Shown here piece after piece: positions 1 through 64,000 of a stretch of DNA of 64,000 nt. Origin of the DNA: Segetibacter koreensis DSM 18137 (GTDB lineage: Bacteria > Bacteroidota > Bacteroidia > Chitinophagales > Chitinophagaceae); assembly GCF_000374045.1 (NCBI RefSeq), contig NZ_KB893315.1, forward strand, positions 270,843 to 334,842, in the 5' to 3' direction. Every line of letters starts with the position of its first letter. Positions within the stretch are counted from its first letter, which is position 1. The notes below the pieces were generated by a model. The model searched no databases and was not told the DNA's origin. It was given only the letters and a program-made list of their open reading frames with translations. The position numbers and the translations under genes are program-made.

Positions 1-922
1 ATACCTTCCAACAGTCTTCTTTCTCCCGGCTATGGGGCGAATCTAAAATAATGCGAATGGCAAAAAGGTCGTACACTTCCTCGAACGCAACCCCTTTTTT
101 CTTTATCTTATTCCAGATAGAGTGAATACTTTTTGGACGCCCGTGAATTTCGAAATTGAAACCACCCTGGATTAATTTATCCTTTACCGGTCTTATAAAC
201 TCATTTATATATCTTGTGCGCTCACGTTTTGTTTCAGCAAGTTTCCTGGCGATGTCCTTGTACGTGTCGGGCTCCATGTACTTCATCGACAGGTCTTCGA
301 GTTCTGTTTTTATGTTGTACAAGCCCATTCTATGAGCTAAAGGAGCGTATACCCAAACTGTTTCACTTGCAATCTTTAACTGCTTTTCACGCTTCATGCT
401 GTCAAGGGTACGCATGTTGTGGAGCCGATCGGCAAGCTTAATTAAAATCACCCGCGGATCATCGGTAAGAGTAAGTAAAATCTTTTTAAAATTTTCTGCT
501 TGCTGGCTGGTATTGGTATCAATAACATTTGAAATCTTGGTAAGGCCATCCACGATCCTTGCTATTTCATGACCAAATTCCCTCTCCACATCTTCGAGAG
601 TTACATCTGTATCTTCTACTGTGTCGTGCAGCAAAGCACAAATAGTGCTTCGCACGCCTAAACCTATTTCCTCAACACAGATCATGGCAACGGCAATGGG
701 GTGAATTATATAAGGTTCCCCACTTTTTCTACGCATGGTTTTATGAGCCTCTGCTGCTATTTCAAAAGCATGTCTTACCAGTTCTTTATCACCTTTCTTT
801 AGTTTCTCTCTTAACGCACGGAGCAATGCACGGTAATGCCTCAGGATTTCTTTCTTTTCCTGCTCTTCGTTCAAATTATATTTTGGCACCTGTTGCGATG
901 CTACTATTACTTGCTCTTCCAT
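1..922 (-). CDS. rel: Rel/SpoT-family (p)ppGpp synthetase/hydrolase, N-terminal part (cut by window edge)
   Basis: The start codon is ATG at 922-920 and the gene runs off the left edge, so only about 307 N-terminal residues are visible. The translation carries the HD hydrolase domain of Rel/SpoT proteins: a HAFEMAAEAH helix, the HD pair in LLHDTVEDTD, and the conserved IKLADRLHNMRTL stretch. It then enters the synthetase domain (GRPKSIHSIWNKIKKKG, then YDLFAIRIILD). Family knowledge: these enzymes make and degrade the stringent-response alarmone in the cytoplasm. The HD residues are intact, so hydrolase activity is expected; whether the synthetase is active cannot be judged because its catalytic part, TGS and ACT domains lie outside. 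It is 139 bases downstream of the M1 peptidase on the same strand, so cotranscription is possible but unproven. Confidence 0.93.
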   Translation of the reverse strand, partial: MEEQVIVASQQVPKYNLNEEQEKKEILRHYRALLRALREKLKKGDKELVRHAFEIAAEAHKTMRRKSGEPYIIHPIAVAMICVEEIGLGVRSTICALLHDTVEDTDVTLEDVEREFGHEIARIVDGLTKISNVIDTNTSQQAENFKKILLTLTDDPRVILIKLADRLHNMRTLDSMKREKQLKIASETVWVYAPLAHRMGLYNIKTELEDLSMKYMEPDTYKDIARKLAETKRERTRYINEFIRPVKDKLIQGGFNFEIHGRPKSIHSIWNKIKKKGVAFEEVYDLFAIRIILDSPHSREKEDCWKV

Positions 923-1061
923 TCCACTTACTTATCCTACGAATTTACGAAAATAGAACCAATTTGACCGAACCAGGAAATTGTACGAGCGAGGAATTAT
1001 GGGATCTTTGGGAAATTATCGAAACCAGCACTGCTTACAAAGAAGAAGTATAACCGGCTTG

Positions 1062-3011
1062 TTATCTTCCAATCCAAGTATTATTTGCCTCATTAATATC
1101 GGGCAATCGCTTATCGGGATCTATAACAACGGATGTTATCTTTTCGGTTGTATTTACCTTAAAAGTCCACTTACCTCCATGATGCCAAACTTCGACCGGT
1201 AATTTTACAACCTGCGCCTGACCGCCAACTGTAGTTATCTTTACAGTCAACGGCATTGGCATCATTTGTAGCAATTCAACTGTTATTAAAGCTCCTTTTG
1301 AGCTGTCACTGTTTACGTACTGCACTCCGCTAACACAAGCATCAAATTTCCAGTTATTTATAAACCATCCGCGCCAAAACCAATCCAACGTTTCACCACT
1401 ATAGTTTTCTATAGCATGAAAAAAGTCCCAAGGTGTAGGATGTTTAAATGCCCAGCTATTTATATAATAACGAAAAGCGTTATCAAATCTTTCCGGCCCA
1501 AGTATTTCTTCACGTAATATTTCTAAGCCCATCCCCGGTTTTGAGTAACTATTGATACCCCAGTTTTTCGGTGTGTTTACATCAGGAAGATTAAAAATAC
1601 TTTCAGTGCTGTCGGAAAAATACTGCTTGGCGGGTATATACCTGCTCGTAGTGTCGTTTCCATATTCCCCGTTATTAAATGCCGTATTGGCAATACTATT
1701 GATAAAAGTATTAAAACCTTCGTCCATCCAAGCATATTTACGTTCATTGCTGCCTACTATCATGGGAAACCAATTATGTCCAAGTTCGTGGCTTGTAACA
1801 CCCCAAAGACTCTTTTTTACAGCCCTTAGACTACAAAATACGATGCCTGGGTATTCCATTCCCCCTACCCGTCCCGCAACGTTTACTGCCACGGGATAGG
1901 TGTACGGATACCACTGCTTTGAATAATGTTCTATAGCACCTTTTACGTATTCCGTAGACCTTTGCCAAGCAGTATCGGCCGCAGTTTCTACCGGATAAAC
2001 CGACATTGCTAAGGCAGTTTTGTTATTAGGAAGATTTATTCTGGCAGCATCCCATACAAAGGCTCTGCTTGCTGCCCAGGCAACATCTCTTGCATTATGG
2101 CATCTAAATTTCCAGGTTTTGTTTTTCGTAGCCTGTTTCGTCGAAGCATTGTCTACTTCACTTACATCACGTATGGTAACAGTCTGATCACTTCGCCTTG
2201 CTTCCTTCAACCTGCTTATCTGAACAGGAGTTAGTACTTCGTTCGGATTTTGTAGTTCACCTGATCCAACTATAATCTCATTTTCGGGAGCAGTAATGTT
2301 ATATTCAAAATTGCCATACTCAAGATAAAATTCACCCTGGCCAAGGTAAGGCAAGGTGTTCCATCCCAGTACATTATCAAAAACACACATCCTCGGATAC
2401 CATTGAGCCACTTCATATATCCAGCCGTTTTTAGTTTCTATTCTTCCTAACCTGTCTGTGCCATATTCGGGAATTGAAAAGGAAAAATCAATCTTTATCT
2501 GAATTGAATCTCCATTTGCCTTTAGCGGCTGTGGCAATTGTATCTGGAGTCTTGTATCACTTATGTAATAATCAGCCTTTGATTCTTTTCTACTTCTTAT
2601 AATACTAACTGAAGAAATATTATATCCACCGTTAAAATTTTGATTTGCCCATCTGCCTCCCGCTATGGTAGTCTGAGCAACCCCTCTTGATTGTAAGCTG
2701 TAAATATTCTGATCGGCTTGCAGCCATAGAAAAGGCAGACTTTGAGGACTATTATTTTTATAAGTGATAAGTACATTGCCCGTTATTGAATGATTGCTAT
2801 CGTCTAACGTTGCGTTGATTTTATAATTCGCATTGTTTTGCCAATATTTTGGTCCTGGTGTACCAGCCGCAGTTCTTATATCATTACCATAATTAGGATA
2901 AAACTCCGGATTGAAAGCCTGTTGCTTGTCAAAAATAGAAACCTGGGCTGTCAAACCATTGGTAAATAATAAAAAGACAAAAAGATAAATAATAGAAAAA
3001 AGTGTTTTCAT
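1062..3011 (-). CDS. M1-family zinc metallopeptidase, exported
   Basis: This 649-residue protein starts with a Sec signal peptide (about 22 residues, ending near TAQ). The zinc site is visible as H408-E-L-G-H412 followed by E431 in WMDEGF, the HExxH-x18-E signature of gluzincin M1 peptidases. The usual GAMEN exopeptidase motif is replaced by GGMEYPG near residue 377, a form common in Bacteroidota M1 paralogues. A C-terminal beta-rich region follows the catalytic domain. Inference: a periplasmic or surface aminopeptidase taking part in peptide scavenging. The altered GAMEN makes exact substrate preference uncertain. It lies upstream of and on the same strand as the Rel/SpoT gene. Confidence 0.9.
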
Positions 3012-3153
3012 ATCAGTTATTACAAAGCTTTCAATGGAGAAAGCAGGAAAAAAGATGAGTGTTACAAAAGAATTGCAAATATCCTTCCGCTAATGATATA
3101 AAATACTTTTTTAGTTTTTATAAATACTGTTTTTTATTTTTATTAAAACCCCC

Positions 3154-3161
3154 TACTTTTG
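3154..3161 (+). promoter_or_regulatory. Candidate -7 box (TAnnTTTG) for tRNA-Leu
   Basis: TACTTTTG matches the Bacteroidota -7 consensus TAnnTTTG and sits 7 bases before the first base of the tRNA, where transcription should begin. No clear TTTG -33 element is seen at the expected spacing. Confidence 0.5.
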
Positions 3162-3168
3162 CAACCCC

Positions 3169-3250
3169 GCGGATGTGGCGAAATTGGCAGACGCACCAGA
3201 CTTAGGATCTGGCGCCGCAAGGCATGTAGGTTCGACCCCTATCATCCGCA
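3169..3250 (+). tRNA. tRNA-Leu (anticodon UAG)
   Basis: The 82-base gene folds as a class II tRNA. The acceptor arms are GCGGATG (3169-3175) and CATCCGC (3243-3249), with discriminator A at 3250. The anticodon stem CCAGA/TCTGG encloses the loop CTTAGGA, giving anticodon TAG (reads CUA). A long variable arm (GCC-GCAA-GGC) and a T-arm with TTCGACC follow. CCA is not encoded, as expected for this phylum. A TAnnTTTG box precedes it and a hairpin terminator follows. Confidence 0.97.
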
Positions 3251-3255
3251 CTTAT

Positions 3256-3283
3256 AAACCTGGTTGTAACTGACCAGGTTTTT
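3256..3283 (+). terminator. Intrinsic terminator after tRNA-Leu
   Basis: A 9-bp perfect stem (AAACCTGGT at 3256-3264 with ACCAGGTTT at 3273-3281) with an 8-base loop is followed by T residues, directly after the tRNA. Confidence 0.75.
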
Positions 3284-3432
3284 CCGTTTTAAGGGCATGA
3301 GGCAATCAGATATCTAAGAGGATAAACAGAATATTCGACAAACCTGCTAAAGTGAAAGTGGCATTTCCGAACTCCATTCTTGTTTCAAAGGGTTAAAAAT
3401 AATAATAACGTATTTTTGTTCGTGGTAAAACT

Positions 3433-3440
3433 TACCTTTG
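3433..3440 (+). promoter_or_regulatory. Candidate -7 box for trigger factor
   Basis: TACCTTTG fits TAnnTTTG and lies 71 bases upstream of the trigger factor ATG. A TTTG at 3415-3418 could be the -33 element, but the 14-base gap is shorter than the usual spacing. Confidence 0.4.
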
Positions 3441-3511
3441 CAGCCCGAAAAATGTGCTGACCTTTTTTTGTCGCATATTAACTTTTTAAAAACTCACACA
3501 AAATAATAAGT

Positions 3512-4873
3512 ATGGCTACTGTTTCGAGGGAGAATATCGGGTTACTAAATGATAAACTGACTGTTACCCTTTCTAAAGATGATTACCTTCCGGCATTTGA
3601 ACAATCCATTAAAAAATATGCTAAGACCGCTAACATTCCTGGTTTTAGAAAGGGAATGGTTCCCGTCGGCATGATCAAGAAAATGCATGGAAGCAGCGTT
3701 TTTACCGACGAAGTACTTAGAACAGTCGAAAAAGAGCTTACAAAATACATACAGGAGGAAAAACCTGATATGATTGGTCAGCCTTTGCCACTTGATGTAG
3801 ATGCACGGCAATTGGATATGAACAATCCTTCTGACTATGCCTTTGCTTTTGAAATTGGACTTAAGCCTGAAATTAATATTGACCTTAAAAATATTACCGT
3901 TACGCGGCATAAGGTAGATATAACAGAAGGAATGATTGACGAAGAAGTTGAGCGTTTAAAGGTTCGTTATGGGAAAATGACAGAGCCAGAAGAAGTGACT
4001 ACTGAAGACAATGTACTGAATGTAACTTTTGCAGAAAGCGATGCTGAAGGCAATATAATTGAAGGCGGTATTAATAAAGGAAATTCACTGCTGCTTAAAT
4101 ATTTTACTCCCGGTTTTCGTGACCAATTAATGGGAAAGCGAAAGGATGATACAATAGTATTGCAATTAAATACAGCTTTTGACGATAAAGAAAGAGAATG
4201 GATAGCAAGTGATTTGGGAATTGCAAAAGATGACACGGCATCATTAGAGAAGCACTTCAAAATGACTATATCCAAAGTCGGGCTCGTTGAAAAACCGGAA
4301 ATGAATGAAGAATTTTTTTCACAGGCTTTTCCAGGTAGGGAAATTTTGAATGAAGATGATTTTCGTAAGGCAGTTAAAGAAACATTAGAACAGCAGTGGG
4401 ATGCTCAAAGCCGTAATCAACTCCACGACCAGATTTATCATCAATTGGTTGAGAACGTGCAAATGGAGTTTCCCGAAGAATTTTTAAAACGGTGGATGCA
4501 AAAAGGCCAGGAACAGCCAAAAACTGCCGAAGAGGCAGAGAAGGAATATCCTTCTTTTGCTAATTCTTTAAAATGGACCTTAATAACTAATCAATTATCA
4601 AAGCAGTTTGATATAAATGTAGAACCTACAGAAATAAAGGATTTTGCTAAGCAACAGATAATGGGTTACATGGGTGCACAGAGCCTGGAAGATGCTCCAT
4701 GGTTAGATAGTTATGCTGACAGTATGTTGAAAGACCAAAAGTTTATTGAAAATACCTATTTTCAATTACAAACCAACAAGTTGTTTGATGCTCTAGAACA
4801 ACAGGTAAACGTAATTGAAGACCTGGTTACACCTGAAGAATTAGCAGGCATGCAGCATCATCACAGCCATTAA
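3512..4873 (+). CDS. tig: Trigger factor, ribosome-associated chaperone
   Basis: The protein has 453 residues, the usual length for trigger factor. Its N-terminal domain contains the ribosome-docking signature GFRKGMVP near residues 45-52, equivalent to the GFRxGxxP loop of the family. The middle PPIase-like region is strongly diverged, with FTPGFRDQLMGKRKDD being recognisable, and the C-terminal half is a long helical arm domain. The protein ends in a His-rich MQHHHSH tail. Family role: it binds ribosomes near the exit tunnel and shields nascent chains. It is the first gene of a proteostasis block: its own terminator follows, then clpP1, clpP2 and clpX on the same strand, the gene order tig-clpP-clpX seen in many bacteria. 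Confidence 0.95.
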   Translation: MATVSRENIGLLNDKLTVTLSKDDYLPAFEQSIKKYAKTANIPGFRKGMVPVGMIKKMHGSSVFTDEVLRTVEKELTKYIQEEKPDMIGQPLPLDVDARQLDMNNPSDYAFAFEIGLKPEINIDLKNITVTRHKVDITEGMIDEEVERLKVRYGKMTEPEEVTTEDNVLNVTFAESDAEGNIIEGGINKGNSLLLKYFTPGFRDQLMGKRKDDTIVLQLNTAFDDKEREWIASDLGIAKDDTASLEKHFKMTISKVGLVEKPEMNEEFFSQAFPGREILNEDDFRKAVKETLEQQWDAQSRNQLHDQIYHQLVENVQMEFPEEFLKRWMQKGQEQPKTAEEAEKEYPSFANSLKWTLITNQLSKQFDINVEPTEIKDFAKQQIMGYMGAQSLEDAPWLDSYADSMLKDQKFIENTYFQLQTNKLFDALEQQVNVIEDLVTPEELAGMQHHHSH

Positions 4874-4891
4874 TGCAGAAGAAATATAAAA

Positions 4892-4927
4892 AATAAGGTC
4901 AGGCGAGGGTCTGGCCTTATTTTTTTG
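4892..4927 (+). terminator. Intrinsic terminator after tig
   Basis: The stem ATAAGGTCAG (4893-4902) pairs with CTGGCCTTAT (4911-4920) with one G-U pair and an 8-base loop, and is followed by a run of T. It separates tig from the clpP genes. Confidence 0.85.
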
Positions 4928-5079
4928 CTATATCTGCTAATCAAAAAAAAGTGTGTATTCTTTAATACTTTGCAACTTATATGCTATTTTGTCGTTTATT
5001 ATGTTTTGCACAGTATTTGAAACATAGCTCATTCAATCAGTTAACCCTCTTAAAGTCACTTTAAATAAATTATCGATAA

Positions 5080-5796
5080 ATGAATTTTGGAAAAGAATTT
5101 GAAAAATACGCTGTTAAAGACCGGGGCATAAGCAGTGCTACCCTGCACAATTTTCAGCAGCACCAGGTAACAAATCTTACCCCTTATATAATAGAAGAAA
5201 GGCCACTGAACGTAGCAAGTATGGACGTATTCAGCAGGCTGATGATGGACAGGATTATATTTTTAGGTGAGGGTATAAATGATTATGTTGCTAATATAGT
5301 AACAGCTCAGTTGCTTTTTTTGGAAAGCACCGATCGTAGCCGCGATATTCAAATGTATATAAATAGCCCCGGTGGCAGTGTTTACGCTGGCTTAGGCATT
5401 TACGATACAATGCAGTTTATCGGGCCAGATGTATCAACTATTTGTACCGGTATTGCAGCAAGTATGGGTGCAGTGTTGATGTGTGCGGGAGTTAAAGGTA
5501 AACGTACGGCATTAAAACATAGCCGGGTGATGATGCACCAGCCCAGCGGTGGTATAGGTGGGCAGGCTACCGATATACTTATCACAGTAAACGAAATCAA
5601 GAAGATTAAAAAAGAATTGTATGACATTATTGCGTTTCATACAGGAAAATCTTCAGAAGAAGTTGCCAAAGACAGCGACAGGGATTTCTGGATGAGTGCT
5701 GAAGAAGCAAAACTGTATGGCCTGGTGGATGAGGTATTGCTGATCAATCCACGCAAACAAAAGAAAGACAATAATTTACCCGATACTTTCAAATAA
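5080..5796 (+). CDS. clpP: ClpP protease subunit, paralogue 1
   Basis: The 238-residue protein belongs to the S14 serine peptidases. The catalytic triad is visible as S128 (AASMG), H153 (MMHQP) and D202 (DRDFW). The N-terminus is about 25 residues longer than in E. coli ClpP, which may be a propeptide or an N-terminal extension. The family forms a barrel-shaped protease that degrades unfolded proteins delivered by ClpX. It lies only 14 bases upstream of a second complete ClpP (5811-6440), and clpX follows, so the two probably share a transcript and could assemble into a mixed tetradecamer (inference). Confidence 0.95.
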   Translation: MNFGKEFEKYAVKDRGISSATLHNFQQHQVTNLTPYIIEERPLNVASMDVFSRLMMDRIIFLGEGINDYVANIVTAQLLFLESTDRSRDIQMYINSPGGSVYAGLGIYDTMQFIGPDVSTICTGIAASMGAVLMCAGVKGKRTALKHSRVMMHQPSGGIGGQATDILITVNEIKKIKKELYDIIAFHTGKSSEEVAKDSDRDFWMSAEEAKLYGLVDEVLLINPRKQKKDNNLPDTFK

Positions 5797-5810
5797 ACAG
5801 CTTTAGAAAG

Positions 5811-6440
5811 ATGAATATATCAAAATATATGGTCAATCCTTTAAGGATGGACGAGGAAGAAAAACCAAAGGAAGAGCCGTCTCCGGAAAATAAATTGTTA
5901 GCCAAAAAGCTTGAAAAGCAATTTTTTGAGAAAAGAGCCGTTTACTTATGGGGAATAGTGGAAGATAAAACAGCACGTGATGTCGTAAGCAAGCTGTTGT
6001 TGTTAGATAGTGACAAACCAGGTGAAGAAATAAAGCTATATATAAATAGCCCTGGAGGTGTAGTTACCAGCGGCATGGTTATTTATGATACTCTAAAAAT
6101 GCTTGCTTCACCTGTGAGCACTATTTGCATGGGTCTGGCTGCAAGTATGGGGTCGATATTACTAAGTGCAGGAGTAAAAGGGAAACGTTCTATATTTCCT
6201 CACGGAGAAGTGATGATACACCAGCCAAGTTTAGGAGGATATTTCCAGGGCACAAGTGCAGATCTTGAAATACAGGCTATTCAAACTCAAAAAACCAAAG
6301 AGTTAGGTGCCAGAATTCTTGCTGATAACTGTGGTAAAACGTTTGACCAGATCATGAAAGATTTTGACCGTGATTACTGGATGGATGCTAAAGAAGCGGT
6401 TGAATATGGAATAGTGGATAGTATATTAGAAAAACTGTAG
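5811..6440 (+). CDS. clpP: ClpP protease subunit, paralogue 2
   Basis: This second S14 peptidase has 209 residues. The triad is intact: S112 (AASMG), H137 (MIHQP) and D188 (DRDYW). It shares blocks such as YINSPGG and AGVKGKR with the preceding ClpP, but the N-terminal 40 residues are charged and unlike (many Glu/Lys), so the paralogues have clearly diverged. The 14-base gap to clpP1 implies cotranscription. A strong terminator follows before clpX. Both copies are complete, so neither is a pseudogene. Confidence 0.94.
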   Translation: MNISKYMVNPLRMDEEEKPKEEPSPENKLLAKKLEKQFFEKRAVYLWGIVEDKTARDVVSKLLLLDSDKPGEEIKLYINSPGGVVTSGMVIYDTLKMLASPVSTICMGLAASMGSILLSAGVKGKRSIFPHGEVMIHQPSLGGYFQGTSADLEIQAIQTQKTKELGARILADNCGKTFDQIMKDFDRDYWMDAKEAVEYGIVDSILEKL

Positions 6441-6459
6441 ATACTTGTTAAAATAAACC

Positions 6460-6508
6460 CCGTTACTAAATAAGCTGTAGATTATGGCTTATTTAGTAGC
6501 GGTTTTTT
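6460..6508 (+). terminator. Strong intrinsic terminator after clpP2
   Basis: A 16-bp stem (6460-6475 with 6487-6502, one G-U pair) with an 11-base loop is followed by six T at 6503-6508. It separates the clpP pair from clpX, so clpX probably has its own promoter or depends on read-through. Confidence 0.88.
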
Positions 6509-6597
6509 ATAATTTTGTAAATCCTTCTTAGGTTGTCGGCTTTTAGTTATAATCTGATTGCTGATTTTAAACCAACCTATGAAAAAGATATTTTATT

Positions 6598-7833
6598 ATG
6601 CCTAAACAAAGTCACTTACATTGTTCTTTCTGCGGAAGAAGCCGCGATGAAGTGAAAATACTCATTGCCGGACAGGATGGACATATCTGCGAAAACTGCG
6701 TAGAACATGCGCAGGAGATAATCGCGCAGGAATTACAATTGAAGACCGAATCTCAACCAGCTTCTTTCAAGCTTACAGTTCGTAAGCCCACAGAAATAAA
6801 GAAGTTTATGGATGAATACATTATCGGTCAGGACGACGCTAAAAAAGTTTTGGCTGTAGCAGTGTACAATCATTATAAACGCTTGCAATACCGGCAGACA
6901 GAATCTGATGTTGAGATTGAAAAGAGTAACATTATAATGGTGGGAGAAACAGGTACCGGTAAAACGTTACTGGCTAAAACAATTGCCCGCCTCTTGAATG
7001 TACCTTTCGCCATAGTAGATGCAACTGTATTTACCGAAGCCGGTTATGTAGGTGAAGATGTAGAAAGCATGCTTACCCGTTTGCTACAAAACTGTAATTA
7101 TGATGTAAATGCGGCAGAAAGGGGAATAGTGTATATAGATGAAATTGATAAAATAGCACGCAAAGGCGATAACCCGTCGATAACACGTGATGTAAGTGGT
7201 GAAGGTGTACAGCAGGGATTATTGAAAATGCTGGAAGGGACTGAAGTGCTTGTGCCGCCACAGGGTGGCAGAAAACACCCTGAACAGAAAATGATAAAGG
7301 TAAATACGCAAAACATATTATTTATTTGCGGAGGAGCCTTTGACGGTATAGACAAAGTGATTGCACGCAGGGTAAACACAAATGCGATCGGCTTTAACGT
7401 AAACAAGCAATTGCAGGATTATCAGAGAAAGAATTTATTGCAGTTTATAAATGCCCAGGATTTAAAATCCTTCGGTTTAATACCGGAATTATTAGGACGT
7501 TTACCGGTAGTAACTTACCTAAATCCGCTGGATGCAGAAACACTAAGAGCTATTTTAACCGAGCCAAAGAATAGCATAATGAAACAGTACAACCGCCTGT
7601 TTGAAATTGAAGGAATAACCCTTACTATCGATGATGGCGTTTATGATTTTATGGTCACTAAGGCTATGGAATATAAACTTGGTGCGCGTGGTCTTAGAAG
7701 TATTTGCGAAAGTATATTGACAGAAGCCATGTACGAATTGCCAAGTTCGGGCCAAAAAACACTGCACGTAACCCTTGAGTATGCAGAAAGACAATTTGGA
7801 AAGAGCAAGATGAGTATGCTTAAAGTAGCATAA
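6598..7833 (+). CDS. clpX: ATP-dependent Clp protease ATP-binding subunit ClpX
   Basis: The protein has 411 residues and all ClpX landmarks. These are an N-terminal C4 zinc-binding domain (CSFC ... CENC, residues about 9-36), Walker A GETGTGKT, the pore loop GYVGED, Walker [10 protein letters not shown], the RKHPEQ loop, and sensor-2 GARGLR. Family role: it unfolds tagged substrates and feeds them to ClpP; here two ClpP paralogues lie directly upstream. The ATG at 6598 is preceded by an 8-codon frame (6579-6605) whose stop overlaps the clpX start codon, which may couple translation. Confidence 0.97.
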
Positions 7834-7852
7834 TCCTTTTATATAGTTTTTA

Positions 7853-7885
7853 CAAAAGCCCTGGAATTTATTTCCAGGGCTTTTG
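7853..7885 (+). terminator. Intrinsic terminator after clpX
   Basis: A perfect 14-bp stem (7853-7866 with 7872-7885) with a 5-base loop ends in TTTTG, 19 bases after the clpX stop codon. Confidence 0.88.
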
Positions 7886-8078
7886 CATTTTAATTTTTAA
7901 AGGGAAATACGTTTTTAATGTATCCTCCTTTGGTTCGCTTTACAGTCATTTACAAATCTTTTTAGGATAAATCTATAAAACAAGTGGACCCATTGAGTTT
8001 TTATCAGCTTCCTTTGTTGGAACACTTTTTTCTGTGCTTAAACAATAAAGTATATTGCCAAACTAAATTTAAAAGAAA

Positions 8079-8261
8079 ATGAACGAAATAGTAGAACGTC
8101 TCACAAAAGAAGCAAACTTAACTCCGGAACAGGCCCAAAAGGCACTTGAAACTATTGCAAACTACGTAAAAGAAAAATTTCCTATGCTGGGTGGAGCAGT
8201 TGATCAAATGTTTACTTCCGGCGGTTCAGGGTTTGGGGGCTTCGGGGGGTTTGGAGAATAA
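8079..8261 (+). CDS. Small helical protein with Gly/Phe-rich tail, unknown function
   Basis: This 60-residue protein is acidic-to-neutral and has no signal peptide or membrane segment. Residues 1-45 look like two amphipathic helices (LTPEQAQKALETIANYVKEK), resembling the short DUF2267/DUF2780-like proteins of Bacteroidota. The C-terminal 14 residues are almost only Gly, Phe and Ser (SGFGGFGGFGE). The DNA encoding this tail has an unusual run of G tracts for an AT-rich genome. It stands alone, with its own terminator after it. The role is not known; the assignment to a real gene rests on the coding pattern, isolated position and terminator. Confidence 0.7.
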   Translation: MNEIVERLTKEANLTPEQAQKALETIANYVKEKFPMLGGAVDQMFTSGGSGFGGFGGFGE

Positions 8262-8303
8262 AACCAAGTTTTCCTGTAGCAATTCTTTAAAATTGAATTT
8301 AAA

Positions 8304-8340
8304 GAAATAGGTTGTCGCGAATTGCCTGACAACCTATTTC
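8304..8340. terminator. Bidirectional terminator between convergent genes
   Basis: A perfect 13-bp stem (8304-8316 with 8328-8340) with an 11-base loop lies between the small plus-strand gene and the minus-strand acyl-CoA dehydrogenase. T-rich DNA follows on both strands. Confidence 0.82.
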
Positions 8341-8358
8341 TTTTATACGTAAGCGAAA

Positions 8359-9498
8359 TTAATGCAGTACTTCTCTTGCAATAACTATTTTTTGAATTTC
8401 ACTGGTTCCTTCACCGATAGTACAAAGTTTGGAATCCCTATAAAACTTTTCGACCGGAAAATCTTTGGTATATCCATAACCGCCAAAAATCTGTACAGCT
8501 TCTGTAGATACTTTCACGGCTACCTCGCTTGCATAATATTTTGCCATTGCCGCCTCCCGCGTTACTTTTTCGCCTCTGACCTTCAAATCACACGCTTGCT
8601 GAGTAAGTAATTCTGCGGCTTCTATTTCGGTAGCCATATCCGCCAGTTTAAAACTAATTCCCTGGAAAGAAGAAATAGGTTTATCAAACTGATGGCGCTC
8701 TTTCGAATACTGTAATGCAGCTCCAAAAGCTCCTCTTGCAATTCCCAGGCTCAATGCAGCAATTGATATTCTTCCTCCATCAAGTACTTTTAAAGCCTGC
8801 CGGAAACCGTCACCCACTTCTCCTATTCTTTGCCAATCACTGATGCGGCAATTATCAAATATCATTTCCGCCGTTTCGCTTGCTCGCATTCCAAGTTTAT
8901 TTTCTTTTTTCCCTCCGGAAAATCCCGGCGTTCCTCTCTCTACGATGAATGCTGTGCTATTACCGCTCGCCCGCGGTTCACCGGTTCTGGCAATAACGAC
9001 TGCGATGTCACCCGAAATGCCGTGTGTTATCCAGCTCTTAGTTCCATTCAATATCCATTCATCGCCATCCCGCACGGCTGTAGTTTTCATGTTGGCTGCA
9101 TCGCTGCCGGTATTAGGTTCAGTTAATCCCCATGCGCCTAAAAAGTCAGCTACCGCAAGTTTTGGAAGATATTTTCTCTTTTGTTCTTCACTTGCAAACA
9201 ATAAGATATGACCGGTACATAAAGAATTATGGGCCGCAACACTTAAACCTATTGAACCGCAAACTTTTGAAATTTCCTGGATAGCTGCATTGTATTCAAA
9301 ATATGATAAGCCAGCACCTCCGTACTCTTCGGGTACCAACACACCCATTAATCCCAATTCACCCAATTTCTTAAAAACGTCTAAAGGAAACTCCTGCAAC
9401 TCATCCCATTTCATTACAAATGGTCTTATGTGTTGTAAAGCGAAATCCTTTGCTGTTTGTGCCACCTGCTGTGTTAATTCCGAAACCTCAAAATTCAT
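8359..9498 (-). CDS. Acyl-CoA dehydrogenase (short-chain/butyryl type)
   Basis: The protein has 379 residues, the standard length of FAD-dependent acyl-CoA dehydrogenases. Signature 1 is visible as WGLTEPNTGSD and signature 2 as QIFGGYGYTKDFPVEKFYRD. The catalytic base is the Glu of IGEGTSEIQ. Family role: first oxidation step of fatty-acid or branched-chain amino-acid breakdown, passing electrons to ETF. There is no signal peptide, so it is cytoplasmic. It stands as a single gene, with no ETF or thiolase next to it. Chain-length preference cannot be read from the sequence. Confidence 0.93.
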   Translation of the reverse strand: MNFEVSELTQQVAQTAKDFALQHIRPFVMKWDELQEFPLDVFKKLGELGLMGVLVPEEYGGAGLSYFEYNAAIQEISKVCGSIGLSVAAHNSLCTGHILLFASEEQKRKYLPKLAVADFLGAWGLTEPNTGSDAANMKTTAVRDGDEWILNGTKSWITHGISGDIAVVIARTGEPRASGNSTAFIVERGTPGFSGGKKENKLGMRASETAEMIFDNCRISDWQRIGEVGDGFRQALKVLDGGRISIAALSLGIARGAFGAALQYSKERHQFDKPISSFQGISFKLADMATEIEAAELLTQQACDLKVRGEKVTREAAMAKYYASEVAVKVSTEAVQIFGGYGYTKDFPVEKFYRDSKLCTIGEGTSEIQKIVIAREVLH

Positions 9499-9633
9499 AG
9501 CTATCCCATTTTTTCAATAATTCGAAAGCGCTCATTTCAATCTTTTACACGCTATATTGAAGTTATGGCATAAGCATTTATAAAAAAAATATTCGTACTG
9601 CTAACATTAATAGTATCAAAGCTTGTTTACATA

Positions 9634-11262
9634 TTATTGAATTGCTTCTTCAATCACTTTTCCAATGCATCCGCTTGGCATCTGTATATGAAGCAATGCT
9701 GCAACTGTGGCAGAAATATCGGTCATATAAGTTTCACGGTTTGTTTTTCCTTTTTTAATTCCCCAGCCATACCAGAGCAATGGAATATGAGAATCATAAG
9801 GGTTCCAAAGGCCATGGGTAGTTCCCTTGCCCGAACCTTCAAAATATTGCGGCTTGAATATATATTGGATGTCACCACTAAGCTTCTGATTGTATCCATT
9901 GGTAATCATGGTTTTAATATTACCTGTCATTGTTGTTGCACTCACATCTTGTAAGTCTATCGCTTCCGCTATGGAGGGAAACGTCAGCAATTGTTTAATA
10001 ACCGCTTTTTTAACCTCTGCTTCATCTGCAGGGGGTATAGCAGGGCTTAAATAAATTTGATAGTTGGTAATATGCGCAACCCCTTTTTTTATTTTGAAGC
10101 GATTTTCAATCATTTCATTCAAGGAAGATTCAATATTTGCTTCAGTTACTACTCCACCATGCATTTTATTTTCTTGTGAGAAAGCCGGCACATGGGCTGC
10201 GCCATGGTCTGCAGAAAGAAATACCGTGTATTGGCCTTTACCAATTTTTTCATCTAAATAATTTAAAAAAGAAGCCAGGTCTTTATCAAGCCTCAGATAA
10301 GTATCTTCAGCTTCAATTGAGTTAGGCCCAAATGCGTGACCAATATAATCGGTAGAAGAAAAACTGACAGCAAGAAAATCTGTATTTGCATTTTGACCGA
10401 GTTTTTCACCTTCAATGGCAGCTTTAGCCATTTCCATTGTCATCGTATTTCCGTAGGGAGTAGAGCGAAGAACATTGTATTTATCTTTTTGAATATTTGC
10501 GGTCATATGCGGGAAGGTAGTTCCACCTGATGCAAAATTTGATTCGTAGGTTTTCTCATCGCTTGTGCTGTTTGTGTAACTGTTTATCGGATAAAGCGTA
10601 TTCCAGTTTTGCTGCAAATACTGGTCGGGCAGTTTTTTATTGTTAAATTGTTTTACCCATTCCGGCAAATCCTTCATATAATAGGTACTGGTAATAAATG
10701 CACCGTTTGCATTATCGAACCAGTAAGCTGCATTGGCAGCATGACCAGCAGGCAGTATAGCTCCACGGTCTTTTAATGCAATACCTACAACTTTTGAATG
10801 AAAGTTTGTCGCCAGTCTCAACTCATCGGTCACAGTTGTAGGCCATAAATTATCGGGAGACATTTGGCCCGCTTCTGAGGTACTACCCACCGAGGTTACA
10901 GAGCTATCTTCTGTACAGTATATTTCTCTTTGCAGTTGCCTGCTGTACCATGTATTGCCAATAATGCCGTGAATAGCAGGTACAGAACCTGTATAAATAC
11001 ACGTATGGCCGGGAGCAGTAGAAGTAGGCGTGTAAGGGATAAAAGTATTTTCGCAGGTAAAACCATTATTAATCAAACGCTGAAAACCATTAGTGGAATA
11101 TATTGCTGCATAGCGGTATAAATAATCCCACCGCATTTGGTCTACTACAATACCAACCACCAGTTTTGGTCTTTGAGGATTTGCATTTGAAAAAGTTGTC
11201 TTTTGTGCACTGGTAAAAATTGAAATCAACAGGAATGATGTAATTGTAACGATAACTCTCAT
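9634..11262 (-). CDS. pafA: PafA-type alkaline phosphatase, exported
   Basis: A 542-residue alkaline phosphatase superfamily protein with a Sec signal peptide. The active-site Thr lies in PTSTAPGHTCIYTGS, and the K-D-R of ALKDRGAILPAGH matches the Lys/Arg pair that defines the PafA phosphomonoesterase group. Further metal ligands are in VVDQMRWD, SADHGAAH and TTHGLW. Family role: calcium-dependent, phosphate-insensitive release of Pi from organic phosphates in the periplasm. A longer frame starts at TTG 11286, but that codon lies inside a -7 box. ATG 11262 directly precedes the signal peptide and is the better start. A PiT phosphate transporter lies 9 kb away. Confidence 0.9.
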   Translation of the reverse strand: MRVIVTITSFLLISIFTSAQKTTFSNANPQRPKLVVGIVVDQMRWDYLYRYAAIYSTNGFQRLINNGFTCENTFIPYTPTSTAPGHTCIYTGSVPAIHGIIGNTWYSRQLQREIYCTEDSSVTSVGSTSEAGQMSPDNLWPTTVTDELRLATNFHSKVVGIALKDRGAILPAGHAANAAYWFDNANGAFITSTYYMKDLPEWVKQFNNKKLPDQYLQQNWNTLYPINSYTNSTSDEKTYESNFASGGTTFPHMTANIQKDKYNVLRSTPYGNTMTMEMAKAAIEGEKLGQNANTDFLAVSFSSTDYIGHAFGPNSIEAEDTYLRLDKDLASFLNYLDEKIGKGQYTVFLSADHGAAHVPAFSQENKMHGGVVTEANIESSLNEMIENRFKIKKGVAHITNYQIYLSPAIPPADEAEVKKAVIKQLLTFPSIAEAIDLQDVSATTMTGNIKTMITNGYNQKLSGDIQYIFKPQYFEGSGKGTTHGLWNPYDSHIPLLWYGWGIKKGKTNRETYMTDISATVAALLHIQMPSGCIGKVIEEAIQ

Positions 11263-11283
11263 TAGTAAGTGTGTGATTTTACG

Positions 11284-11291
11284 CAAATGTA
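11284..11291 (-). promoter_or_regulatory. Candidate -7 box for pafA
   Basis: On the minus strand this reads TACATTTG, matching TAnnTTTG, 22 bases before the pafA ATG. Its position argues against the TTG start at 11286. Confidence 0.5.
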
Positions 11292-11409
11292 TTTTATACG
11301 GTTGAACGCTATATTAAAAAATAATGAAGCCGGAAAGATGTCTGAAAATCTGTAAAAGAGGGTTAGCAAAAAACGCTACAGTTGCACAATGAGATTCAGA
11401 TGAACGAAA

Positions 11410-11436
11410 TGCGTCGCAACGATGCTACTATAGAAA
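11410..11436. repeat. Interspersed repeat, copy A
   Basis: A 27-base stretch beginning TGCGTCGCAACGATGC closely matches 18904-18930 (TGCGACGCAACGGATGC, then ATAGAAA in both). Both copies lie in noncoding DNA upstream of plus-strand genes. The match was found by eye; its function is unknown. Confidence 0.55.
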
Positions 11437-11515
11437 ACAAATACCGGTATCAAAAAAAAAATGTAAGGACGGCAAGAGGATAAGAAGGATTTTCTGTTTT
11501 ATGTGCTGCTACAAT

Positions 11516-11523
11516 TATATTTG
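11516..11523 (+). promoter_or_regulatory. Candidate -7 box for aspartate kinase
   Basis: TATATTTG matches TAnnTTTG. Transcription would start near 11530, which places the ATG at 11549 correctly and excludes the upstream in-frame ATG at 11501. Confidence 0.5.
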
Positions 11524-11548
11524 CACAATCCTTAAAAAAAGTGCGACA

Positions 11549-12868
11549 ATGAAAGTTATGAAATTTGGCGGCACCAGTGTAGGCAAGCCAGAAAGAATGC
11601 ACCAGATATCTGAACTTATAACAAGTGATGATGAAGCTAAAATTGTGGTATTAAGTGCATTGAGCGGAACTACAAATGCTTTGGTGGAAATAAGTACTTG
11701 CCTGGCAAGCAATACCCGCACAGCTGCAAGTCAACGAATAGATACTCTTGAAGCTCATTATAAACAATTTATTAATGATTTATTGAAAACCGATGAAGCG
11801 AAACAAAAAGCTTTGCAGGTAATCGGGGAGCATTTTGAGTTTTTAAACATTATTCTTAAGATTTCTTATAGCGAAGCTTTAAACAAAGATATTCTTGCAC
11901 AAGGCGAGCTAATGAGCACAAAGCTATTCTCCGCTTACCTAAGCGAGAAGGGAATTGAACATGAATTGCTGCCAGCACTTGAGTTTATGCAAATTGATTC
12001 TTTTGAAGAACCTTTGATTGGAAACATTAAAGTAAAGCTAACGCAACTACTAAAAAACCATAAAGACAAAAAGCTTTTTATTACCCAGGGATATATTTGT
12101 CGTAATAGCAAAGGAGAGGTTGATAATCTAAAACGTGGGGGCAGCGATTATACAGCTTCACTAATAGCTGCGGCTATCTCAGCAAGCGTATGCGAGATTT
12201 GGACCGATATAGATGGCATGCACAACAATGACCCGCGGGTTGTAGATAGAACTATTGCTATTGAACAAATGAGTTTTGATGAAGCGGCAGAACTGGCTTA
12301 TTTCGGAGCAAAAATTTTGCATCCTGCTTCTATATGGCCTGCACAACAATTTAATATTCCTGTAAAATTATTAAATACCATGCAGCCGGATGCAAGAGGA
12401 ACTTTGATTGTGGAAGAAGCAGGCAGCGTAGGTGTAAAAGCCATTGCAGCAAAAGATGGTATTGTGGCAATTAAAATAAAAAGCAGTCGTATGCTGCTGG
12501 CTTATGGCTTTTTGAGAAAAGTATTTGAAGTTTTTGAAAAGTTCCGTACGCCTATTGATATGATCACAACCTCGGAAGTTGCTGTTTCACTTACTATAGA
12601 TAATAAAGATAACCTGGAAGCGATTTTACATGAACTAGAGGCTTTTGGCACAGTCGAGGTTGACGATAATCAAACAATAGTATCTATTGTAGGAAATGAA
12701 ATTGTGCAAACACCACAGGTGATGATGCATTTGTTTGATTCGATCAGTGATATTCCTGTTCGCATGGTTAGTTATGGTGGAAGTAAACATAACATTACTT
12801 TGCTGATACCTGCAAAATATAAAAAGCAGACACTACAGGTCTTGAATAAAGGTCTGTTTAATTTATAA
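11549..12868 (+). CDS. lysC: Aspartate kinase, monofunctional
   Basis: The 439-residue protein opens with MKFGGTSVG, the signature of aspartate kinases, followed by the LSALSGTTNAL loop. The region GEVDNLKRGGSDYTA and the WTDIDGM segment complete the kinase core. The C-terminal third (from about 300) has two ACT-like regulatory repeats, so feedback control by an aspartate-family amino acid is likely. Role: phosphorylates aspartate at the start of Lys, Met and Thr synthesis. ATG 11549 is chosen over 11501 because the family begins at this point and a -7 box lies between. A small membrane protein gene follows 8 bases after the stop. Confidence 0.95.
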   Translation: MKVMKFGGTSVGKPERMHQISELITSDDEAKIVVLSALSGTTNALVEISTCLASNTRTAASQRIDTLEAHYKQFINDLLKTDEAKQKALQVIGEHFEFLNIILKISYSEALNKDILAQGELMSTKLFSAYLSEKGIEHELLPALEFMQIDSFEEPLIGNIKVKLTQLLKNHKDKKLFITQGYICRNSKGEVDNLKRGGSDYTASLIAAAISASVCEIWTDIDGMHNNDPRVVDRTIAIEQMSFDEAAELAYFGAKILHPASIWPAQQFNIPVKLLNTMQPDARGTLIVEEAGSVGVKAIAAKDGIVAIKIKSSRMLLAYGFLRKVFEVFEKFRTPIDMITTSEVAVSLTIDNKDNLEAILHELEAFGTVEVDDNQTIVSIVGNEIVQTPQVMMHLFDSISDIPVRMVSYGGSKHNITLLIPAKYKKQTLQVLNKGLFNL

Positions 12869-12876
12869 AACCAGAA

Positions 12877-13329
12877 ATGCCATTAAAAATAATATTAACC
12901 AGGAAAGGAGAATTTATAAACCGAAGGCAACGTTTCAAAGTTTTTATTAATAATAAAGAAGCGGGTCTTATTAACAACGACGACAGCAAAGAGTATGAGC
13001 TTGAGCCCGGAACGTATACGGTACAATGCAAACTCAACTGGATGAGCAGTCCCATACACACTGTTGATTTAAAAGATGGAGAAAATGCTTACCTAAGGGT
13101 AAGCAACGGGATGAAATATTATTTCCCCCTGTACATAATGATGCTTGTGGGTCTTTTTCTGCCTTTTTTTCTTAAAATAGGAAAAGTGCCTGTTCCTGCC
13201 TGGATAAGTACGCTTAAGATTATTTTAATTGTTCCCGCGTTATTGTATGTGATAGTTTATATGTCTTTTTTAAAAGGTAAATACCTGAGTTTAACAGAAG
13301 ACAAGGGCAACCCGTTTGCAAACAAGTAA
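12877..13329 (+). CDS. Small membrane protein with N-terminal beta domain, unknown function
   Basis: The protein has 150 residues and I do not recognise the family. Residues 1-80 are beta-rich with regularly spaced hydrophobics (FKVFINNKEAG, EPGTYTVQCKL), similar in look to PEGA-type surface domains. Residues about 88-107 (PLYIMMLVGLFLPFF) and 113-131 (LKIILIVPALLYVIVYM) are two likely membrane helices, followed by a short tail. There is no cleavable signal peptide, so the N-terminal domain is probably cytoplasmic with a hairpin anchor. The gene starts 8 bases after aspartate kinase and is almost certainly cotranscribed; a functional link is not evident. Confidence 0.75.
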   Translation: MPLKIILTRKGEFINRRQRFKVFINNKEAGLINNDDSKEYELEPGTYTVQCKLNWMSSPIHTVDLKDGENAYLRVSNGMKYYFPLYIMMLVGLFLPFFLKIGKVPVPAWISTLKIILIVPALLYVIVYMSFLKGKYLSLTEDKGNPFANK

Positions 13330-13390
13330 ACAGATAAGGCGGGATGTTACAAAGGAGAAATGAAAATGCTATTAACCGGGAAAATTAAAG

Positions 13391-13432
13391 GATTCCTGAA
13401 GCTTCCCTTAAACCAGGGAAGCTTCAGGAATC
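13391..13432 (-). terminator. Perfect 18-bp inverted repeat, terminator overlapping the ypdA 3' end
   Basis: 13391-13408 and 13415-13432 are exact reverse complements with a 6-base loop. The right arm and loop encode the last residues and stop codon of the minus-strand ypdA gene. On the minus strand a moderately T-rich stretch follows. It also lies about 60 bases after the plus-strand gene, so it may stop both transcripts. Confidence 0.75.
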
Positions 13433-14406
13433 GAACTTCTCATTTTAATATGATTAATAATCTTTTCGGCATGAATTCTTGAATTTTCAATAAATAAGCG
13501 ATGTGTGTTCATTCCGCCGCAAATAACGCCTGCCAGGTATACTCCCGGAACATTCGTTTCCTGGGTATCTTCATCTACGTCAGGTCTCAGCACGGCATCG
13601 TCTGATAACAGTATACCCATTTCTCTTAAAAATTTCAAATTTGGCTGGTAACCTGTCATTGCAAGCACCCAATCATTCTCAATGGTTATCAAACCTTCGG
13701 GTGTATTTATATCTACTTCATGTTCCCTTATTTCAGCAATAGATGAGTTAAAATATGCTTTAATTGAACCTTCCGCAATCCTGTTATCAATATCAGGCTT
13801 TACCCAATATTTCACGCGATCACTTATCTTATCTCCTCTTATTACCATGGTTACTTCTGCACCTTTGCGCCACGTTTCCAATGCGACATCTATGGCAGAA
13901 TTTGCCGCACCCACAACCAGTACTTTTTGAAAAGCATAATAGTGAGGGTCTTTATAATAATGTTTTACTTTAGGCAGGTTTTCTCCTGGTACATTTAGAA
14001 GGTACGGAATATCATAAAAGCCTGTAGCGATAATAATGTTTTTACAAGTATAAGTTTGTTTGGTTGTAGCAACCGAAAAACTTCCGTTTTCCTTTTGAAC
14101 TTTCATTACTTCTTCAAAAAGTTTTATATGAAGGCCGCCCGAAATAGCTACTCGCCTATAATATTCCAGGGCTTCGGCTCTTGTAGGTTTAGGGCTATTG
14201 CTAACAAAAGGAACACCTCCAATCTCAAGCCTTTCGCTCGTAGAAAAAAAAGTCATGTTTGAAGGATAATTGTATAAGGAATTGACCAGTGCTCCTTTTT
14301 CAAGTATTACATAACTTAACCCCGCCTTTTTAGCTTCAATAGCGCAGGCGAGGCCAATAGGACCGCCTCCTATTATTATTAAATCGTAAGTCGTTTCACT
14401 TTCCAT
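13408..14406 (-). CDS. ypdA: YpdA-family FAD-dependent bacillithiol disulfide reductase
   Basis: The protein has 332 residues, typical for YpdA. An N-terminal FAD Rossmann motif GGGPIGLACAIEA (residues about 13-25) is followed by VILEKGALVNSLYNYPSNMTFFSTSE, here split as EKGALVNSLYNYP and MTFFSTSE, which is characteristic of YpdA rather than thioredoxin reductase. A second nucleotide-binding motif, VVGAANSAIDVALE, binds NADPH. It lacks the CxxC of thioredoxin reductase. Family role: NADPH-dependent reduction of oxidised bacillithiol. YtxJ, another bacillithiol-linked protein, lies at 33248-33589. Its coding end is embedded in a perfect inverted repeat. Confidence 0.88.
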   Translation of the reverse strand: MESETTYDLIIIGGGPIGLACAIEAKKAGLSYVILEKGALVNSLYNYPSNMTFFSTSERLEIGGVPFVSNSPKPTRAEALEYYRRVAISGGLHIKLFEEVMKVQKENGSFSVATTKQTYTCKNIIIATGFYDIPYLLNVPGENLPKVKHYYKDPHYYAFQKVLVVGAANSAIDVALETWRKGAEVTMVIRGDKISDRVKYWVKPDIDNRIAEGSIKAYFNSSIAEIREHEVDINTPEGLITIENDWVLAMTGYQPNLKFLREMGILLSDDAVLRPDVDEDTQETNVPGVYLAGVICGGMNTHRLFIENSRIHAEKIINHIKMRSSIPEASLV

Positions 14407-14522
14407 AGGTACAATTAAAGTTCGACAATTAAAAGATAATGTGAAAGGATGGCCTCACCACAACTATCATTTTTTTTCTATCTGCAAAGAAATCTGCTTA
14501 AGCCCGTTAATTTAAATTCCGG

Positions 14523-16106
14523 CTATTTATGTATTTCGCTTGAAAAATGAAATTTAATATCAGGATTGTTCTGCATTTCAGTATTTAAAAACCATTCACT
14601 CTGTGCCAGGTATACCATATTACCATCCTTATCGGCTCCTACATTTGCCTGTTTGAACCTGGCAAATTCTTCCAGTTTCTTGGGGTCACCTGTAAGCCAG
14701 CACGCTTTATAAAAAGGAAGACTATTAAACTGAACTGACGCACCATACTCATGCAACAGACGATACTGTATAACTTCAAACTGAAGCTCACCCACACAAC
14801 CAATTATCTTTTTATTTCCTCCAAATTGTGTAAACAACTGAGCAACGCCTTCATCTGTCAACTGTATCAACCCTTTCTCGAGTTGCTTGGTTTTTAAAGG
14901 ATCTTTGTTAACTACCTCCTTAAAGATTTCGGGCGAAAATGTAGGAATACCTGTAAAGTAAAAATCTTCTCCTTCAGTTAATGTGTCCCCTATCTTAAAA
15001 TTACCTGTATCAAACAAACCTACCACATCTCCGGGAAACGCTTCATCTACTACTTCTTTGTCACGGGCTAAAAAAGAATATGGGTTGCTAAAGCGCACAT
15101 CTTTGTCTATACGTACGTGATGAAAATACTTATTGCGTTCAAACTTTCCGCTGCAAACACGTAAAAAAGCTATTCTATCACGATGTTTAGGGTCAAGGTT
15201 TGCATGTATCTTAAAGATAAAGCCACTAAATTTTGGTTCTGCCACATTTACAGCTCTTACATTTGTTTCCCTATCCCGCGGTGTAGGTGCGATTCGTATA
15301 AACGTGTCCAGCAATTCCCGAACGCCAAAATTATTAACAGCACTTCCAAAAAATACGGGAGCCACTTTTCCCTGCAGGTAATCATTTGTGTTGAGCTCCC
15401 CGTACACGCCATCGATCAACTCCACATCTTCACGTAGAGTTTCTGCGTCGCGTTCTCCAACTTTTTCATCGAGTATTTTGTCGTTTAGATTTTTAATCTC
15501 AACTGTATCCTCATCTCCTCCTTTGGTACTTGCAGCAAATAACACAAGGCTCTTGTCGTGCAAATTATAAACACCCTTAAAATCCTTACCCTGGTTAATA
15601 GGCCAGGTCATAGGATGAAGAGAAATTTTCAGTTCATTCTCAATTTCTTCCAACAAATCAAAACGGTTTTTACCGTCGCGGTCCATTTTGTTTATAAATA
15701 CAATTACCGGCGTATCTCTCATCCGGCACACCTCCATTAGCCGGCGTGTTTGTTCCTCCACACCATTCACACTATCCACCACCAGCACTACACTGTCTAC
15801 CGCCGTAAGGGTGCGGTAGGTATCTTCAGCAAAATCTTTGTGACCGGGAGTGTCAAGCAGGTTTATCAGCATTCCCTTGTATTCAAAGCTCATTACAGAT
15901 GTTGCTACTGATATACCGCGCTGCCGCTCAATTTCCATAAAGTCACTGGTAGCATGCTTTTTTATTTTATTGCTTTTTACCGCTCCTGCTGTTTGGATTG
16001 CACCGCCAAACAGTAAGAATTTTTCAGTTAATGTCGTCTTTCCGGCATCAGGGTGACTGATAATAGCAAATGTCTTTCGTCGGTTTATTTCTTTTTCGTA
16101 CTTCAT
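14523..16106 (-). CDS. prfC: Peptide chain release factor 3
   Basis: The 527-residue GTPase has the G motifs of RF3: [12 protein letters not shown] (G1), DTPGHKDF (G3) and NKMDRD (G4), followed by domain II and the C-terminal RF3 domain ([12 protein letters not shown]). Role: releases RF1/RF2 from the ribosome after termination. ATG 16106 is supported by the conserved N-terminus. It is transcribed away from mnmH, with the 185-base space between them holding a candidate -7 box. Confidence 0.96.
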
Positions 16107-16188
16107 TTTTGTAAAAGGTTTAAGACAAAAAGCATAAGCAAAACTTCAAATCTTACTTATACAACTTAACAGTCGCTTAAACCGGCTG

Positions 16189-16196
16189 CAAAGGTA
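16189..16196 (-). promoter_or_regulatory. Candidate -7 box for prfC
   Basis: The minus strand reads TACCTTTG followed by GCAGCC, the same 14-base context (TTACCTTTGCAGCC) as the trigger factor box at 3431-3444. It lies 83 bases before the prfC ATG. Confidence 0.4.
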
Positions 16197-16291
16197 AGAT
16201 GCAGAAACGGAATGATTTGCTTGTTTAAAAGACAAGAAAGAAATACAACATTTTTATATGAATTTTATAAAGTTAATTTGTATTCTTACCT

Positions 16292-17389
16292 ATGGCTATT
16301 GAAAAAATCACAATACAGCAATTTTTTGAACTTGCAGGTAACTACCCTGTTTTAGATGTCCGAAGCCCGGGAGAATACGAACATGCCCATATACCCGGAG
16401 CTTATAGTTTGCCATTGTTTAGCGATGAAGAAAGAAAGGTAGTTGGTACTGCATATAAACAGGAAAGCAAACAAAAAGCAATAAAAAAAGGCTTACAATA
16501 TTTTGGAGTGAAAATGGTGCAAATGGTTGATGAAGCTGAAAGGATTTTTGAATCTCATAAGGCAAAAAAGGCATCAGAACAATCAAGAGAAAAGGCTGTA
16601 ATTATTCACTGCTGGCGTGGGGGCATGCGTAGTGCGGGAGCAGCCTGGTTATTAGACCTGTATGGCTTTAAAGTATACACCATCATTGGTGGCTACAAAT
16701 CCTTTAGAAGATGGTGCGCAGGGCAGTTCAATATACAATATCCCTTTAAGATTATTGGTGGCTATACTGGCAGTGGCAAAACTGAAACATTAAAAGCCCT
16801 TGCACTACAAGGCAGTGCAGTTATAGACCTAGAGGCACTGGCCCATCACAAAGGATCAGCCTTTGGTCATTTAGGCGAAAACACACCACCAAGCCAGGAG
16901 ATGTTTGAGAATAAGCTGGCTATAGCATTGTCCGCTAACGCTTCAGCAGGTTCTATCTGGCTCGAGGATGAAAGTCAGCGGATCGGATCTGTTAGCATTC
17001 CTAATAACTTGTATTCCTATATCCAAACGAGGCCCGTATACTTTTTAGAAATCCCCTTTGAAGAAAGATTGAAATATATTGTCAATACGTACGGCAGATT
17101 TGAAAAAGTTAAATTAGCAGAAAGTATTACAAGGATAACAAAACGTTTAGGCGGCCTTGAAACAAAAACAGCACTTGAGCTTTTGGAGGCCGGAAATGTC
17201 TCGGATTGTTTTAAGATATTATTAAAGTATTATGATAAGTACTACTTAAAATGCCTCGAGCAAAAAAAAAATAAGGTATTGTTCATTAAAAAAATTCCTT
17301 TAGAAAGTACTCATCCTGGTGAAAATGCCACAATTATCTTGGAAATAGCAAGTCAGGAGCATTCACTATCAGGTGCACTAGTAAATTGA
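16292..17389 (+). CDS. mnmH: tRNA 2-selenouridine synthase MnmH (SelU)
   Basis: The protein has 365 residues. The N-terminal rhodanese domain (LDVRSPGEYEHAHIPGA) carries the catalytic C107 in HCWRGGMRS. The C-terminal half is a P-loop domain with GGYTGSGKT (K163), the domain that in this family handles geranylated tRNA. Role: replaces sulfur by selenium at U34 of tRNAs for Lys, Glu and Gln, using selenophosphate. The selenophosphate synthetase SelD is the next gene, 239 bases downstream on the same strand. The space between them holds no convincing gene. Confidence 0.95.
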   Translation: MAIEKITIQQFFELAGNYPVLDVRSPGEYEHAHIPGAYSLPLFSDEERKVVGTAYKQESKQKAIKKGLQYFGVKMVQMVDEAERIFESHKAKKASEQSREKAVIIHCWRGGMRSAGAAWLLDLYGFKVYTIIGGYKSFRRWCAGQFNIQYPFKIIGGYTGSGKTETLKALALQGSAVIDLEALAHHKGSAFGHLGENTPPSQEMFENKLAIALSANASAGSIWLEDESQRIGSVSIPNNLYSYIQTRPVYFLEIPFEERLKYIVNTYGRFEKVKLAESITRITKRLGGLETKTALELLEAGNVSDCFKILLKYYDKYYLKCLEQKKNKVLFIKKIPLESTHPGENATIILEIASQEHSLSGALVN

Positions 17390-17628
17390 GCCATGAATGG
17401 CAGCAACATATTATTCCTATTTTTTTGACTTGTTTCTATTATTATGATCATTGACTTCATCAAGCAACAATCTTTGGGTTCTGGATATCTAGTCTCCGTC
17501 GATCTGTTAAGAAACCAAATTAATCTTTGCATTACTTCTAAAAGTCCTCCTTTATAATTCTCATTCACAAATTTTCGGTTCTTTTGCATTTTTAACAGCC
17601 CAATTGGTTGACCTAAAAGAATCAGCAC

Positions 17629-18693
17629 ATGTTAAACGTAATGAACTCTACCGACATAAAACTTACCCAATACTCGCATGGCGCAGGATGTGGCTGTAAA
17701 ATTGCTCCTAAAGTACTCGATCAGATTTTACAAAGCAATTTTGCAATGCCTGATAACAACAGGCTTCTGGTAGGCAATCACAGTAAAGACGATGCTGCAG
17801 TATTTGATATGCAGAACGGGCAAGCACTTATTTCCACTACCGATTTTTTTATGCCTATTGTAGATGATGCTTACCAGTTTGGTAGAATTGCATCGGCTAA
17901 TGCTATTAGCGATGTATACGCGATGGGTGGTAAACCTATTGTAGCCATAGCTATATTGGGCTGGCCGATTAATAAGATTTCTCCCGAAGTTGCGAAAAGA
18001 GTTATTGAAGGCAGCAGGAGTATTTGTATGGAAGCAGGAATACCTTTAGCAGGCGGCCACAGTATAGATTCTCCCGAGCCTATTTTTGGTTTAGCTGTAA
18101 ATGGAATAGTTGACATAAAAAATATTAAACAAAACAATACTGCACAAGCGGGCAATGTATTATTTCTGACTAAAAAAATTGGTGTCGGTATTTTAACGAC
18201 TGCAGAAAAAAAAGGAATATTAAGAGCAGAACATCAATCACTTGCGGCGACCCAGATGGAACAGCTAAACAAAGTTGGAGAAGCATTAGGTAATATGCCT
18301 GGGGTTACAGCAATGACTGATGTTACAGGGTTTGGATTGTTGGGACATCTTGCAGAAATGTGTGAAGGAAGCAACGTGAGTGCCCAGCTAAATCTAAATA
18401 AAATACCGTTATTGACAAATGATTTGAAAATGTATATATATCTGCAATCGGTGCCAGGCGGAACGAACAGAAACTGGGACAGCTACGGCGGCAAAATTTC
18501 GTTTGCAGAAAATATTGATAAAAATTATGCTACAGCGTTATTGGCAGATCCACAAACCAGTGGCGGATTATTAATAGCCGTTGATGCAAATGCAGCAGAT
18601 GAAGTACAGGATTTGTTGCAGGAATATGGATTATATAATACACCAATCGGAAGAACTGCGGAGCAAAAAGAGACATTAATTACAGTGTTATAA
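17629..18693 (+). CDS. selD: Selenide, water dikinase (selenophosphate synthetase)
   Basis: The 354-residue protein contains the active-site loop GAGCGCKIAP, with C21 and K24 at the catalytic positions; the redox residue is Cys, not selenocysteine. ATP-binding segments such as DDAAVF, ISTTDFF and TDVTGFGLLGHL match the family. Role: makes selenophosphate from selenide and ATP. Its only visible partner is mnmH upstream, and no selA, selB or tRNA-Sec lies in the window, so selenium is probably used for tRNA modification. A second in-frame ATG at 17641 is an equally good start. Confidence 0.95.
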   Translation: MLNVMNSTDIKLTQYSHGAGCGCKIAPKVLDQILQSNFAMPDNNRLLVGNHSKDDAAVFDMQNGQALISTTDFFMPIVDDAYQFGRIASANAISDVYAMGGKPIVAIAILGWPINKISPEVAKRVIEGSRSICMEAGIPLAGGHSIDSPEPIFGLAVNGIVDIKNIKQNNTAQAGNVLFLTKKIGVGILTTAEKKGILRAEHQSLAATQMEQLNKVGEALGNMPGVTAMTDVTGFGLLGHLAEMCEGSNVSAQLNLNKIPLLTNDLKMYIYLQSVPGGTNRNWDSYGGKISFAENIDKNYATALLADPQTSGGLLIAVDANAADEVQDLLQEYGLYNTPIGRTAEQKETLITVL

Positions 18694-18903
18694 AAGAAAA
18701 TTACAAGTTTTTATAAATGGTATACTGAAAGTTAGTCAGCAAATAACATAAAAACTTTATTTTCTAAAGTTACATTTGGTAGAATTTTTTCCTTCACCAG
18801 CCTTCTTTTGTAATCTGATACAAATCAAACATCTTTGCATTTGTACAAATCTCAGATTTAGTATAAGTTTCTTTGCTGATAGAAGGATAAAAAAGTACAA
18901 GTG

Positions 18904-18930
18904 TGCGACGCAACGGATGCTTAATAGAAA
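18904..18930. repeat. Interspersed repeat, copy B
   Basis: This 27-base stretch is the counterpart of 11410-11436, with one substitution (A/T) in the first half and small indels after GCAACG and in the TGCT-ATAGAAA part. It lies 47 bases upstream of the E2 gene. Confidence 0.55.
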
Positions 18931-18976
18931 GGATAAAGCTTAGTTCATAATTCTTTCTTTAAAAAAATTAATTAAT

Positions 18977-20371
18977 ATGGCCATAGTTGATTTGCTTATG
19001 CCCAAGCTGGGTGAGAGTATAATGGAAGCTACTGTTTTGAGGTGGACCAAACAGGTTGGAGAAAATGTGAAGCAGGATGAAACGGTGCTAGAAATTGCGA
19101 CTGATAAAGTAGACAGCGAAGTACCATCTACAGCGGAAGGTGTGCTGTCGGAAATTTTATATAAAGAAAATGACGTTGTGCCTATCGGTACGGTAATAGC
19201 ACGTATAGAAACTGACGCAAATGCGGCAGAGACAACCGAGGAAGATTTGGAGGTTATTGCTGAGAGTAATTTGCCACATGAACCTTTTACACATGAAGAA
19301 GAAACCTTAGATGAACCAATTCCTTTTGTGCCAAGGTCTACTACACCTGTTATAAATAATACCTCTGGCAACAATAAATTTTATTCGCCCCTTGTATTAA
19401 ATATTGCGAACAGCGAAGGAATCTCTATGAGTGATTTGGAGAAGATTACAGGCACCGGCAATGAAGGAAGAGTAACTAAGAAAGATATTTTACAATATGT
19501 GGCCGATAAAAAGTCTATCCAGGCAACTGACCGGGAAATGGCAGCACCACCAATTGCTTTACCAAAAACTGAAAGAACAGCTGCAGAACAACCTTCTGAA
19601 ACAAACTTAGCTCCGGCTTCAAAAGAAAATATTGAGCAATTACCTTCTGCCGCGCCTTCGGGCAATGTGGAGATAATAGAAATGGACAGAATGCGAAAGA
19701 TGATTGCAAGGCATATGGTTACCAGCAAGCAAATAAGCCCTCACGTAACCAGTTTTTCTGAAGCTGACGTAACAAATATGGTGAGGTGGAGAGAGCGGGT
19801 AAAAAGCCAGTTTGAAAAGGTAGAAGGAACAAAAATCACTTATACACCAATGTTTATTGCTTGTATAACAAAAGTCATAAAAAGGTTTCCCTATATCAAT
19901 TGCTCTGTAGAAGGTGATAATATAATTTTAAAAAAAGATATTAATATTGGCATGGCTACAGCACTTCCTTCTGGTAGTTTGATTGTGCCTGTTATTAAGA
20001 ATGCTGATTATCTTAACCTTGTCGGGCTAAGCAAATCTGTAAATACACTTGCTGATAATGCAAGAAACAACCGCCTTAAGCCGGATGACACAAATGGCGG
20101 AACTTTTACTATGACCAACGTAGGCACATTTGGCAGTCTTATGGGAACTCCTATTATCAACCAGCCACAGGTTGCCATTCTTGCTGTAGGAGCAATAAAA
20201 AAAAGGGCTGTGGTTATAGAAACATCGGAAGGAGATACCATAGGCATAAGACATATGATGTATTTGTCTCTCAGCTACGACCATCGGGTAGTGGATGGTA
20301 GTGTAGGGGCAAGTTTTCTGACAGAACTAGCGAAAGAATTTGAAAGCTGGGATATTCACCGACCATGGTAG
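18977..20371 (+). CDS. Dihydrolipoamide acyltransferase (E2) of a 2-oxoacid dehydrogenase complex
   Basis: The 464-residue protein has three domains. Residues 1-78 are a lipoyl domain with the attachment lysine K44 in ATDKVDSEV. Residues about 135-175 are the E3-binding domain (SPLVLNIANSEGI, GRVTKKDIL). The remainder is the catalytic acyltransferase with the SYDHRVVDG active site. The lipoyl and catalytic sequences resemble branched-chain and broad-range E2 proteins of Bacteroidota more than pyruvate E2, but the substrate cannot be fixed from sequence alone. E1 and E3 genes are not adjacent, so they must be elsewhere. Linkers between domains are Ala/Pro/Glu-rich as usual. Confidence 0.9.
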   Translation: MAIVDLLMPKLGESIMEATVLRWTKQVGENVKQDETVLEIATDKVDSEVPSTAEGVLSEILYKENDVVPIGTVIARIETDANAAETTEEDLEVIAESNLPHEPFTHEEETLDEPIPFVPRSTTPVINNTSGNNKFYSPLVLNIANSEGISMSDLEKITGTGNEGRVTKKDILQYVADKKSIQATDREMAAPPIALPKTERTAAEQPSETNLAPASKENIEQLPSAAPSGNVEIIEMDRMRKMIARHMVTSKQISPHVTSFSEADVTNMVRWRERVKSQFEKVEGTKITYTPMFIACITKVIKRFPYINCSVEGDNIILKKDINIGMATALPSGSLIVPVIKNADYLNLVGLSKSVNTLADNARNNRLKPDDTNGGTFTMTNVGTFGSLMGTPIINQPQVAILAVGAIKKRAVVIETSEGDTIGIRHMMYLSLSYDHRVVDGSVGASFLTELAKEFESWDIHRPW

Positions 20372-20550
20372 CGACCAGTATATCAACTCATTTTAAATAT
20401 ACAGCTTAAGTCAAAATTTGGATATCAGATAGTAAAGTAATTTGCTAGGTTTTTGGGCAGATGTGGAAAAACAATACGGTGACACCTAACCTTACCTACT
20501 TATAATGACTTTGTCGTAATTATTTGTTGTAATTATATGAACTCTTTTCA

Positions 20551-21564
20551 TTAAGAAAGAAAAGAGGCAAAGTTTAAAATCCAATATAAGAGCATTGCAA
20601 TTAAAGCGCTTACGGGTATAGTTAACACCCAGGCCCATACCAAACCGATAGTTACTCCCCACCTTACGGCGCTTAATCTTTTTGTTGCACCTACGCCTAT
20701 AATTGAGCCGGTAATGGTGTGTGTTGTACTTACAGGAATGCCTAGTAAAACGGTTAAAAAGATGGTTAACGCTCCGGCACTTTCTGCACATACACCCTCT
20801 AACGGAGTTACCTTGGTTATCCTGTTTCCCATTGTTTTTACAATTCTCCAACCTCCCGACATTGTACCTAAAGCAATTGCCGCATAACACGACAGAGGCA
20901 ACCAATCAGGCATTTTAAAAGCGTCCAGCCCCTGATTATTTCCCTGTGTTTTAGAATAAAACCAAAGAGCGGTAAAAATCAAACCCATAGTTTTTTGAGA
21001 ATCTCCACCACCGTGGGCGAGACTAAGCGCAGCCGAGGAAATAAGTTGAAATCTTTTAAACCTCTTTTCGGCTCGATATGGTTTGCTTTTTTTGCTGATA
21101 GTGACCACGAATATGGTAACAATAAATCCAAGAATTAAACCGATAAAAGGAGATAAAACCATAAAGACAACGGCTTTAATTATAGGAGCACTGTTAACAC
21201 CGGCAAACCCACCAGCGGCTATAGCCGCACCTGCAAGGCCGCCAATAAGTGTATGGGAAGAACTTGAAGGAATACCGTAGTACCAGGTAAGTAAATTCCA
21301 GAATATGGCAGCTACAGTTGCAGCTAAAATTAAATGGTAGCTGATTAGCTCAGATGAGACAATACCCGCAATTGCACCTGCCACTTTATGTTCCTTAAAA
21401 ACGAAAAAGGCAATAAAATTAAATGCTGCGGCCCATAATACAGCTAAAAAAGGTGTAAGCACTTTTGTTGATACAATAGTAGCAATCGAATTTGCAGCAT
21501 CATGAAAACCATTTGTAAAATCAAAAACAAGAGCCAAAATAATTATTATAGAAAGTAATAGCAT
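20551..21564 (-). CDS. pitA: PiT-family inorganic phosphate transporter
   Basis: The 337-residue integral membrane protein has the duplicated PiT signatures: FTNGFHDAANSIATIVST near the N-terminus and PVSTTHTITGSIIGVGATKR in the C-terminal half. About ten hydrophobic helices are visible. Family role: low-affinity, cation-coupled phosphate uptake across the inner membrane. A longer frame begins at TTG 21615, but the hydrophobic family N-terminus starts with the ATG at 21564. It is convergent with the E2 gene. The periplasmic phosphatase PafA nearby could supply its substrate, although the genes are not linked in an operon. Confidence 0.92.
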   Translation of the reverse strand: MLLLSIIIILALVFDFTNGFHDAANSIATIVSTKVLTPFLAVLWAAAFNFIAFFVFKEHKVAGAIAGIVSSELISYHLILAATVAAIFWNLLTWYYGIPSSSSHTLIGGLAGAAIAAGGFAGVNSAPIIKAVVFMVLSPFIGLILGFIVTIFVVTISKKSKPYRAEKRFKRFQLISSAALSLAHGGGDSQKTMGLIFTALWFYSKTQGNNQGLDAFKMPDWLPLSCYAAIALGTMSGGWRIVKTMGNRITKVTPLEGVCAESAGALTIFLTVLLGIPVSTTHTITGSIIGVGATKRLSAVRWGVTIGLVWAWVLTIPVSALIAMLLYWILNFASFLS

Positions 21565-21795
21565 AGACGTAATATCATAAGAAAAGGAACAAAGATGCCG
21601 ATATGTATTGTACAAAAAAATAAATAATAATGGGTAACGTTTAATTTATATATCACCTACTGCTATTTACACTTGCATGTTTATACAATATTTCCGCTTT
21701 GTTCCTTTTCCTGATTATGATTCATTAAAAATTATAATTAAAAACAAAGATCATTTAATACAATCGGCCGCAAAAGTATAAAATGAAGTTCATTT

Positions 21796-24700
21796 TTAAT
21801 TTTCAATCTCTACGCCTTCTTCTATTTCATTTGATGGATGTTTTAATAATGAACCAATTCCTTTTAAATCTCCAAAAATTTCTGTACTGTCTTTTGCATT
21901 CAGGCCTTCCATTACATTTATAAACTTTGTTTTCTTTTCTGCGTCCAGAGCTACTACATATACGCCCTTGGTTGAATGAACAATGGCAGAAGCAGGAACG
22001 ACATAACTGTTATTAGATGACTTTACAGGTATTTTAACTTCAGCATACATTCCCGGCTTTATTTCTCCACCATATGAGGGAACGTCAAATTCTATTGCTT
22101 CGGATCTTACGTTCTCATTTATAACACCTGCTCTTCTGCTTACTGCGGCTTGAAAAGTCTTATCTGGATAAGCATTTAATTTAAACTCTACTTTATTCTC
22201 TTTATTAATGGATGAAACAATTGTTTCCGGTATATTAACTACCAGGCGAAGATGATTTACTTGCTGCAGTGACAGCATAGGTTTGTCTCCATTTTTTGTA
22301 TTTGGACCAATTAAAGCGCCGGGGTGTATATTACGTTCAGTGATAATACCGCTAAAGGGCGCTCGTACCTGTAAATAGTCCTTCATCTGTCCTAAACCAG
22401 TTACTGTTGATTTTTCTGCTTCAACATTTGCAGCATCAGAAGCCATTTTTGACCTGGCACTTTCAAGATCAAATGGAGAAACAGTGCCGGCAGTTTTGCT
22501 TGCCTGCAATAATCTTTCATACCTGTCTTTGCTTATCAAATACATTTCATTGGCCTTGGCAAAATTTGACTTAGCAGTTTGAACCTGCTGATTGATTTCA
22601 GGAGCATCTAGTGTCATTAAAAGTTGCCCTTTTTTTACAACACTACCGCGGTCTACAAATACATTTTTTATATAACCGCTTACCTTCGGAAAAATATCTA
22701 CCGATTCAAAAGCGGATAATTCACCCGGTAATTGTACGTACGAAGAAATTTTCTTTTGAGATACTGCTGCCAGTTCTCCCTTATCTTCTACTGATGAAGC
22801 CTTTGTTGCCGATACATTTTTTTGTGTTAAATCAACAGGTTTTTGTTTAGGAGAGCAGGAAATTGCAAAAAGAGAAATTACTAGTATTAATGTATTTAAT
22901 GGTATAAGAGAAGAGGAAGGTTTCATTGTTTTAAGTTTAGGTAAAAGAGAAGGGCTTTGAAATGAAGATTTACTTTGTATCCAGGCGAAAGCAAGGGGTA
23001 AAATATACAGGGCAGCAAAGGTTGAGGCAACCAACCCACCAATGACTGCACGGCCTAACGGAGCAGTTTGTTCACCTGCTTCCCCCATTCCTGACGCCAT
23101 TGGTATCATTCCTGCAATCATGGCGAGGCTTGTCATCAAAATCGGGCGAAGCCTTATACTTGCTGCTACTACCGCAGCTTTTTTTGCATCCCGGTATTCT
23201 ATTCTTAGCTTTTCTGCATTGGTTACAATTAAAATAGCGTTTGCAACGGACACACCAATTGACATGATCATGCCCATATATGATTGAAGATTAAGTGTAG
23301 AACCAGTTAGTAGTAACAAAAGCAATGAACCAAGAATAACCGCAGGCGCCGTTACCAGTACTACAAGCCCCAGTTTGACAGATTCATAAGTAGCGGCGAG
23401 TAATAACAATATTACAATAACCGCAAACATCAGTCCTGTTTGCAGGCTTCCGAGCGTTTCAGTTAAAAGGTCTGACATTCCTTTCAACGAGATGGTTACA
23501 CCTTTTTGTGGTTCTCCCAATTCTTTGATTATTTTTTGTACATCATTTGTCGCGGTGCCTAAATCTTTATTTGAAAGATTTGCATTTACTGTAAGAAACC
23601 TTCTTGGACCGCTTCTGTCATATTCGCCTGCTGCTTTTACCATTTTGAAATCTGCTACGTCAGATAAGACAGGTCTGTTTCGTCCTTTAATTAGTGGAAT
23701 TTCTTTTAACTGGTCCATTGTACTCATAGCATATTCAGGAATCTGTACCTGCACCTGGTAAGTGTATGCTGCCTTTTCATCTAACCATTGGTTTTTTTCT
23801 GTAAACCTGCTTGAAGAAGTACTTGCAGTAACTGACCTTGCGATTTCCTGTACACTTAATCCAAATTGAGATGCTTTAAATCTATCGATATTAATGGCAA
23901 TGGTAGGGAAAGCTAAAGGTTGCTGTATCTGAACATCTCTCAAATATGGAACTTTGCTTAATTTCTTAACCAATGTATCTGCATAGCGATGTATTTGATC
24001 CAGGTCTTTGCCCGCAACTCTTACTTCAATAGGAGTTGTAGCACCCTGGCTCATTATTTTATCGGTTAGATCAATAGGCTCAAAAACGATTGTAGCCTCG
24101 GGCAGCTTATAATGAATATTTTTCCTTAGTGCATCTTTCAATTCATCGAGGTTGACTTTATAATTTTCATCCAGGTTAACCTGTAACACAGCTTCATTGG
24201 TTCCACTGTTAAACACATATAAATTACTTGTTCCATAACTGCTGGGCACTAGACCAACATAGGCGGAAGTAACAGCTACGTGATTATTTACTGTACTATC
24301 AATAATTTTTAAAACAGATTTTAATGCCGCTTCTGTGTTTTCTAACCTTGTACCGTCTGGCTCTTTCAGTCTTATCTGAAATTGTCCGTTGTTCGTTCTT
24401 GGCATCATATCACGGCCGATAATATTCATACATACCGCCACTAACCCAACTACCACCAACAAATAAATTAGAACGATAGGCTTTCTTTTAGGAACCATCC
24501 GGTTTAATATATTAACAAAACTCATCTTTACCCTTTCAAAAAAATCATTACTCTCCGGATGTTTTATTTCTTCGTTAAAATGATGGCCGATTTGTTCTAT
24601 TTCAATATTGTCCAGCGCCTCTCCGGCATGCGCATGATACTGACCATGTTTATATTTATATTTCTCTTCCTTTAACAGCCAATTTGATAATATGGGAACC

Positions 24701-26139
24701 AAAGTTTGTGCGAGCAAATAAGATATTACCATTGCAAAACCAATAGAAAGTGACAAAGGCAAAAACATGGCTTTTGGTACACCTGTCATTAAAAAAGACG
24801 GAGCAAACACTGCCAGTATACATAGGAGTATAAGCAGCAATGGAAAAGAAATTTCCTGGCATGCGTCCAGAACTGCAACTCTCATACCTTTACCCATTTC
24901 AAGATGCTGGTGAATGTTTTCGATCGTCACTGTTGCCTGGTCAACCAATATTCCTATTGCTAAAGCAAGGCCGCTTAACGTCATTAAATTTATTGTTTGC
25001 CCTGCCAGCTTCAACAAAAGAACAGTTGATAAAATTGAAATCGGGATAGTAATAATAACAATGACGCTGCTTCTCCAGTCTTTAAGAAAAAGCAAAACCA
25101 TTAGACCAGTTAAAATTGCGCCTAATGCACCTTCCGTTATCAGGCTTTTAACTGCATTTATTACAAATACAGATTGGTCAAAAGCATAGTCTAATTTTAT
25201 GTCATCGGGCAATAAACTTTGCATTTCAGGTATGGTTGCCTTCAACTTTTGCACTACTTCCCATGTAGATGCATCTGCAGTTTTAATTACCGGGATGTAA
25301 ACAGAGCGCTTACCATTGATTAGCGCGTAATCAACGGTTATATCTGCTGCATCTGTAACTTTTGCAACGTCGCTTACAAATACAGTTGCTCCGTCTTTGG
25401 TTTTTAAGGGAATGTCTGAAAAGTCATTGACAGTCTTTTCTAATGTATTAATTGTTGTTACATACATTAGGTTATCTGACCTTAGATTACCTGAAGGAGA
25501 CATAACATTTGCCTTAGCTATTTTATCAACTATTTCATCAGGTGAAATATCATAACTGCGAAGCTTATCCGGATCGATGCTAACTACAACCGAGCGGGAG
25601 TTTGCCCCAAAAGGCGGCGGTGCAGATAAGCCAGGCACAGTACCAAACATTGGCCTTATCCGCGTAGCTGCCATGTCATAAATTTCTTTTAAGGACTTTG
25701 TTTTGCTTGAGAAGACCAATTCGCCTACCGGTAAAGAAGATGCGTCGAAACGGACTACCTGCGGAGGCAATGCACCGGGGGGAAAAAACTTCATTGCCCT
25801 GTTTACCTGCAAAGCTACCTGGGCCGAAGCCTCTGCCATGTCAGTACCCTCGTAAAAGCTTAATTTCAACAAGGTTAAGCCGGTTATGTTTTTACTTGTA
25901 ATGTTTTTAACGCCATTAACATATAAAAACTGGTCTTGCATACGGGTAGCAAAAAAACCTTCCATTTGCTGGGGAGACATGCCGCCATAAGATTCTATCA
26001 CGTAAATGGTAGGAAGATTAAGTTTGGGAAATATATCAATCGGGACGCTTTTTATGGATATTACAGCAAATAAAAGAAAACTGCAAACCAACACGATAAC
26101 AGTAATAGGCCTTTGAAGAGCTGCCTTAACTAAATTCAT
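21796..26139 (-). CDS. RND efflux permease fused in frame to a lipoprotein-type membrane-fusion protein
   Basis: One 1447-residue frame holds two normally separate proteins. Residues 1-1071 are a full RND inner-membrane permease (MNLVKAALQRPITVIVLV, GILVDQATVTIEN, RPILMTSLAMIAG). Residues 1072-1447 are a complete membrane-fusion protein: M1072 starts a lipoprotein signal peptide ending in FAIS-C1095, followed by biotinyl-lipoyl halves (VSGYIKNVFVDRGSVVKKGQ, VRAPFSGIITERNIHPG), a helical hairpin and beta-barrel. The proton-relay site is altered: AcrB D407/D408 align with D400/Q401, and K940 with A966. TolC lies 22 bases upstream in the same operon. In another frame TAA codons sit just before M1072, so the fusion may come from a small indel; a sequencing error is not excluded. 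Confidence 0.9.
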   Translation of the reverse strand: MNLVKAALQRPITVIVLVCSFLLFAVISIKSVPIDIFPKLNLPTIYVIESYGGMSPQQMEGFFATRMQDQFLYVNGVKNITSKNITGLTLLKLSFYEGTDMAEASAQVALQVNRAMKFFPPGALPPQVVRFDASSLPVGELVFSSKTKSLKEIYDMAATRIRPMFGTVPGLSAPPPFGANSRSVVVSIDPDKLRSYDISPDEIVDKIAKANVMSPSGNLRSDNLMYVTTINTLEKTVNDFSDIPLKTKDGATVFVSDVAKVTDAADITVDYALINGKRSVYIPVIKTADASTWEVVQKLKATIPEMQSLLPDDIKLDYAFDQSVFVINAVKSLITEGALGAILTGLMVLLFLKDWRSSVIVIITIPISILSTVLLLKLAGQTINLMTLSGLALAIGILVDQATVTIENIHQHLEMGKGMRVAVLDACQEISFPLLLILLCILAVFAPSFLMTGVPKAMFLPLSLSIGFAMVISYLLAQTLVPILSNWLLKEEKYKYKHGQYHAHAGEALDNIEIEQIGHHFNEEIKHPESNDFFERVKMSFVNILNRMVPKRKPIVLIYLLVVVGLVAVCMNIIGRDMMPRTNNGQFQIRLKEPDGTRLENTEAALKSVLKIIDSTVNNHVAVTSAYVGLVPSSYGTSNLYVFNSGTNEAVLQVNLDENYKVNLDELKDALRKNIHYKLPEATIVFEPIDLTDKIMSQGATTPIEVRVAGKDLDQIHRYADTLVKKLSKVPYLRDVQIQQPLAFPTIAINIDRFKASQFGLSVQEIARSVTASTSSSRFTEKNQWLDEKAAYTYQVQVQIPEYAMSTMDQLKEIPLIKGRNRPVLSDVADFKMVKAAGEYDRSGPRRFLTVNANLSNKDLGTATNDVQKIIKELGEPQKGVTISLKGMSDLLTETLGSLQTGLMFAVIVILLLLAATYESVKLGLVVLVTAPAVILGSLLLLLLTGSTLNLQSYMGMIMSIGVSVANAILIVTNAEKLRIEYRDAKKAAVVAASIRLRPILMTSLAMIAGMIPMASGMGEAGEQTAPLGRAVIGGLVASTFAALYILPLAFAWIQSKSSFQSPSLLPKLKTMKPSSSLIPLNTLILVISLFAISCSPKQKPVDLTQKNVSATKASSVEDKGELAAVSQKKISSYVQLPGELSAFESVDIFPKVSGYIKNVFVDRGSVVKKGQLLMTLDAPEINQQVQTAKSNFAKANEMYLISKDRYERLLQASKTAGTVSPFDLESARSKMASDAANVEAEKSTVTGLGQMKDYLQVRAPFSGIITERNIHPGALIGPNTKNGDKPMLSLQQVNHLRLVVNIPETIVSSINKENKVEFKLNAYPDKTFQAAVSRRAGVINENVRSEAIEFDVPSYGGEIKPGMYAEVKIPVKSSNNSYVVPASAIVHSTKGVYVVALDAEKKTKFINVMEGLNAKDSTEIFGDLKGIGSLLKHPSNEIEEGVEIEN

Positions 26140-26161
26140 ATAAGTATATTTAAGAAGATGA

Positions 26162-27538
26162 TTATTTGGGGACCTGGTTTACAAAATCAGCTATCATTCC
26201 TGAAGATGCCGCCTTTTGAAGTAAAGAACGCCATACATTATTATTTGCAACCGTTACATCTACAGATGCCCTGTTTAATACGGTAAATGCCTGTATTAAT
26301 TCTGTTAACGGCGCTAAGCCTGCCTGGTACCTGGCATTTGATAAATTATATGCCTCTAACGCCGCCTTATATTGAACCGGAGCTAACCTGGTTTGCTGTA
26401 AGGCATACTGATATTGAAGATTGGCATTTTTCATCTGTTTTTGCAATCTTAACGTTTGCTCATCTAACCTGTACCGCGAACTTTCAATGTCCTGCTCCGC
26501 GGCCTTGTATTCCTCCCTTTCTTTGGCCAAAGACAAAATATTACACTTAACAGCAACTGCAGCCATGTAATTATAGGTTTGATAAGGAATTCCGCTCATA
26601 GCGTCACTGCTATACTTCTTCGAGCTTTTATTAATCCCTGACCCCCTGGCCCAGCCCATACCTAAGATATTAATGGTAGGCAAGGCTGATTTTTTTATAA
26701 CCAGTGAGCGGTCAACCTGGTTTTGCAACATTTGCTTATATAAATTAATAACCGGGTTATTATTAATAGCAGAATCACCGGAAATAGCCAGCGGAACTCT
26801 GGTAAGAAAAGTGGTTGTATCTACATTGAGACTATCCACAGAAATATTGCTAAGCTGAGATAATTGTATTTTTTGTTCTTCAACCAGTTGTTTGCTTTGT
26901 AATAAAGCTAACCCCGCTCTTGCCACTTCAGCATTTGATGCCGAGGAGTCGAGACCTGGTAATAGACCTGCCTGGGTGTGGCTTTGAACATATGTTTGAA
27001 AAACCTTTGCTCTTTCAAGGTTGGCTTGTTGCACTGAAACAAGTTTTTCGCTTAGCGCCAATAACAGGTAAACATCAATAGCCCGCACCTGTAGTTGAAA
27101 GACTTCGTTATTATAATCGGCTTTAGCGACCTGAACCTGCGAGTTAGCAAATTGAACTGACTGCTTGACTTTTCCAAAATTGAAAGCATGCCAATTAACC
27201 ATCAGTGTTGTAAAACTTCCGAAAACCGGGTTATAAATATTTTGATCTCTAACACCTCCCGATGTAGAAATAGCGGTTCCTTCATTTGAAAAATACGAAC
27301 CTTCTAACCCATTATTTGTTGAATATTGATATTGATCAGCCGCTGTTAACTCTGGTAAATAATCCTTCCTTGCAGACTGAAGACGGTAAGAAGCAGCTTT
27401 TACAGATGCTTCTTTTGCTTTTATAGATGGATAATCTTGTGAAATTTTTTGTAACAGATCAGGGATACTAATTGTATTACGCTGACCATACACTCTTATA
27501 GTGCCTAATAATATAAAAAGACATACAATTACTCTCAT
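26162..27538 (-). CDS. TolC-family outer membrane efflux protein
   Basis: The 458-residue protein has a signal peptide (MRVIVCLFILLGTIRVYG) and the long alpha-helical, Gln/Ala-rich repeats of TolC channels, with the repeated pattern of LQ-A-YNL and NLEYAL-like segments near each half end. Family role: outer-membrane duct for tripartite efflux. It is the first recognised component of the operon: its stop is followed 22 bases later by the RND-MFP fusion gene. Together they make a complete tripartite exporter encoded by only two genes. The exported substrate cannot be deduced. Confidence 0.9.
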   Translation of the reverse strand: MRVIVCLFILLGTIRVYGQRNTISIPDLLQKISQDYPSIKAKEASVKAASYRLQSARKDYLPELTAADQYQYSTNNGLEGSYFSNEGTAISTSGGVRDQNIYNPVFGSFTTLMVNWHAFNFGKVKQSVQFANSQVQVAKADYNNEVFQLQVRAIDVYLLLALSEKLVSVQQANLERAKVFQTYVQSHTQAGLLPGLDSSASNAEVARAGLALLQSKQLVEEQKIQLSQLSNISVDSLNVDTTTFLTRVPLAISGDSAINNNPVINLYKQMLQNQVDRSLVIKKSALPTINILGMGWARGSGINKSSKKYSSDAMSGIPYQTYNYMAAVAVKCNILSLAKEREEYKAAEQDIESSRYRLDEQTLRLQKQMKNANLQYQYALQQTRLAPVQYKAALEAYNLSNARYQAGLAPLTELIQAFTVLNRASVDVTVANNNVWRSLLQKAASSGMIADFVNQVPK

Positions 27539-27595
27539 AAATTATTTTATTTGATTTAAAAAGATTCCTGCAACAATTGCAATAACTTTTTAGAA

Positions 27596-27991
27596 TCAAA
27601 TACGAATAATGGAAAGAGCTAAATAATAATGATTATCAGGAACTATATCAAAAAGCGTAGCTTTTCTTTTTATTTTAAAAGCAAGTTGAGAGAGCAGACA
27701 GGAAAGAGCATACAGATTTTTTTTCAAAAATCTTCTAATTGCAAATAGCCAAAAAATTAATAATTCATTTTCTATTTCAACATGTTCTTCTTCATTATGT
27801 ATTAAATTATTTACATGTAGTACTTCTGGTTTTTTCTTAATGATTTTGCCAATTCCAACCGTGCGAGCCTCAGTTGACCATAAAATAGACGAGAGAGTAT
27901 GTGAGCTAAAAATAATGGCAGGACGTAGTAACAGTAATATCACTGTCAAAATGAAAACACAGTTTAATAACAACTTTTTACCGCCATCCAT
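27596..27991 (-). CDS. Small membrane protein leading the efflux operon, unknown function
   Basis: The 131-residue protein starts at ATG 27991 and ends 57 bases before the TolC gene on the same strand, so it probably leads the efflux transcript. Residues 6-25 (KLLLNCVFILTVILLLLRPA) form a membrane helix or uncleaved signal. A His/Glu-rich patch (HNEEEHVEIENE, about 65-76) precedes a second hydrophobic segment (LLIFWLFAI) and a basic C-terminal half. I do not recognise the family. The acidic/His patch could bind metal, but this is speculation. Whether it is expressed is supported only by its position and coding-like composition. Confidence 0.55.
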   Translation of the reverse strand: MDGGKKLLLNCVFILTVILLLLRPAIIFSSHTLSSILWSTEARTVGIGKIIKKKPEVLHVNNLIHNEEEHVEIENELLIFWLFAIRRFLKKNLYALSCLLSQLAFKIKRKATLFDIVPDNHYYLALSIIRI

Positions 27992-28097
27992 TATTTAAAA
28001 ATAAAACTATAATACAAACTTTAAAAGAGAATAAAAGTATAATTTCCCAAAAATATGATTTAAAGGAGAAATTAAAAATCGAATGTTTTTTATTATG

Positions 28098-28109
28098 AAC
28101 TAATTAGTT
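28098..28109. promoter_or_regulatory. Perfect 12-bp palindrome in divergent intergenic region
   Basis: AACTAATTAGTT is a perfect palindrome lying between the efflux operon (start 27991) and the divergent gene at 28188. It resembles MarR/TetR-type operators in form. No regulator gene is adjacent, so the role is inferred only from its position. Confidence 0.3.
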
Positions 28110-28187
28110 GTTAAAATAATAAAAAAAATTTAACGTTGGTATTATTTTTAAGTCTATTGTATATATGTAAACTTAAATAAAGTAACT

Positions 28188-28898
28188 ATGAAAACATTGT
28201 CAGAAACATGGTTCACCGAAGGTTATATAGATTTTGAATTAAAAAAGTACACTCTTCTCGCCTACCTGACTGAGGTAAATAAATATTTCAATGAGAATAA
28301 ACTGTATCCTCAGTTAGCTGATGTTGTTTTTCATTACAATAACATTGTTTCTTTTCGCGAAAATAAAAAATTTCTGCAGGAGCATTTTCCCAAACAACTG
28401 ACTGATATAAATATTCAAAAACTTCAGTTTGCCTATGAAAGAATGATTGAAGATGATGAATTAATGAAGGAATTGGAAGACATTATACAGTACTCTGCAA
28501 ACAAAATAAAAAACACCATCAAAACAGGTGCAGAGATTTACGAATTTGTTGAAGCGAAGATAACTATAGAACCAGTTGGAATTGTTCCTTTGGATGTAAA
28601 CGAAGGTTATCTCTTTTTAAAAGATGGTAATTATGATGCGACTGTTGTATACCAATACCGCTTAACTTTTTTTGAAAAGCATGATGAGAAATACAGGGGT
28701 ATCCGCACAGATTATATTCACAAATGGCAAAGAACAGTAAGTAACTCACCAGAAAATATAAAAGGCGAATTAATAAAAAACAGGAAAAGTCTTCCAAATC
28801 CTGCGGTATATAATATAGAAACTAACTTAGCTTATCCGATTGAAGAAACTTTATTACCCATAGCTAAAAGAAGTTTTGTAAAATTTATCAGTAAATAA
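28188..28898 (+). CDS. Conserved Bacteroidota protein of unknown function
   Basis: The 236-residue protein is soluble with no signal peptide or membrane helix. The N-terminus SETWFTEGYIDFELKKY followed by LLAYLTEVNKYF, and the segment YPQLADVVFHYNN, look like a widely conserved Bacteroidota family that has no known role; I recognise the pattern but not a function. The middle (residues about 65-110) is helical and charged, and the C-terminal half beta-rich. The C-terminus ends in LPIAKRSFVKFISK. It is transcribed divergently from the efflux operon across a 196-base AT-rich region containing a palindrome. Confidence 0.8.
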   Translation: MKTLSETWFTEGYIDFELKKYTLLAYLTEVNKYFNENKLYPQLADVVFHYNNIVSFRENKKFLQEHFPKQLTDINIQKLQFAYERMIEDDELMKELEDIIQYSANKIKNTIKTGAEIYEFVEAKITIEPVGIVPLDVNEGYLFLKDGNYDATVVYQYRLTFFEKHDEKYRGIRTDYIHKWQRTVSNSPENIKGELIKNRKSLPNPAVYNIETNLAYPIEETLLPIAKRSFVKFISK

Positions 28899-28983
28899 AT
28901 GCTCAAGCACAAGTCGAATTACTCAGTTTCAATAAAGCTTACCTCAGTTTCATTGACTTAGAAAGAAACTTTGCGAAACACAT

Positions 28984-29868
28984 TCATACAACAGCAAATT
29001 TCTTTCGACTATTAATAACGCGTATCATTTGTAAAACGACGGCTAATAAAATAAGTGTGAAGCCAAGATAAAACCATTGGCTTAGATACTTGTTTTCTTT
29101 ATACACAACAAAGGCAAGTATAATTCCATAAATAGGTTCTAAATTAAGCGTAAGATTTTGTGTAAACGCAGAGACTTTTTGTAGTGCCTGCAAAGACAAG
29201 TCCATCGCGAGGATAGTGCAGATCCAACTCAATAGTACAAACCAAATCATATCCATTCGGTTTGGTATAAAATTCCGGGTTGGCAGCAGGTACAAATAAA
29301 ATGGCATTAGCAAGGTAAGTAATAAAAAGCCCCCGGTCAACTCATACAGCATTACTGTTCTTGGAGCATTGTATGAAACCTGGGTTTTGTTAAAGATTGA
29401 GAAAACACAGCTTAAAACGGAAGAGACAATACCGAGTACAATGCCGGTTTTATATTGAGGATCAAAATGAAAAATAAGATAAATACCAGCAATAGCAACC
29501 AATCCCAATAAAATTTCAGCAACAACCATTTTTTTACCTGTAATTGCCGGTTCTAAAATTGCGGTAAACAATCCTGTTGATGACAGGCATGTTAAAGCAA
29601 TTGAAACATTGGAATATTTTATACTTCCATAAAAGAAACACCAATGCAAAGCTACAATACCTCCTATAGAGAAAAGCTGCCAACGTTGTTTAGGTAAAAC
29701 AGACTGCAACTCGTTGTTGGAGCGCATTAAAAAGTATAAAGTAACAATGGTAATAAGTATTCTGTACCAAACCAGTAATCCTTCATTAAGTGATATTAAC
29801 CTTCCTAAAACACCTGTAAACCCCCAAAGAAACACTGCAATATGCAGTTTAAGTAAAGCCTGTTTCAT
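28984..29868 (-). CDS. EamA/DMT-family transporter
   Basis: The 294-residue protein consists almost entirely of hydrophobic segments (ten predicted helices in two EamA repeats). The first repeat has LWGFTGVLGRLI and the second begins near residue 150. The C-terminus is short and basic. Family role: inner-membrane export or exchange of metabolites in the drug/metabolite transporter superfamily; the substrate is unknown. A TAnnTTTG box lies only 8 bases before the ATG, so the leader would be very short. Confidence 0.88.
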   Translation of the reverse strand: MKQALLKLHIAVFLWGFTGVLGRLISLNEGLLVWYRILITIVTLYFLMRSNNELQSVLPKQRWQLFSIGGIVALHWCFFYGSIKYSNVSIALTCLSSTGLFTAILEPAITGKKMVVAEILLGLVAIAGIYLIFHFDPQYKTGIVLGIVSSVLSCVFSIFNKTQVSYNAPRTVMLYELTGGFLLLTLLMPFYLYLLPTRNFIPNRMDMIWFVLLSWICTILAMDLSLQALQKVSAFTQNLTLNLEPIYGIILAFVVYKENKYLSQWFYLGFTLILLAVVLQMIRVINSRKKFAVV

Positions 29869-29875
29869 GAAGGTG

Positions 29876-29883
29876 CAAATATA
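29876..29883 (-). promoter_or_regulatory. Candidate -7 box for the DMT transporter
   Basis: The minus strand reads TATATTTG, a TAnnTTTG match, 8 bases before the transporter ATG. If used, the mRNA would be nearly leaderless. Confidence 0.35.
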
Positions 29884-29986
29884 CAGGAAAGACTAATCGA
29901 AGGAGATGGAAGGCAAAAGGTGCAAAGTAAAATTTATTTTCTCAAACTTGTACCTTAGGGCACATACCTCTAAACCTTGCAAGAAC

Positions 29987-30760
29987 CTATACTTCTGCTT
30001 TAGGTGAAACAAACTGGGAAGCATTTTTAACCCGTCTGCGGTAATTTTTAAACAAGCTTTGCCATTGTATTTTCAATACTCCTAACACACCTTCTTTTAA
30101 AATACCTTTATTCATTTTTGAAGAACCAAGTTTGCGGTCTATAAATGCAATCGGAACTTCTACTATTTTAAAGCCCAATTTCCATGCGGCAAACTTCATT
30201 TCGATCTGAAAGGCATAACCTACGAACTTTATTTCATCAAGATTTATAGTTTCTAATACTTCGCGCCTGTAACACACAAAACCTGCTGTAGGATCTTTTA
30301 CCGGCATCCAGGTGACCAACCTCGTATAAAGCGCTCCTCCTTTTGAGTAAAATTTGCGATCCCACGGCCAGTTTTCAATTTGTCCGCCCTTTACATAGCG
30401 GCTTCCAATGGCTACGTCTCCTCCTTGATATTTGCAGGCAGTGTATAATCTTTCAAGGTCAGCAGGACGATGTGAAAAGTCTGCATCCATTTCAAAAATA
30501 AAATTATACCCTCTTTCAATGCTCCATTTAAAACCGTGAATGTAGGCTGTACCGAGGCCTAACTTTCCGGCTCTTTGTTCTAAAAACAACTGATTTTTGT
30601 AAGACTGTTGAAGCTCTCTTACTATATTAGCCGTACCATCAGGTGACGAGTCATCAATTATCAAAACATGATAACCCAGTTGCAAAGAAAAAATAGCTTC
30701 TAAAATATTGGCAATATTTTCCTTCTCATTGTAAGTCGGTATAATTACTATTTTTTCCAA
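29987..30760 (-). CDS. Polyprenol monophosphomannose synthase-like glycosyltransferase (GT2)
   Basis: The 257-residue protein has the GT2 dolichol/polyprenol-phosphate mannosyltransferase pattern: IIPTYNEKENI at the start, IIDDSSPDGTA, EMDADFSHRP as the DxD metal site, GSRYVKGG, and DPTAGFVCYRRE. There are no C-terminal membrane helices, so it is the short, membrane-associated form. Role by family: transfers a sugar from an NDP-sugar to polyprenyl phosphate for periplasmic glycosylation. The start codon is TTG at 30760; the family begins at this point and no ATG lies in frame upstream. No partner protein glycosyltransferase is in the window. Confidence 0.88.
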   Translation of the reverse strand: MEKIVIIPTYNEKENIANILEAIFSLQLGYHVLIIDDSSPDGTANIVRELQQSYKNQLFLEQRAGKLGLGTAYIHGFKWSIERGYNFIFEMDADFSHRPADLERLYTACKYQGGDVAIGSRYVKGGQIENWPWDRKFYSKGGALYTRLVTWMPVKDPTAGFVCYRREVLETINLDEIKFVGYAFQIEMKFAAWKLGFKIVEVPIAFIDRKLGSSKMNKGILKEGVLGVLKIQWQSLFKNYRRRVKNASQFVSPKAEV

Positions 30761-30831
30761 TAATTGTTACATTTTGATTTAGCTTAACAGCAATCTGGAT
30801 TTTTTAATAAAATATTTTATTGCTATAAGTC

Positions 30832-31605
30832 TTAGAAACTTTTCTTTAAAAGACCTCTATTCATTATTTCAGTAAGCTTTTGCTTTGTATGCAAAGGAAA
30901 GTCTCCTTTCATCATCCAGTCATAATACTGAGGCTCTGCTTTCAGAACATCTTCTACGCACCGTCCTTTATGTTTACCGAAGTTAAATACCTCTTTACAA
31001 TCAACTTTAACAAATCTTCTGGCAAAGTCAACCAAATCTTCTTCACCACAAAAACTACATATCGACTCAAGAGTAACACCTATTTCAGGATATCGTTCAA
31101 TTTGCGCCTCTAATATTTCCCATGTAGCTGCTGCATCTACTTCTGCACTATGAGCCCCTTCAAGGTTTTTTTGACAATAAAATTTGTAGGCAGCACTTAA
31201 AGTTCTCTGCTCCATCAGGTGAAAGACTCTTTGCACATCTATCAGCTTTTTGCCATCCACTGAAAATTCAAGACCCGCCCTTAGAAATTCCTCCACCAAC
31301 ATTGGAATATCAAACCGGTTACTGTTATATCCACCAATATCGCAACCTTCAATAAACTGTTTTATTTCATTTGCCACTTGCTTAAATGTTGGAGCATCTT
31401 TCACCATTTCGTCTGTTATACCGTGTACATCGCTCGAACTTTTTGGTATAGGCATTAGCGGATTTATAATCTTTCTTTTGGTATGACGGCTTCCATCAAT
31501 GCCTACTTTCACAATAGCAATCTCAACAATTCTATCAGTAGCCAGGTTAGTGCCTGTAGTCTCAAGATCAATAAAAGCAACAGGTCGTTTTAACTGTAAT
31601 TTCAT
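30832..31605 (-). CDS. DEDDh 3'-5' exonuclease with ExoX-like C-terminal domain
   Basis: The 257-residue protein has the exonuclease motifs of DnaQ-like enzymes: FIDLETTGT (Exo I), GYNSNRFDIPML (Exo II) and HSAEVDAAAT (Exo III, DEDDh type). Residues about 200-250 (FNFGKHKGRCVEDVL, YYDWMMKGDFP) match the short domain found at the C-terminus of exonuclease X-like proteins. Role: removal of 3' nucleotides from DNA or RNA in repair or processing; substrate undetermined. It starts with ATG at 31605 and ends 71 bases before the glycosyltransferase gene on the same strand. Confidence 0.9.
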   Translation of the reverse strand: MKLQLKRPVAFIDLETTGTNLATDRIVEIAIVKVGIDGSRHTKRKIINPLMPIPKSSSDVHGITDEMVKDAPTFKQVANEIKQFIEGCDIGGYNSNRFDIPMLVEEFLRAGLEFSVDGKKLIDVQRVFHLMEQRTLSAAYKFYCQKNLEGAHSAEVDAAATWEILEAQIERYPEIGVTLESICSFCGEEDLVDFARRFVKVDCKEVFNFGKHKGRCVEDVLKAEPQYYDWMMKGDFPLHTKQKLTEIMNRGLLKKSF

Positions 31606-31676
31606 GTAAAAAAAATTCGAAACGGGTTTATTAAATGTGAACGATAATTATAATATAAACAATATAAAACAATAAA

Positions 31677-33038
31677 TTAAGCAGTTGTCATTCTTGTTGC
31701 AAAACCAGTTACATCAACACCGTCATAATTGCCACTACTCATAAAGACCACACTGGTATTTTGGTATTGGTGATTGTTAAGCCAATTTATTAATTCACTT
31801 TTATCTGTTAATACTTTAAGATTTTCTTTTGCAAAACCATCAAAAACAACTTCTTTCGAAAGCTGAGGCATCCTCTTTAATTCCAGTGCATGTTTAGAAT
31901 AAAACACCGCCGCTTCATCTGCTTCATCCATCGCTCCTTTATATTCATTCATAAAATCTTTGTTAAGGCTGCTAAAAGTGTGCAATTCAAATACGGCAAT
32001 TAATTTTCTACCCGGATACTGTTGCTTTACAGCTTCCATTGTAGCCTTAACTTTACTGGGCGCATGAGCAAAATCACGATAAACTATTGTTCCATCATTT
32101 TCTGCAATTTTCTCTAATCTTTTACTTGCTCCTGTAAAAGTACTCATTGCATGTACAAAAGTCGCAGCATCTATTTTAAAATGTTTGCAGACATACCATG
32201 CAGCATGTAAGTTTAACAGATTATGATTACCAAAAATTTCCAATTCGCCTTCTGCATCTTCAATTTTTATTGTTGTCTTGCCGCTGTTAACAGTGTGAGC
32301 AGGAATGCCATAAGGTTGAAATACAATATCTTCTCTTTTGCTATCTGCAATTAATTGTTTTAATATTTCGTCTGTTTCGTTATAAATTAAAAGTCCTCCC
32401 GGTTCAATTTTATCAAGAAATATACGAAATTGCTCAATGTAATTTTCTAAAGTCGGAAAGACGTTTATATGATCCCATGCAATACCTGTTATAACAGCTA
32501 CATGCGGAAAAAGAAAATGAAATTTGGGTCTTTTTTCAATTGCACTTGCAGGGTATTCATCTCCCTCACAGACTATTATTGGTGCATTTGTTATACTTAC
32601 TGATTGTTCAAATCCTGAAAGCCTGGCGCCTACAAGATAATCAAAGTTTTTTTGTGCTGCCTTTAACACATGCATCATCATGCTTGTGGTAGTCGTTTTG
32701 CCATGGCTACCTCCTACTACTACCCTTGTTTTTGCCATGCTTTCATGATAAATATATTCAGGAAAAGAATAAATGGACAATTGAAGTTTTCTTGCTTTTT
32801 CAATTTCCGGGTTATCATTTTTTGCATGCATTCCTAATATAACTGCATCAAGCTCAGGAACAATTGCATCTGGATTCCATCCCATACTTTTTGGAAGCAA
32901 ACCTTCCTTTTCTAAATTTGAATAGCTCGGTTCAAAAATTTCATCATCTGTTCCCGTTACTTCGTAGCCTTTTCTTTTTAATGCAATCGCAAGCTGATGC
33001 ATTACACTTCCTCCAATTGATATAAAATGAACTTTCAT
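31677..33038 (-). CDS. mpl: UDP-N-acetylmuramate: tripeptide ligase Mpl
   Basis: The 453-residue Mur ligase starts with HFISIGGSVMHQLAIAL, the N-terminal motif of the MurC/Mpl group, followed by the ATP loop VGGSHGKTTTT and the YRDFAHAPSK segment (the Mpl counterpart of DYGHHP in MurC). EVTGTDDEIFEPSYSNLE resembles Mpl rather than MurC. Role: recycles murein tripeptide by joining it to UDP-MurNAc in the cytoplasm. It lies at the head of the mpl-exonuclease-glycosyltransferase minus-strand run and diverges from the small lipoprotein gene at 33100. Confidence 0.9.
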   Translation of the reverse strand: MKVHFISIGGSVMHQLAIALKRKGYEVTGTDDEIFEPSYSNLEKEGLLPKSMGWNPDAIVPELDAVILGMHAKNDNPEIEKARKLQLSIYSFPEYIYHESMAKTRVVVGGSHGKTTTTSMMMHVLKAAQKNFDYLVGARLSGFEQSVSITNAPIIVCEGDEYPASAIEKRPKFHFLFPHVAVITGIAWDHINVFPTLENYIEQFRIFLDKIEPGGLLIYNETDEILKQLIADSKREDIVFQPYGIPAHTVNSGKTTIKIEDAEGELEIFGNHNLLNLHAAWYVCKHFKIDAATFVHAMSTFTGASKRLEKIAENDGTIVYRDFAHAPSKVKATMEAVKQQYPGRKLIAVFELHTFSSLNKDFMNEYKGAMDEADEAAVFYSKHALELKRMPQLSKEVVFDGFAKENLKVLTDKSELINWLNNHQYQNTSVVFMSSGNYDGVDVTGFATRMTTA

Positions 33039-33047
33039 TAAAATTTT

Positions 33048-33055
33048 TATCTTTG
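33048..33055 (+). promoter_or_regulatory. Candidate -7 box for the 39-residue lipoprotein and ytxJ
   Basis: TATCTTTG matches TAnnTTTG, 52 bases before the ATG at 33100. The predicted leader is about 38 bases. Confidence 0.45.
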
Positions 33056-33099
33056 AAATATTTGTGCAAAATAACCTTATATTTATTTAAGTAAGTAAT

Positions 33100-33219
33100 A
33101 TGAAAAAGACAATAATTGCAATTATTATAATCATAGCTACAGGCTTCATGTTACAATCATGTGCATCGGCCCGCGGGGGAGACTGCCCATCTCATAATCC
33201 TCGTTATTTTCGGGCATAA
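33100..33219 (+). CDS. 39-residue lipoprotein, unknown function
   Basis: ATG 33100 opens a frame of 39 residues: MKK, a very hydrophobic stretch (TIIAIIIIIATGFM), and the lipobox LQSC with the lipid cysteine at position 21. The mature part would be only 19 residues (CASARGGDC then PSHNPRYFRA) with a second Cys and a conserved-looking aromatic end. Similar tiny lipoproteins ending in YF/YKFR motifs occur in Bacteroidota, but I know no function. A -7 box lies upstream and ytxJ begins 28 bases downstream, so the two are probably one transcript. Confidence 0.65.
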   Translation: MKKTIIAIIIIIATGFMLQSCASARGGDCPSHNPRYFRA

Positions 33220-33247
33220 TTTTTAATAAATAATATTATATAAAAGA

Positions 33248-33589
33248 ATGAATAGTATGAATTGGATTGAGTTTAAAAGTGAAGATCAGATAAAGGAATT
33301 GATTGAAAAGTCTCATGACAAACCGCAGGTAATATTTAAACATAGTTCAAGGTGTGGCATTAGTGCAATGGCAAAAGGCAGGCTTGAAAGAAGTATCGCG
33401 CCATCAAATGCAGATTTCTATTTTCTTGATCTGCTTAATTATCGTAACCTCAGCAACACAATTTCCTCACAGTTTAATGTCTATCACGAAAGTCCGCAGA
33501 TTTTAATAATCAAAAATGGTCAATGTATTTATGATGAAAGCCATGGTTCTATTACAATGGACGAGATAGAAGAACAGGTCGCTATTTAA
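33248..33589 (+). CDS. ytxJ: YtxJ-family bacillithiol-system thioredoxin-like protein
   Basis: The 113-residue protein matches YtxJ (DUF2847): FKHSSRCGISAMAKGRLER, with a single reactive C36 in a thioredoxin-like fold, then FYFLDLLNYRNLSN and the cis-Pro segment ESPQILII. The monothiol CxIS active site resembles bacilliredoxins. Role by family: removes bacillithiol from mixed disulfides; experimental proof is limited. The bacillithiol disulfide reductase YpdA is at 13408-14406. It is followed by a terminator and preceded by the small lipoprotein gene. Confidence 0.85.
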   Translation: MNSMNWIEFKSEDQIKELIEKSHDKPQVIFKHSSRCGISAMAKGRLERSIAPSNADFYFLDLLNYRNLSNTISSQFNVYHESPQILIIKNGQCIYDESHGSITMDEIEEQVAI

Positions 33590-33613
33590 CAATGTTTTTT
33601 GCTATTTTTTAAG

Positions 33614-33647
33614 ATAGGCACGTTTTTTCGACGTGCTTATTTTTTTC
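33614..33647 (+). terminator. Intrinsic terminator after ytxJ
   Basis: The stem GCACGT (33618-33623) pairs with ACGTGC (33631-33636), extended by an ATA/TAT pairing after one mismatch, and is followed by a run of T to 33646. Confidence 0.7.
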
Positions 33648-33987
33648 CTTCAATTATATATTGTAACCTTGACGGAATTAAAGGATGGATGTAAAGGAAC
33701 ATATTTTGCCAGGAGGGTAAAGTCGAAGCAATTAATGAAACTTTTGTTTAGTTTAATTAATCCTGCTGCAGTGATAATTCACTTAATACAACTTTTTCTT
33801 GTTTAATTACTTAAGAAATAACATTAGACAACTGAGAAGAATATTCCCCACTACCTTTTTTTAACGCTTTTCCAAAGCTCTCCAGAAAAACCTTTTTAAC
33901 GGTAATTATATTATAAAAATACTGGCACGTATTTAATATATATACTATCACAACTTATACTTTGACTTTAAAATTTACTATCACCCA
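33648..33987. other. Noncoding stretch upstream of the sugar-fusion operon
   Basis: About 340 bases with no convincing frame. It is very AT-rich towards the 3' end (poly-T and TATA-like runs near 33905-33960) and has a near match to the -7 box (ATACTTTG, 33956-33963) 25 bases before the ATG at 33988. It probably carries the promoter of the two-gene operon. No RNA gene was recognised. Confidence 0.4.
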
Positions 33988-36336
33988 ATGGAGGTAATTA
34001 ACAGCATTTTGAAAAACAACAGCAGCTTCAATAACGATGGTCAATCCCAAACCCCGTCAACGCTTATCTGTTTCTCCCACTTAAGGTGGGATTTTGTTTA
34101 TCAACGCCCTCAACATCTTATTTCGCGGTTTGCCACAATTTTTACCGTCTTTTTTGTTGAAGAGCCGTTTCATGATGCTCCGGCAGAGCCAACGCTTACC
34201 TTCACTGCAAAAAGTGACAATCTTTGGATTGTCAGACCTCATTTACCACCCGGAACGAATGGTGAGGACAGTGACAAAATGCTTAAAATTTTATTAGATA
34301 AGTTTTTAAAGAATAAAAATTCGGAAGATATCATTTTCTGGTATTATACACCAATGGCTCTTTCATTCTCAAGCCACTATAAACCGGCCTTAACAATTTA
34401 CGATTGCATGGATGAGTTGTCTAACTTTAAAAATGCACCTCGCAGATTAAAAGAGTTTGAAGACCTTTTACTAGAAAAAGCAGATGTTGTTTTTACAGGT
34501 GGTCAATCTTTATACGAACACAAAAAACATCGCCATCACAATATTTATTCGTTTCCAAGCAGTATAGACAAAAAACATTTTGAACAGGCAAGAACGGTAA
34601 AGGAAGAACCGGAAGATCAGAGAAATATACCAGGAGTAAAACTTGGATTTTATGGGGTGATAGATGAAAGATTTGACATAGAGCTTATAAGAAACATGGC
34701 TTTACTAAAGCCTGAATGGAACTTCGTATTACTTGGGCCTGTGGTTAAGATAAACCCTAACTCCTTGCCACAACTGCCAAACGTGCATATGTTAGGCGGA
34801 AAAAGCTACGATCAGCTTCCTCATTATGTTTCTGGTTGGGACATTGCTTTGATACCTTTTGCAATAAATGAATCTACCAGGTTTATTAGCCCGACAAAAA
34901 CACCTGAGTATTTGGCATCAGGCGTACCTGTAGTATCTACACCAATACGCGATGTTGTAAAACCATACGGAGAAAAAGGTATTGTAAAGATTGGTGCAAA
35001 TGCAGAAGAGTTTGTAGCAGCAGCTGAGGAATATTTGAAAATGGATAAAACCGAATGGTTGCCTGAGGTGGATGATTTTCTTGCAGACAAAAGCTGGAGT
35101 GCAACTTTTATGGAGATGATGAAGAAAATCAACGCTGCTCTTAATACAAACAGAAAGGCGACACCTGTTTACAAATCATCTAACAAGTACACTTATGATT
35201 ACCTGATTGTAGGGGCTGGTTTTGCCGGAAGTGTATTAGCTGAAAGACTTGCATCTGTAGGTAATAAAAAGATACTCATTATTGATAAAAGAAATCATAT
35301 TGGTGGAAATGCCTATGATTATTACAATGACGAAGGCATACTGATTCATAAATATGGCCCGCATATTTTTCATACAAATTCAGCCGATGTTTTCAATTAC
35401 TTAAGCAAGTTTACAGCATGGCGCAACTATCAACACAAAGTGTTGGCACAGGTAGATGGACAACTTCTTCCAATTCCGATAAACCTTAACACTATCAATA
35501 AATATTACGGGTTGAATTTAAATGGATTTGAAGTGGAGGAGTTTTTAGCATCCCGGGCAGAAAAAGTTTATCCTGTTAAAACCTCTGAAGATGTGGTGGT
35601 AAGCAAAGTTGGAAGAGAATTGTACGAGAAATTTTTCAGATCATATACCCGCAAGCAATGGGATCTAGATCCTTCTGAACTTGATGCCTCAGTAACTGCG
35701 AGAGTACCTACAAGAACAAATAAAGATGACCGCTACTTTACAGACAGTTTCCAGGCAATGCCTTTACATGGATATACAAAGATGTTTGAAAAAATGCTTT
35801 CCCATCCGAACATTAAAATAATGTTGAATACTGATTATGAGGAAGTGATGGATGATGTAACATTTAGAAAGCTAATATTTACAGGACCAATCGATGAATT
35901 CTTCAATTACAAATATGGCAAGCTGCCTTACAGGTCATTACGATTCAAATTTGAAACATTAGAAACAGCTCAATTTCAAGAGACAGGAACTATAAATTAT
36001 CCTAACGACTACGGATTTACAAGAATTACAGAATTTAAGCACTTAACAGGACAAAAGCATGATAAAACAACGGTTGTGTATGAGTTTCCCGAAGCAACAG
36101 GAGATCCGTATTATCCAGTGCCGCGACCTGAAAACGACCAGTTGTATAAAAAGTACGCTGCTATGGCTAACCAGCTTACCAATACTTACTTTGTAGGACG
36201 ATTAGCCACATACAGGTATTATAATATGGACCAGGTAGTAGCACAGGCTCTCTCAACTTTTAAGAAAATCATGCAGTCCGACTTGTCAACAAAACTGCAT
36301 ACAGATGAAGAAAGGAAGTACGAAAAACAAAATTGA
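33988..36336 (+). CDS. glf: Fusion of a glycosyltransferase and UDP-galactopyranose mutase
   Basis: The 782-residue protein joins two enzymes. Residues about 20-390 form a GT-B-type glycosyltransferase (FSHLRWDFVYQRPQHL, GFYGVIDERFDIELI, ALIPFAINESTRFISPTKTPEYLASG). Residues 403-782 are a full UDP-galactopyranose mutase with FAD motif VGAGFAGSVLAERL, KRNHIGGNAYDYY and KYGPHIFHT, the flavin and substrate signatures of Glf. Inference: the mutase supplies UDP-Galf to the fused transferase for a galactofuranose-containing glycan. No signal peptide is present. The next gene overlaps its last 32 bases, so translation is probably coupled. Confidence 0.92.
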   Translation: MEVINSILKNNSSFNNDGQSQTPSTLICFSHLRWDFVYQRPQHLISRFATIFTVFFVEEPFHDAPAEPTLTFTAKSDNLWIVRPHLPPGTNGEDSDKMLKILLDKFLKNKNSEDIIFWYYTPMALSFSSHYKPALTIYDCMDELSNFKNAPRRLKEFEDLLLEKADVVFTGGQSLYEHKKHRHHNIYSFPSSIDKKHFEQARTVKEEPEDQRNIPGVKLGFYGVIDERFDIELIRNMALLKPEWNFVLLGPVVKINPNSLPQLPNVHMLGGKSYDQLPHYVSGWDIALIPFAINESTRFISPTKTPEYLASGVPVVSTPIRDVVKPYGEKGIVKIGANAEEFVAAAEEYLKMDKTEWLPEVDDFLADKSWSATFMEMMKKINAALNTNRKATPVYKSSNKYTYDYLIVGAGFAGSVLAERLASVGNKKILIIDKRNHIGGNAYDYYNDEGILIHKYGPHIFHTNSADVFNYLSKFTAWRNYQHKVLAQVDGQLLPIPINLNTINKYYGLNLNGFEVEEFLASRAEKVYPVKTSEDVVVSKVGRELYEKFFRSYTRKQWDLDPSELDASVTARVPTRTNKDDRYFTDSFQAMPLHGYTKMFEKMLSHPNIKIMLNTDYEEVMDDVTFRKLIFTGPIDEFFNYKYGKLPYRSLRFKFETLETAQFQETGTINYPNDYGFTRITEFKHLTGQKHDKTTVVYEFPEATGDPYYPVPRPENDQLYKKYAAMANQLTNTYFVGRLATYRYYNMDQVVAQALSTFKKIMQSDLSTKLHTDEERKYEKQN

Positions 36337-38491
36337 AGTTTGGGGTGGAATTGAATGTTCCCTAAACAGGGTTGAGGACAGGTATATGGATCAGTTGGAT
36401 TTATCTGGCCATTATAAAAGAGGTTATGACGATATAAAACGTTTTGCAGATTTAGGAATAAAAGCATTGCGATATCCAATTTTATGGGAAAAACATGCTC
36501 CGCAAGAAGATACAATAATAGACTGGAGTTCTAGCAATGAAAGATTAACAGAAATGCACCAAGCCGGCATCACTCCGATCGCCGGCTTGGTGCATCATGG
36601 CAGTGGACCTATGTACGCTGACTTTTTTAATGGCAGTTTTGAAGAAGGCCTTGCCACTTATTCAAAAAAAGTAGCCACTAACTTTCCGGAGATTCAATAT
36701 TATACCCCTGTAAATGAGCCATTAACTACAGCACGGTTTTGTGGTATGTATGGCCACTGGTATCCACATAAAACAACTGATCTGGACTTTCTAACAATTT
36801 TGCTTGCGGAATGTAAGGGTACAGTCTTAGCCATGAAAGCTATACGGGAAATAAACCCAAAAGCAAAACTGGTACAAACGGAAGACCTGGGTAAAACACA
36901 CAGCTCTCCGAAACTCAGGTACCAACGGGAATTTGAGAACAACCGTCGATGGCTGTCTTTCGACCTGCTTTGCGGAATGATTAACGAAGGTCACCCTTTG
37001 TGGGAATATCTTTTATGGGTGGGTTTAAAAAAAGAAGACCTGTTATTTTTTATAAACAATCCTTGTCCTCCTGATATTCTTGGAATTAATCATTATGTAA
37101 CGTCTGAAAGATGGCTGGATGAAAGACTTGAACGCTTTCCTGCACACTGCGTTGGAGGAAACGGAAGGCATGTTTATGCGGATGTTGAAGCAGTCAGGGT
37201 CGGTAAAAATCAAGGTCCTCAAGCTCTTTTTAAAGAGGTGTGGGACCGGTATAATATATCAATTGCAATTACAGAAGTTCATTTGCACTGTTCCCGGGAA
37301 GAACAGCTAAGATGGTTTTACCAGGTTTGGAATGCAGCTAAAAATTTACAGAAAAAAGGCGCCGATATTAAAGCAGTTACTGCATGGGCACTTTTAGGTT
37401 CCTTTGATTGGTGCAGCTTACTTACAAAGCCAGTTGGAAAATATGAACCGGGTTTATTTGATATAAGAAGCGCTGAACCAAGGACTACAGCACTCACTAA
37501 ACTTGTCACCTCGCTCGCTCTTAACAATGACTATTACCATCCAATCTTACAGGAAGAAGGATGGTGGCACAGGCCTATTGCAGTGTTATACAATATTGCC
37601 GGCAAAAACCCACCAGCAGGAAGGAAGGAAAAGAAGAAGGACAAACGCCCTTTAATTATTATCGGTAAAACAGGAACACTTGGAAAGGCGGTTAGCAGGA
37701 TTTGCAACTACCGCGCAATTCATCACATAGACCTGGGCAGGGATGATGTAAATATTGCAGATATCGACGACATTGAAAGAATGATTAAACAATACAAACC
37801 CTGGGCGGTTATAAATACAGCAGGATATGTAAAAGTTGATGACGCTGAAAAAGAAGTTGAAAGTTGTTTTCATATTAACAGTGTTGCTCCCAAACATCTA
37901 TCAATTGCATGCAAAAAGTACGGTGTACAATTTGTAACCTATTCGTCAGACCTTGTATTTGACGGCAAGAAAAACAATCCTTATCTTGAGAGTGACATTG
38001 TATCGCCACTAAATACTTATGGGCAAAGCAAAGCGATAGCAGAAGAAAGCGTTTTATATCATAATTCTGACGCACTCATCATCCGTACAAGCGCTTTTTT
38101 TGGCCCCTGGGATGAATACAACTTTGTTCATTTTGCACTTAAATCATTAAAAAACGAAGAAACTTTCTCCGCGGCTAAGGATGTTTTTATTTCACCTACT
38201 TATGTTCCGGATCTTGCACATGCTTCACTCGATCTTTTAATAGATGAGGCATCAGGTATTTGTAATGTCTCAAACAAAGGAAGTATTAGCTGGGCTATGT
38301 TAGTATCAGAAATTGCAAACAGAAGCGGGTATAATCCAAAATACTTTAGACCCGTGACTTTAGCAGAAATGAACCTTCCAGCATCAAGACCTGCTTATAG
38401 TGTTCTTGATACTGAAAAGGGATTTGAACTGCCATCTTTAGACCATGCTTTGGGAATGTTTTTTAGAGAGCAGGAATGTCTTTCTATATAA
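36305..38491 (+). CDS. Fusion of a GH1-like glycosidase and an RmlD-like sugar-nucleotide reductase
   Basis: The 728-residue protein has a GH1-type TIM barrel in residues 1-420: E138 in YTPVNEP is the acid/base and E324 in AITEVH the nucleophile. Residues 448-728 are an RmlD-type reductase with NAD motif IIGKTGTLGKAV, INTAGYVKVDDAE, the YSSDLVFDG loop and Y572-GQS-K576. It has no signal peptide, so the barrel acts in the cytoplasm. The gene starts inside the glf fusion and shares 32 bases with it. Inference: this enzyme makes a deoxysugar nucleotide and trims or transfers glycan for the same pathway as the preceding GT-UGM protein. A hydrolase in the cytoplasm is odd, so transglycosylase activity is possible. 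Confidence 0.85.
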   Translation: MKKGSTKNKIEVWGGIECSLNRVEDRYMDQLDLSGHYKRGYDDIKRFADLGIKALRYPILWEKHAPQEDTIIDWSSSNERLTEMHQAGITPIAGLVHHGSGPMYADFFNGSFEEGLATYSKKVATNFPEIQYYTPVNEPLTTARFCGMYGHWYPHKTTDLDFLTILLAECKGTVLAMKAIREINPKAKLVQTEDLGKTHSSPKLRYQREFENNRRWLSFDLLCGMINEGHPLWEYLLWVGLKKEDLLFFINNPCPPDILGINHYVTSERWLDERLERFPAHCVGGNGRHVYADVEAVRVGKNQGPQALFKEVWDRYNISIAITEVHLHCSREEQLRWFYQVWNAAKNLQKKGADIKAVTAWALLGSFDWCSLLTKPVGKYEPGLFDIRSAEPRTTALTKLVTSLALNNDYYHPILQEEGWWHRPIAVLYNIAGKNPPAGRKEKKKDKRPLIIIGKTGTLGKAVSRICNYRAIHHIDLGRDDVNIADIDDIERMIKQYKPWAVINTAGYVKVDDAEKEVESCFHINSVAPKHLSIACKKYGVQFVTYSSDLVFDGKKNNPYLESDIVSPLNTYGQSKAIAEESVLYHNSDALIIRTSAFFGPWDEYNFVHFALKSLKNEETFSAAKDVFISPTYVPDLAHASLDLLIDEASGICNVSNKGSISWAMLVSEIANRSGYNPKYFRPVTLAEMNLPASRPAYSVLDTEKGFELPSLDHALGMFFREQECLSI
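36554..36595. repeat. Perfect 15-bp inverted repeat inside a coding sequence
   Basis: 36554-36568 and 36581-36595 are exact reverse complements with a 12-base loop. It lies within the GH1 domain and encodes MHQAG-ITPI-AGLVH. It would form a very stable GC-rich hairpin in the mRNA. Confidence 0.8.
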
Positions 38492-38643
38492 ATAAAAATA
38501 ATTAAAACAAGGTCCCGATAGTCTTTTTGAAGAAAACCAGGACATTGTTTATTAGGATGAATAGAATAAATTGAAACTCGGCCAATATTTAACTGACATC
38601 ACTTAAGCGGAACTGGTTTAGCCTGAAATACTGCAACTAAGCG

Positions 38644-39630
38644 TTATAAATAACTTCCCGTAGAAAAATAGTTTATCTCTTTCGAAAAATCAAGCATAGG
38701 CAATCTTTCTTGTAAACGCTTTACGGCATGCAGGGTATTTAGTAGAAATAGTTTATGAGACTCTGTTTCCGGTTGAAAAGGTTTATGTTTATAACCATTA
38801 TTTATTCTCTTGATTTCTTCCATAATAACCCGCGCCTCTTCACTGATAAAGCTTTGCTCAAATTTATTAAACACAAATTCGGTAGCGGCATAATTAGGAT
38901 GAACAAGATCAATATCATAAAAGCGGTAATCTCTTAAAACATCAATAACCAATTCATAAGCCGGAAAATAATGAATGTGGTCGTACTTATCTACAAGGCA
39001 ATGAACAGCTTCTATCAGTCTTGCCTTACTTCTGTTATTTTCAACAACTCCATCTCTGATATGACGCACCGGGCTGATAGTAAAAATAATTTTCAGAGCC
39101 GGATTAAAACTTTTTAAATATTGCATGCTTTCTTCCAGGCAAATTACTGTCTCTTCTGTAGCTAATAAATGCTTTGTAAACCATTGTCCCGGCGCTCTAT
39201 GACAATTAGCTACAGGTCGATTGTTTTCAACCAACCGATATGAAAATGAAGAACCGAGTGTTATTATTAGCCAGTCAGAAGTTTGCAAATGATCATGCGC
39301 CTTTATCTGACATTCATTAATCCGTTTTAAGACTTCACCTGCAACCATTCCTGAGAATACCGAATGATGATTCCAGCTTTGCCAAAGCTCATTCAAATAA
39401 AAAAGATCAGAATGTTCATACTGTTTTGAATTAATGTAAGAATTAAGACTTTTACTAACACTTACAGGATCAAACAAAATACCATTGGGATTTTGCAAAA
39501 CATTAAACTTCAGCTCATGCAGACGTCGCCCAATATGATCAGTAAAGCAGGAACCAATGAGAAAAATATTATCTGAATAAGTAATTTTTTTTGAAGGTGA
39601 TTTAATATCCACATCCAACATCAGTTTCAT
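38644..39630 (-). CDS. GSCFA-domain protein
   Basis: The 328-residue protein opens with a short strand and the family motif IFLIGSCFTDHIGRRL, then NPNGILFDP and the LIITLGSSFSY strand. GSCFA proteins (PF08885) are named for this motif and have an SGNH/GDSL-hydrolase-like layout, so a deacetylase or esterase role is inferred, not shown. There is no signal peptide. It is transcribed opposite the sugar-fusion operon and ends 152 bases from it (convergent). Candidates for function include modification of a polysaccharide or lipid, but nothing here decides. Confidence 0.85.
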   Translation of the reverse strand: MKLMLDVDIKSPSKKITYSDNIFLIGSCFTDHIGRRLHELKFNVLQNPNGILFDPVSVSKSLNSYINSKQYEHSDLFYLNELWQSWNHHSVFSGMVAGEVLKRINECQIKAHDHLQTSDWLIITLGSSFSYRLVENNRPVANCHRAPGQWFTKHLLATEETVICLEESMQYLKSFNPALKIIFTISPVRHIRDGVVENNRSKARLIEAVHCLVDKYDHIHYFPAYELVIDVLRDYRFYDIDLVHPNYAATEFVFNKFEQSFISEEARVIMEEIKRINNGYKHKPFQPETESHKLFLLNTLHAVKRLQERLPMLDFSKEINYFSTGSYL

Positions 39631-39778
39631 ACACTACTTTTAATATTAAAGATACTTCAGCCATTGCACACTCTTCCCCAAACCCTTCAAAACAATTAGA
39701 CTATTATGTAAAAAGGCGAAAAATAGAAACTGGTATTTCTTAGTTATTTACTAACAACACCATTTGAAGGAATAAAGT

Positions 39779-39865
39779 ATGGGACAACAGGCAAAAAAAT
39801 TACCGCAAAAAACATTGCAAAAAGCCAATTTGAATAAATCGCAAAAGTTAATGAAGGGACTATAA
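39779..39865 (+). CDS. Possible 28-residue basic peptide
   Basis: ATG 39779 opens a 28-codon frame rich in Lys and Gln (MGQQAKKLPQKT, ending KLMKGL) and preceded by the Shine-Dalgarno-like GAAGGAATAAAGT. It ends 4 bases before the stop codon of the convergent cbpM gene. No homologue is known to me. It could be a real microprotein or a chance frame. Confidence 0.3.
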   Translation: MGQQAKKLPQKTLQKANLNKSQKLMKGL

Positions 39866-39868
39866 AGC

Positions 39869-40165
39869 TCAGACCTTTTCATACAAGCTCAGCCTGTTTT
39901 TTAAACTTGTTATTTCCGACTGTAAATCTTTAATACGTCCTAACAAATGGGTAATGGCATCAATGCCCTCAAGATTAATATCAAGATCATAATGAAGCCT
40001 TGCTAATTGTTCTAATTTTTTAAGTTCGGCCTGTGGAATATAATAGGTTTCTTCTACTGAAGTTACCTCTATCAATCCAAATTGTTTGAGAGAGTTTATA
40101 AATGACAGACCCACGTTGTAATGGGAACAAAATTCTTCAGCAAGTATTAAATCATTTGTTTGCAT
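39869..40165 (-). CDS. cbpM: Chaperone modulator CbpM
   Basis: The 98-residue protein is a MerR-like helix-turn-helix domain (LILAEEFCSHYNVGLSFINSL, ...EETYYIPQAELKKLEQL) with a C-terminal coiled coil (LGRIKDLQSEITSLKNRLSLYEK). This is the CbpM family, which binds the J-domain of CbpA and regulates it. The cbpA gene ends-to-starts 17 bases upstream on the same strand, the usual pairing, which supports the call. Confidence 0.88.
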   Translation of the reverse strand: MQTNDLILAEEFCSHYNVGLSFINSLKQFGLIEVTSVEETYYIPQAELKKLEQLARLHYDLDINLEGIDAITHLLGRIKDLQSEITSLKNRLSLYEKV

Positions 40166-40182
40166 AAGTAAAACTTTTACAT

Positions 40183-41076
40183 TTAAGATGCAGCCAATTC
40201 CCTGAAAAGTTCTTTTTGCCTCTCGGTCAGATTAGTGGGAATTTTTACAGAATAAGTAATATACAAATCACCAAAATGCCCTTCGCTTTTATACACCGGA
40301 AAACCTTTTCCTTTCAATCTTATTTTAGTTCCGTTTTGTGTTTCCGGATTTACTTTCAATTTTATTTTACCCGATAGTGTATCAAGCATAACATCTCCGC
40401 CTAAGATGGCTGTATAAAGATCTATTTCTACAGTAGTATATACATCAGTTCCCGCGCGCTTAAACCTGGGATGATCTGCAATTACAAAAGTAATATAAAG
40501 GTCGCCATTCGGTCCGCCATTAATGCCTGGTCCGCCATGGCCTTTTAATTTAATAACCTGCCCGTTTTCAACCCCTGCCGGAATGGTGATTCTTATATTC
40601 TTTCCATTAACTGTTAGTGTTTGCTTATGCGTCGTGTATGCATCTTCCAGGTTCAAATGCAACTCGGCGTTATAATCCTCGCCCCTAAATTTCGCTTGTC
40701 TGCCGCTGCGCCCCCCTCCTCCTGACTGTCCAAACATCGAAGAAAAAAAATCTGAAAAATCGCCTCCATACTCAGATCCTGAAAAACTGTATCCGTCCGC
40801 GTCGCTGGTTTGCCGCCTTTGTGACTGGCGGGCTTTTTCAAATTCTTCTGCATGTTTCCAGTCGCTGCCATATTCATCGTATTTCTTACGCTTTTCAGGG
40901 TCGCTGAGCACCTCATTGGCTTCGTTTATTTGCTGAAATTTTTTATTAGCTTCCTTATCATTTGGATTTAGATCAGGATGATATTTTCTTGCCAATTTGC
41001 GGTAAGCACTTTTAATGTCGCTTTCACTTGCCTTTTTATCTACACCTAGTATTTTATAGTAATCAACAAACTCCAT
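40183..41076 (-). CDS. cbpA: DnaJ-like co-chaperone CbpA
   Basis: The 297-residue protein has an N-terminal J-domain with the HPD motif (H33-P34-D35 in RKYHPDLNP) and two DnaJ C-terminal beta domains ([27 protein letters not shown]). A Gly/Ser-rich linker (residues about 85-125) replaces the zinc finger of DnaJ, as in CbpA. Role: stimulates DnaK in the cytoplasm; the E. coli relative also binds DNA. It is the first gene of the cbpA-cbpM pair. Confidence 0.93.
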
Positions 41077-41226
41077 AAATAATTTTCACAGATTGATTAA
41101 TCCATTTTCAAATCATTATTTTCATACTGGCAAACTTCATTTAATACCAAACCTTGAAATATTCGCACAAATCTGTTCCCCGAATATTAGAGAAGCCGAT
41201 ATCAAAATAAAATTTACCAGTCCTTA

Positions 41227-41234
41227 CAAATATA
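41227..41234 (-). promoter_or_regulatory. Candidate -7 box for cbpA-cbpM
   Basis: The minus strand reads TATATTTG, a TAnnTTTG match, 151 bases before the cbpA ATG. The long leader makes this only a weak candidate. Confidence 0.3.
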
Positions 41235-41388
41235 GTAATAGTATTGGCTGTATTAAAATGTTGAAATACTTTTATTCTTTGTGTTAACTGAGTTTTGCAT
41301 CTACCTTACAGAATGTCAAAACTTCCTTTCAAAAAATCCACTAGTCCAAAAACCAATTAGAAAAGTAATTGATAAAAAAAACAAAATA

Positions 41389-42129
41389 TTGAATTATATA
41401 TTAGAAATAGCTGTTAATGATTATCTCTCTGCAGCTTCTGCAATAAAAGGAGGCGCAGACCGCATAGAACTTTGCAGTGCTTTATCTGAAGGTGGCGTTA
41501 CTACTTCTCATGGCGTGATAAAAAAATGCCAGGAAGATTTTACTATTCCCATTTCCCCAATAATACGCCCGCGTGCCGGTGACTTTTTGTATAGTGAAGA
41601 AGAATTTGACATTATACAAAAAGATGTTCTTTTCTGCAGGCAGGCAGGTTGTGCCGGTATAGTTACCGGCTTTTTGCTACCTGATGGAAATATTGATATT
41701 GAGCGTACAAGTATTATTACTACAATAGCTTATCCAATGGAGGTTACTTTTCACCGCGCTTTTGACAGGTGTCGCAATCCTTTTTCAGCTATGGAAGATA
41801 TAATCAGTGCTGGTTGTAATCGCATACTTACTTCCGCTCAAAAAACAAAAGCACCAGAAGGAACAGAACTCATAAAACAATTAATAGAAGCTGCAAAAGG
41901 TAGAATTATTATAATGCCTGGAAGTGGGGTAAGAAAAGAAAATATAAGAGATTTGGCAGAGAAAACCGGTGCAACAGAATTTCATTCCTCAGTTAAAAGT
42001 TTATCCAAAAGCAAAATGGAATTTATACACCCCACATTTGCTGAAATGGAAGGCGAATATTTGCAAGCTACAGTTGACTCAAATGATGTAAAGGCACTCC
42101 GGGAGGCTTTACCTGGCGCAGGGCGGTAG
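41389..42129 (+). CDS. cutC: CutC-family copper homeostasis protein
   Basis: The protein has the CutC TIM-barrel sequence: LEIAVNDYLSAASAIKGGADRIELC, given here as LEIAVNDYLSA and GGADRIELCSALSEGGVT, then IRPRAGDFLYSEEE, VTFHRAFD, and GRIIIMPGSGV. An open frame runs from GTG 41281 (282 residues), but the family begins at the position of TTG 41389, and the first 36 residues have no family character, so 41389 is chosen; either start is uncertain. The name comes from copper tolerance in E. coli, where its direct role is disputed. It stands 51 bases upstream of the amidase gene on the same strand. Confidence 0.82.
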   Translation: MNYILEIAVNDYLSAASAIKGGADRIELCSALSEGGVTTSHGVIKKCQEDFTIPISPIIRPRAGDFLYSEEEFDIIQKDVLFCRQAGCAGIVTGFLLPDGNIDIERTSIITTIAYPMEVTFHRAFDRCRNPFSAMEDIISAGCNRILTSAQKTKAPEGTELIKQLIEAAKGRIIIMPGSGVRKENIRDLAEKTGATEFHSSVKSLSKSKMEFIHPTFAEMEGEYLQATVDSNDVKALREALPGAGR

Positions 42130-42180
42130 ACGCCTTTGTATTTTATAATTATCAGTTTGGCCTTAATTAATTTCACTTTT

Positions 42181-43851
42181 ATGAAATCAAATTTATTTGT
42201 TGTAAGAATAAAGATTGCGCTTGCTTTTCTGCTTTTTTTTAACCATCATATTAACGCGCAGGATAGTATTATAACAGCGCAAATTGCAAATACAGAGAAA
42301 ATGTATGATCTGCATTTTACGCCCGCCAAAAGGGACTCAATGGTTGATCAATTGAAAATATACCTGCAATATTACAGGTATGTTCATTCGTTTAACCTGC
42401 CTAACAGTGTGCCCCTGCCTCAATGGTTTGACCCCGTATTACCCGAAATGAATTTCAATACTAAACAAAACAAGATTTATTGGAATATTCCTGAAAATGT
42501 TACGATGCCAAAAGATACGAATGAGCTTGCTTTTTATTCTATACTTCAGTTAGCATCCCTTATAAAACACAAAAAGATTACTTCTTCAGAACTGACAAAA
42601 TTTTTTATTTCCCGGTTAAAGCAATATGGGGATACGCTGCATTGTGTAATAAGCCTGACAGAAGATATTGCACTAAAACAGGCTAAAAAGGCAGATGATG
42701 ATTTGGCAAGAGGCATATATAAAAGTCCCTTGCAAGGAATTCCTTATGGTTTAAAAGATCTGTTTGCAGTAAAAGAGACTAAAACTACTTTTGGTACAAC
42801 ACCCTATAAAGACCAATTAATAAATGAAGATGCATTTGTATATACACAACTTGAAAAAGCAGGAGCGGTACTGGTTGCCAAATTATCTTTAGGAGAGCTG
42901 GCAATGGATGATATCTGGTTTGGAGGCCAAACGAAAAATCCGTGGAACCTTAAACAGGGCTCAAATGGTTCTTCGGCAGGTTCTGCTTCCGCAACGGTTG
43001 CAGGGCTTGTTCCGTTTGCAATAGGAACTGAGACTTATGGTTCTATCGTTGCTCCATCGGCTATTTGCGGTGCTACAGGCCTCAGACCTACTTTTGGAAG
43101 CATAGCCAGAACGGGTGCAATGACATTAGCATGGACATCGGACAGAATTGGCCCTATATGCAGAAGCGCAGAAGACGCTGCAATTGTGTTTGCTTATAGT
43201 CATGGAGCAGACAGTACCGACAGAGCCTCGAGAACAATGCCTTTTAATTACACCGGCACGGCTGACTTTCTTAATATGAAAGTTGCTTACGCAAAAAATT
43301 ACATTGACACATTACCCGCTAACAGCTCAGAAAAAAATGTGATCGCTACCTTGCAAAATGCAGGAGTAAAAATTACTCCGATTGATTTTCCAGCCAACCT
43401 TCATACAAATGATTTACTGGTTACCATATGGGCCGCCGAGTCTGCGGCTGCTTTTGACCCGCTCACCCGTAGCGGAGAAGATGCAAAAATGGCACAACAG
43501 TGGAAAAGCCGTTACCCAAATATGTTTAGAAGTGCAAGGTTTATTCCTGCTGTAGAATATTTAAACGTTTGCCGTTTGCGTTACCTGGTCATGCAACAAG
43601 CTTTTCCTCTTTTAAGGCAATATGATATTATTATCGTTCCAAGTATGGCTGATGAACCAATGGCTTTAACCTGCCTTACCGGCAATCCGTGTATTACTTT
43701 GCCCTCAGGATTTTCGCCAGATGGCTCTCCCACAAGCATTACATTTATAGGTGGAAAATTATTTAGTGAAGCCGCTATAACAGCCTTTGCAAAAAAGTTT
43801 CAATTGTTGACGAATTACCATTTGCAACATCCTGAAATGTTTAAAAAATGA
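42181..43851 (+). CDS. Amidase-signature-family hydrolase, exported
   Basis: The 556-residue protein has a signal peptide (KIALAFLLFFNHHINAQ) after ATG 42181; the longer frame starting at TTG 42136 has none. The amidase signature is clear: Lys in GLKDLFAVK, then the Gly/Ser-rich GSNGSSAGSASATVAGL and GTETYGSIVAPSAICG stretches carrying the Ser-cisSer-Lys catalytic site. Family role: hydrolysis of amides; substrate not evident. Compared with other amidases there is a 120-residue N-terminal extension between the signal peptide and the core, with a predicted helical makeup. It follows cutC with a 51-base gap. Confidence 0.9.
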   Translation: MKSNLFVVRIKIALAFLLFFNHHINAQDSIITAQIANTEKMYDLHFTPAKRDSMVDQLKIYLQYYRYVHSFNLPNSVPLPQWFDPVLPEMNFNTKQNKIYWNIPENVTMPKDTNELAFYSILQLASLIKHKKITSSELTKFFISRLKQYGDTLHCVISLTEDIALKQAKKADDDLARGIYKSPLQGIPYGLKDLFAVKETKTTFGTTPYKDQLINEDAFVYTQLEKAGAVLVAKLSLGELAMDDIWFGGQTKNPWNLKQGSNGSSAGSASATVAGLVPFAIGTETYGSIVAPSAICGATGLRPTFGSIARTGAMTLAWTSDRIGPICRSAEDAAIVFAYSHGADSTDRASRTMPFNYTGTADFLNMKVAYAKNYIDTLPANSSEKNVIATLQNAGVKITPIDFPANLHTNDLLVTIWAAESAAAFDPLTRSGEDAKMAQQWKSRYPNMFRSARFIPAVEYLNVCRLRYLVMQQAFPLLRQYDIIIVPSMADEPMALTCLTGNPCITLPSGFSPDGSPTSITFIGGKLFSEAAITAFAKKFQLLTNYHLQHPEMFKK

Positions 43852-43955
43852 TAGAAGAAGAATCATATTAAATCACGATGAAAGTACTTCTTCGACTCTT
43901 CTTTTTTCCTTCAAAAAAGTTTCATTTCTTTCATTAAAATATTTCGAACAATTCT

Positions 43956-44975
43956 TCAAATTACATTTACTTCTCGTTCGAGCATTATACCAAACTTATT
44001 CTCCACACTATGCATTATTTGAGTTGATAAATCATAAATGTCAATACCATTTGCATTGCCATAATTTACCAGCACCAAAGCCTGCTTTTCATGACATCCC
44101 ACATCTCCTTTTCTATAGCCCTTCCAACCACACTGTTCTATCAGCCATCCTGCCGCCACTTTTACCGTGTCATGTTTTGCAGAAAAACCAATAATACCCG
44201 GAAACTCTGCTTGTAACCTTTCAAATTGATCTTTTGGTATAGTAGGATTTTTAAAAAAGCTTCCAGCATTGCCTGTAATGTTGGGATCTGGAAGTTTGCT
44301 TTCACGAATATTTATAACAGCTTTTGATATGGCAGCAATAGACAAATCCTTAACGCCCATTTTATCAAGTTCCTGCTGAATAGCACCGTAACTGGTATTG
44401 AACACAGGATGCTTTTTCAATTTAAATGTAACACTGGTAATTACAAACTTTCCTTTATATTTTCTTTTAAATATACTCTCCCGGTAGCCAAAGCGACAAT
44501 CTTTTGCCGAGAACGTTCGTAACTTATTTTCTTTTATGTTGTATGCTTCCAATTCATAAAATACGTCTTTGATTTCTACTCCGTACGCACCTATATTTTG
44601 CATAGGACTTGCTCCTACACTTCCAGGTATTAAACTAAGGTTTTCAACTCCTGCAAAGTAATTTTCGATACAAAATAGCACAAACTTGTGCCAGTTTTCT
44701 CCAGCTGCTGCCCGTACGTAAACATGTTTTGAATCCTGGGACAATACTTCGATTCCGTGCATTTCGTTTATTGCTACCAATCCTCTGTAATCATGCGTAA
44801 GCAGTATGTTGCTGCCACCACCAAGAACAAGCACCGGAACTTCGTTTTGTAACGAATCAAAATCAAAGACTTCACCGAGTTCTTGTAATGAAGAGAATTT
44901 CGTAAAATACCGGGCTGTGGCATTAATATGAAAGGTATTATATGGTTTAAGTGAAATATTTTCCTGAATTTGCAT
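43956..44975 (-). CDS. murB: UDP-N-acetylenolpyruvoylglucosamine reductase MurB
   Basis: The 339-residue protein matches MurB: NTFHINATARYF near the start, the FAD loop VLGGGSNILL, PGSVGASPMQNIGAYGVE, YRESIFK and the catalytic Ser in NAGSFFKNP. Role: NADPH-dependent second step of UDP-MurNAc synthesis. The open frame extends 100 codons upstream to 45275, but that part overlaps the divergent gene at 45007; the family start and ATG 44975 fit better. It is the only murein-precursor gene here besides mpl. Confidence 0.93.
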   Translation of the reverse strand: MQIQENISLKPYNTFHINATARYFTKFSSLQELGEVFDFDSLQNEVPVLVLGGGSNILLTHDYRGLVAINEMHGIEVLSQDSKHVYVRAAAGENWHKFVLFCIENYFAGVENLSLIPGSVGASPMQNIGAYGVEIKDVFYELEAYNIKENKLRTFSAKDCRFGYRESIFKRKYKGKFVITSVTFKLKKHPVFNTSYGAIQQELDKMGVKDLSIAAISKAVINIRESKLPDPNITGNAGSFFKNPTIPKDQFERLQAEFPGIIGFSAKHDTVKVAAGWLIEQCGWKGYRKGDVGCHEKQALVLVNYGNANGIDIYDLSTQIMHSVENKFGIMLEREVNVI

Positions 44976-44980
44976 TACGA

Positions 44981-44988
44981 TAATTTTG
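44981..44988 (+). promoter_or_regulatory. Candidate -7 box for the 45007 gene
   Basis: TAATTTTG is a TAnnTTTG match in the 31-base gap between the divergent murB and 45007 genes, 18 bases before the ATG. Confidence 0.4.
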
Positions 44989-45006
44989 AACTTAAAAATA
45001 AAAGGT

Positions 45007-45675
45007 ATGCAATCATTTACTGCTGTAGTGGTCGGTGCCACCGGTCTAATTGGCGAACAGCTGGTACAACAATTATTGAATGATCCCGCTTTTTCAAAAG
45101 TAAGAATACTTGTAAGAAGACAGGTAAAATTATCACATCCGAAGCTGGAAGTCGAAATAGTAAATTTTGATAATCTTACTGAATATCGTCGAAAACTCGG
45201 GCAGGGCGATTGCATTTTCTGTTGTATCGGTACGACAGAAAAAAAGGTGAAGGGGGATAAAAAAGCATATCGCAAAATTGATGTCGATATTCCTTTAAAC
45301 GCGGCAAAAATGGGTAAGGATGCCGGTTTTACAAAATACTTACTTGTTTCTGCAGTTGGTGCAGATGCTCATTCCAAGAATTTTTATTTGCGCTTTAAAG
45401 GAGAGCTTGAAAGAGAAATTGCAGATGTAAACTTTCATAGCTTCCACGTTTTTCGTCCAAGTATTTTATTTGGAGAAAGAAAGGAATTTCGCCTGGCCGA
45501 ATCAATCGGAAAAGGTGTGATGCAAGGTCTTTCAGGGTTATTTGCCGGAAAATTGAAAAAATACAGGGGAATTGATTCTGCAGATGTCGCAAGGGCAATG
45601 GTAGCTGCAGCAAAGTCTGATGGAAAAGGAATGTACGTTCACCATTATGATGATATGATGAGAGTTAGTTCATAG
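45007..45675 (+). CDS. NAD(P)-binding oxidoreductase, HTATIP2-like
   Basis: The 222-residue protein begins with a Rossmann fold: VVVGATGLIGEQLV near residue 6, CCIGTTEKK and YLLVSAVGADAHSKNFY, in the style of NAD(P)H-binding HTATIP2/YwnB-like short-chain proteins. ATG 45007 directly precedes the fold; a TTG in frame at 44986 lies inside the -7 box. The catalytic YxxxK of classical dehydrogenases is not obvious, so enzyme activity is uncertain. It diverges from murB over 31 bases and converges with the M28 peptidase. Confidence 0.82.
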   Translation: MQSFTAVVVGATGLIGEQLVQQLLNDPAFSKVRILVRRQVKLSHPKLEVEIVNFDNLTEYRRKLGQGDCIFCCIGTTEKKVKGDKKAYRKIDVDIPLNAAKMGKDAGFTKYLLVSAVGADAHSKNFYLRFKGELEREIADVNFHSFHVFRPSILFGERKEFRLAESIGKGVMQGLSGLFAGKLKKYRGIDSADVARAMVAAAKSDGKGMYVHHYDDMMRVSS

Positions 45676-45811
45676 GTAAAACTTTTTTTGTACAGTTCTT
45701 TCTTTGTGAAACTTTTCTTGCGATCTGTTGCGTAACATAAATAGCAGCTGCTACATTTCTATTTCTCGTTACTCTCCTTGTTTTATTGCTCGGGTCGAAA
45801 ACAATTTATTA

Positions 45812-47098
45812 TTATCTTGCTAAAAGATCAGGTTTCACTCTTGTTGGTGTATCCTTACCTGTAACAATACTTACTGCACTTATAGCTATAGATTTAATAA
45901 TTTCAGACATATTTTTTAAATCAAGCGTTTGTACCTCATCGCTTAGCTTATGATAATTGAGTTCGTTATCCATTTTAGAAGTTGATATGGTATGTGCGGG
46001 AACTCCCAGGCGTGCAAGTGTAGCGTTATCAGAGCGATAAAACAGATCTTGTTCAGGATAAGGATCGGGATAGAAAGCAAAATTACTTCCCTGCAAATTT
46101 TTTTGAAGGATTTCTCCCATATCAGATTTTTCAAATCCTGTGATATATGCTGAGTTGCTGCCCCACTTGCTTTCAGTTCCGATCATTTCAATGTTAAACA
46201 TTGCTTTCACCTCTAGCGGATCTACCTGCTGCGAAAAATATTGAGAGCCATATCCACCTAATTCTTCGGCTGTAAAAGCTGCAAAAATCAAAGTTCGTTC
46301 ATTATTCTTTGCTGCTTTATAATACCTTGCTAATGAGATGACAGCGGCAACACCAGAAGCATCATCATTAGCTCCATTATAAACCGAATCGTTATTTGTT
46401 GCTTTGTCAATGCCAAGATGATCGTAATGTGCAGAAAAAATTACTAGCTCATTTTTTCTGCTTTTCCCGGGTAAAACGCCAACAACATTTGCTGCCCGCT
46501 TTTCTGTAATTTCATTCTCAGATTTAATTACAAAGTCATCCCCGGTAAAATTACCTAATACAAAAACAATACTTTTGTCAGACTTAAATAAAAACTGTTT
46601 TCTGGCTGATAAACGACTGAAGGTTTTTGTCATACTGCTATCAATAAAAACGATCAGGTTTTCTTTTAGCTTAATAAAATCGCTGTATTGTTTACTAAGT
46701 TCTGCTGCTTGTTTTATATACACCTTTCTAAAACCAGACGTTGGAGTAATTGTAAGATCAGGCATACAAGTTAATGCAATAAGCCTTTTAGGATCAATAT
46801 ACTTACCATTGAAAGATGCAGAAATACTAATGGCTTTTGGACTTAATATGCTAAAGGTTTGTTTATAACTCTTTGTACCTTTTAAACTTTCAAGGCCTAT
46901 TTCTTTAAATTCATTACTTATAAAATTAGCCGCCTTCTCACTTCCCTGTGTAAAAGCTTTTCTGCCCTCCATACTATCGGCAGATAAAGTTGTTTCTATT
47001 CTTTTTACTTCTTTTTGATCAATAATAGCTTTAGAAAACTGAGCAAAGGATATAATTGTTACTGCAGTAAATAACAAACTCAAGAAATATCTCTTCAT
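45812..47098 (-). CDS. M28-family zinc aminopeptidase, exported
   Basis: The 428-residue protein has a signal peptide (MKRYFLSLLFTAVTIISFAQ). The M28 zinc ligands are visible: HYDHLG, NGANDDASG, FTAEELGGYGS, and the later IEMIG and HTISTSK segments. Residues about 100-210 carry an inserted domain between the N-terminus and the catalytic core. Role: extracellular or periplasmic aminopeptidase. It follows the response-regulator gene by 14 bases and is therefore probably part of the same operon as the two-component system, an unusual partner. Confidence 0.9.
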   Translation of the reverse strand: MKRYFLSLLFTAVTIISFAQFSKAIIDQKEVKRIETTLSADSMEGRKAFTQGSEKAANFISNEFKEIGLESLKGTKSYKQTFSILSPKAISISASFNGKYIDPKRLIALTCMPDLTITPTSGFRKVYIKQAAELSKQYSDFIKLKENLIVFIDSSMTKTFSRLSARKQFLFKSDKSIVFVLGNFTGDDFVIKSENEITEKRAANVVGVLPGKSRKNELVIFSAHYDHLGIDKATNNDSVYNGANDDASGVAAVISLARYYKAAKNNERTLIFAAFTAEELGGYGSQYFSQQVDPLEVKAMFNIEMIGTESKWGSNSAYITGFEKSDMGEILQKNLQGSNFAFYPDPYPEQDLFYRSDNATLARLGVPAHTISTSKMDNELNYHKLSDEVQTLDLKNMSEIIKSIAISAVSIVTGKDTPTRVKPDLLAR

Positions 47099-47112
47099 GC
47101 GGGCAAAGATAA

Positions 47113-47856
47113 TTATAAGCTCATCATTTCTTTGAACTTAACAGTTTGCCTGCGGCTGACCTCTATTTTTTCTCCACCTTTTAATTCAAGCAGCAAACCA
47201 CCATTAAAGTAAGGCTCTATTTTCTCTATCCACCTCATATTAATAATATGCTTACGATTAGCCCTAAAAAATACTTTATCATCCAATCTTTCTTCCAGCG
47301 AGTTAAGCGATTTCAGAATTAAGGGTTTGTTTGGACCAAAAAAAACTTTTGCATAGTTACCTACGCTTTCAAACAGGCGTATTTCATTCAGCTTTACAAA
47401 CCAGCATCTTTCGCCGTCTTTTACAAATACCTGGTCGTCATCGTTTAAAAGGCTACTGCGGGTAACGGTACCATTCAGGCTACCTGAAGAGGGTTCGTGA
47501 CTTTGGTCTTGCTGCACTTTTTGAATAGCATCTGCAAGCCGACGTGGTTCTATTGGTTTAAGTAAATAATCCAGTGCGTTTACTTCAAAGGCTTTTAAGG
47601 CAAATTCGTCATACGCAGTGGTAAATATGACTTTTGGAGCTCGATCAAGCTCTTCAAGCAGATCAAAGCCGGTTTTTCCCGGCATCTGAATATCAAGAAA
47701 AATAAGGTCAGGATTGTGTTTTTCGATTTTTTCAATCCCTTCCTGCACATTTGCAGCTTCATCAATCACTTCTATCTCATTAAACTCCTGCAATAATTTT
47801 TTAAGTTCATTTCGGGCTAATCTTTCGTCGTCTATGATAATAGTTCTGACAGACAT
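47113..47856 (-). CDS. LytTR-family response regulator
   Basis: The 247-residue protein has a receiver domain with the acidic pair DD at 9-10 and the phosphoacceptor D55 in LIFLDIQMPG, followed by a C-terminal LytTR DNA-binding domain (residues about 140-245, with RANRKHIINMRWIEKIEP). Family role: transcription control by phosphorylation. Its gene lies 75 bases downstream of a LytS-like histidine kinase gene and 14 bases upstream of an M28 peptidase gene, so the three are likely one transcript. Confidence 0.94.
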   Translation of the reverse strand: MSVRTIIIDDERLARNELKKLLQEFNEIEVIDEAANVQEGIEKIEKHNPDLIFLDIQMPGKTGFDLLEELDRAPKVIFTTAYDEFALKAFEVNALDYLLKPIEPRRLADAIQKVQQDQSHEPSSGSLNGTVTRSSLLNDDDQVFVKDGERCWFVKLNEIRLFESVGNYAKVFFGPNKPLILKSLNSLEERLDDKVFFRANRKHIINMRWIEKIEPYFNGGLLLELKGGEKIEVSRRQTVKFKEMMSL

Positions 47857-47931
47857 GTTATCAGGATTTATATGTTTATTTGGCGTAAGGTTAGTAAAAC
47901 ATGTTTTGTACTATACAAGGTTCCTTGAAAT

Positions 47932-48981
47932 TTAAATGCTGGCTGCAGGCATAGTTATAGTTGCCTGAACCATATCCTCGCTGGTATTTTTAATCTCAAA
48001 ATGAGCTTTTTCACCATACAACAACATCAAACGGCTCTGTGTGCTATAAAGGCCAAAACCTTCCGGATTAAAATCTCCGTTGATATGGCCGGTATTCTTA
48101 ACTATCAACTCGTGGTGTTGGTCTTTGAAGTCGGAAATAATTTTTATAACACCACCTTCCATTTTCTTACTTATACCATGTTTTATTGCATTTTCTACAA
48201 GAGTCTGTAACATCATTGGGGGTACCGGCTGATTTAGCGTGTTTTCAGCAATGCTAAATTCAATATTAAGCCTGTCTTCAAAACGAATGTGCTCTAAAGC
48301 GAGATAATCACGAACAATATTAAGTTCTTTTGATAATGGAGTAGTTTCGACCTTTTCCGCCTGCATGCTGCTTCTTAAAAGATTGCTTAGCTCAGTAATA
48401 GCCTTGCGGGCTCTTTCAGGATTTTCATCTACCAGCGCGCGGATACTGTTGAGCGCGTTAAAAATAAAATGGGGGTTTATATGAGCTTTAATAGTTTTTA
48501 GTTCGAGTTCCTTCACCAGGCTTTGCAATTTCACCTTATCAATTTGCTCCTGCTGGCTCTTCATGATGTAGTGATAGGTAAAATAAATCAGGTTCCAGAT
48601 AATGAGAAAAAGAAAACTACCAAAAGATGCTCGTAATGTTTTATTAATTAAACTATATTGGCGAAAAGCATCGCTTGTAAAATTGAGGGCATCTTCGAGG
48701 TAAATGCTGGCAAAAGCAAACAAAAATGAAGCACCGACGGTAATCAAAAACATACTGGTAATCTGGTTATCCAACCTTTTCTTCAAAATGCCTGCACGAT
48801 TAATGAAGGCCCGCATGAGATGTGTGATGATTATGCCAATGATTGCATCAAGAAAAAGAACTTTAAAAAAATCAGGTTGTTCTTTGGTACGAAGGGTAAT
48901 GTAGAAAAAAGTGTAAACAATAATATAAGTACTCCACCCGCCAATCTGACAAAGCCAGTATTTAGATATAGTTTTATTCAT
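47932..48981 (-). CDS. LytS-type sensor histidine kinase
   Basis: The 349-residue protein has four hydrophobic segments in its first 135 residues (e.g. GWSTYIIVYTFFYITL), a cytoplasmic coiled coil and a His_kinase domain (PF06580) with H171 in NPHFIFNALNS. The HATPase part contains VPPMMLQTLVENAIKHG (N box) and a GLYSTQSRL glycine box. Role: signal-driven kinase for the following LytTR regulator. The signal is unknown; there is no periplasmic sensor domain, so sensing is probably within the membrane. Confidence 0.92.
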   Translation of the reverse strand: MNKTISKYWLCQIGGWSTYIIVYTFFYITLRTKEQPDFFKVLFLDAIIGIIITHLMRAFINRAGILKKRLDNQITSMFLITVGASFLFAFASIYLEDALNFTSDAFRQYSLINKTLRASFGSFLFLIIWNLIYFTYHYIMKSQQEQIDKVKLQSLVKELELKTIKAHINPHFIFNALNSIRALVDENPERARKAITELSNLLRSSMQAEKVETTPLSKELNIVRDYLALEHIRFEDRLNIEFSIAENTLNQPVPPMMLQTLVENAIKHGISKKMEGGVIKIISDFKDQHHELIVKNTGHINGDFNPEGFGLYSTQSRLMLLYGEKAHFEIKNTSEDMVQATITMPAASI

Positions 48982-49165
48982 ACAATAAAAGTAGATAAAT
49001 ATAAGTTTATATACAACGGCATTTGATTAGTGGTTAAAAAAGCGTTTGATTGGTTTTATAAATATAAGTTTTTTGTTAAAACTTTCTATCAGCAAAAATT
49101 GTTATAGTTAAGATTGTTATAAAAGTAACTTATATTAATCCCTTAATTTTACAAAAAAGAACAGG

Positions 49166-51112
49166 ATGGAAATTTCCCCGGGAGAGTTGTTGAAAGCGAT
49201 TAACAGTCCGGCTGATCTCAAAAATCTAAGCCGCGAACAACTGCACAAGGTATGCGATGAATTAAGGCAGTATATTATTGATATCGTAAGTGTTCATGGT
49301 GGCCATTTTGCCGCCAGTCTCGGGGTGGTTGAGCTTACAGTTGCTTTGCATTATATATATAATACACCCTATGATCAATTGGTGTGGGATGTAGGCCACC
49401 AGGCATACGGACATAAAATATTAACTGGCCGGCGCGACAATTTTTACACCAACCGCAAGTATCATGGTCTTAGTGGGTTTCCAAAACGCGGCGAGAGTGA
49501 GTACGATACTTTTGGCGTTGGACATTCCTCCACTTCTATATCTGCGGCCCTGGGTATGGCAATGGCCGCAAAGTATAAAGGGGAAACTGACCGAAAATCA
49601 GTTGCTATAATTGGCGATGGAGCTATGACGGCAGGAATGGCTTTTGAAGCTATGAATCATGCAGGAGTAGCGGACAGTGATGTTTTGATTATTTTGAACG
49701 ATAACTGTATGAGCATAGACCCAAATGTAGGTGCTCTGAAAGAATATCTTACCGACATAACCCTATCTCCTACTTACAATAAATTTAAAGATGACGTATG
49801 GAAAGCACTGGGGAAATTACCGGTGGGAAAGGGCTTTACCCGCTCTATGGCTCACAAGGTTGCTGAAAGCCTGAAAGGTATGATGAGCAGTAGTGCTAAC
49901 TTATTTGAATCATTGAAACTAAGGTATTTTGGACCTATAGACGGCCATAATATTATAAAGCTGGTTGATACGCTGAAGGATTTAAGAGAAATTCCGGGGC
50001 CGAAGATTTTACACATCATTACAAAAAAAGGAAAAGGTTATTCTCTTGCCGAAAAAGACCAAACTAAATGGCATGCGCCGGGATTATTTGATAAAATAAC
50101 CGGAGAAATTGTAAAAAAGAAATTTGATTCACCACAGCCACCAAAATACCAGGACGTATTTGGTCTTAGTATAATTGAACTCGCAGAACAAAATGACAAA
50201 ATAATGGGTGTAACCCCGGCAATGCCCAGCGGGTCTTCCTTGAAATTCATGATGAATAAAATGCCGGACCGTTCTTTTGACGTAGGCATATGTGAACAGC
50301 ATGCTGTAACATTAAGCGCAGGGTTAGCCACACAGGGGTTACGTGTTTTCTGCAATATTTATTCGTCGTTTATGCAACGGGCATTTGACCAGGTGGTACA
50401 TGATGTCGCTATTCAAAAATTACCGGTTATCATGTGTCTCGACAGGGCTGGCCTTGTCGGTGAAGACGGGCCAACACATCACGGCGCATATGATATCGCT
50501 TATTTGCGTTGCATTCCTAACATGGTAATTAGCGCTCCTATGAACGAATCTGAGTTGCGCAACCTAATGTATACTGCACAACTCGAAAGCAATCAACTCC
50601 CATTTGTTATTCGATACCCACGTGGCGAAGGCGTATTAATAAACTGGAAAACGCCATTTGAAGAAATAACTATAGGTAAAGGCAGAAAGTTAAAAGACGG
50701 AGAAGATGTAGCTATTGTTAGTTTGGGACATCCCGGAAATTTTGCAACTGCCGCTATCCGGGAACTAAAAACCCAGGGATTGAACCCGGCCCACTACGAT
50801 ATGAGGTTTGCAAAACCGCTTGATGAAGAACTGCTGCACGAAATATTTTCAAAGTTTGATAAAATTGTAACTGTAGAAGACGGTACAGTGGTGGGCGGCT
50901 TTGGTAGTGCAATACTGGAATTTATGACTATGCACGGGTATAAAGCAGACGTGAAAATACTTGGAATACCGGACCGGATTGTAGAACATGGCACTCCAAA
51001 AGAATTGCACAAAGAATGCGGATATGATGCGCAAGGCATTGCAGAAGCCGTACGGGCAATGGTTAAAACCACTACGTATACTATAGAACCAAGATTTATT
51101 GAGTTGCAATAG
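49166..51112 (+). CDS. dxs: 1-deoxy-D-xylulose-5-phosphate synthase
   Basis: The 648-residue thiamine-diphosphate enzyme shows DVGHQAYGHKILTGR, the GVGHSSTSISAALG loop, the ThDP motif GDGAMTAGMAFEAMNHAG with ILNDN, and DRAGLVGEDGPTHHG in the pyrimidine domain. Role: first step of the MEP pathway to isoprenoids. It stands alone on the plus strand with an aacagg ribosome site before ATG 49166; neighbours belong to other pathways. Confidence 0.96.
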   Translation: MEISPGELLKAINSPADLKNLSREQLHKVCDELRQYIIDIVSVHGGHFAASLGVVELTVALHYIYNTPYDQLVWDVGHQAYGHKILTGRRDNFYTNRKYHGLSGFPKRGESEYDTFGVGHSSTSISAALGMAMAAKYKGETDRKSVAIIGDGAMTAGMAFEAMNHAGVADSDVLIILNDNCMSIDPNVGALKEYLTDITLSPTYNKFKDDVWKALGKLPVGKGFTRSMAHKVAESLKGMMSSSANLFESLKLRYFGPIDGHNIIKLVDTLKDLREIPGPKILHIITKKGKGYSLAEKDQTKWHAPGLFDKITGEIVKKKFDSPQPPKYQDVFGLSIIELAEQNDKIMGVTPAMPSGSSLKFMMNKMPDRSFDVGICEQHAVTLSAGLATQGLRVFCNIYSSFMQRAFDQVVHDVAIQKLPVIMCLDRAGLVGEDGPTHHGAYDIAYLRCIPNMVISAPMNESELRNLMYTAQLESNQLPFVIRYPRGEGVLINWKTPFEEITIGKGRKLKDGEDVAIVSLGHPGNFATAAIRELKTQGLNPAHYDMRFAKPLDEELLHEIFSKFDKIVTVEDGTVVGGFGSAILEFMTMHGYKADVKILGIPDRIVEHGTPKELHKECGYDAQGIAEAVRAMVKTTTYTIEPRFIELQ

Positions 51113-51223
51113 CTGAATTAATAAACTTTTACTGCTATAAGCTAATCTTTAAAGAAGTTAGGAATGAAGGAGATGAGAGTAAAAATGCATCTGCTTTTTA
51201 GAAGTAAAGGAGAAATTATTGCC

Positions 51224-51718
51224 TTACAATCCTGCACTTGCATATTTATAGTTAAGGTTTGATACTTCTACAGAACCATCTTCGTTTACGAGATATATTC
51301 TAAAGTAAAGGTCATTAGTCGAAAAGTAATCGTTAAGCTTTTTTATGATTGCCTGGTAGCGGCCAACATTTGGAACCGCCATAGCTACCTCTGAATTATC
51401 GCTGAGACTGAAGTTTATAAACGAATTAAAAAGAGCCTCAGTAAACCAGCTTTTTACGTTTGTGTTTTTAGCAGGAACAGTCTCGCGTGTGACAGGATGA
51501 TAATAAAATGGAAATCCTTTGACTTCTATCACCTCTTTTTTAAAAAATTTAGAAGCTATGATTACTCTTCCGGTTTTTTCGGTTTCTTTTGGGGAGTGAC
51601 TCTTCTGAACCTTATACCCGTTTTCCTTTAAAAAATTTACTACGCTGTTATAAATAAATTCTTCAGAATACCAATCAACAGATTTGGTTGCAATATTGGA
51701 TAATACTTGAATTTCCAT
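51224..51718 (-). CDS. Protein of unknown function with a PD-(D/E)XK-like core
   Basis: The 164-residue protein has no signal peptide or membrane helix. Residues about 20-75 read as a helix (SEEFIYNSVVNFLKENGYKV), then two strands with RVIIASKFF and EVIEVKGFPF, the layout of restriction-endonuclease-like folds with E-V-K. However the usual acidic residue before the strand is missing, so catalysis is doubtful. The remainder (SWFTEALFNSFINF, VPNVGRYQAI) is also found in restriction-like proteins. Role unknown. It is close to the YraN gene (also PD-(D/E)XK), 375 bases away on the same strand. Confidence 0.7.
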   Translation of the reverse strand: MEIQVLSNIATKSVDWYSEEFIYNSVVNFLKENGYKVQKSHSPKETEKTGRVIIASKFFKKEVIEVKGFPFYYHPVTRETVPAKNTNVKSWFTEALFNSFINFSLSDNSEVAMAVPNVGRYQAIIKKLNDYFSTNDLYFRIYLVNEDGSVEVSNLNYKYASAGL

Positions 51719-52093
51719 ATAAAATAGTATATCGATAAGTGAGACGAGGACTACAAGATCCTCAAAAGCAGTTTAAAATTGATTGACCAGCCTTTTTTAA
51801 AATTCAAACTGCTTCTTCACTAATAAGACCAAAAAAAAGCCCATTCTGCTGCATTAATAATTGAAATTAATAGTTTATGATTATGTGTTTTTATTAGTAA
51901 GTAAGCTATTCAACCATACACTTTCACCTGTTAAGAACTTCGGCTTACTACTTTTTTCGATTGTTTTTTTTCCAAATTCCGTTTGAGTTGCAGATCGTAA
52001 AAATCAACTTAAGATTTTAATCTTATGGATACATTTTCCTGCTTTTCCCAAAAAACCTAATACGTAAAAAATCAGGTTCTATTGCGCCAGTCA
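51719..52093. other. Noncoding stretch between the 51224 gene and yraN
   Basis: About 375 bases that hold the yraN terminator near 52054-52078 and presumably the promoter of the 51224 gene. A 16-codon minus-strand frame (MQQNGLFF then GLISEEAV) exists in it but looks like chance. No RNA gene is recognised. Confidence 0.4.
52054..52078 (-). terminator. Probable terminator after yraN
   Basis: On the minus strand AACCTGA pairs with TTAGGTT (one G-T pair) with an 11-base loop and runs into six T. Confidence 0.5.
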
Positions 52094-52447
52094 CTACAAG
52101 TACACATCCTGGTTAAACCAGTAATCTACTCCATCAGGTTTATATAAAATAGCAAGTACATCAAACTGTATCCATTTCCAACCTGGATTTGCATGTTGAT
52201 ATTGCTCAGCCGCATCTTTCAGATTTTTCATCTTTTGTTTATTAATGCTTTCTTCAGGGTTGCCAAACTGTGTACTCCGGCGAGTTTTTACTTCTATAAA
52301 ATGCAACGTATCATCCTTTTCGGCAATGATATCGACCTCAAGATGACGGTACCGCCAATTCTCCTGCCTTATTTTATAGCCATGTTGGGTCAGCCACTCT
52401 ACGGCTAATTTTTCACCCATTTCGCCCGTTTCATTGTGCTGTGCCAT
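52094..52447 (-). CDS. yraN: YraN-family (UPF0102) nuclease-like protein
   Basis: The 117-residue protein is typical UPF0102: GEMGEKLAVEWLTQHGYKI, then the PD-(D/E)XK elements LEVDIIAEK and FIEVKTR, and the downstream SINKQKMKNL segment. Acidic and Lys residues of the nuclease core are intact. Function is not established, but a role in nucleic-acid processing or natural competence is discussed for related proteins. Its start diverges from manA. Confidence 0.88.
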   Translation of the reverse strand: MAQHNETGEMGEKLAVEWLTQHGYKIRQENWRYRHLEVDIIAEKDDTLHFIEVKTRRSTQFGNPEESINKQKMKNLKDAAEQYQHANPGWKWIQFDVLAILYKPDGVDYWFNQDVYL

Positions 52448-52489
52448 ATTGTTATTATTTTCGGTTTTTTTAAAAATACTTTAAACCAA

Positions 52490-53668
52490 GTGAAACATAA
52501 AATTTTTAAGCTACAAGGTAAAGTGCAACACTATGCATGGGGCGGCTACGAATTTATTCCATCTTTATTAGGATTTGAAAACACTGATCATAAACCGTAT
52601 GCAGAATATTGGATGGGTGCACATCCTAGTGCTTCCGGAATGCTCGAAACGGAAGAAGGTTTACAATCGTGGTACGATTTAATTCAACGCGAGCCTATAA
52701 AGCACCTTGGTAAAAAAGTATACCAGCGCTTTGGTGAGCTACCTTATCTTTTTAAGGTGCTTGATGTAAATGAAATGCTTTCCATCCAGGTTCATCCGAC
52801 CAAAGAGGAAGCGAGAAAAGGGTTTGAAAGAGAAGAAGCTGCGGGTGTGCCTATACAAGCGTCACATCGTAACTATAAAGACAAAAACCACAAACCTGAA
52901 GTGATGGTTGCTTTAGGAGATTTTTGGTTGTTGCACGGTTTCAAAAAGGAAGATGAGTTACAGCAAACATTAAATTCTATTCCGGAATTTGATTTTTTGG
53001 CTAAAGTTTTTGCTGCCGATGGTTATTATGGTTTATATAAGATGGTAATGGAAATGCCCCCGAACGAGGCAGACGAATTGCTACTTCCGTTAATCGAAAG
53101 AGAAATTGCCGCCGAACATTCAAAAGACCAACCCGGTTACTGGGTTTCTAAACTATATAACGGCATTTTGCCTGCCGGCAACGTAGACAGAGGAATTTTC
53201 TCCATTTACTTTTTCAATATTGTAGAGCTAAAAAAAGGTGAAGGAATTTACCAGGGAGCAGGTGTTCCACATGCTTACCTTGAAGGGCAAAATGTGGAAC
53301 TGATGGCAAATAGCGACAACGTTCTTCGCGGAGGACTAACGCCTAAGCATATTGATGTTCCGGAATTGTTGAAACATATTGTTTTTGAGGGTGTAAAGCC
53401 TAACATCTTAGCAGGAAATGAATTAGAACATGAAATACACTATCCCTTACCTGCTGAAGACTTTGGTATCAGTGCCGTTAATTTAGAATATGGCCGGGAA
53501 TACGTCTCTACATCTACATCTGCCGAAATTTTTCTTATTATGAAAGGCGAGATCCATTGTGACCATTTAAATTTGAAAAGAGGAGAAGTATTCGTCGTTT
53601 TACCAGATACAGAATATACCATTCGCGGAATTGAAGATGCCAGTTTATTCAAGGCTTTTGTTCCTTAA
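52490..53668 (+). CDS. manA: Mannose-6-phosphate isomerase, class I
   Basis: The protein has 392 residues from GTG 52490; the longer frame starts at GTG 52436 inside the yraN start region and has no family character. It reads IFKLQGKVQHYAWGGYEFIP at its N-terminus. Zinc ligands are visible in SIQVHPTKEEA, NHKPEVMVAL and GAGVPHAYLEG. Role: interconverts fructose-6-phosphate and mannose-6-phosphate for GDP-mannose or mannose breakdown. The fructan locus 1.5 kb away makes fructose-6-phosphate, but the genes are not an operon. Confidence 0.9.
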   Translation: MKHKIFKLQGKVQHYAWGGYEFIPSLLGFENTDHKPYAEYWMGAHPSASGMLETEEGLQSWYDLIQREPIKHLGKKVYQRFGELPYLFKVLDVNEMLSIQVHPTKEEARKGFEREEAAGVPIQASHRNYKDKNHKPEVMVALGDFWLLHGFKKEDELQQTLNSIPEFDFLAKVFAADGYYGLYKMVMEMPPNEADELLLPLIEREIAAEHSKDQPGYWVSKLYNGILPAGNVDRGIFSIYFFNIVELKKGEGIYQGAGVPHAYLEGQNVELMANSDNVLRGGLTPKHIDVPELLKHIVFEGVKPNILAGNELEHEIHYPLPAEDFGISAVNLEYGREYVSTSTSAEIFLIMKGEIHCDHLNLKRGEVFVVLPDTEYTIRGIEDASLFKAFVP

Positions 53669-53738
53669 TAATACTAGAGTAACAACTTTAATTCTGATGG
53701 TAATAACGGCAGGATCATCAATACCTGAAATTTTTAAT

Positions 53739-53746
53739 TAATTTTG
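53739..53746 (+). promoter_or_regulatory. Candidate -7 box for the 53767 gene
   Basis: TAATTTTG matches TAnnTTTG, 20 bases before the ATG; no -33 element seen. Confidence 0.45.
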
Positions 53747-53766
53747 TAATCAATAAGAATAAACAA

Positions 53767-54339
53767 ATGAACAGACAAAACAAAACACTAGTGCTGTCAG
53801 CAGGCTTACTAATAATTGCAGCCGCTTTTACGAGATTGTTTCCGCACTATCCAAACTTTACTGCTATTGGAGCAATGGCCGTTTTTGGTGGTTCGGTTAT
53901 CAAAGACAAAAAACTGGCGTTTTTACTGCCCCTTGGTGCTATGCTGTTATCTGATATTTGCCTGCAACTTTTGACCTCTACCAAAGGTTTTTATGGCACT
54001 TCTCAATATTTTGTATATGCAGCTTTTATTATAATTACCGCGCTTGCAACTCTTATGCAAAAAAGGTCTGTAAGCAATATCGCTTTAGCCGCTGTATGGA
54101 GCGGTGCTATTTTCTTCGTCGTCTCAAACTTTGGGGTTTGGCTTAGCAGCGATTTTTATCCTAAAAGTCTGGCGGGATTAGCGGGCTGCTACTCAGCTGC
54201 GATTCCTTTTTATAAAAACGAATTATTCGGCAATTTCATATTGAACTCTATAATGGGAAATGTGTTCTATTCAACCTTATTATTTGGCGCTTATTACGTC
54301 ATGGAAAGAAAAGCAATCTTGCAGAAAGCAATTGCTTAA
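53767..54339 (+). CDS. DUF6580-like integral membrane protein
   Basis: The 190-residue protein has about five membrane helices and starts with a signal-anchor-like helix followed by RLFPHYPNFTAIGAMAVFGG, a pattern I associate with DUF6580, whose fold resembles ECF transporter S components. The second block is LAFLLPLGAMLLSDICLQLL. Possible role: substrate binding for a vitamin or nutrient transporter, but no ATPase module is nearby. A strong terminator follows. Confidence 0.75.
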   Translation: MNRQNKTLVLSAGLLIIAAAFTRLFPHYPNFTAIGAMAVFGGSVIKDKKLAFLLPLGAMLLSDICLQLLTSTKGFYGTSQYFVYAAFIIITALATLMQKRSVSNIALAAVWSGAIFFVVSNFGVWLSSDFYPKSLAGLAGCYSAAIPFYKNELFGNFILNSIMGNVFYSTLLFGAYYVMERKAILQKAIA

Positions 54340-54348
54340 AGAGATTTA

Positions 54349-54390
54349 CGATAAAAAAAATTCCGCTGAAAGGCGGAATTTTTTTTATCG
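54349..54390. terminator. Perfect 18-bp bidirectional terminator
   Basis: 54349-54366 and 54373-54390 are exact reverse complements with a 6-base loop; the inner GC stem is flanked by A and T runs on each side, so it can stop transcription from both strands. Confidence 0.88.
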
Positions 54391-54559
54391 TACTATTCAT
54401 ACATAGTAATGTACTTGTTCTAAAATCGAAAACGTTTGTGTTAGCTGTCAGGCATCTTTATTAGAATTATCTCCAGTAAGAGTTCGACTTGAATAGAGTC
54501 GAGTTAGCTACCATTAACTTCTCCATAATCAAAACTACCCATATCTAACTATTCAGTTT

Positions 54560-55942
54560 TTATTTAATACCGAGATCCCTTTGTATTTGTTCTAGAGATC
54601 TGCCCTTGGTTTCAGGCATTACCCTCCATATAAAAATAAATGCTATTATCATCATAATAGTATAAAACACAAAGGAGTAAAAACCGCCGTTAGGGCTTCC
54701 TTCAACAATGATAGGAAAGGTCCACGAGATAATTGCAGCCATTATCCAGTGAGTAAAGCTGCCTAATGAGCCGCCTTGGGAACGAACAGAATTTGGAAAA
54801 ATTTCTGAAATAAATACCCAGATAACAGCTCCCTGTGAAAAAGCAAAAAAGGCAATATACCCTAGCAAATAAAATAAAACATTTTTACCCAAAGAACCGC
54901 CTGCGCTAAAAGCATTTGCCGTTAGCCCAAGAAATACAATTAAACCAACACAACCTATCAGCAACAATGTTTTCCTTCCAAACTTGTCTATGACAGTCAA
55001 TGCTAATAATGTGAATAAAAGATTAGCGCCACCAATATATACAGGTTGTAAATATGCATCTGCCTTGCTGAAACCTGCCATTTCAAAAATACGTGGGGCA
55101 TAATACAAAATGGCGTTAATGCCTGATAACTGGTTAAACATGGCTAATAAAACAGCGTACATAATGGGTTTCCTGTACGTATTTCCCATAAATAGTTTTT
55201 CTTTTAAGCCGTAATGTTCCAGTTGATGTTCTAATTGTATTACTCCCATTGCATCGGGCTCGCCCGTTTTTGCAAAGATCGCTTTGGCTTCTTCATCGCG
55301 GCGATTTAGGACAAGCCACCTGGGGCTTTCGGGAATAGTACGCAACAGAATGGCAAACAAAGCAGCAGGAACAACCATAATACCGAGCATCCATCGCCAT
55401 GAGTTTTCACCGAGGCTAATAAACAAAAAGTTAGTCAGATAGGCAATGAAAATGCCTGTAACAATCATTAATTGAAAAGATGCAGCCAGCCTTCCGCGAA
55501 CATGAGCGGGAGCAACTTCAGAAATATACATTGGGCCTACCACCGATGAAGCGCCAACCGCAAGGCCTCCAATAAACCGAAAGGTGATAAACAGCAGCCA
55601 CAGAGGTGTTAATGCACATCCTACAGCAGATAGCAGGTACAGAAGGGCAATTACTGTTAATACTCTTTTCCGTCCATACCGTTGTGCCGGCGTACCCGCA
55701 ATCAGCGAACCAATGACCGTGCCTATTAAACTCGAGGCGACAGTGAAGCCTTGCCAGCCCGAGGAAAGATTCCAAAGCTGCTGGATTGTTTTTTCAGCGC
55801 CAGATATTACGGCCGTTTCAAAGCCAAAAAGAAAACCGCCAAGTGCTGCGATCAAGGAAATTCGGATAACATAAAAAGGTACCTTAATTTCTTGTTTAAT
55901 GCCTGAACCTGCATTAGGCGTTTGTTCAGTTTCTATATACAT
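54560..55942 (-). CDS. Sugar porter family MFS transporter (likely fructose)
   Basis: The 460-residue protein has twelve helices and the sugar porter marks: GGFLFGFETAVISGA, RYGRKRV, the PESPRWLVLNRR loop and PETKGRSLEQI near the C-terminus. Role: sugar uptake through the inner membrane by proton symport. It is the last gene of the fructan locus, 321 bases after the GH32 gene, so it may have its own promoter. The neighbours point to fructose as substrate (inference). Confidence 0.9.
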   Translation of the reverse strand: MYIETEQTPNAGSGIKQEIKVPFYVIRISLIAALGGFLFGFETAVISGAEKTIQQLWNLSSGWQGFTVASSLIGTVIGSLIAGTPAQRYGRKRVLTVIALLYLLSAVGCALTPLWLLFITFRFIGGLAVGASSVVGPMYISEVAPAHVRGRLAASFQLMIVTGIFIAYLTNFLFISLGENSWRWMLGIMVVPAALFAILLRTIPESPRWLVLNRRDEEAKAIFAKTGEPDAMGVIQLEHQLEHYGLKEKLFMGNTYRKPIMYAVLLAMFNQLSGINAILYYAPRIFEMAGFSKADAYLQPVYIGGANLLFTLLALTVIDKFGRKTLLLIGCVGLIVFLGLTANAFSAGGSLGKNVLFYLLGYIAFFAFSQGAVIWVFISEIFPNSVRSQGGSLGSFTHWIMAAIISWTFPIIVEGSPNGGFYSFVFYTIMMIIAFIFIWRVMPETKGRSLEQIQRDLGIK

Positions 55943-56263
55943 ACATTTAGTTTAAGCAAGTTAATAAGAAGAAATTCTAACGGCAACAATAAAAAATACA
56001 TATATACACTTTTAAATTAAGCTTACGTGTTTTAATAAACATTATTTATAGAAAATTCTATTATTCGTATATACTTGTCATTTGCCGTGCATCAAATCGT
56101 TTGAATTCTGTACACAGTCGCTGCAATACCTACGATATAGCCGCCCTACCACGCACTAATCACCGACGAAGAACACTTTCGACGACACTTTTTCAATAAG
56201 AATCTGCAGCTATTAAACTAAATAGACCATTATTTGATTTCATGGTATTTATGATTTTTCTCT
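55943..56263. other. Noncoding stretch between the GH32 and sugar porter genes
   Basis: About 320 bases with no convincing frame, presumably holding the promoter of the sugar porter. I see no clear TAnnTTTG box, operator or terminator hairpin in it. Confidence 0.4.
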
Positions 56264-57979
56264 CTAGGGATTTTCGGGCCAAATAGAATTTAGTTCATCA
56301 ACCTCCAGTTTTTTTAAAATGCTTTTAGATTCCTTGTTAAACGTATGGGCGAATGCTTTAACCTGCTTTTCTGCCGCTACAGAATTTAGTGGCCTGATAA
56401 AATATAACTCGCCATCGTTTATAAATACTTCTACAATAGCCTTATCTACAATAGCTTCAATTTTAAAAATCTTTTTATCCTCAATGGGGTAATTAATTTT
56501 ATTCAACTCATTAAAAAGGTTATTATACGACAACTCATAGCCATTTATATTCAAACCAAATTCACGGCTATCGCCTCTTTCGAACTCGGCTATAACATGT
56601 ATTACATCTCCGTTAACCGGAGCAGTATAGTCAGGGTGTTCCTCATTTAAAACAATATTGTTATACGTATGGCTCTTTTTATATAAATTTTTTATTTCGT
56701 TAATGGGAGTAGGGCAAAGCCTGTAACCATCAAAAGACTTTTTTAGTTTCAGCTCTGTAGGAAAAGCCATGCATTGATTAAAAGGCATACTGTCAATATT
56801 TATACGTGCCCATCCTATCTGAATGCGCCTTCCGTCTCTATCAGGGATGTTATTGTATGTTTGAGAAGCATAAAAAGTTGCCATTCCCCCATTATCATAA
56901 GTTTTGAGGTTTTGCTCTTCAGTAAATTTTTTACCATCAAAATTGCCGACCTTATATTTTCCGTCTGCCGCATATACGACCCATTTCTTTACACCTGGCT
57001 CTCCTGCTACATCAATTTGAAAAAGATCAGGACATTCAAAAAAACCGGGTATGCTTGACTGGTACGTCCAATTCTTTAAGTCAGGAGAATTATAAATCGA
57101 AAATTCCAAATTCATTGCTTTTAAGTCCTTACCAATATCCCTTGAATGCGACTCGTCATACACCACCATTACCCAATGATTACCCGGCTGGTACCAGAAA
57201 ACTTTTGGATCTCTACCCTTGTGCTTTACAACCGGGTTACCTTCATAATCCTTAAAGGTCCTGCCATTATCGTAACTTAAGGCAACGCATTCACCGCGGC
57301 CCGTACTGGTAAATGTGGCTATTAACGGATCGATTCCATTTTTTCTAAATTTTGAAGTATTGTTGGGATCGAAAGTTGCGGTTCCTGAAAAAGCCATGTC
57401 ATCATGAGAGGGGGTATACAACCCTTCGGGCAATTGATTCCAGTGCAAAAGATCTTTGCTTACGGCATGTCCCCAATGCATATTTCCCCATTTCCAGCCA
57501 TAGGGGTTGTGTTGATAAAACAGGTGGTATTCCCCTTTATAATACACGAGTCCGTTAGGATCGTTCAACCATCCTCTCTGCGATGAAAAATGAACTTGGG
57601 GCCGCATTTTTTCTTTGTATAATTCTTCTTTTCCAGGAAATGTTTTATCAGCGTAAATCTTATCAAAACCCGCCTGCTGGTTACCAAGGTTTTCCGATTC
57701 CACATAAAGGGTTTTGCCTTGAAAATTTGAAACATCAAAAAATACCCAATAATCTGGCTTGTTCTGTGAAAGGCTCAAGGTAAACTCATCAAACACTTTT
57801 CCATTTATGATTATTCTTGTTTTTTTAAGCTCATCTGATTCTGATATTGGAAAATTTAAATATTTCTGCCCTGCTTTAATTTCTATTTCCTCTCGACGCG
57901 ATTGTGCTGTAGAAACCTTCACAGAAAGACAAAAAACCATTATACAGAAAAAAATATGCAATAGATCTTTTTTCTTCAT
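56264..57979 (-). CDS. Glycoside hydrolase family 32 (fructanase/levanase), exported
   Basis: The 571-residue protein has a signal peptide (LHIFFCIMVFCLSVKVSTA) and, after a 100-residue N-terminal beta domain, the GH32 propeller: nucleophile D140 in WLNDPNG, RDP in GRDPKVFW and the acid/base Glu in FECPDLF. The C-terminal beta-sandwich (about 420-571) completes the enzyme. Role: cleaves fructose from levan, inulin or sucrose outside the inner membrane. It lies 97 bases downstream of susD, with a stable hairpin in the gap. Exo versus endo action cannot be read. Confidence 0.92.
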   Translation of the reverse strand: MKKKDLLHIFFCIMVFCLSVKVSTAQSRREEIEIKAGQKYLNFPISESDELKKTRIIINGKVFDEFTLSLSQNKPDYWVFFDVSNFQGKTLYVESENLGNQQAGFDKIYADKTFPGKEELYKEKMRPQVHFSSQRGWLNDPNGLVYYKGEYHLFYQHNPYGWKWGNMHWGHAVSKDLLHWNQLPEGLYTPSHDDMAFSGTATFDPNNTSKFRKNGIDPLIATFTSTGRGECVALSYDNGRTFKDYEGNPVVKHKGRDPKVFWYQPGNHWVMVVYDESHSRDIGKDLKAMNLEFSIYNSPDLKNWTYQSSIPGFFECPDLFQIDVAGEPGVKKWVVYAADGKYKVGNFDGKKFTEEQNLKTYDNGGMATFYASQTYNNIPDRDGRRIQIGWARINIDSMPFNQCMAFPTELKLKKSFDGYRLCPTPINEIKNLYKKSHTYNNIVLNEEHPDYTAPVNGDVIHVIAEFERGDSREFGLNINGYELSYNNLFNELNKINYPIEDKKIFKIEAIVDKAIVEVFINDGELYFIRPLNSVAAEKQVKAFAHTFNKESKSILKKLEVDELNSIWPENP

Positions 57980-58024
57980 TTATTAATTTTTTAAATATAA
58001 CAGCAAAAAGTTTCAGTAGAAAAC

Positions 58025-58062
58025 CAGTAACCGGGCTTACGTATTGGTAAGCCTGGTTACTG
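58025..58062 (-). terminator. Intercistronic hairpin between susD and the GH32 gene
   Basis: 58025-58040 pairs with 58047-58062 (16-bp stem, one G-T pair, 6-base loop). On the minus strand GTTTTCT follows. It may act as a partial terminator or as a 3' stabiliser of the susCD mRNA. Confidence 0.7.
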
Positions 58063-58076
58063 TGCTATAAATAATT

Positions 58077-59807
58077 CTAATATCCTGGGTTTTGAATGTA
58101 CAGTCCTTTTGTAAAATCTATTTCTCGTTGAGGAATAGGAAAATACTCATCTCTGCCTTTTGTAAATAAGGCTGCCGATAGATACGCCCTCCTTGTTTTT
58201 TCTACAGCCAGGTAAGCGTTTAATGTTTCTGCTGCAATACCCCATCGCACAAGGTCGAAAAAGCGTGGACTTTCCATAGCAAATTCCAGTCTTCTTTCCC
58301 ATTGTAATGCTTTTCGTGCATTAGCTTGTGTCCAATCAATATTAACGCCATTTACGTACTCGTTGATTTGATAATTCGATGGAGGAGCACCGTTGGTAAA
58401 TCTTGTTCTTTGGGTACTGTTTTTAGCTCTTGCCCTAATTAGATTAATGAGAGGTAGAGCTTCATTTTGCCTGCCTAATTCAATAAGTGCCTCAGCCTTC
58501 CAAAGTAGCACGTCAGCATACCTGATAATATCAATGTCTTTTGCACTTCCATAAAAAGGACCGACTTTTTTAAAACTCGGACTAGTTGCCTCCTGTTGCT
58601 CTTTCATGTTTCCAAATCCTCCATATAATGCAGGTATACGTTCCCAGCTATGATTATACAAAATATTAGGATCGTATTTAAAAGGATGTCCCTGTATACC
58701 GACTGTATGATCTATTCGAGGATCTACTTTTGCCCCTGTAGCAGTAAGATCAGCATCTGTCAATGCAACATTATTGAAGGTATTAAACTGAGGAAGACCG
58801 CTAGCATCTGTTTTAAATGCATTCACCATATTTTGCGATGGTATATGAAACCAACAGCAGCCATATTGAGGAGCCAGGCTATAGTTTAAACTGGTAGCCA
58901 TACTTAGCCTGCCTATCGCAGTTCCGTCATTTATTGAAAATTGTACCGCAAAAATTGATTCCGGGCTGTTATCGAAACCATACAAGAAATTTTTAGCAAA
59001 GTCATCATTTAAGTTATACTTGCCTGAGTTGATAACATCAGAGGTTAAGGCAACCACTTCATTTAGTCTTTGCTGATTTATTCCGGTGACAGCGTTGTTA
59101 TCATTTTGTTCATAAGCCTGGTAAAGCCTCAGCTTTGCCAAATAAGCTTTTGCTGCCAACTTATTGGCTCTGCCTACTTCTGGCTGAGTTTCGGGAAGGT
59201 TATCTATAGCAAATTGAAAATCTTCTGCTATTTTATTCCATAATGAGTCATTTGAGTACTGGCGATTAGACGTCTTCAATATGTCTTCCTCCGACAATGT
59301 CTCATCGATATAAGGAATGTGCTTAAACAATAATTTTAGTATAAAGTGCATGTGTCCTCTTAAAAAGCGCACTTCACCTTGTCGCACAGCTTTTGCGGGC
59401 ATTTGTTCAGCGGTTAAATTATTCAATTGCTTCAATGCAAAGTTTGCGCGAGAGATAGCACCATAAGCCCTTGTCCAGGTGTTGTTGGCGTTGCCGATAG
59501 TTGTAGGAGTTACCAGGTTATATTGCTCATAAGTATTGTATTCCCCAACATCAGAAACACTGCCACCTCCTTTATAAGCATCATCTGAGCGAACGCTTCC
59601 ATACGCCCACATACTGGTAATTGATCCATCCCAGAAGTCATTTCCTATAGCTGCGTATGCAGCAGTTACTAGTCCATCCACTTTGTCAGGGGTAGTTAGC
59701 TGATCTGCCGTAAGAGTTCCCTGTGGCTGGTAATCCAAGTATTTTTTGCATCCTGCGGCTAATATCATTGCCGATGCTATAAGTATTTTTAAAAAATTCT
59801 GTTTCAT
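58077..59807 (-). CDS. susD: SusD/RagB-family nutrient-binding outer membrane lipoprotein
   Basis: The 576-residue protein begins with a lipoprotein signal (ILIASAMILAAGC, Cys 20) and KKYLDYQPQGTLTADQL, and has the tetratricopeptide-rich SusD layout ending with RRLEFAMESPRFFDLVRWG and the KGLYIQNPGY tail. Role: surface glycan binding and lid of the SusCD channel; here fructans by context. It follows susC by 21 bases. Confidence 0.94.
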   Translation of the reverse strand: MKQNFLKILIASAMILAAGCKKYLDYQPQGTLTADQLTTPDKVDGLVTAAYAAIGNDFWDGSITSMWAYGSVRSDDAYKGGGSVSDVGEYNTYEQYNLVTPTTIGNANNTWTRAYGAISRANFALKQLNNLTAEQMPAKAVRQGEVRFLRGHMHFILKLLFKHIPYIDETLSEEDILKTSNRQYSNDSLWNKIAEDFQFAIDNLPETQPEVGRANKLAAKAYLAKLRLYQAYEQNDNNAVTGINQQRLNEVVALTSDVINSGKYNLNDDFAKNFLYGFDNSPESIFAVQFSINDGTAIGRLSMATSLNYSLAPQYGCCWFHIPSQNMVNAFKTDASGLPQFNTFNNVALTDADLTATGAKVDPRIDHTVGIQGHPFKYDPNILYNHSWERIPALYGGFGNMKEQQEATSPSFKKVGPFYGSAKDIDIIRYADVLLWKAEALIELGRQNEALPLINLIRARAKNSTQRTRFTNGAPPSNYQINEYVNGVNIDWTQANARKALQWERRLEFAMESPRFFDLVRWGIAAETLNAYLAVEKTRRAYLSAALFTKGRDEYFPIPQREIDFTKGLYIQNPGY

Positions 59808-59828
59808 AATTAATTTTTCATTTACAGG

Positions 59829-62800
59829 TTAAAAAGTCACGTTAGCTCCTATGGTGTAAGTGGTAGGTTGAGGCCAATTACCAAATCCTCCAATTCTTTC
59901 GGGGTCTTTACTTAAATATTCTTTGCTTTTTAATGCAAACAGGTTTTGGGCAATAATGTAAAACCTTAATCCTTCCATTTTTGCTCCTGAAATAAGAGCT
60001 TTGGGTAAAGCGTATCCTAATTGAACATTCCTGAGCCGGAAATAAGAGCCATTAACCATAAAAAAATCGGAAGTGCGGTATTCATCATTTGAGTTTACCA
60101 ATGATAACATCGGAATTTTTGAGCCTGTATTTTTTGGTGTCCACGCATCCAGAACTCCAGGTCCATTATTTTGATTCACAGTTAGAAATGAATTAAACTG
60201 CTTTGCAGGATCAAAACCGGTTTTGCCTGCGACCCCCGAGCCGAAAATGGATAAGTCAAAGTTTTTATAATCGAGGTCTATACGTAAACCATATTCAAGG
60301 CTTGGTAATAAGGTGCCTAGCCAATCCTGGTCCAATGCGTCAATTTTACCATCGCCATTGAGGTCTTTATAACGGATCCTTCCAATTCCTTTACCTGTTT
60401 GCGCAGGAGCCTTATCCACTTCTGCCTGGTTTTGGAAAATGCCCTCTGTTTCGTAGCCGAAAACAGAAAGTTGAGAATGACCGAGAATTGTTTTTTCTAC
60501 ATTGCCGGGATAAGCAGTACGTACCTCAGCCGGCAAGTCAGTAATTTTATCTTTAAAGTGGGCTGCATTGCCACTAATAGTATAGTTAAACTGGCCTACC
60601 CGATCGTTATAGGTTAATAAAAACTCCCATCCCTGGTTACTTTTGGTGGCACCATTTAACCACTTAACACGACCTTCCCCAATAGCACTTGCAATTGGTG
60701 GCTGTATTAAGATGTCTTTTGTTTTCCTGTTGAAATAATCAAATGAACCTGAAAGCTTTTCGTTCATAAAACCAAAGTCTAGTCCTACGTTCAGTTCATC
60801 AGTTGATTCCCATTTCAAAGTTTGATTCTCACCTTGAATTTGTACATACCCTGAAGGAAGCGTACCTTGGTTAGCTCCATTCAGATCATAAGCAGTTCCA
60901 ACATTTAACCATTGACCGGGAAAACCCACCCCATTATTGTACAAGGTTCCATAATTTGGTTGAAACAAACCAAAACGGGCTACGTTTCCAATTTCCTGGT
61001 TACCTACCCGGCCTATTCCAGCCCTTAATTTTAGGTTAGAAATGCCTTTAACCGTTTTTAAAAATTCTTCATTGTTTATTCTCCAACCGAGGGTAAAAGC
61101 CGGAAAAATACCAAATTGATTTTGGGAGCCGAAACGGGATGAGCCATCTCTTCTTAACGTGGCTGATGCCAGGTATTTATCGGAATAGGCATAGTTTATT
61201 TTACCAAACAATGAGAATAAGCGATAGCCCGTAGCGGTACCATTATTTGTGCTACGGCCAGTGCCGGCATTTAGCACATAATAATTTACATCTTCTATGG
61301 CAAAGCCCTCCCTGAAAGCACCGAAGCCCTGGAAATCTTCACGAATAGCCTCTGTACCGGCCAGGGCGTTTATTTTATGATCTCCAAGTTGCAGTTGGTA
61401 ATTGGCAGTGTTTGTCCAGGTAAGAGTGAGGTCATTACCTTGCTGAAGAGATAAGCTATTTACCTGCCGCCCCAAAAATCCTTCCTGGAAAGCAGGTTCA
61501 ATATTTTTAGAAAGTGCATTTGAATAATCTGCTCCGATGCTTGTTCTTAACACTAAATTTTTAACTGGTGTTACCTCTGCATACACATTTCCCAGTAAGT
61601 TTAACCTGTTATTTTTATCCCACCTGTTAAGATACTGCATGTGAACAGGATTATTCCTGTCAGAATAACCGGCTCCAAGAGGTCCTGCGTAGGTTCCATC
61701 TTTTCTAAAGACAGGTAAAGTAGGGGCTAGCGTAACAGCAAGTTCAGGAACTGAAGCCCCACCTAAATCGTTAGAAGCAAGCGTTTCTGTTGATCTGGCC
61801 ATTTGCAGGTTCTCCCCTATTTTTACTTTATTGTCTAAAAATGTGGTATATGCATTTATCCGGGCGCTGTAACGGTCGTAATTTGTGTATTTCAACATCC
61901 CCGTGTTTTTATAATAACCCAGGTTAATAAGTAAACTGCTACGTCCGGTACCGGCAGTTATTGTTAGATCCTGTTGGTTTATTATAGCTCTTTCATAAGA
62001 TGCGTCCTGCCAATTAGTGTTTGCTGCCGGCTCAAGAGAATCTCCACCTACGAAAGGAACTATATTTACTTTGTTAAGCACCGGGTTATTATAATCTCCA
62101 TTCCAGTCGTATGTATAAAGAGCGGAAAGGGTTTTTGGATCAGTCTTGTCATTTACAGCACCTTGCCATAAAGCTCTTCCGCGTTGCTCAGAGGTTAATA
62201 CTTTTTCTCTCCATGGCTTCTCTGTTTGAATGGATACGCTTGAATTAAATTGCACACTAACTCTTTCTGCACCGCCTCTTCCTCGTCCTTCCTTCGTGGT
62301 TACGATAATCACTCCGTTAGAAGCCCTGGAACCATAGATAGAGGCCGCAGAAGCATCTTTTAGTACCTGCACCGAAGCAATGGAACTTGGGTTTATGCTT
62401 GCAAATACCTGCGGGTCTTTTGTAGGCACTCCATCAATAATATACAGCGGGTTAGGATCACCCAATGTATTTAATCCCCTGATCAGCACCCTGCTATTTC
62501 CGCCATTAGGCTGGCCGCTTGCCTCTACGTACAGCCCGGGTACACGTCCTTGCAAAGACTGCATTGGATTACCTGTTGGAATATCTTTTACCTCGGTGAG
62601 GTTCACTACTGAAACTGCACCTGTCAGGTCTACTTTTCGTTGAGTCTGGTAACCTGTAACCACCACCGCCGTTAAATTGGACGCTTGTGGCTTTAAAGAA
62701 ATCTTAATGTTGTTTTGATCAGCAACCGAAATTTCCTGGGATTCAAATCCAACAAAAGAGGCAACTAAAGTTTTCTTACTGCCAGGTACAGAGATGGTGA

Positions 62801-62972
62801 AATTTCCAAGTGAGTCTGTTTGTGCACCTATATTGGTTGTTTTCACGTTAATAGAAACTCCGGAGAGAGGAGTGTTACGATCATCTGTAATAGTTCCGGT
62901 TATCGTTCTTTGCTGTGCCAATGCATGCAGCGAAAACAAAAGAACAGTAACCAAATAAGCAAGTTTTCTCAT
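59829..62972 (-). CDS. susC: SusC/RagA-family TonB-dependent outer membrane transporter
   Basis: The protein has 1047 residues from ATG 62972, beginning with the signal peptide RKLAYLVTVLLFSLHALA. Then come a carboxypeptidase-D-like domain (about 20-100), a TonB-dependent plug (RVLIRGLNTLGDPNPLYIIDG, the LKDASAASIYGSRASNGVI signature) and a long beta-barrel ending ...YTIGANVTF. Role: uptake of fructan oligosaccharides with SusD. A second ATG at 63020 overlaps the stop codon of the fructokinase gene as ATGA; the 16 extra residues precede the signal peptide, so that start is less likely but would couple translation. Confidence 0.94.
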   Translation of the reverse strand: MRKLAYLVTVLLFSLHALAQQRTITGTITDDRNTPLSGVSINVKTTNIGAQTDSLGNFTISVPGSKKTLVASFVGFESQEISVADQNNIKISLKPQASNLTAVVVTGYQTQRKVDLTGAVSVVNLTEVKDIPTGNPMQSLQGRVPGLYVEASGQPNGGNSRVLIRGLNTLGDPNPLYIIDGVPTKDPQVFASINPSSIASVQVLKDASAASIYGSRASNGVIIVTTKEGRGRGGAERVSVQFNSSVSIQTEKPWREKVLTSEQRGRALWQGAVNDKTDPKTLSALYTYDWNGDYNNPVLNKVNIVPFVGGDSLEPAANTNWQDASYERAIINQQDLTITAGTGRSSLLINLGYYKNTGMLKYTNYDRYSARINAYTTFLDNKVKIGENLQMARSTETLASNDLGGASVPELAVTLAPTLPVFRKDGTYAGPLGAGYSDRNNPVHMQYLNRWDKNNRLNLLGNVYAEVTPVKNLVLRTSIGADYSNALSKNIEPAFQEGFLGRQVNSLSLQQGNDLTLTWTNTANYQLQLGDHKINALAGTEAIREDFQGFGAFREGFAIEDVNYYVLNAGTGRSTNNGTATGYRLFSLFGKINYAYSDKYLASATLRRDGSSRFGSQNQFGIFPAFTLGWRINNEEFLKTVKGISNLKLRAGIGRVGNQEIGNVARFGLFQPNYGTLYNNGVGFPGQWLNVGTAYDLNGANQGTLPSGYVQIQGENQTLKWESTDELNVGLDFGFMNEKLSGSFDYFNRKTKDILIQPPIASAIGEGRVKWLNGATKSNQGWEFLLTYNDRVGQFNYTISGNAAHFKDKITDLPAEVRTAYPGNVEKTILGHSQLSVFGYETEGIFQNQAEVDKAPAQTGKGIGRIRYKDLNGDGKIDALDQDWLGTLLPSLEYGLRIDLDYKNFDLSIFGSGVAGKTGFDPAKQFNSFLTVNQNNGPGVLDAWTPKNTGSKIPMLSLVNSNDEYRTSDFFMVNGSYFRLRNVQLGYALPKALISGAKMEGLRFYIIAQNLFALKSKEYLSKDPERIGGFGNWPQPTTYTIGANVTF

Positions 62973-63016
62973 AATGGTAGATTTATTTTTTATAAAAAGG
63001 TTTGTAATATTTGAAT

Positions 63017-63910
63017 TCATCTTGAGTGAATTAATTCTGTTATCTGTGATATTTCATATGAAGGACATGCACCCGATTGTGTGGCTATAAAAGCTCCAAT
63101 TCCCGAGGCAAAGGTCAATGCAGTTTCAGCAGAGGCTCCTATCAGTAATTGATGAATAAATCCGGCAAGAAAGGAATCGCCACTTCCAATAGTATCTGCA
63201 ACATTTACTGTAAAGCCTGGATGACGATGGATTCTACCTCTATCACTTACAATAGCTCCCTCACTACCCATGGTAACTATGAGGGTATCTATGTCAAACT
63301 GATCCTGCATTAACTTCATCCTGTCTTCAGTGCTTTCGAAACGACTAAACCAGCCTGTTATAAGCTCTAGTTCGGCTTCATTCATCTTTAAAATATTTGC
63401 GCTTTCCAGCAAGTGTTCTACAAGAGAGCGGTTGAAATGAGGTGGGCGGAGGTTAATGTCTAAAACTTTTGTTTTAGCAATATCAAGCAATTGATAAAGG
63501 GTATCCCGAGACTCCTTGTTACGCGATGTAAGACTACCATATACGAAATAATCGGCCTTTTCAAGCAAACCTGTAAATTCCTCGTTCAATTCTATAAAAT
63601 CCCAGGCAGAAGGGTAAACGATATCATAAACCACTTCGTGGTGATTATTTACGTTTGCATAAACGAGCCCGGTATGCCTCTCGTAGTCGACCTGGAAATA
63701 TTCTGTTGTAACTCCATTTTCTGAAAGAATATTTACAAGCCTTTTTCCGTAATCGTCTGTTCCGATTTTTGTTATCAGTGCCGGATTGGCTCCAAGTTTT
63801 TTAAGGTGGTACGCCACGTTCATCGGAGCTCCACCCGGTAGTGCGCCCGAGGGGAGAATATCCCAAAGCACTTCACCAAAGCACACAACCTGATGTTGTG
63901 AAGGTTCCAT
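63017..63910 (-). CDS. PfkB-family carbohydrate kinase, probable fructokinase
   Basis: The 297-residue protein has the PfkB signatures: GEVLWDILPSG and PGGAPMNVAYHLKKLG at the N-terminus, and the catalytic DTIGSGDSFLAGF at the C-terminus. The FGEVLWDILP and GGAPMN pattern is typical of fructokinases. Role: phosphorylates fructose after import; fits the downstream susC, susD, GH32 and sugar porter genes. Its stop overlaps an upstream in-frame ATG of susC. It is the first gene of the locus visible here. Confidence 0.9.
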   Translation of the reverse strand: MEPSQHQVVCFGEVLWDILPSGALPGGAPMNVAYHLKKLGANPALITKIGTDDYGKRLVNILSENGVTTEYFQVDYERHTGLVYANVNNHHEVVYDIVYPSAWDFIELNEEFTGLLEKADYFVYGSLTSRNKESRDTLYQLLDIAKTKVLDINLRPPHFNRSLVEHLLESANILKMNEAELELITGWFSRFESTEDRMKLMQDQFDIDTLIVTMGSEGAIVSDRGRIHRHPGFTVNVADTIGSGDSFLAGFIHQLLIGASAETALTFASGIGAFIATQSGACPSYEISQITELIHSR

Positions 63911-63946
63911 AGTTTTTATTTTTTAGAGAATAAGGATGACTGTTCC

Positions 63947-64000
63947 CTATTGTTTTATTATTTCTACCGGAGACTCGATAGGTTTAGAGTAGAGTGACTT
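63947..64000 (-). CDS. Possible 3' end of a gene upstream of the fructan locus
   Basis: On the minus strand an open frame enters from the right edge (17 codons, ending ESPVEIIKQ) and stops with TAG at 63949-63947, 36 bases before the fructokinase ATG. It may be the end of a regulator or transporter of the locus. Too short to assign. Confidence 0.25.
   Translation of the reverse strand, partial: KSLYSKPIESPVEIIKQ

Follow-up and report, generated by a model that had tools for sequence, protein, structure and literature searches.

The window analysed here, a 64,000-nucleotide stretch of contig NZ_KB893315.1 from Segetibacter koreensis DSM 18137 (whose genome is a 73-contig draft), carries on its reverse strand a TolC-family channel gene followed by a single open reading frame (ORF) in which an RND permease is continuous with a periplasmic adaptor. 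The features are listed below in window positions, each with what it was identified from:

21796..26139, reverse strand: fused ORF (RND permease plus periplasmic adaptor), 1447 aa (ORF listing, Pfam, NCBIfam)
22927..26139, reverse strand: permease part, residues 1-1071 (ACR_tran, hydropathy, PDB match)
21796..22926, reverse strand: adaptor frame beginning at M1072, precursor of 376 aa (RND_mfp, AlphaFold, fold match)
22855..22926, reverse strand: predicted lipoprotein signal peptide, residues 1072-1095, 13th hydrophobic segment (lipobox pattern, hydropathy)
22924..22926, reverse strand: ATG of M1072 within the ORF, a predicted second site of translation initiation (start-like context, synonymous-codon signal)
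26162..27538, reverse strand: TolC-family outer-membrane channel gene (OEP match)

The fused ORF starts with ATG and runs for 1447 codons with no internal stop, and its matches to ACR_tran (Pfam, residues 4-1054), HlyD_D23 (Pfam, residues 1146-1366), and RND_mfp bear out the claim of the initial annotation that permease and adaptor lie in a single ORF. Both halves of the gene, RND permease and adaptor, are complete. On the permease side, the ACR_tran (PF00873) match is full length (670.8 bits, model positions 2-1020 of 1021), the closest PDB match is 8yr0 over residues 2-1057, and simple hydropathy, the one method used here, gives 12 hydrophobic peaks before residue 1050, with long gaps at 29-335 and 572-900, in agreement with 12 segments and two large periplasmic loops; the tail of this part reads SPSLLP. 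Among the best 25 of 40 families, none of the named NCBIfam permease kinds (RND_permease_2, MdtC, AcrB, and others) reached its cut-off, the top model, RND_permease_2, scoring 550.8 bits against 1250. On the adaptor side, RND_mfp (NCBIfam, TIGR01730) matches residues 1123-1427 with 172.1 bits against a curated cut-off of 94.9, and an AlphaFold model of residues 1040-1447 (mean pLDDT 85.8) resembles TMexC-like, AcrA, and MexA chains (best E 3.3e-23). The TolC-family gene lies upstream of the fused ORF, its end 22 bases away, and of the six other fused loci, five have an OEP gene in the equivalent place and one has its contig end there. We claim no internal promoter, because scans for promoter-like and terminator-like signals across 21600-28300 returned no more than shuffled sequences did.

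At the junction, the adaptor's start methionine (M1072, codon 22926-22924) and the lipoprotein signal peptide leading to C1095 (codon 22857-22855) within the lipobox LFAIS-C are both intact, as first described, and the TAA codons reported in another frame do lie shortly upstream of M1072, with a TGA overlapping the ATG in the third frame. A search for the same two-domain fusion elsewhere, which the initial annotation had advised, recovered the same kind of stop-free fusion in six other species, with 72-84% permease identity to the window; seven species are thus known in all, and the fusion is present in 3 of the 394 genomes of one survey. These seven species form one clade in a 42-row tree (SH-aLRT 99) and likewise in a 112-row tree, so that two independent fusions within this main lineage (the Chitinophaga group versus the others) are unsupported, though the spacer before the methionine differs between them. 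Not a single unfused row falls inside the fused clade, although spacer length varied there. Neighbouring unfused permease and adaptor genes often overlap or nearly touch, and across 105 unfused rows, whose tree length is 15.54, the adaptor shifted frame relative to the permease no fewer than 41 times, with 20 such shifts over 5.16 in the sister clade (46 rows); the fused clade has zero changes over 1.18, which, if the frame were free, would have P ~0.045 at the 105-row rate or 0.010 at the sister-clade rate. The TolC–RND–adaptor operon contains a real, inherited gene fusion, of single origin and retained since, and the unbroken frame at its junction, kept in six other species, is more than chance.

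A value above 1400 of the figure named open_frame_aa was rejected as a sign of fusion, the figure reading through stops: in 20 such loci examined out of a larger number, permease and adaptor each have a frame of their own at 19, the remaining one (L251, in C. alhagiae) being an RND permease–outer-membrane channel fusion. The genome of S. koreensis itself also holds a permease–channel fusion (L040).

The lipobox deserves closer attention. In the window, it matches, cysteine included, the lipobox pattern PS51257. The cysteine is found in all seven fused genes of the main lineage, preceded each time by A, G, or S, but the full pattern fits only 4/7 of them against 91/92 distinct unfused adaptors (Fisher p 9e-4, the rows not being independent), a comparison in which the unfused rows were picked by [AGS]C, their cysteine and -1 residue being therefore chosen rather than tested. 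This control started from 103 unfused rows, 3 lacking a stop in the locus and 1 (L155) with no identifiable start, and the 99 kept include 7 duplicates. By this pattern, the lipobox is looser in the main fused lineage than in its unfused relatives. A second, distant RND–adaptor fusion with an equal layout occurs in three species, and there the lipobox fits PS51257 in 4/4 copies. Our literature search turned up nothing that could serve as a bacterial precedent for cleavage at an internal signal peptidase site.

The internal ATG is kept in 7/7 fused genes, and the nucleotide evidence as a whole favours its being a working start. A synonymous-codon scan of the seven ORFs places the maximum of the GC deficit at residues 1071-1072 (combined Z 6.6), and each of its 12 top columns, out of 1,416, falls within residues 1061-1073; the A excess is greatest at residue 1073 (Z 5.4). 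Predicted mRNA folding is more open at the junction than at random positions (p 3e-5), and randomising the codons of the seven genes gave Fisher p of 2e-4 for folding, 1.4e-4 for A, and 2.5e-5 for GC, values which treat related genes as independent; among 84 control Met codons, p<0.05 arose in 7%, 1%, and 2%, respectively. From -20 to -1, the internal ATG has a context (A 0.51, G 0.09) close to that of 95 unfused adaptor starts (0.50, 0.06) and unlike that of 324 other Met codons (0.27, 0.25). Single positions follow less well, A standing at -3 in 0.29 of the seven (2/7) versus 0.56 at unfused starts and at -9 in 0.14 versus 0.44. Among windows of equal GC, openness is high (0.89-0.97) in four fused genes and 0.00, 0.33, and 0.52 in the three Chitinophaga-type genes, for which comparable windows number only 3, 6, and 33. 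An AT-rich junction may also have other causes. In the window gene taken by itself, M1072 comes first of 44 Met codons for resemblance to a start (in three of the seven fused genes, the internal Met is 2nd, 3rd, and 4th), while the scan gives a weak synonymous signal (GC-deficit Z 1.45, rank 106/1,431; A-excess Z 0.01, rank 712), and codon randomisation yields p values of 0.055 for folding, 0.634 for A, and 0.102 for GC. At the junction of the second lineage, the GC-deficit test was null (p 0.40) and the A excess modest (p 0.018). Initiation at M1072, offered in the initial annotation as an alternative, thus gains nucleotide-level support over seven genes, but little synonymous signal from the window gene by itself; we strongly infer from these sequence signals that this start works. 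In Flavobacterium johnsoniae, initiation is tuned by A-rich leaders and mRNA structure (PMC6847099).

On this basis, the fused inherited gene most likely yields two products, a 1447-residue chain and a separate adaptor from M1072. With no stop codon left after the permease, ribosomes completing it would continue into the adaptor and make the long chain, which may then be cut at C1095 or stay tethered; the permease C-terminus being predicted to be cytoplasmic, the adaptor's signal peptide would serve as a 13th membrane-crossing segment and move the adaptor part to the periplasm. Other ribosomes would initiate at M1072, and their product would be a separate adaptor of the ordinary lipoprotein kind. 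Each permease would thus come with one adaptor through the fusion, and internal initiation would add more, as would suit a pump that takes two for every permease. Such is the topology and stoichiometry that we infer for the fused pump. The fixed 1:1 ratio initially proposed fits poorly on its own with the 2:1 adaptor-to-permease ratio of solved RND pumps: MexAB-OprM has OprM:MexA:MexB = 1:2:1, and hence two adaptors per permease, according to PMC6447562, and the chain counts of 5v5s are likewise 2:1, so that the fusion alone would fall short of adaptor, a second copy of which could come from initiation at M1072. More tentatively, the arrangement may be a gene-encoded stoichiometry device, giving about two adaptors per permease, one in cis and one in trans, that arose at least twice in Chitinophagaceae.

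Other readings of the same locus are less probable. The permease stop may have been lost once by accident, the internal start giving the adaptor that matters and the read-through tail being harmless or degraded. We find this unlikely: the internal start does appear active, the fused clade is small, and unfused neighbours commonly overlap or almost touch, but the frame was held in seven species despite spacer-length change (P ~0.01-0.045), every ribosome reaching the permease end would produce the fused chain, and the equal layout recurs in a distant lineage. Rather improbable, too, is that the long chain is the sole product, signal peptidase II cutting at C1095 to free a lipidated adaptor at 1:1. 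The conserved cysteine and small -1 residue, the second-lineage lipoboxes, the topology drawn from hydropathy, and the processing of many RND adaptors by signal peptidase II, as stated in PMC8277102, would all agree with such cleavage. It would, however, leave the start-codon signal unexplained and sit poorly with the looser lipobox, its output would stay below the 2:1 need, and the cysteine would equally be expected to persist in an internally started adaptor. A permanent single-chain tether, the fused chain being the sole adaptor source like engineered AcrB–AcrA fusions, is very doubtful: such constructs reportedly function as pumps and the lipobox is relaxed in the main lineage, but the cysteine is retained, as is the ATG with its start-like context, and the six adaptors of a pump would require a further source. 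A sequencing or assembly error having removed a stop codon, which had to be ruled out first and for which a 73-contig draft and the stops in other frames leave room, is refuted because the unbroken frame recurs in the separate assemblies of six other species.

If the two-product reading is true, nature has made the permease–adaptor fusion that researchers had to build, together with an internal start through which a 2:1 ratio could be set. The equality of both adaptor positions in an RND pump, and the acceptance by signal peptidase II of a lipobox located internally in a polytopic protein, would then become testable in cultured environmental bacteria.

Our literature search found no natural RND permease–adaptor fusion. 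As in AcrAB-TolC and MexAB-OprM, permease, lipoprotein-type adaptor, and TolC-type channel share one gene cluster, but in those systems permease and adaptor are separate chains, when here they form one frame with the adaptor last. AcrB–AcrA fusion proteins engineered by Hayashi et al. 2016 reportedly act as pumps; they join permease and adaptor as the fused gene does, but are man-made, whereas the linker of the natural fusion is the adaptor's own signal peptide, with its start codon kept. The permease–channel fusions L040 and L251 also place a permease in frame with an exported pump part, the partner being the channel instead of the adaptor. The FbcH cytochrome b/c1 precursor of Bradyrhizobium resembles the fused gene in that a membrane protein is joined to an exported partner via an internal signal peptide, which is cut; its site is of the signal peptidase I type, and we know of no internal start in it. 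Linked MFP–RND fusions have been used for structures, as PMC6447562 describes. Lastly, according to PMC4295842, SctQ/YscQ of type III secretion yields from one gene a full-length and an internal-start C-terminal product, for which a full:(short)2 complex is proposed; two products through an internal start is what we propose for the fused gene, but SctQ/YscQ is a cytosolic scaffold, with neither membrane crossing nor lipoprotein.

The initial annotation proposed that an RND permease and a periplasmic adaptor share a single reading frame, with an intact lipoprotein signal peptide at their join, and our analysis bears out both parts of this proposal. The relevant features are as follows.

21796-26139, minus strand: fused permease-adaptor ORF, 1447 codons from ATG to TAA without an internal stop
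26162-27538: TolC-family gene (Pfam), ending 22 bases upstream of the fused ORF

Both domains are matched in the full ORF: the Pfam RND permease match spans the whole model (residues 4-1054), the Pfam barrel-sandwich domain of the adaptor covers residues 1146-1366, and the NCBIfam adaptor subfamily RND_mfp lies above cut-off at residues 1123-1427. Solved RND pumps related to the permease include MexB, CmeB, and AcrB, and it falls under the cut-off of each NCBIfam permease model among the matches listed (25 of 40 families). A PHO4-family phosphate transporter gene (20551-21615, minus strand) lies downstream on the same strand.

At the join, the permease tail (SPSLLPKLKT) continues directly into MKPSSSLIPLNTLILVISLFAISC, and the protein displays 13 hydropathy peaks, 12 from the permease and one from the signal peptide at 1077-1093. 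The positively charged flank of a membrane segment stays cytoplasmic (the positive-inside rule); since all four charges in the stretch from TM12 to the Cys are positive, this stretch is predicted to begin in the cytoplasm, with the adaptor in the periplasm. Modelled with AlphaFold (mean pLDDT 85.8, pTM 0.62), residues 1040-1447 form a whole adaptor resembling TMexC, AcrA, and MexA and a helix at 1079-1093, with low confidence near 1067-1077 and at 1106-1117. A tethered adaptor could reach its place through a flexible linker, and C1095 of the fused chain might still be acted on by Lgt and signal peptidase II.

Searching other genomes for both domains in one protein, a check suggested in the initial annotation, revealed a stop-free fusion in six further species. 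Whole-length stop-free matches of this first lineage were found in 3 of 394 family genomes, namely that of the window, G329 (77% identity), and Flavihumibacter petaseus NBRC 106054 (G401, 70%; its loci L132 and L051 encode an identical protein). The fusion is also present in Chitinophaga alhagiae T22 (locus L067), and genus-level searches added genome G425 (fused in 2 of 18 genomes, G329 being the other) and genomes G444 and G461 (3 of 79, C. alhagiae included); the genus of F. petaseus has it in 1 of 15 genomes. Among ten genomes of the window's genus, its own included, the sole other full-length stop-free match, in G007 (31%), belongs to a second lineage. No extra member of the first lineage appeared among the matches listed for 396 order and 395 phylum genomes. 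The family, order, and phylum groups are samples with about two candidates scored per genome, and their counts refer to the matches listed, from which the low-scoring end is left out. The remaining orthologues examined are two separate genes (105 of 110 rows kept, after dropping 11 duplicates, 2 rows without an adaptor in the locus, and 1 short row, 14 in all).

Permease identity to the window protein is 0.83 in G329, 0.84 in G425, 0.77 in F. petaseus, 0.72 in C. alhagiae, 0.74 in G444, and 0.73 in G461. Mean pairwise identity across the seven fused proteins is 0.77 for the permease, 0.57 for the adaptor, and 0.39 for the tail plus signal peptide, of which Cys1095 is the sole invariant signal-peptide column. 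This Cys is kept in 40/40 adaptors of a wider alignment, whose 33 unfused rows were selected by [AGS]C. PS51257, the lipobox pattern, fits 4/7 fused versus 91/92 distinct unfused adaptors (98/99 with duplicates; Fisher p 9e-4, a generous value as the fused rows that fail are in part relatives of one another).

The fusion appears to have a single origin within this lineage. In a permease-only tree, the five fused rows of the 110-row set form one clade (92), as do all seven fused genes with IQ-TREE (SH-aLRT 99; 42 rows, 35 unfused) and with FastTree (99; 112 rows, 105 unfused), and the sister clade, which includes Mucilaginibacter, Pedobacter, Niastella, and others, is unfused in 46/46 rows. Unfused pairs show no fixed frame between adaptor and permease: the 105 unfused rows divide into 53 in frame 1, 33 in frame 2, and 19 in frame 0, and their tree requires a minimum of 41 changes. 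The fused clade contains zero unfused rows, despite a longer pre-Met spacer in the Chitinophaga group; if the frame were free there, such retention would have a P of about 0.045 or 0.010, depending on the unfused rate chosen, by a rough Poisson estimate based on minimum changes.

An internal ATG is found in all seven fused genes, albeit at a different aligned place in the window's group (four genes) and in the Chitinophaga-type genes (three). Its region is within the most open 1-5% of its own ORF in 7/7 (percentiles 0.95-0.99; median 0.99 for 109 unfused adaptor starts, duplicates included). Ranked against equal-GC windows, the region has percentiles of 0.97, 0.89, 0.96, and 0.92 in the four genes of the window's group and of 0.00, 0.33, and 0.52 in the three of Chitinophaga type, the latter from only 3, 6, and 33 windows. 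Because amino-acid content could produce openness, the ATG stretch was randomly recoded with each gene's own codon usage, yielding combined p values of 2e-4 (folding), 1.4e-4 (A content), and 2.5e-5 (GC); among 84 other Met codons of these genes, 7%, 1%, and 2%, respectively, fell below 0.05. When the whole ORF was scanned for synonymous GC deficit, residues 1061-1073 contained all of the top 12 of 1,416 columns, the maximum being at 1071-1072 (combined Z 6.6); for synonymous A excess the maximum is at 1073 (Z 5.4). The window gene by itself carries little of this signal (Z 1.45 and 0.01, respectively); its AT-rich ORF (mean GC 0.39) leaves little room. Under a scoring matrix derived from the adaptor starts of unfused genes, the internal Met comes first among the ORF's Met codons in the window gene, G425, F. 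petaseus, and C. alhagiae, second in G329, third in G444 (where the top-ranked Met sits two codons upstream), and fourth in G461. A occurs at -6, -12, and -13 with similar frequencies at internal (0.71, 0.86, 0.57) and real starts (0.61, 0.72, 0.60), whereas it is rarer at -3 and -9 (0.29 and 0.14 vs. 0.56 and 0.44). According to a study on Flavobacterium johnsoniae, A at -3, -6, -12, and -13 positively determines initiation, structure also matters, and Shine-Dalgarno sequences are absent (PMC6847099).

The second lineage, at 31-32% identity to the window protein, comprises RND permease-adaptor fusions in genomes G345, G340, and G007 (Pfam domains of both partners in G007 and G345, the two tested), and its distance and the unfused relatives on either side suggest an independent fusion. 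In 4/4 copies the join contains a Met, a lipobox, and a run of hydrophobic residues; the fourth, also in G340 (L225, G340:C78, 1495-5556, minus strand), is without its 5' part, about the first 80 permease residues, and is possibly broken. A relative in genome G155 has two genes whose ends overlap or almost touch, the adaptor carrying HlyD_D23. In this lineage, the synonymous GC test was null (p 0.40) and the A test gave p 0.018; the internal Met ranks first in G345, second and first in the G340 copies, and third in G007.

Other RND arrangements were also encountered. In C. alhagiae, a 1522-codon frame (L251, G434:C13:37000-42000, 200-4768, minus strand) combines ACR_tran (3-1031) with OEP from 1103, and its join again contains an internal Met together with a lipobox-like end (MKIKPVPAVILLLVLAVAGC); the layout is that of the permease-adaptor fusion, the partner being an outer-membrane channel. 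The window's own genome also has a single frame uniting an ACR_tran permease with an OEP channel domain (L040, G000:C68, 2968-7422, minus strand; 1476 residues scanned) and a permease in two halves (L041, G000:C57, 3050-9019, minus strand; ACR_tran positions 2-421 and 417-1020), separated by a P-type cation ATPase gene on the same strand. At locus L101 (3347-7543, plus strand), an orthologue whose adaptor is separate, the permease frame extends upstream to take in sequence of an OEP channel, for a total of 1398 codons. It resembles a channel-permease fusion, although one base of the contig is ambiguous at this point.

Our searches of the open-access literature, as far as its text was available, turned up no natural fusion of an RND permease with its adaptor. 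Engineered fusions already exist, and OprM:MexA:MexB is 1:2:1 in the MexAB-OprM structure (PMC6447562); PDB entry 5v5s contains three AcrB and six AcrA chains. The fused chain would supply adaptor and permease 1:1, and the second adaptor place could be filled by extra adaptor from the internal start. An internal product of SctQ is proposed to form a 1:2 complex with the full-length protein (PMC4295842), and the likeness lies in an internally started product joining its full-length protein, as we propose for the adaptor here.
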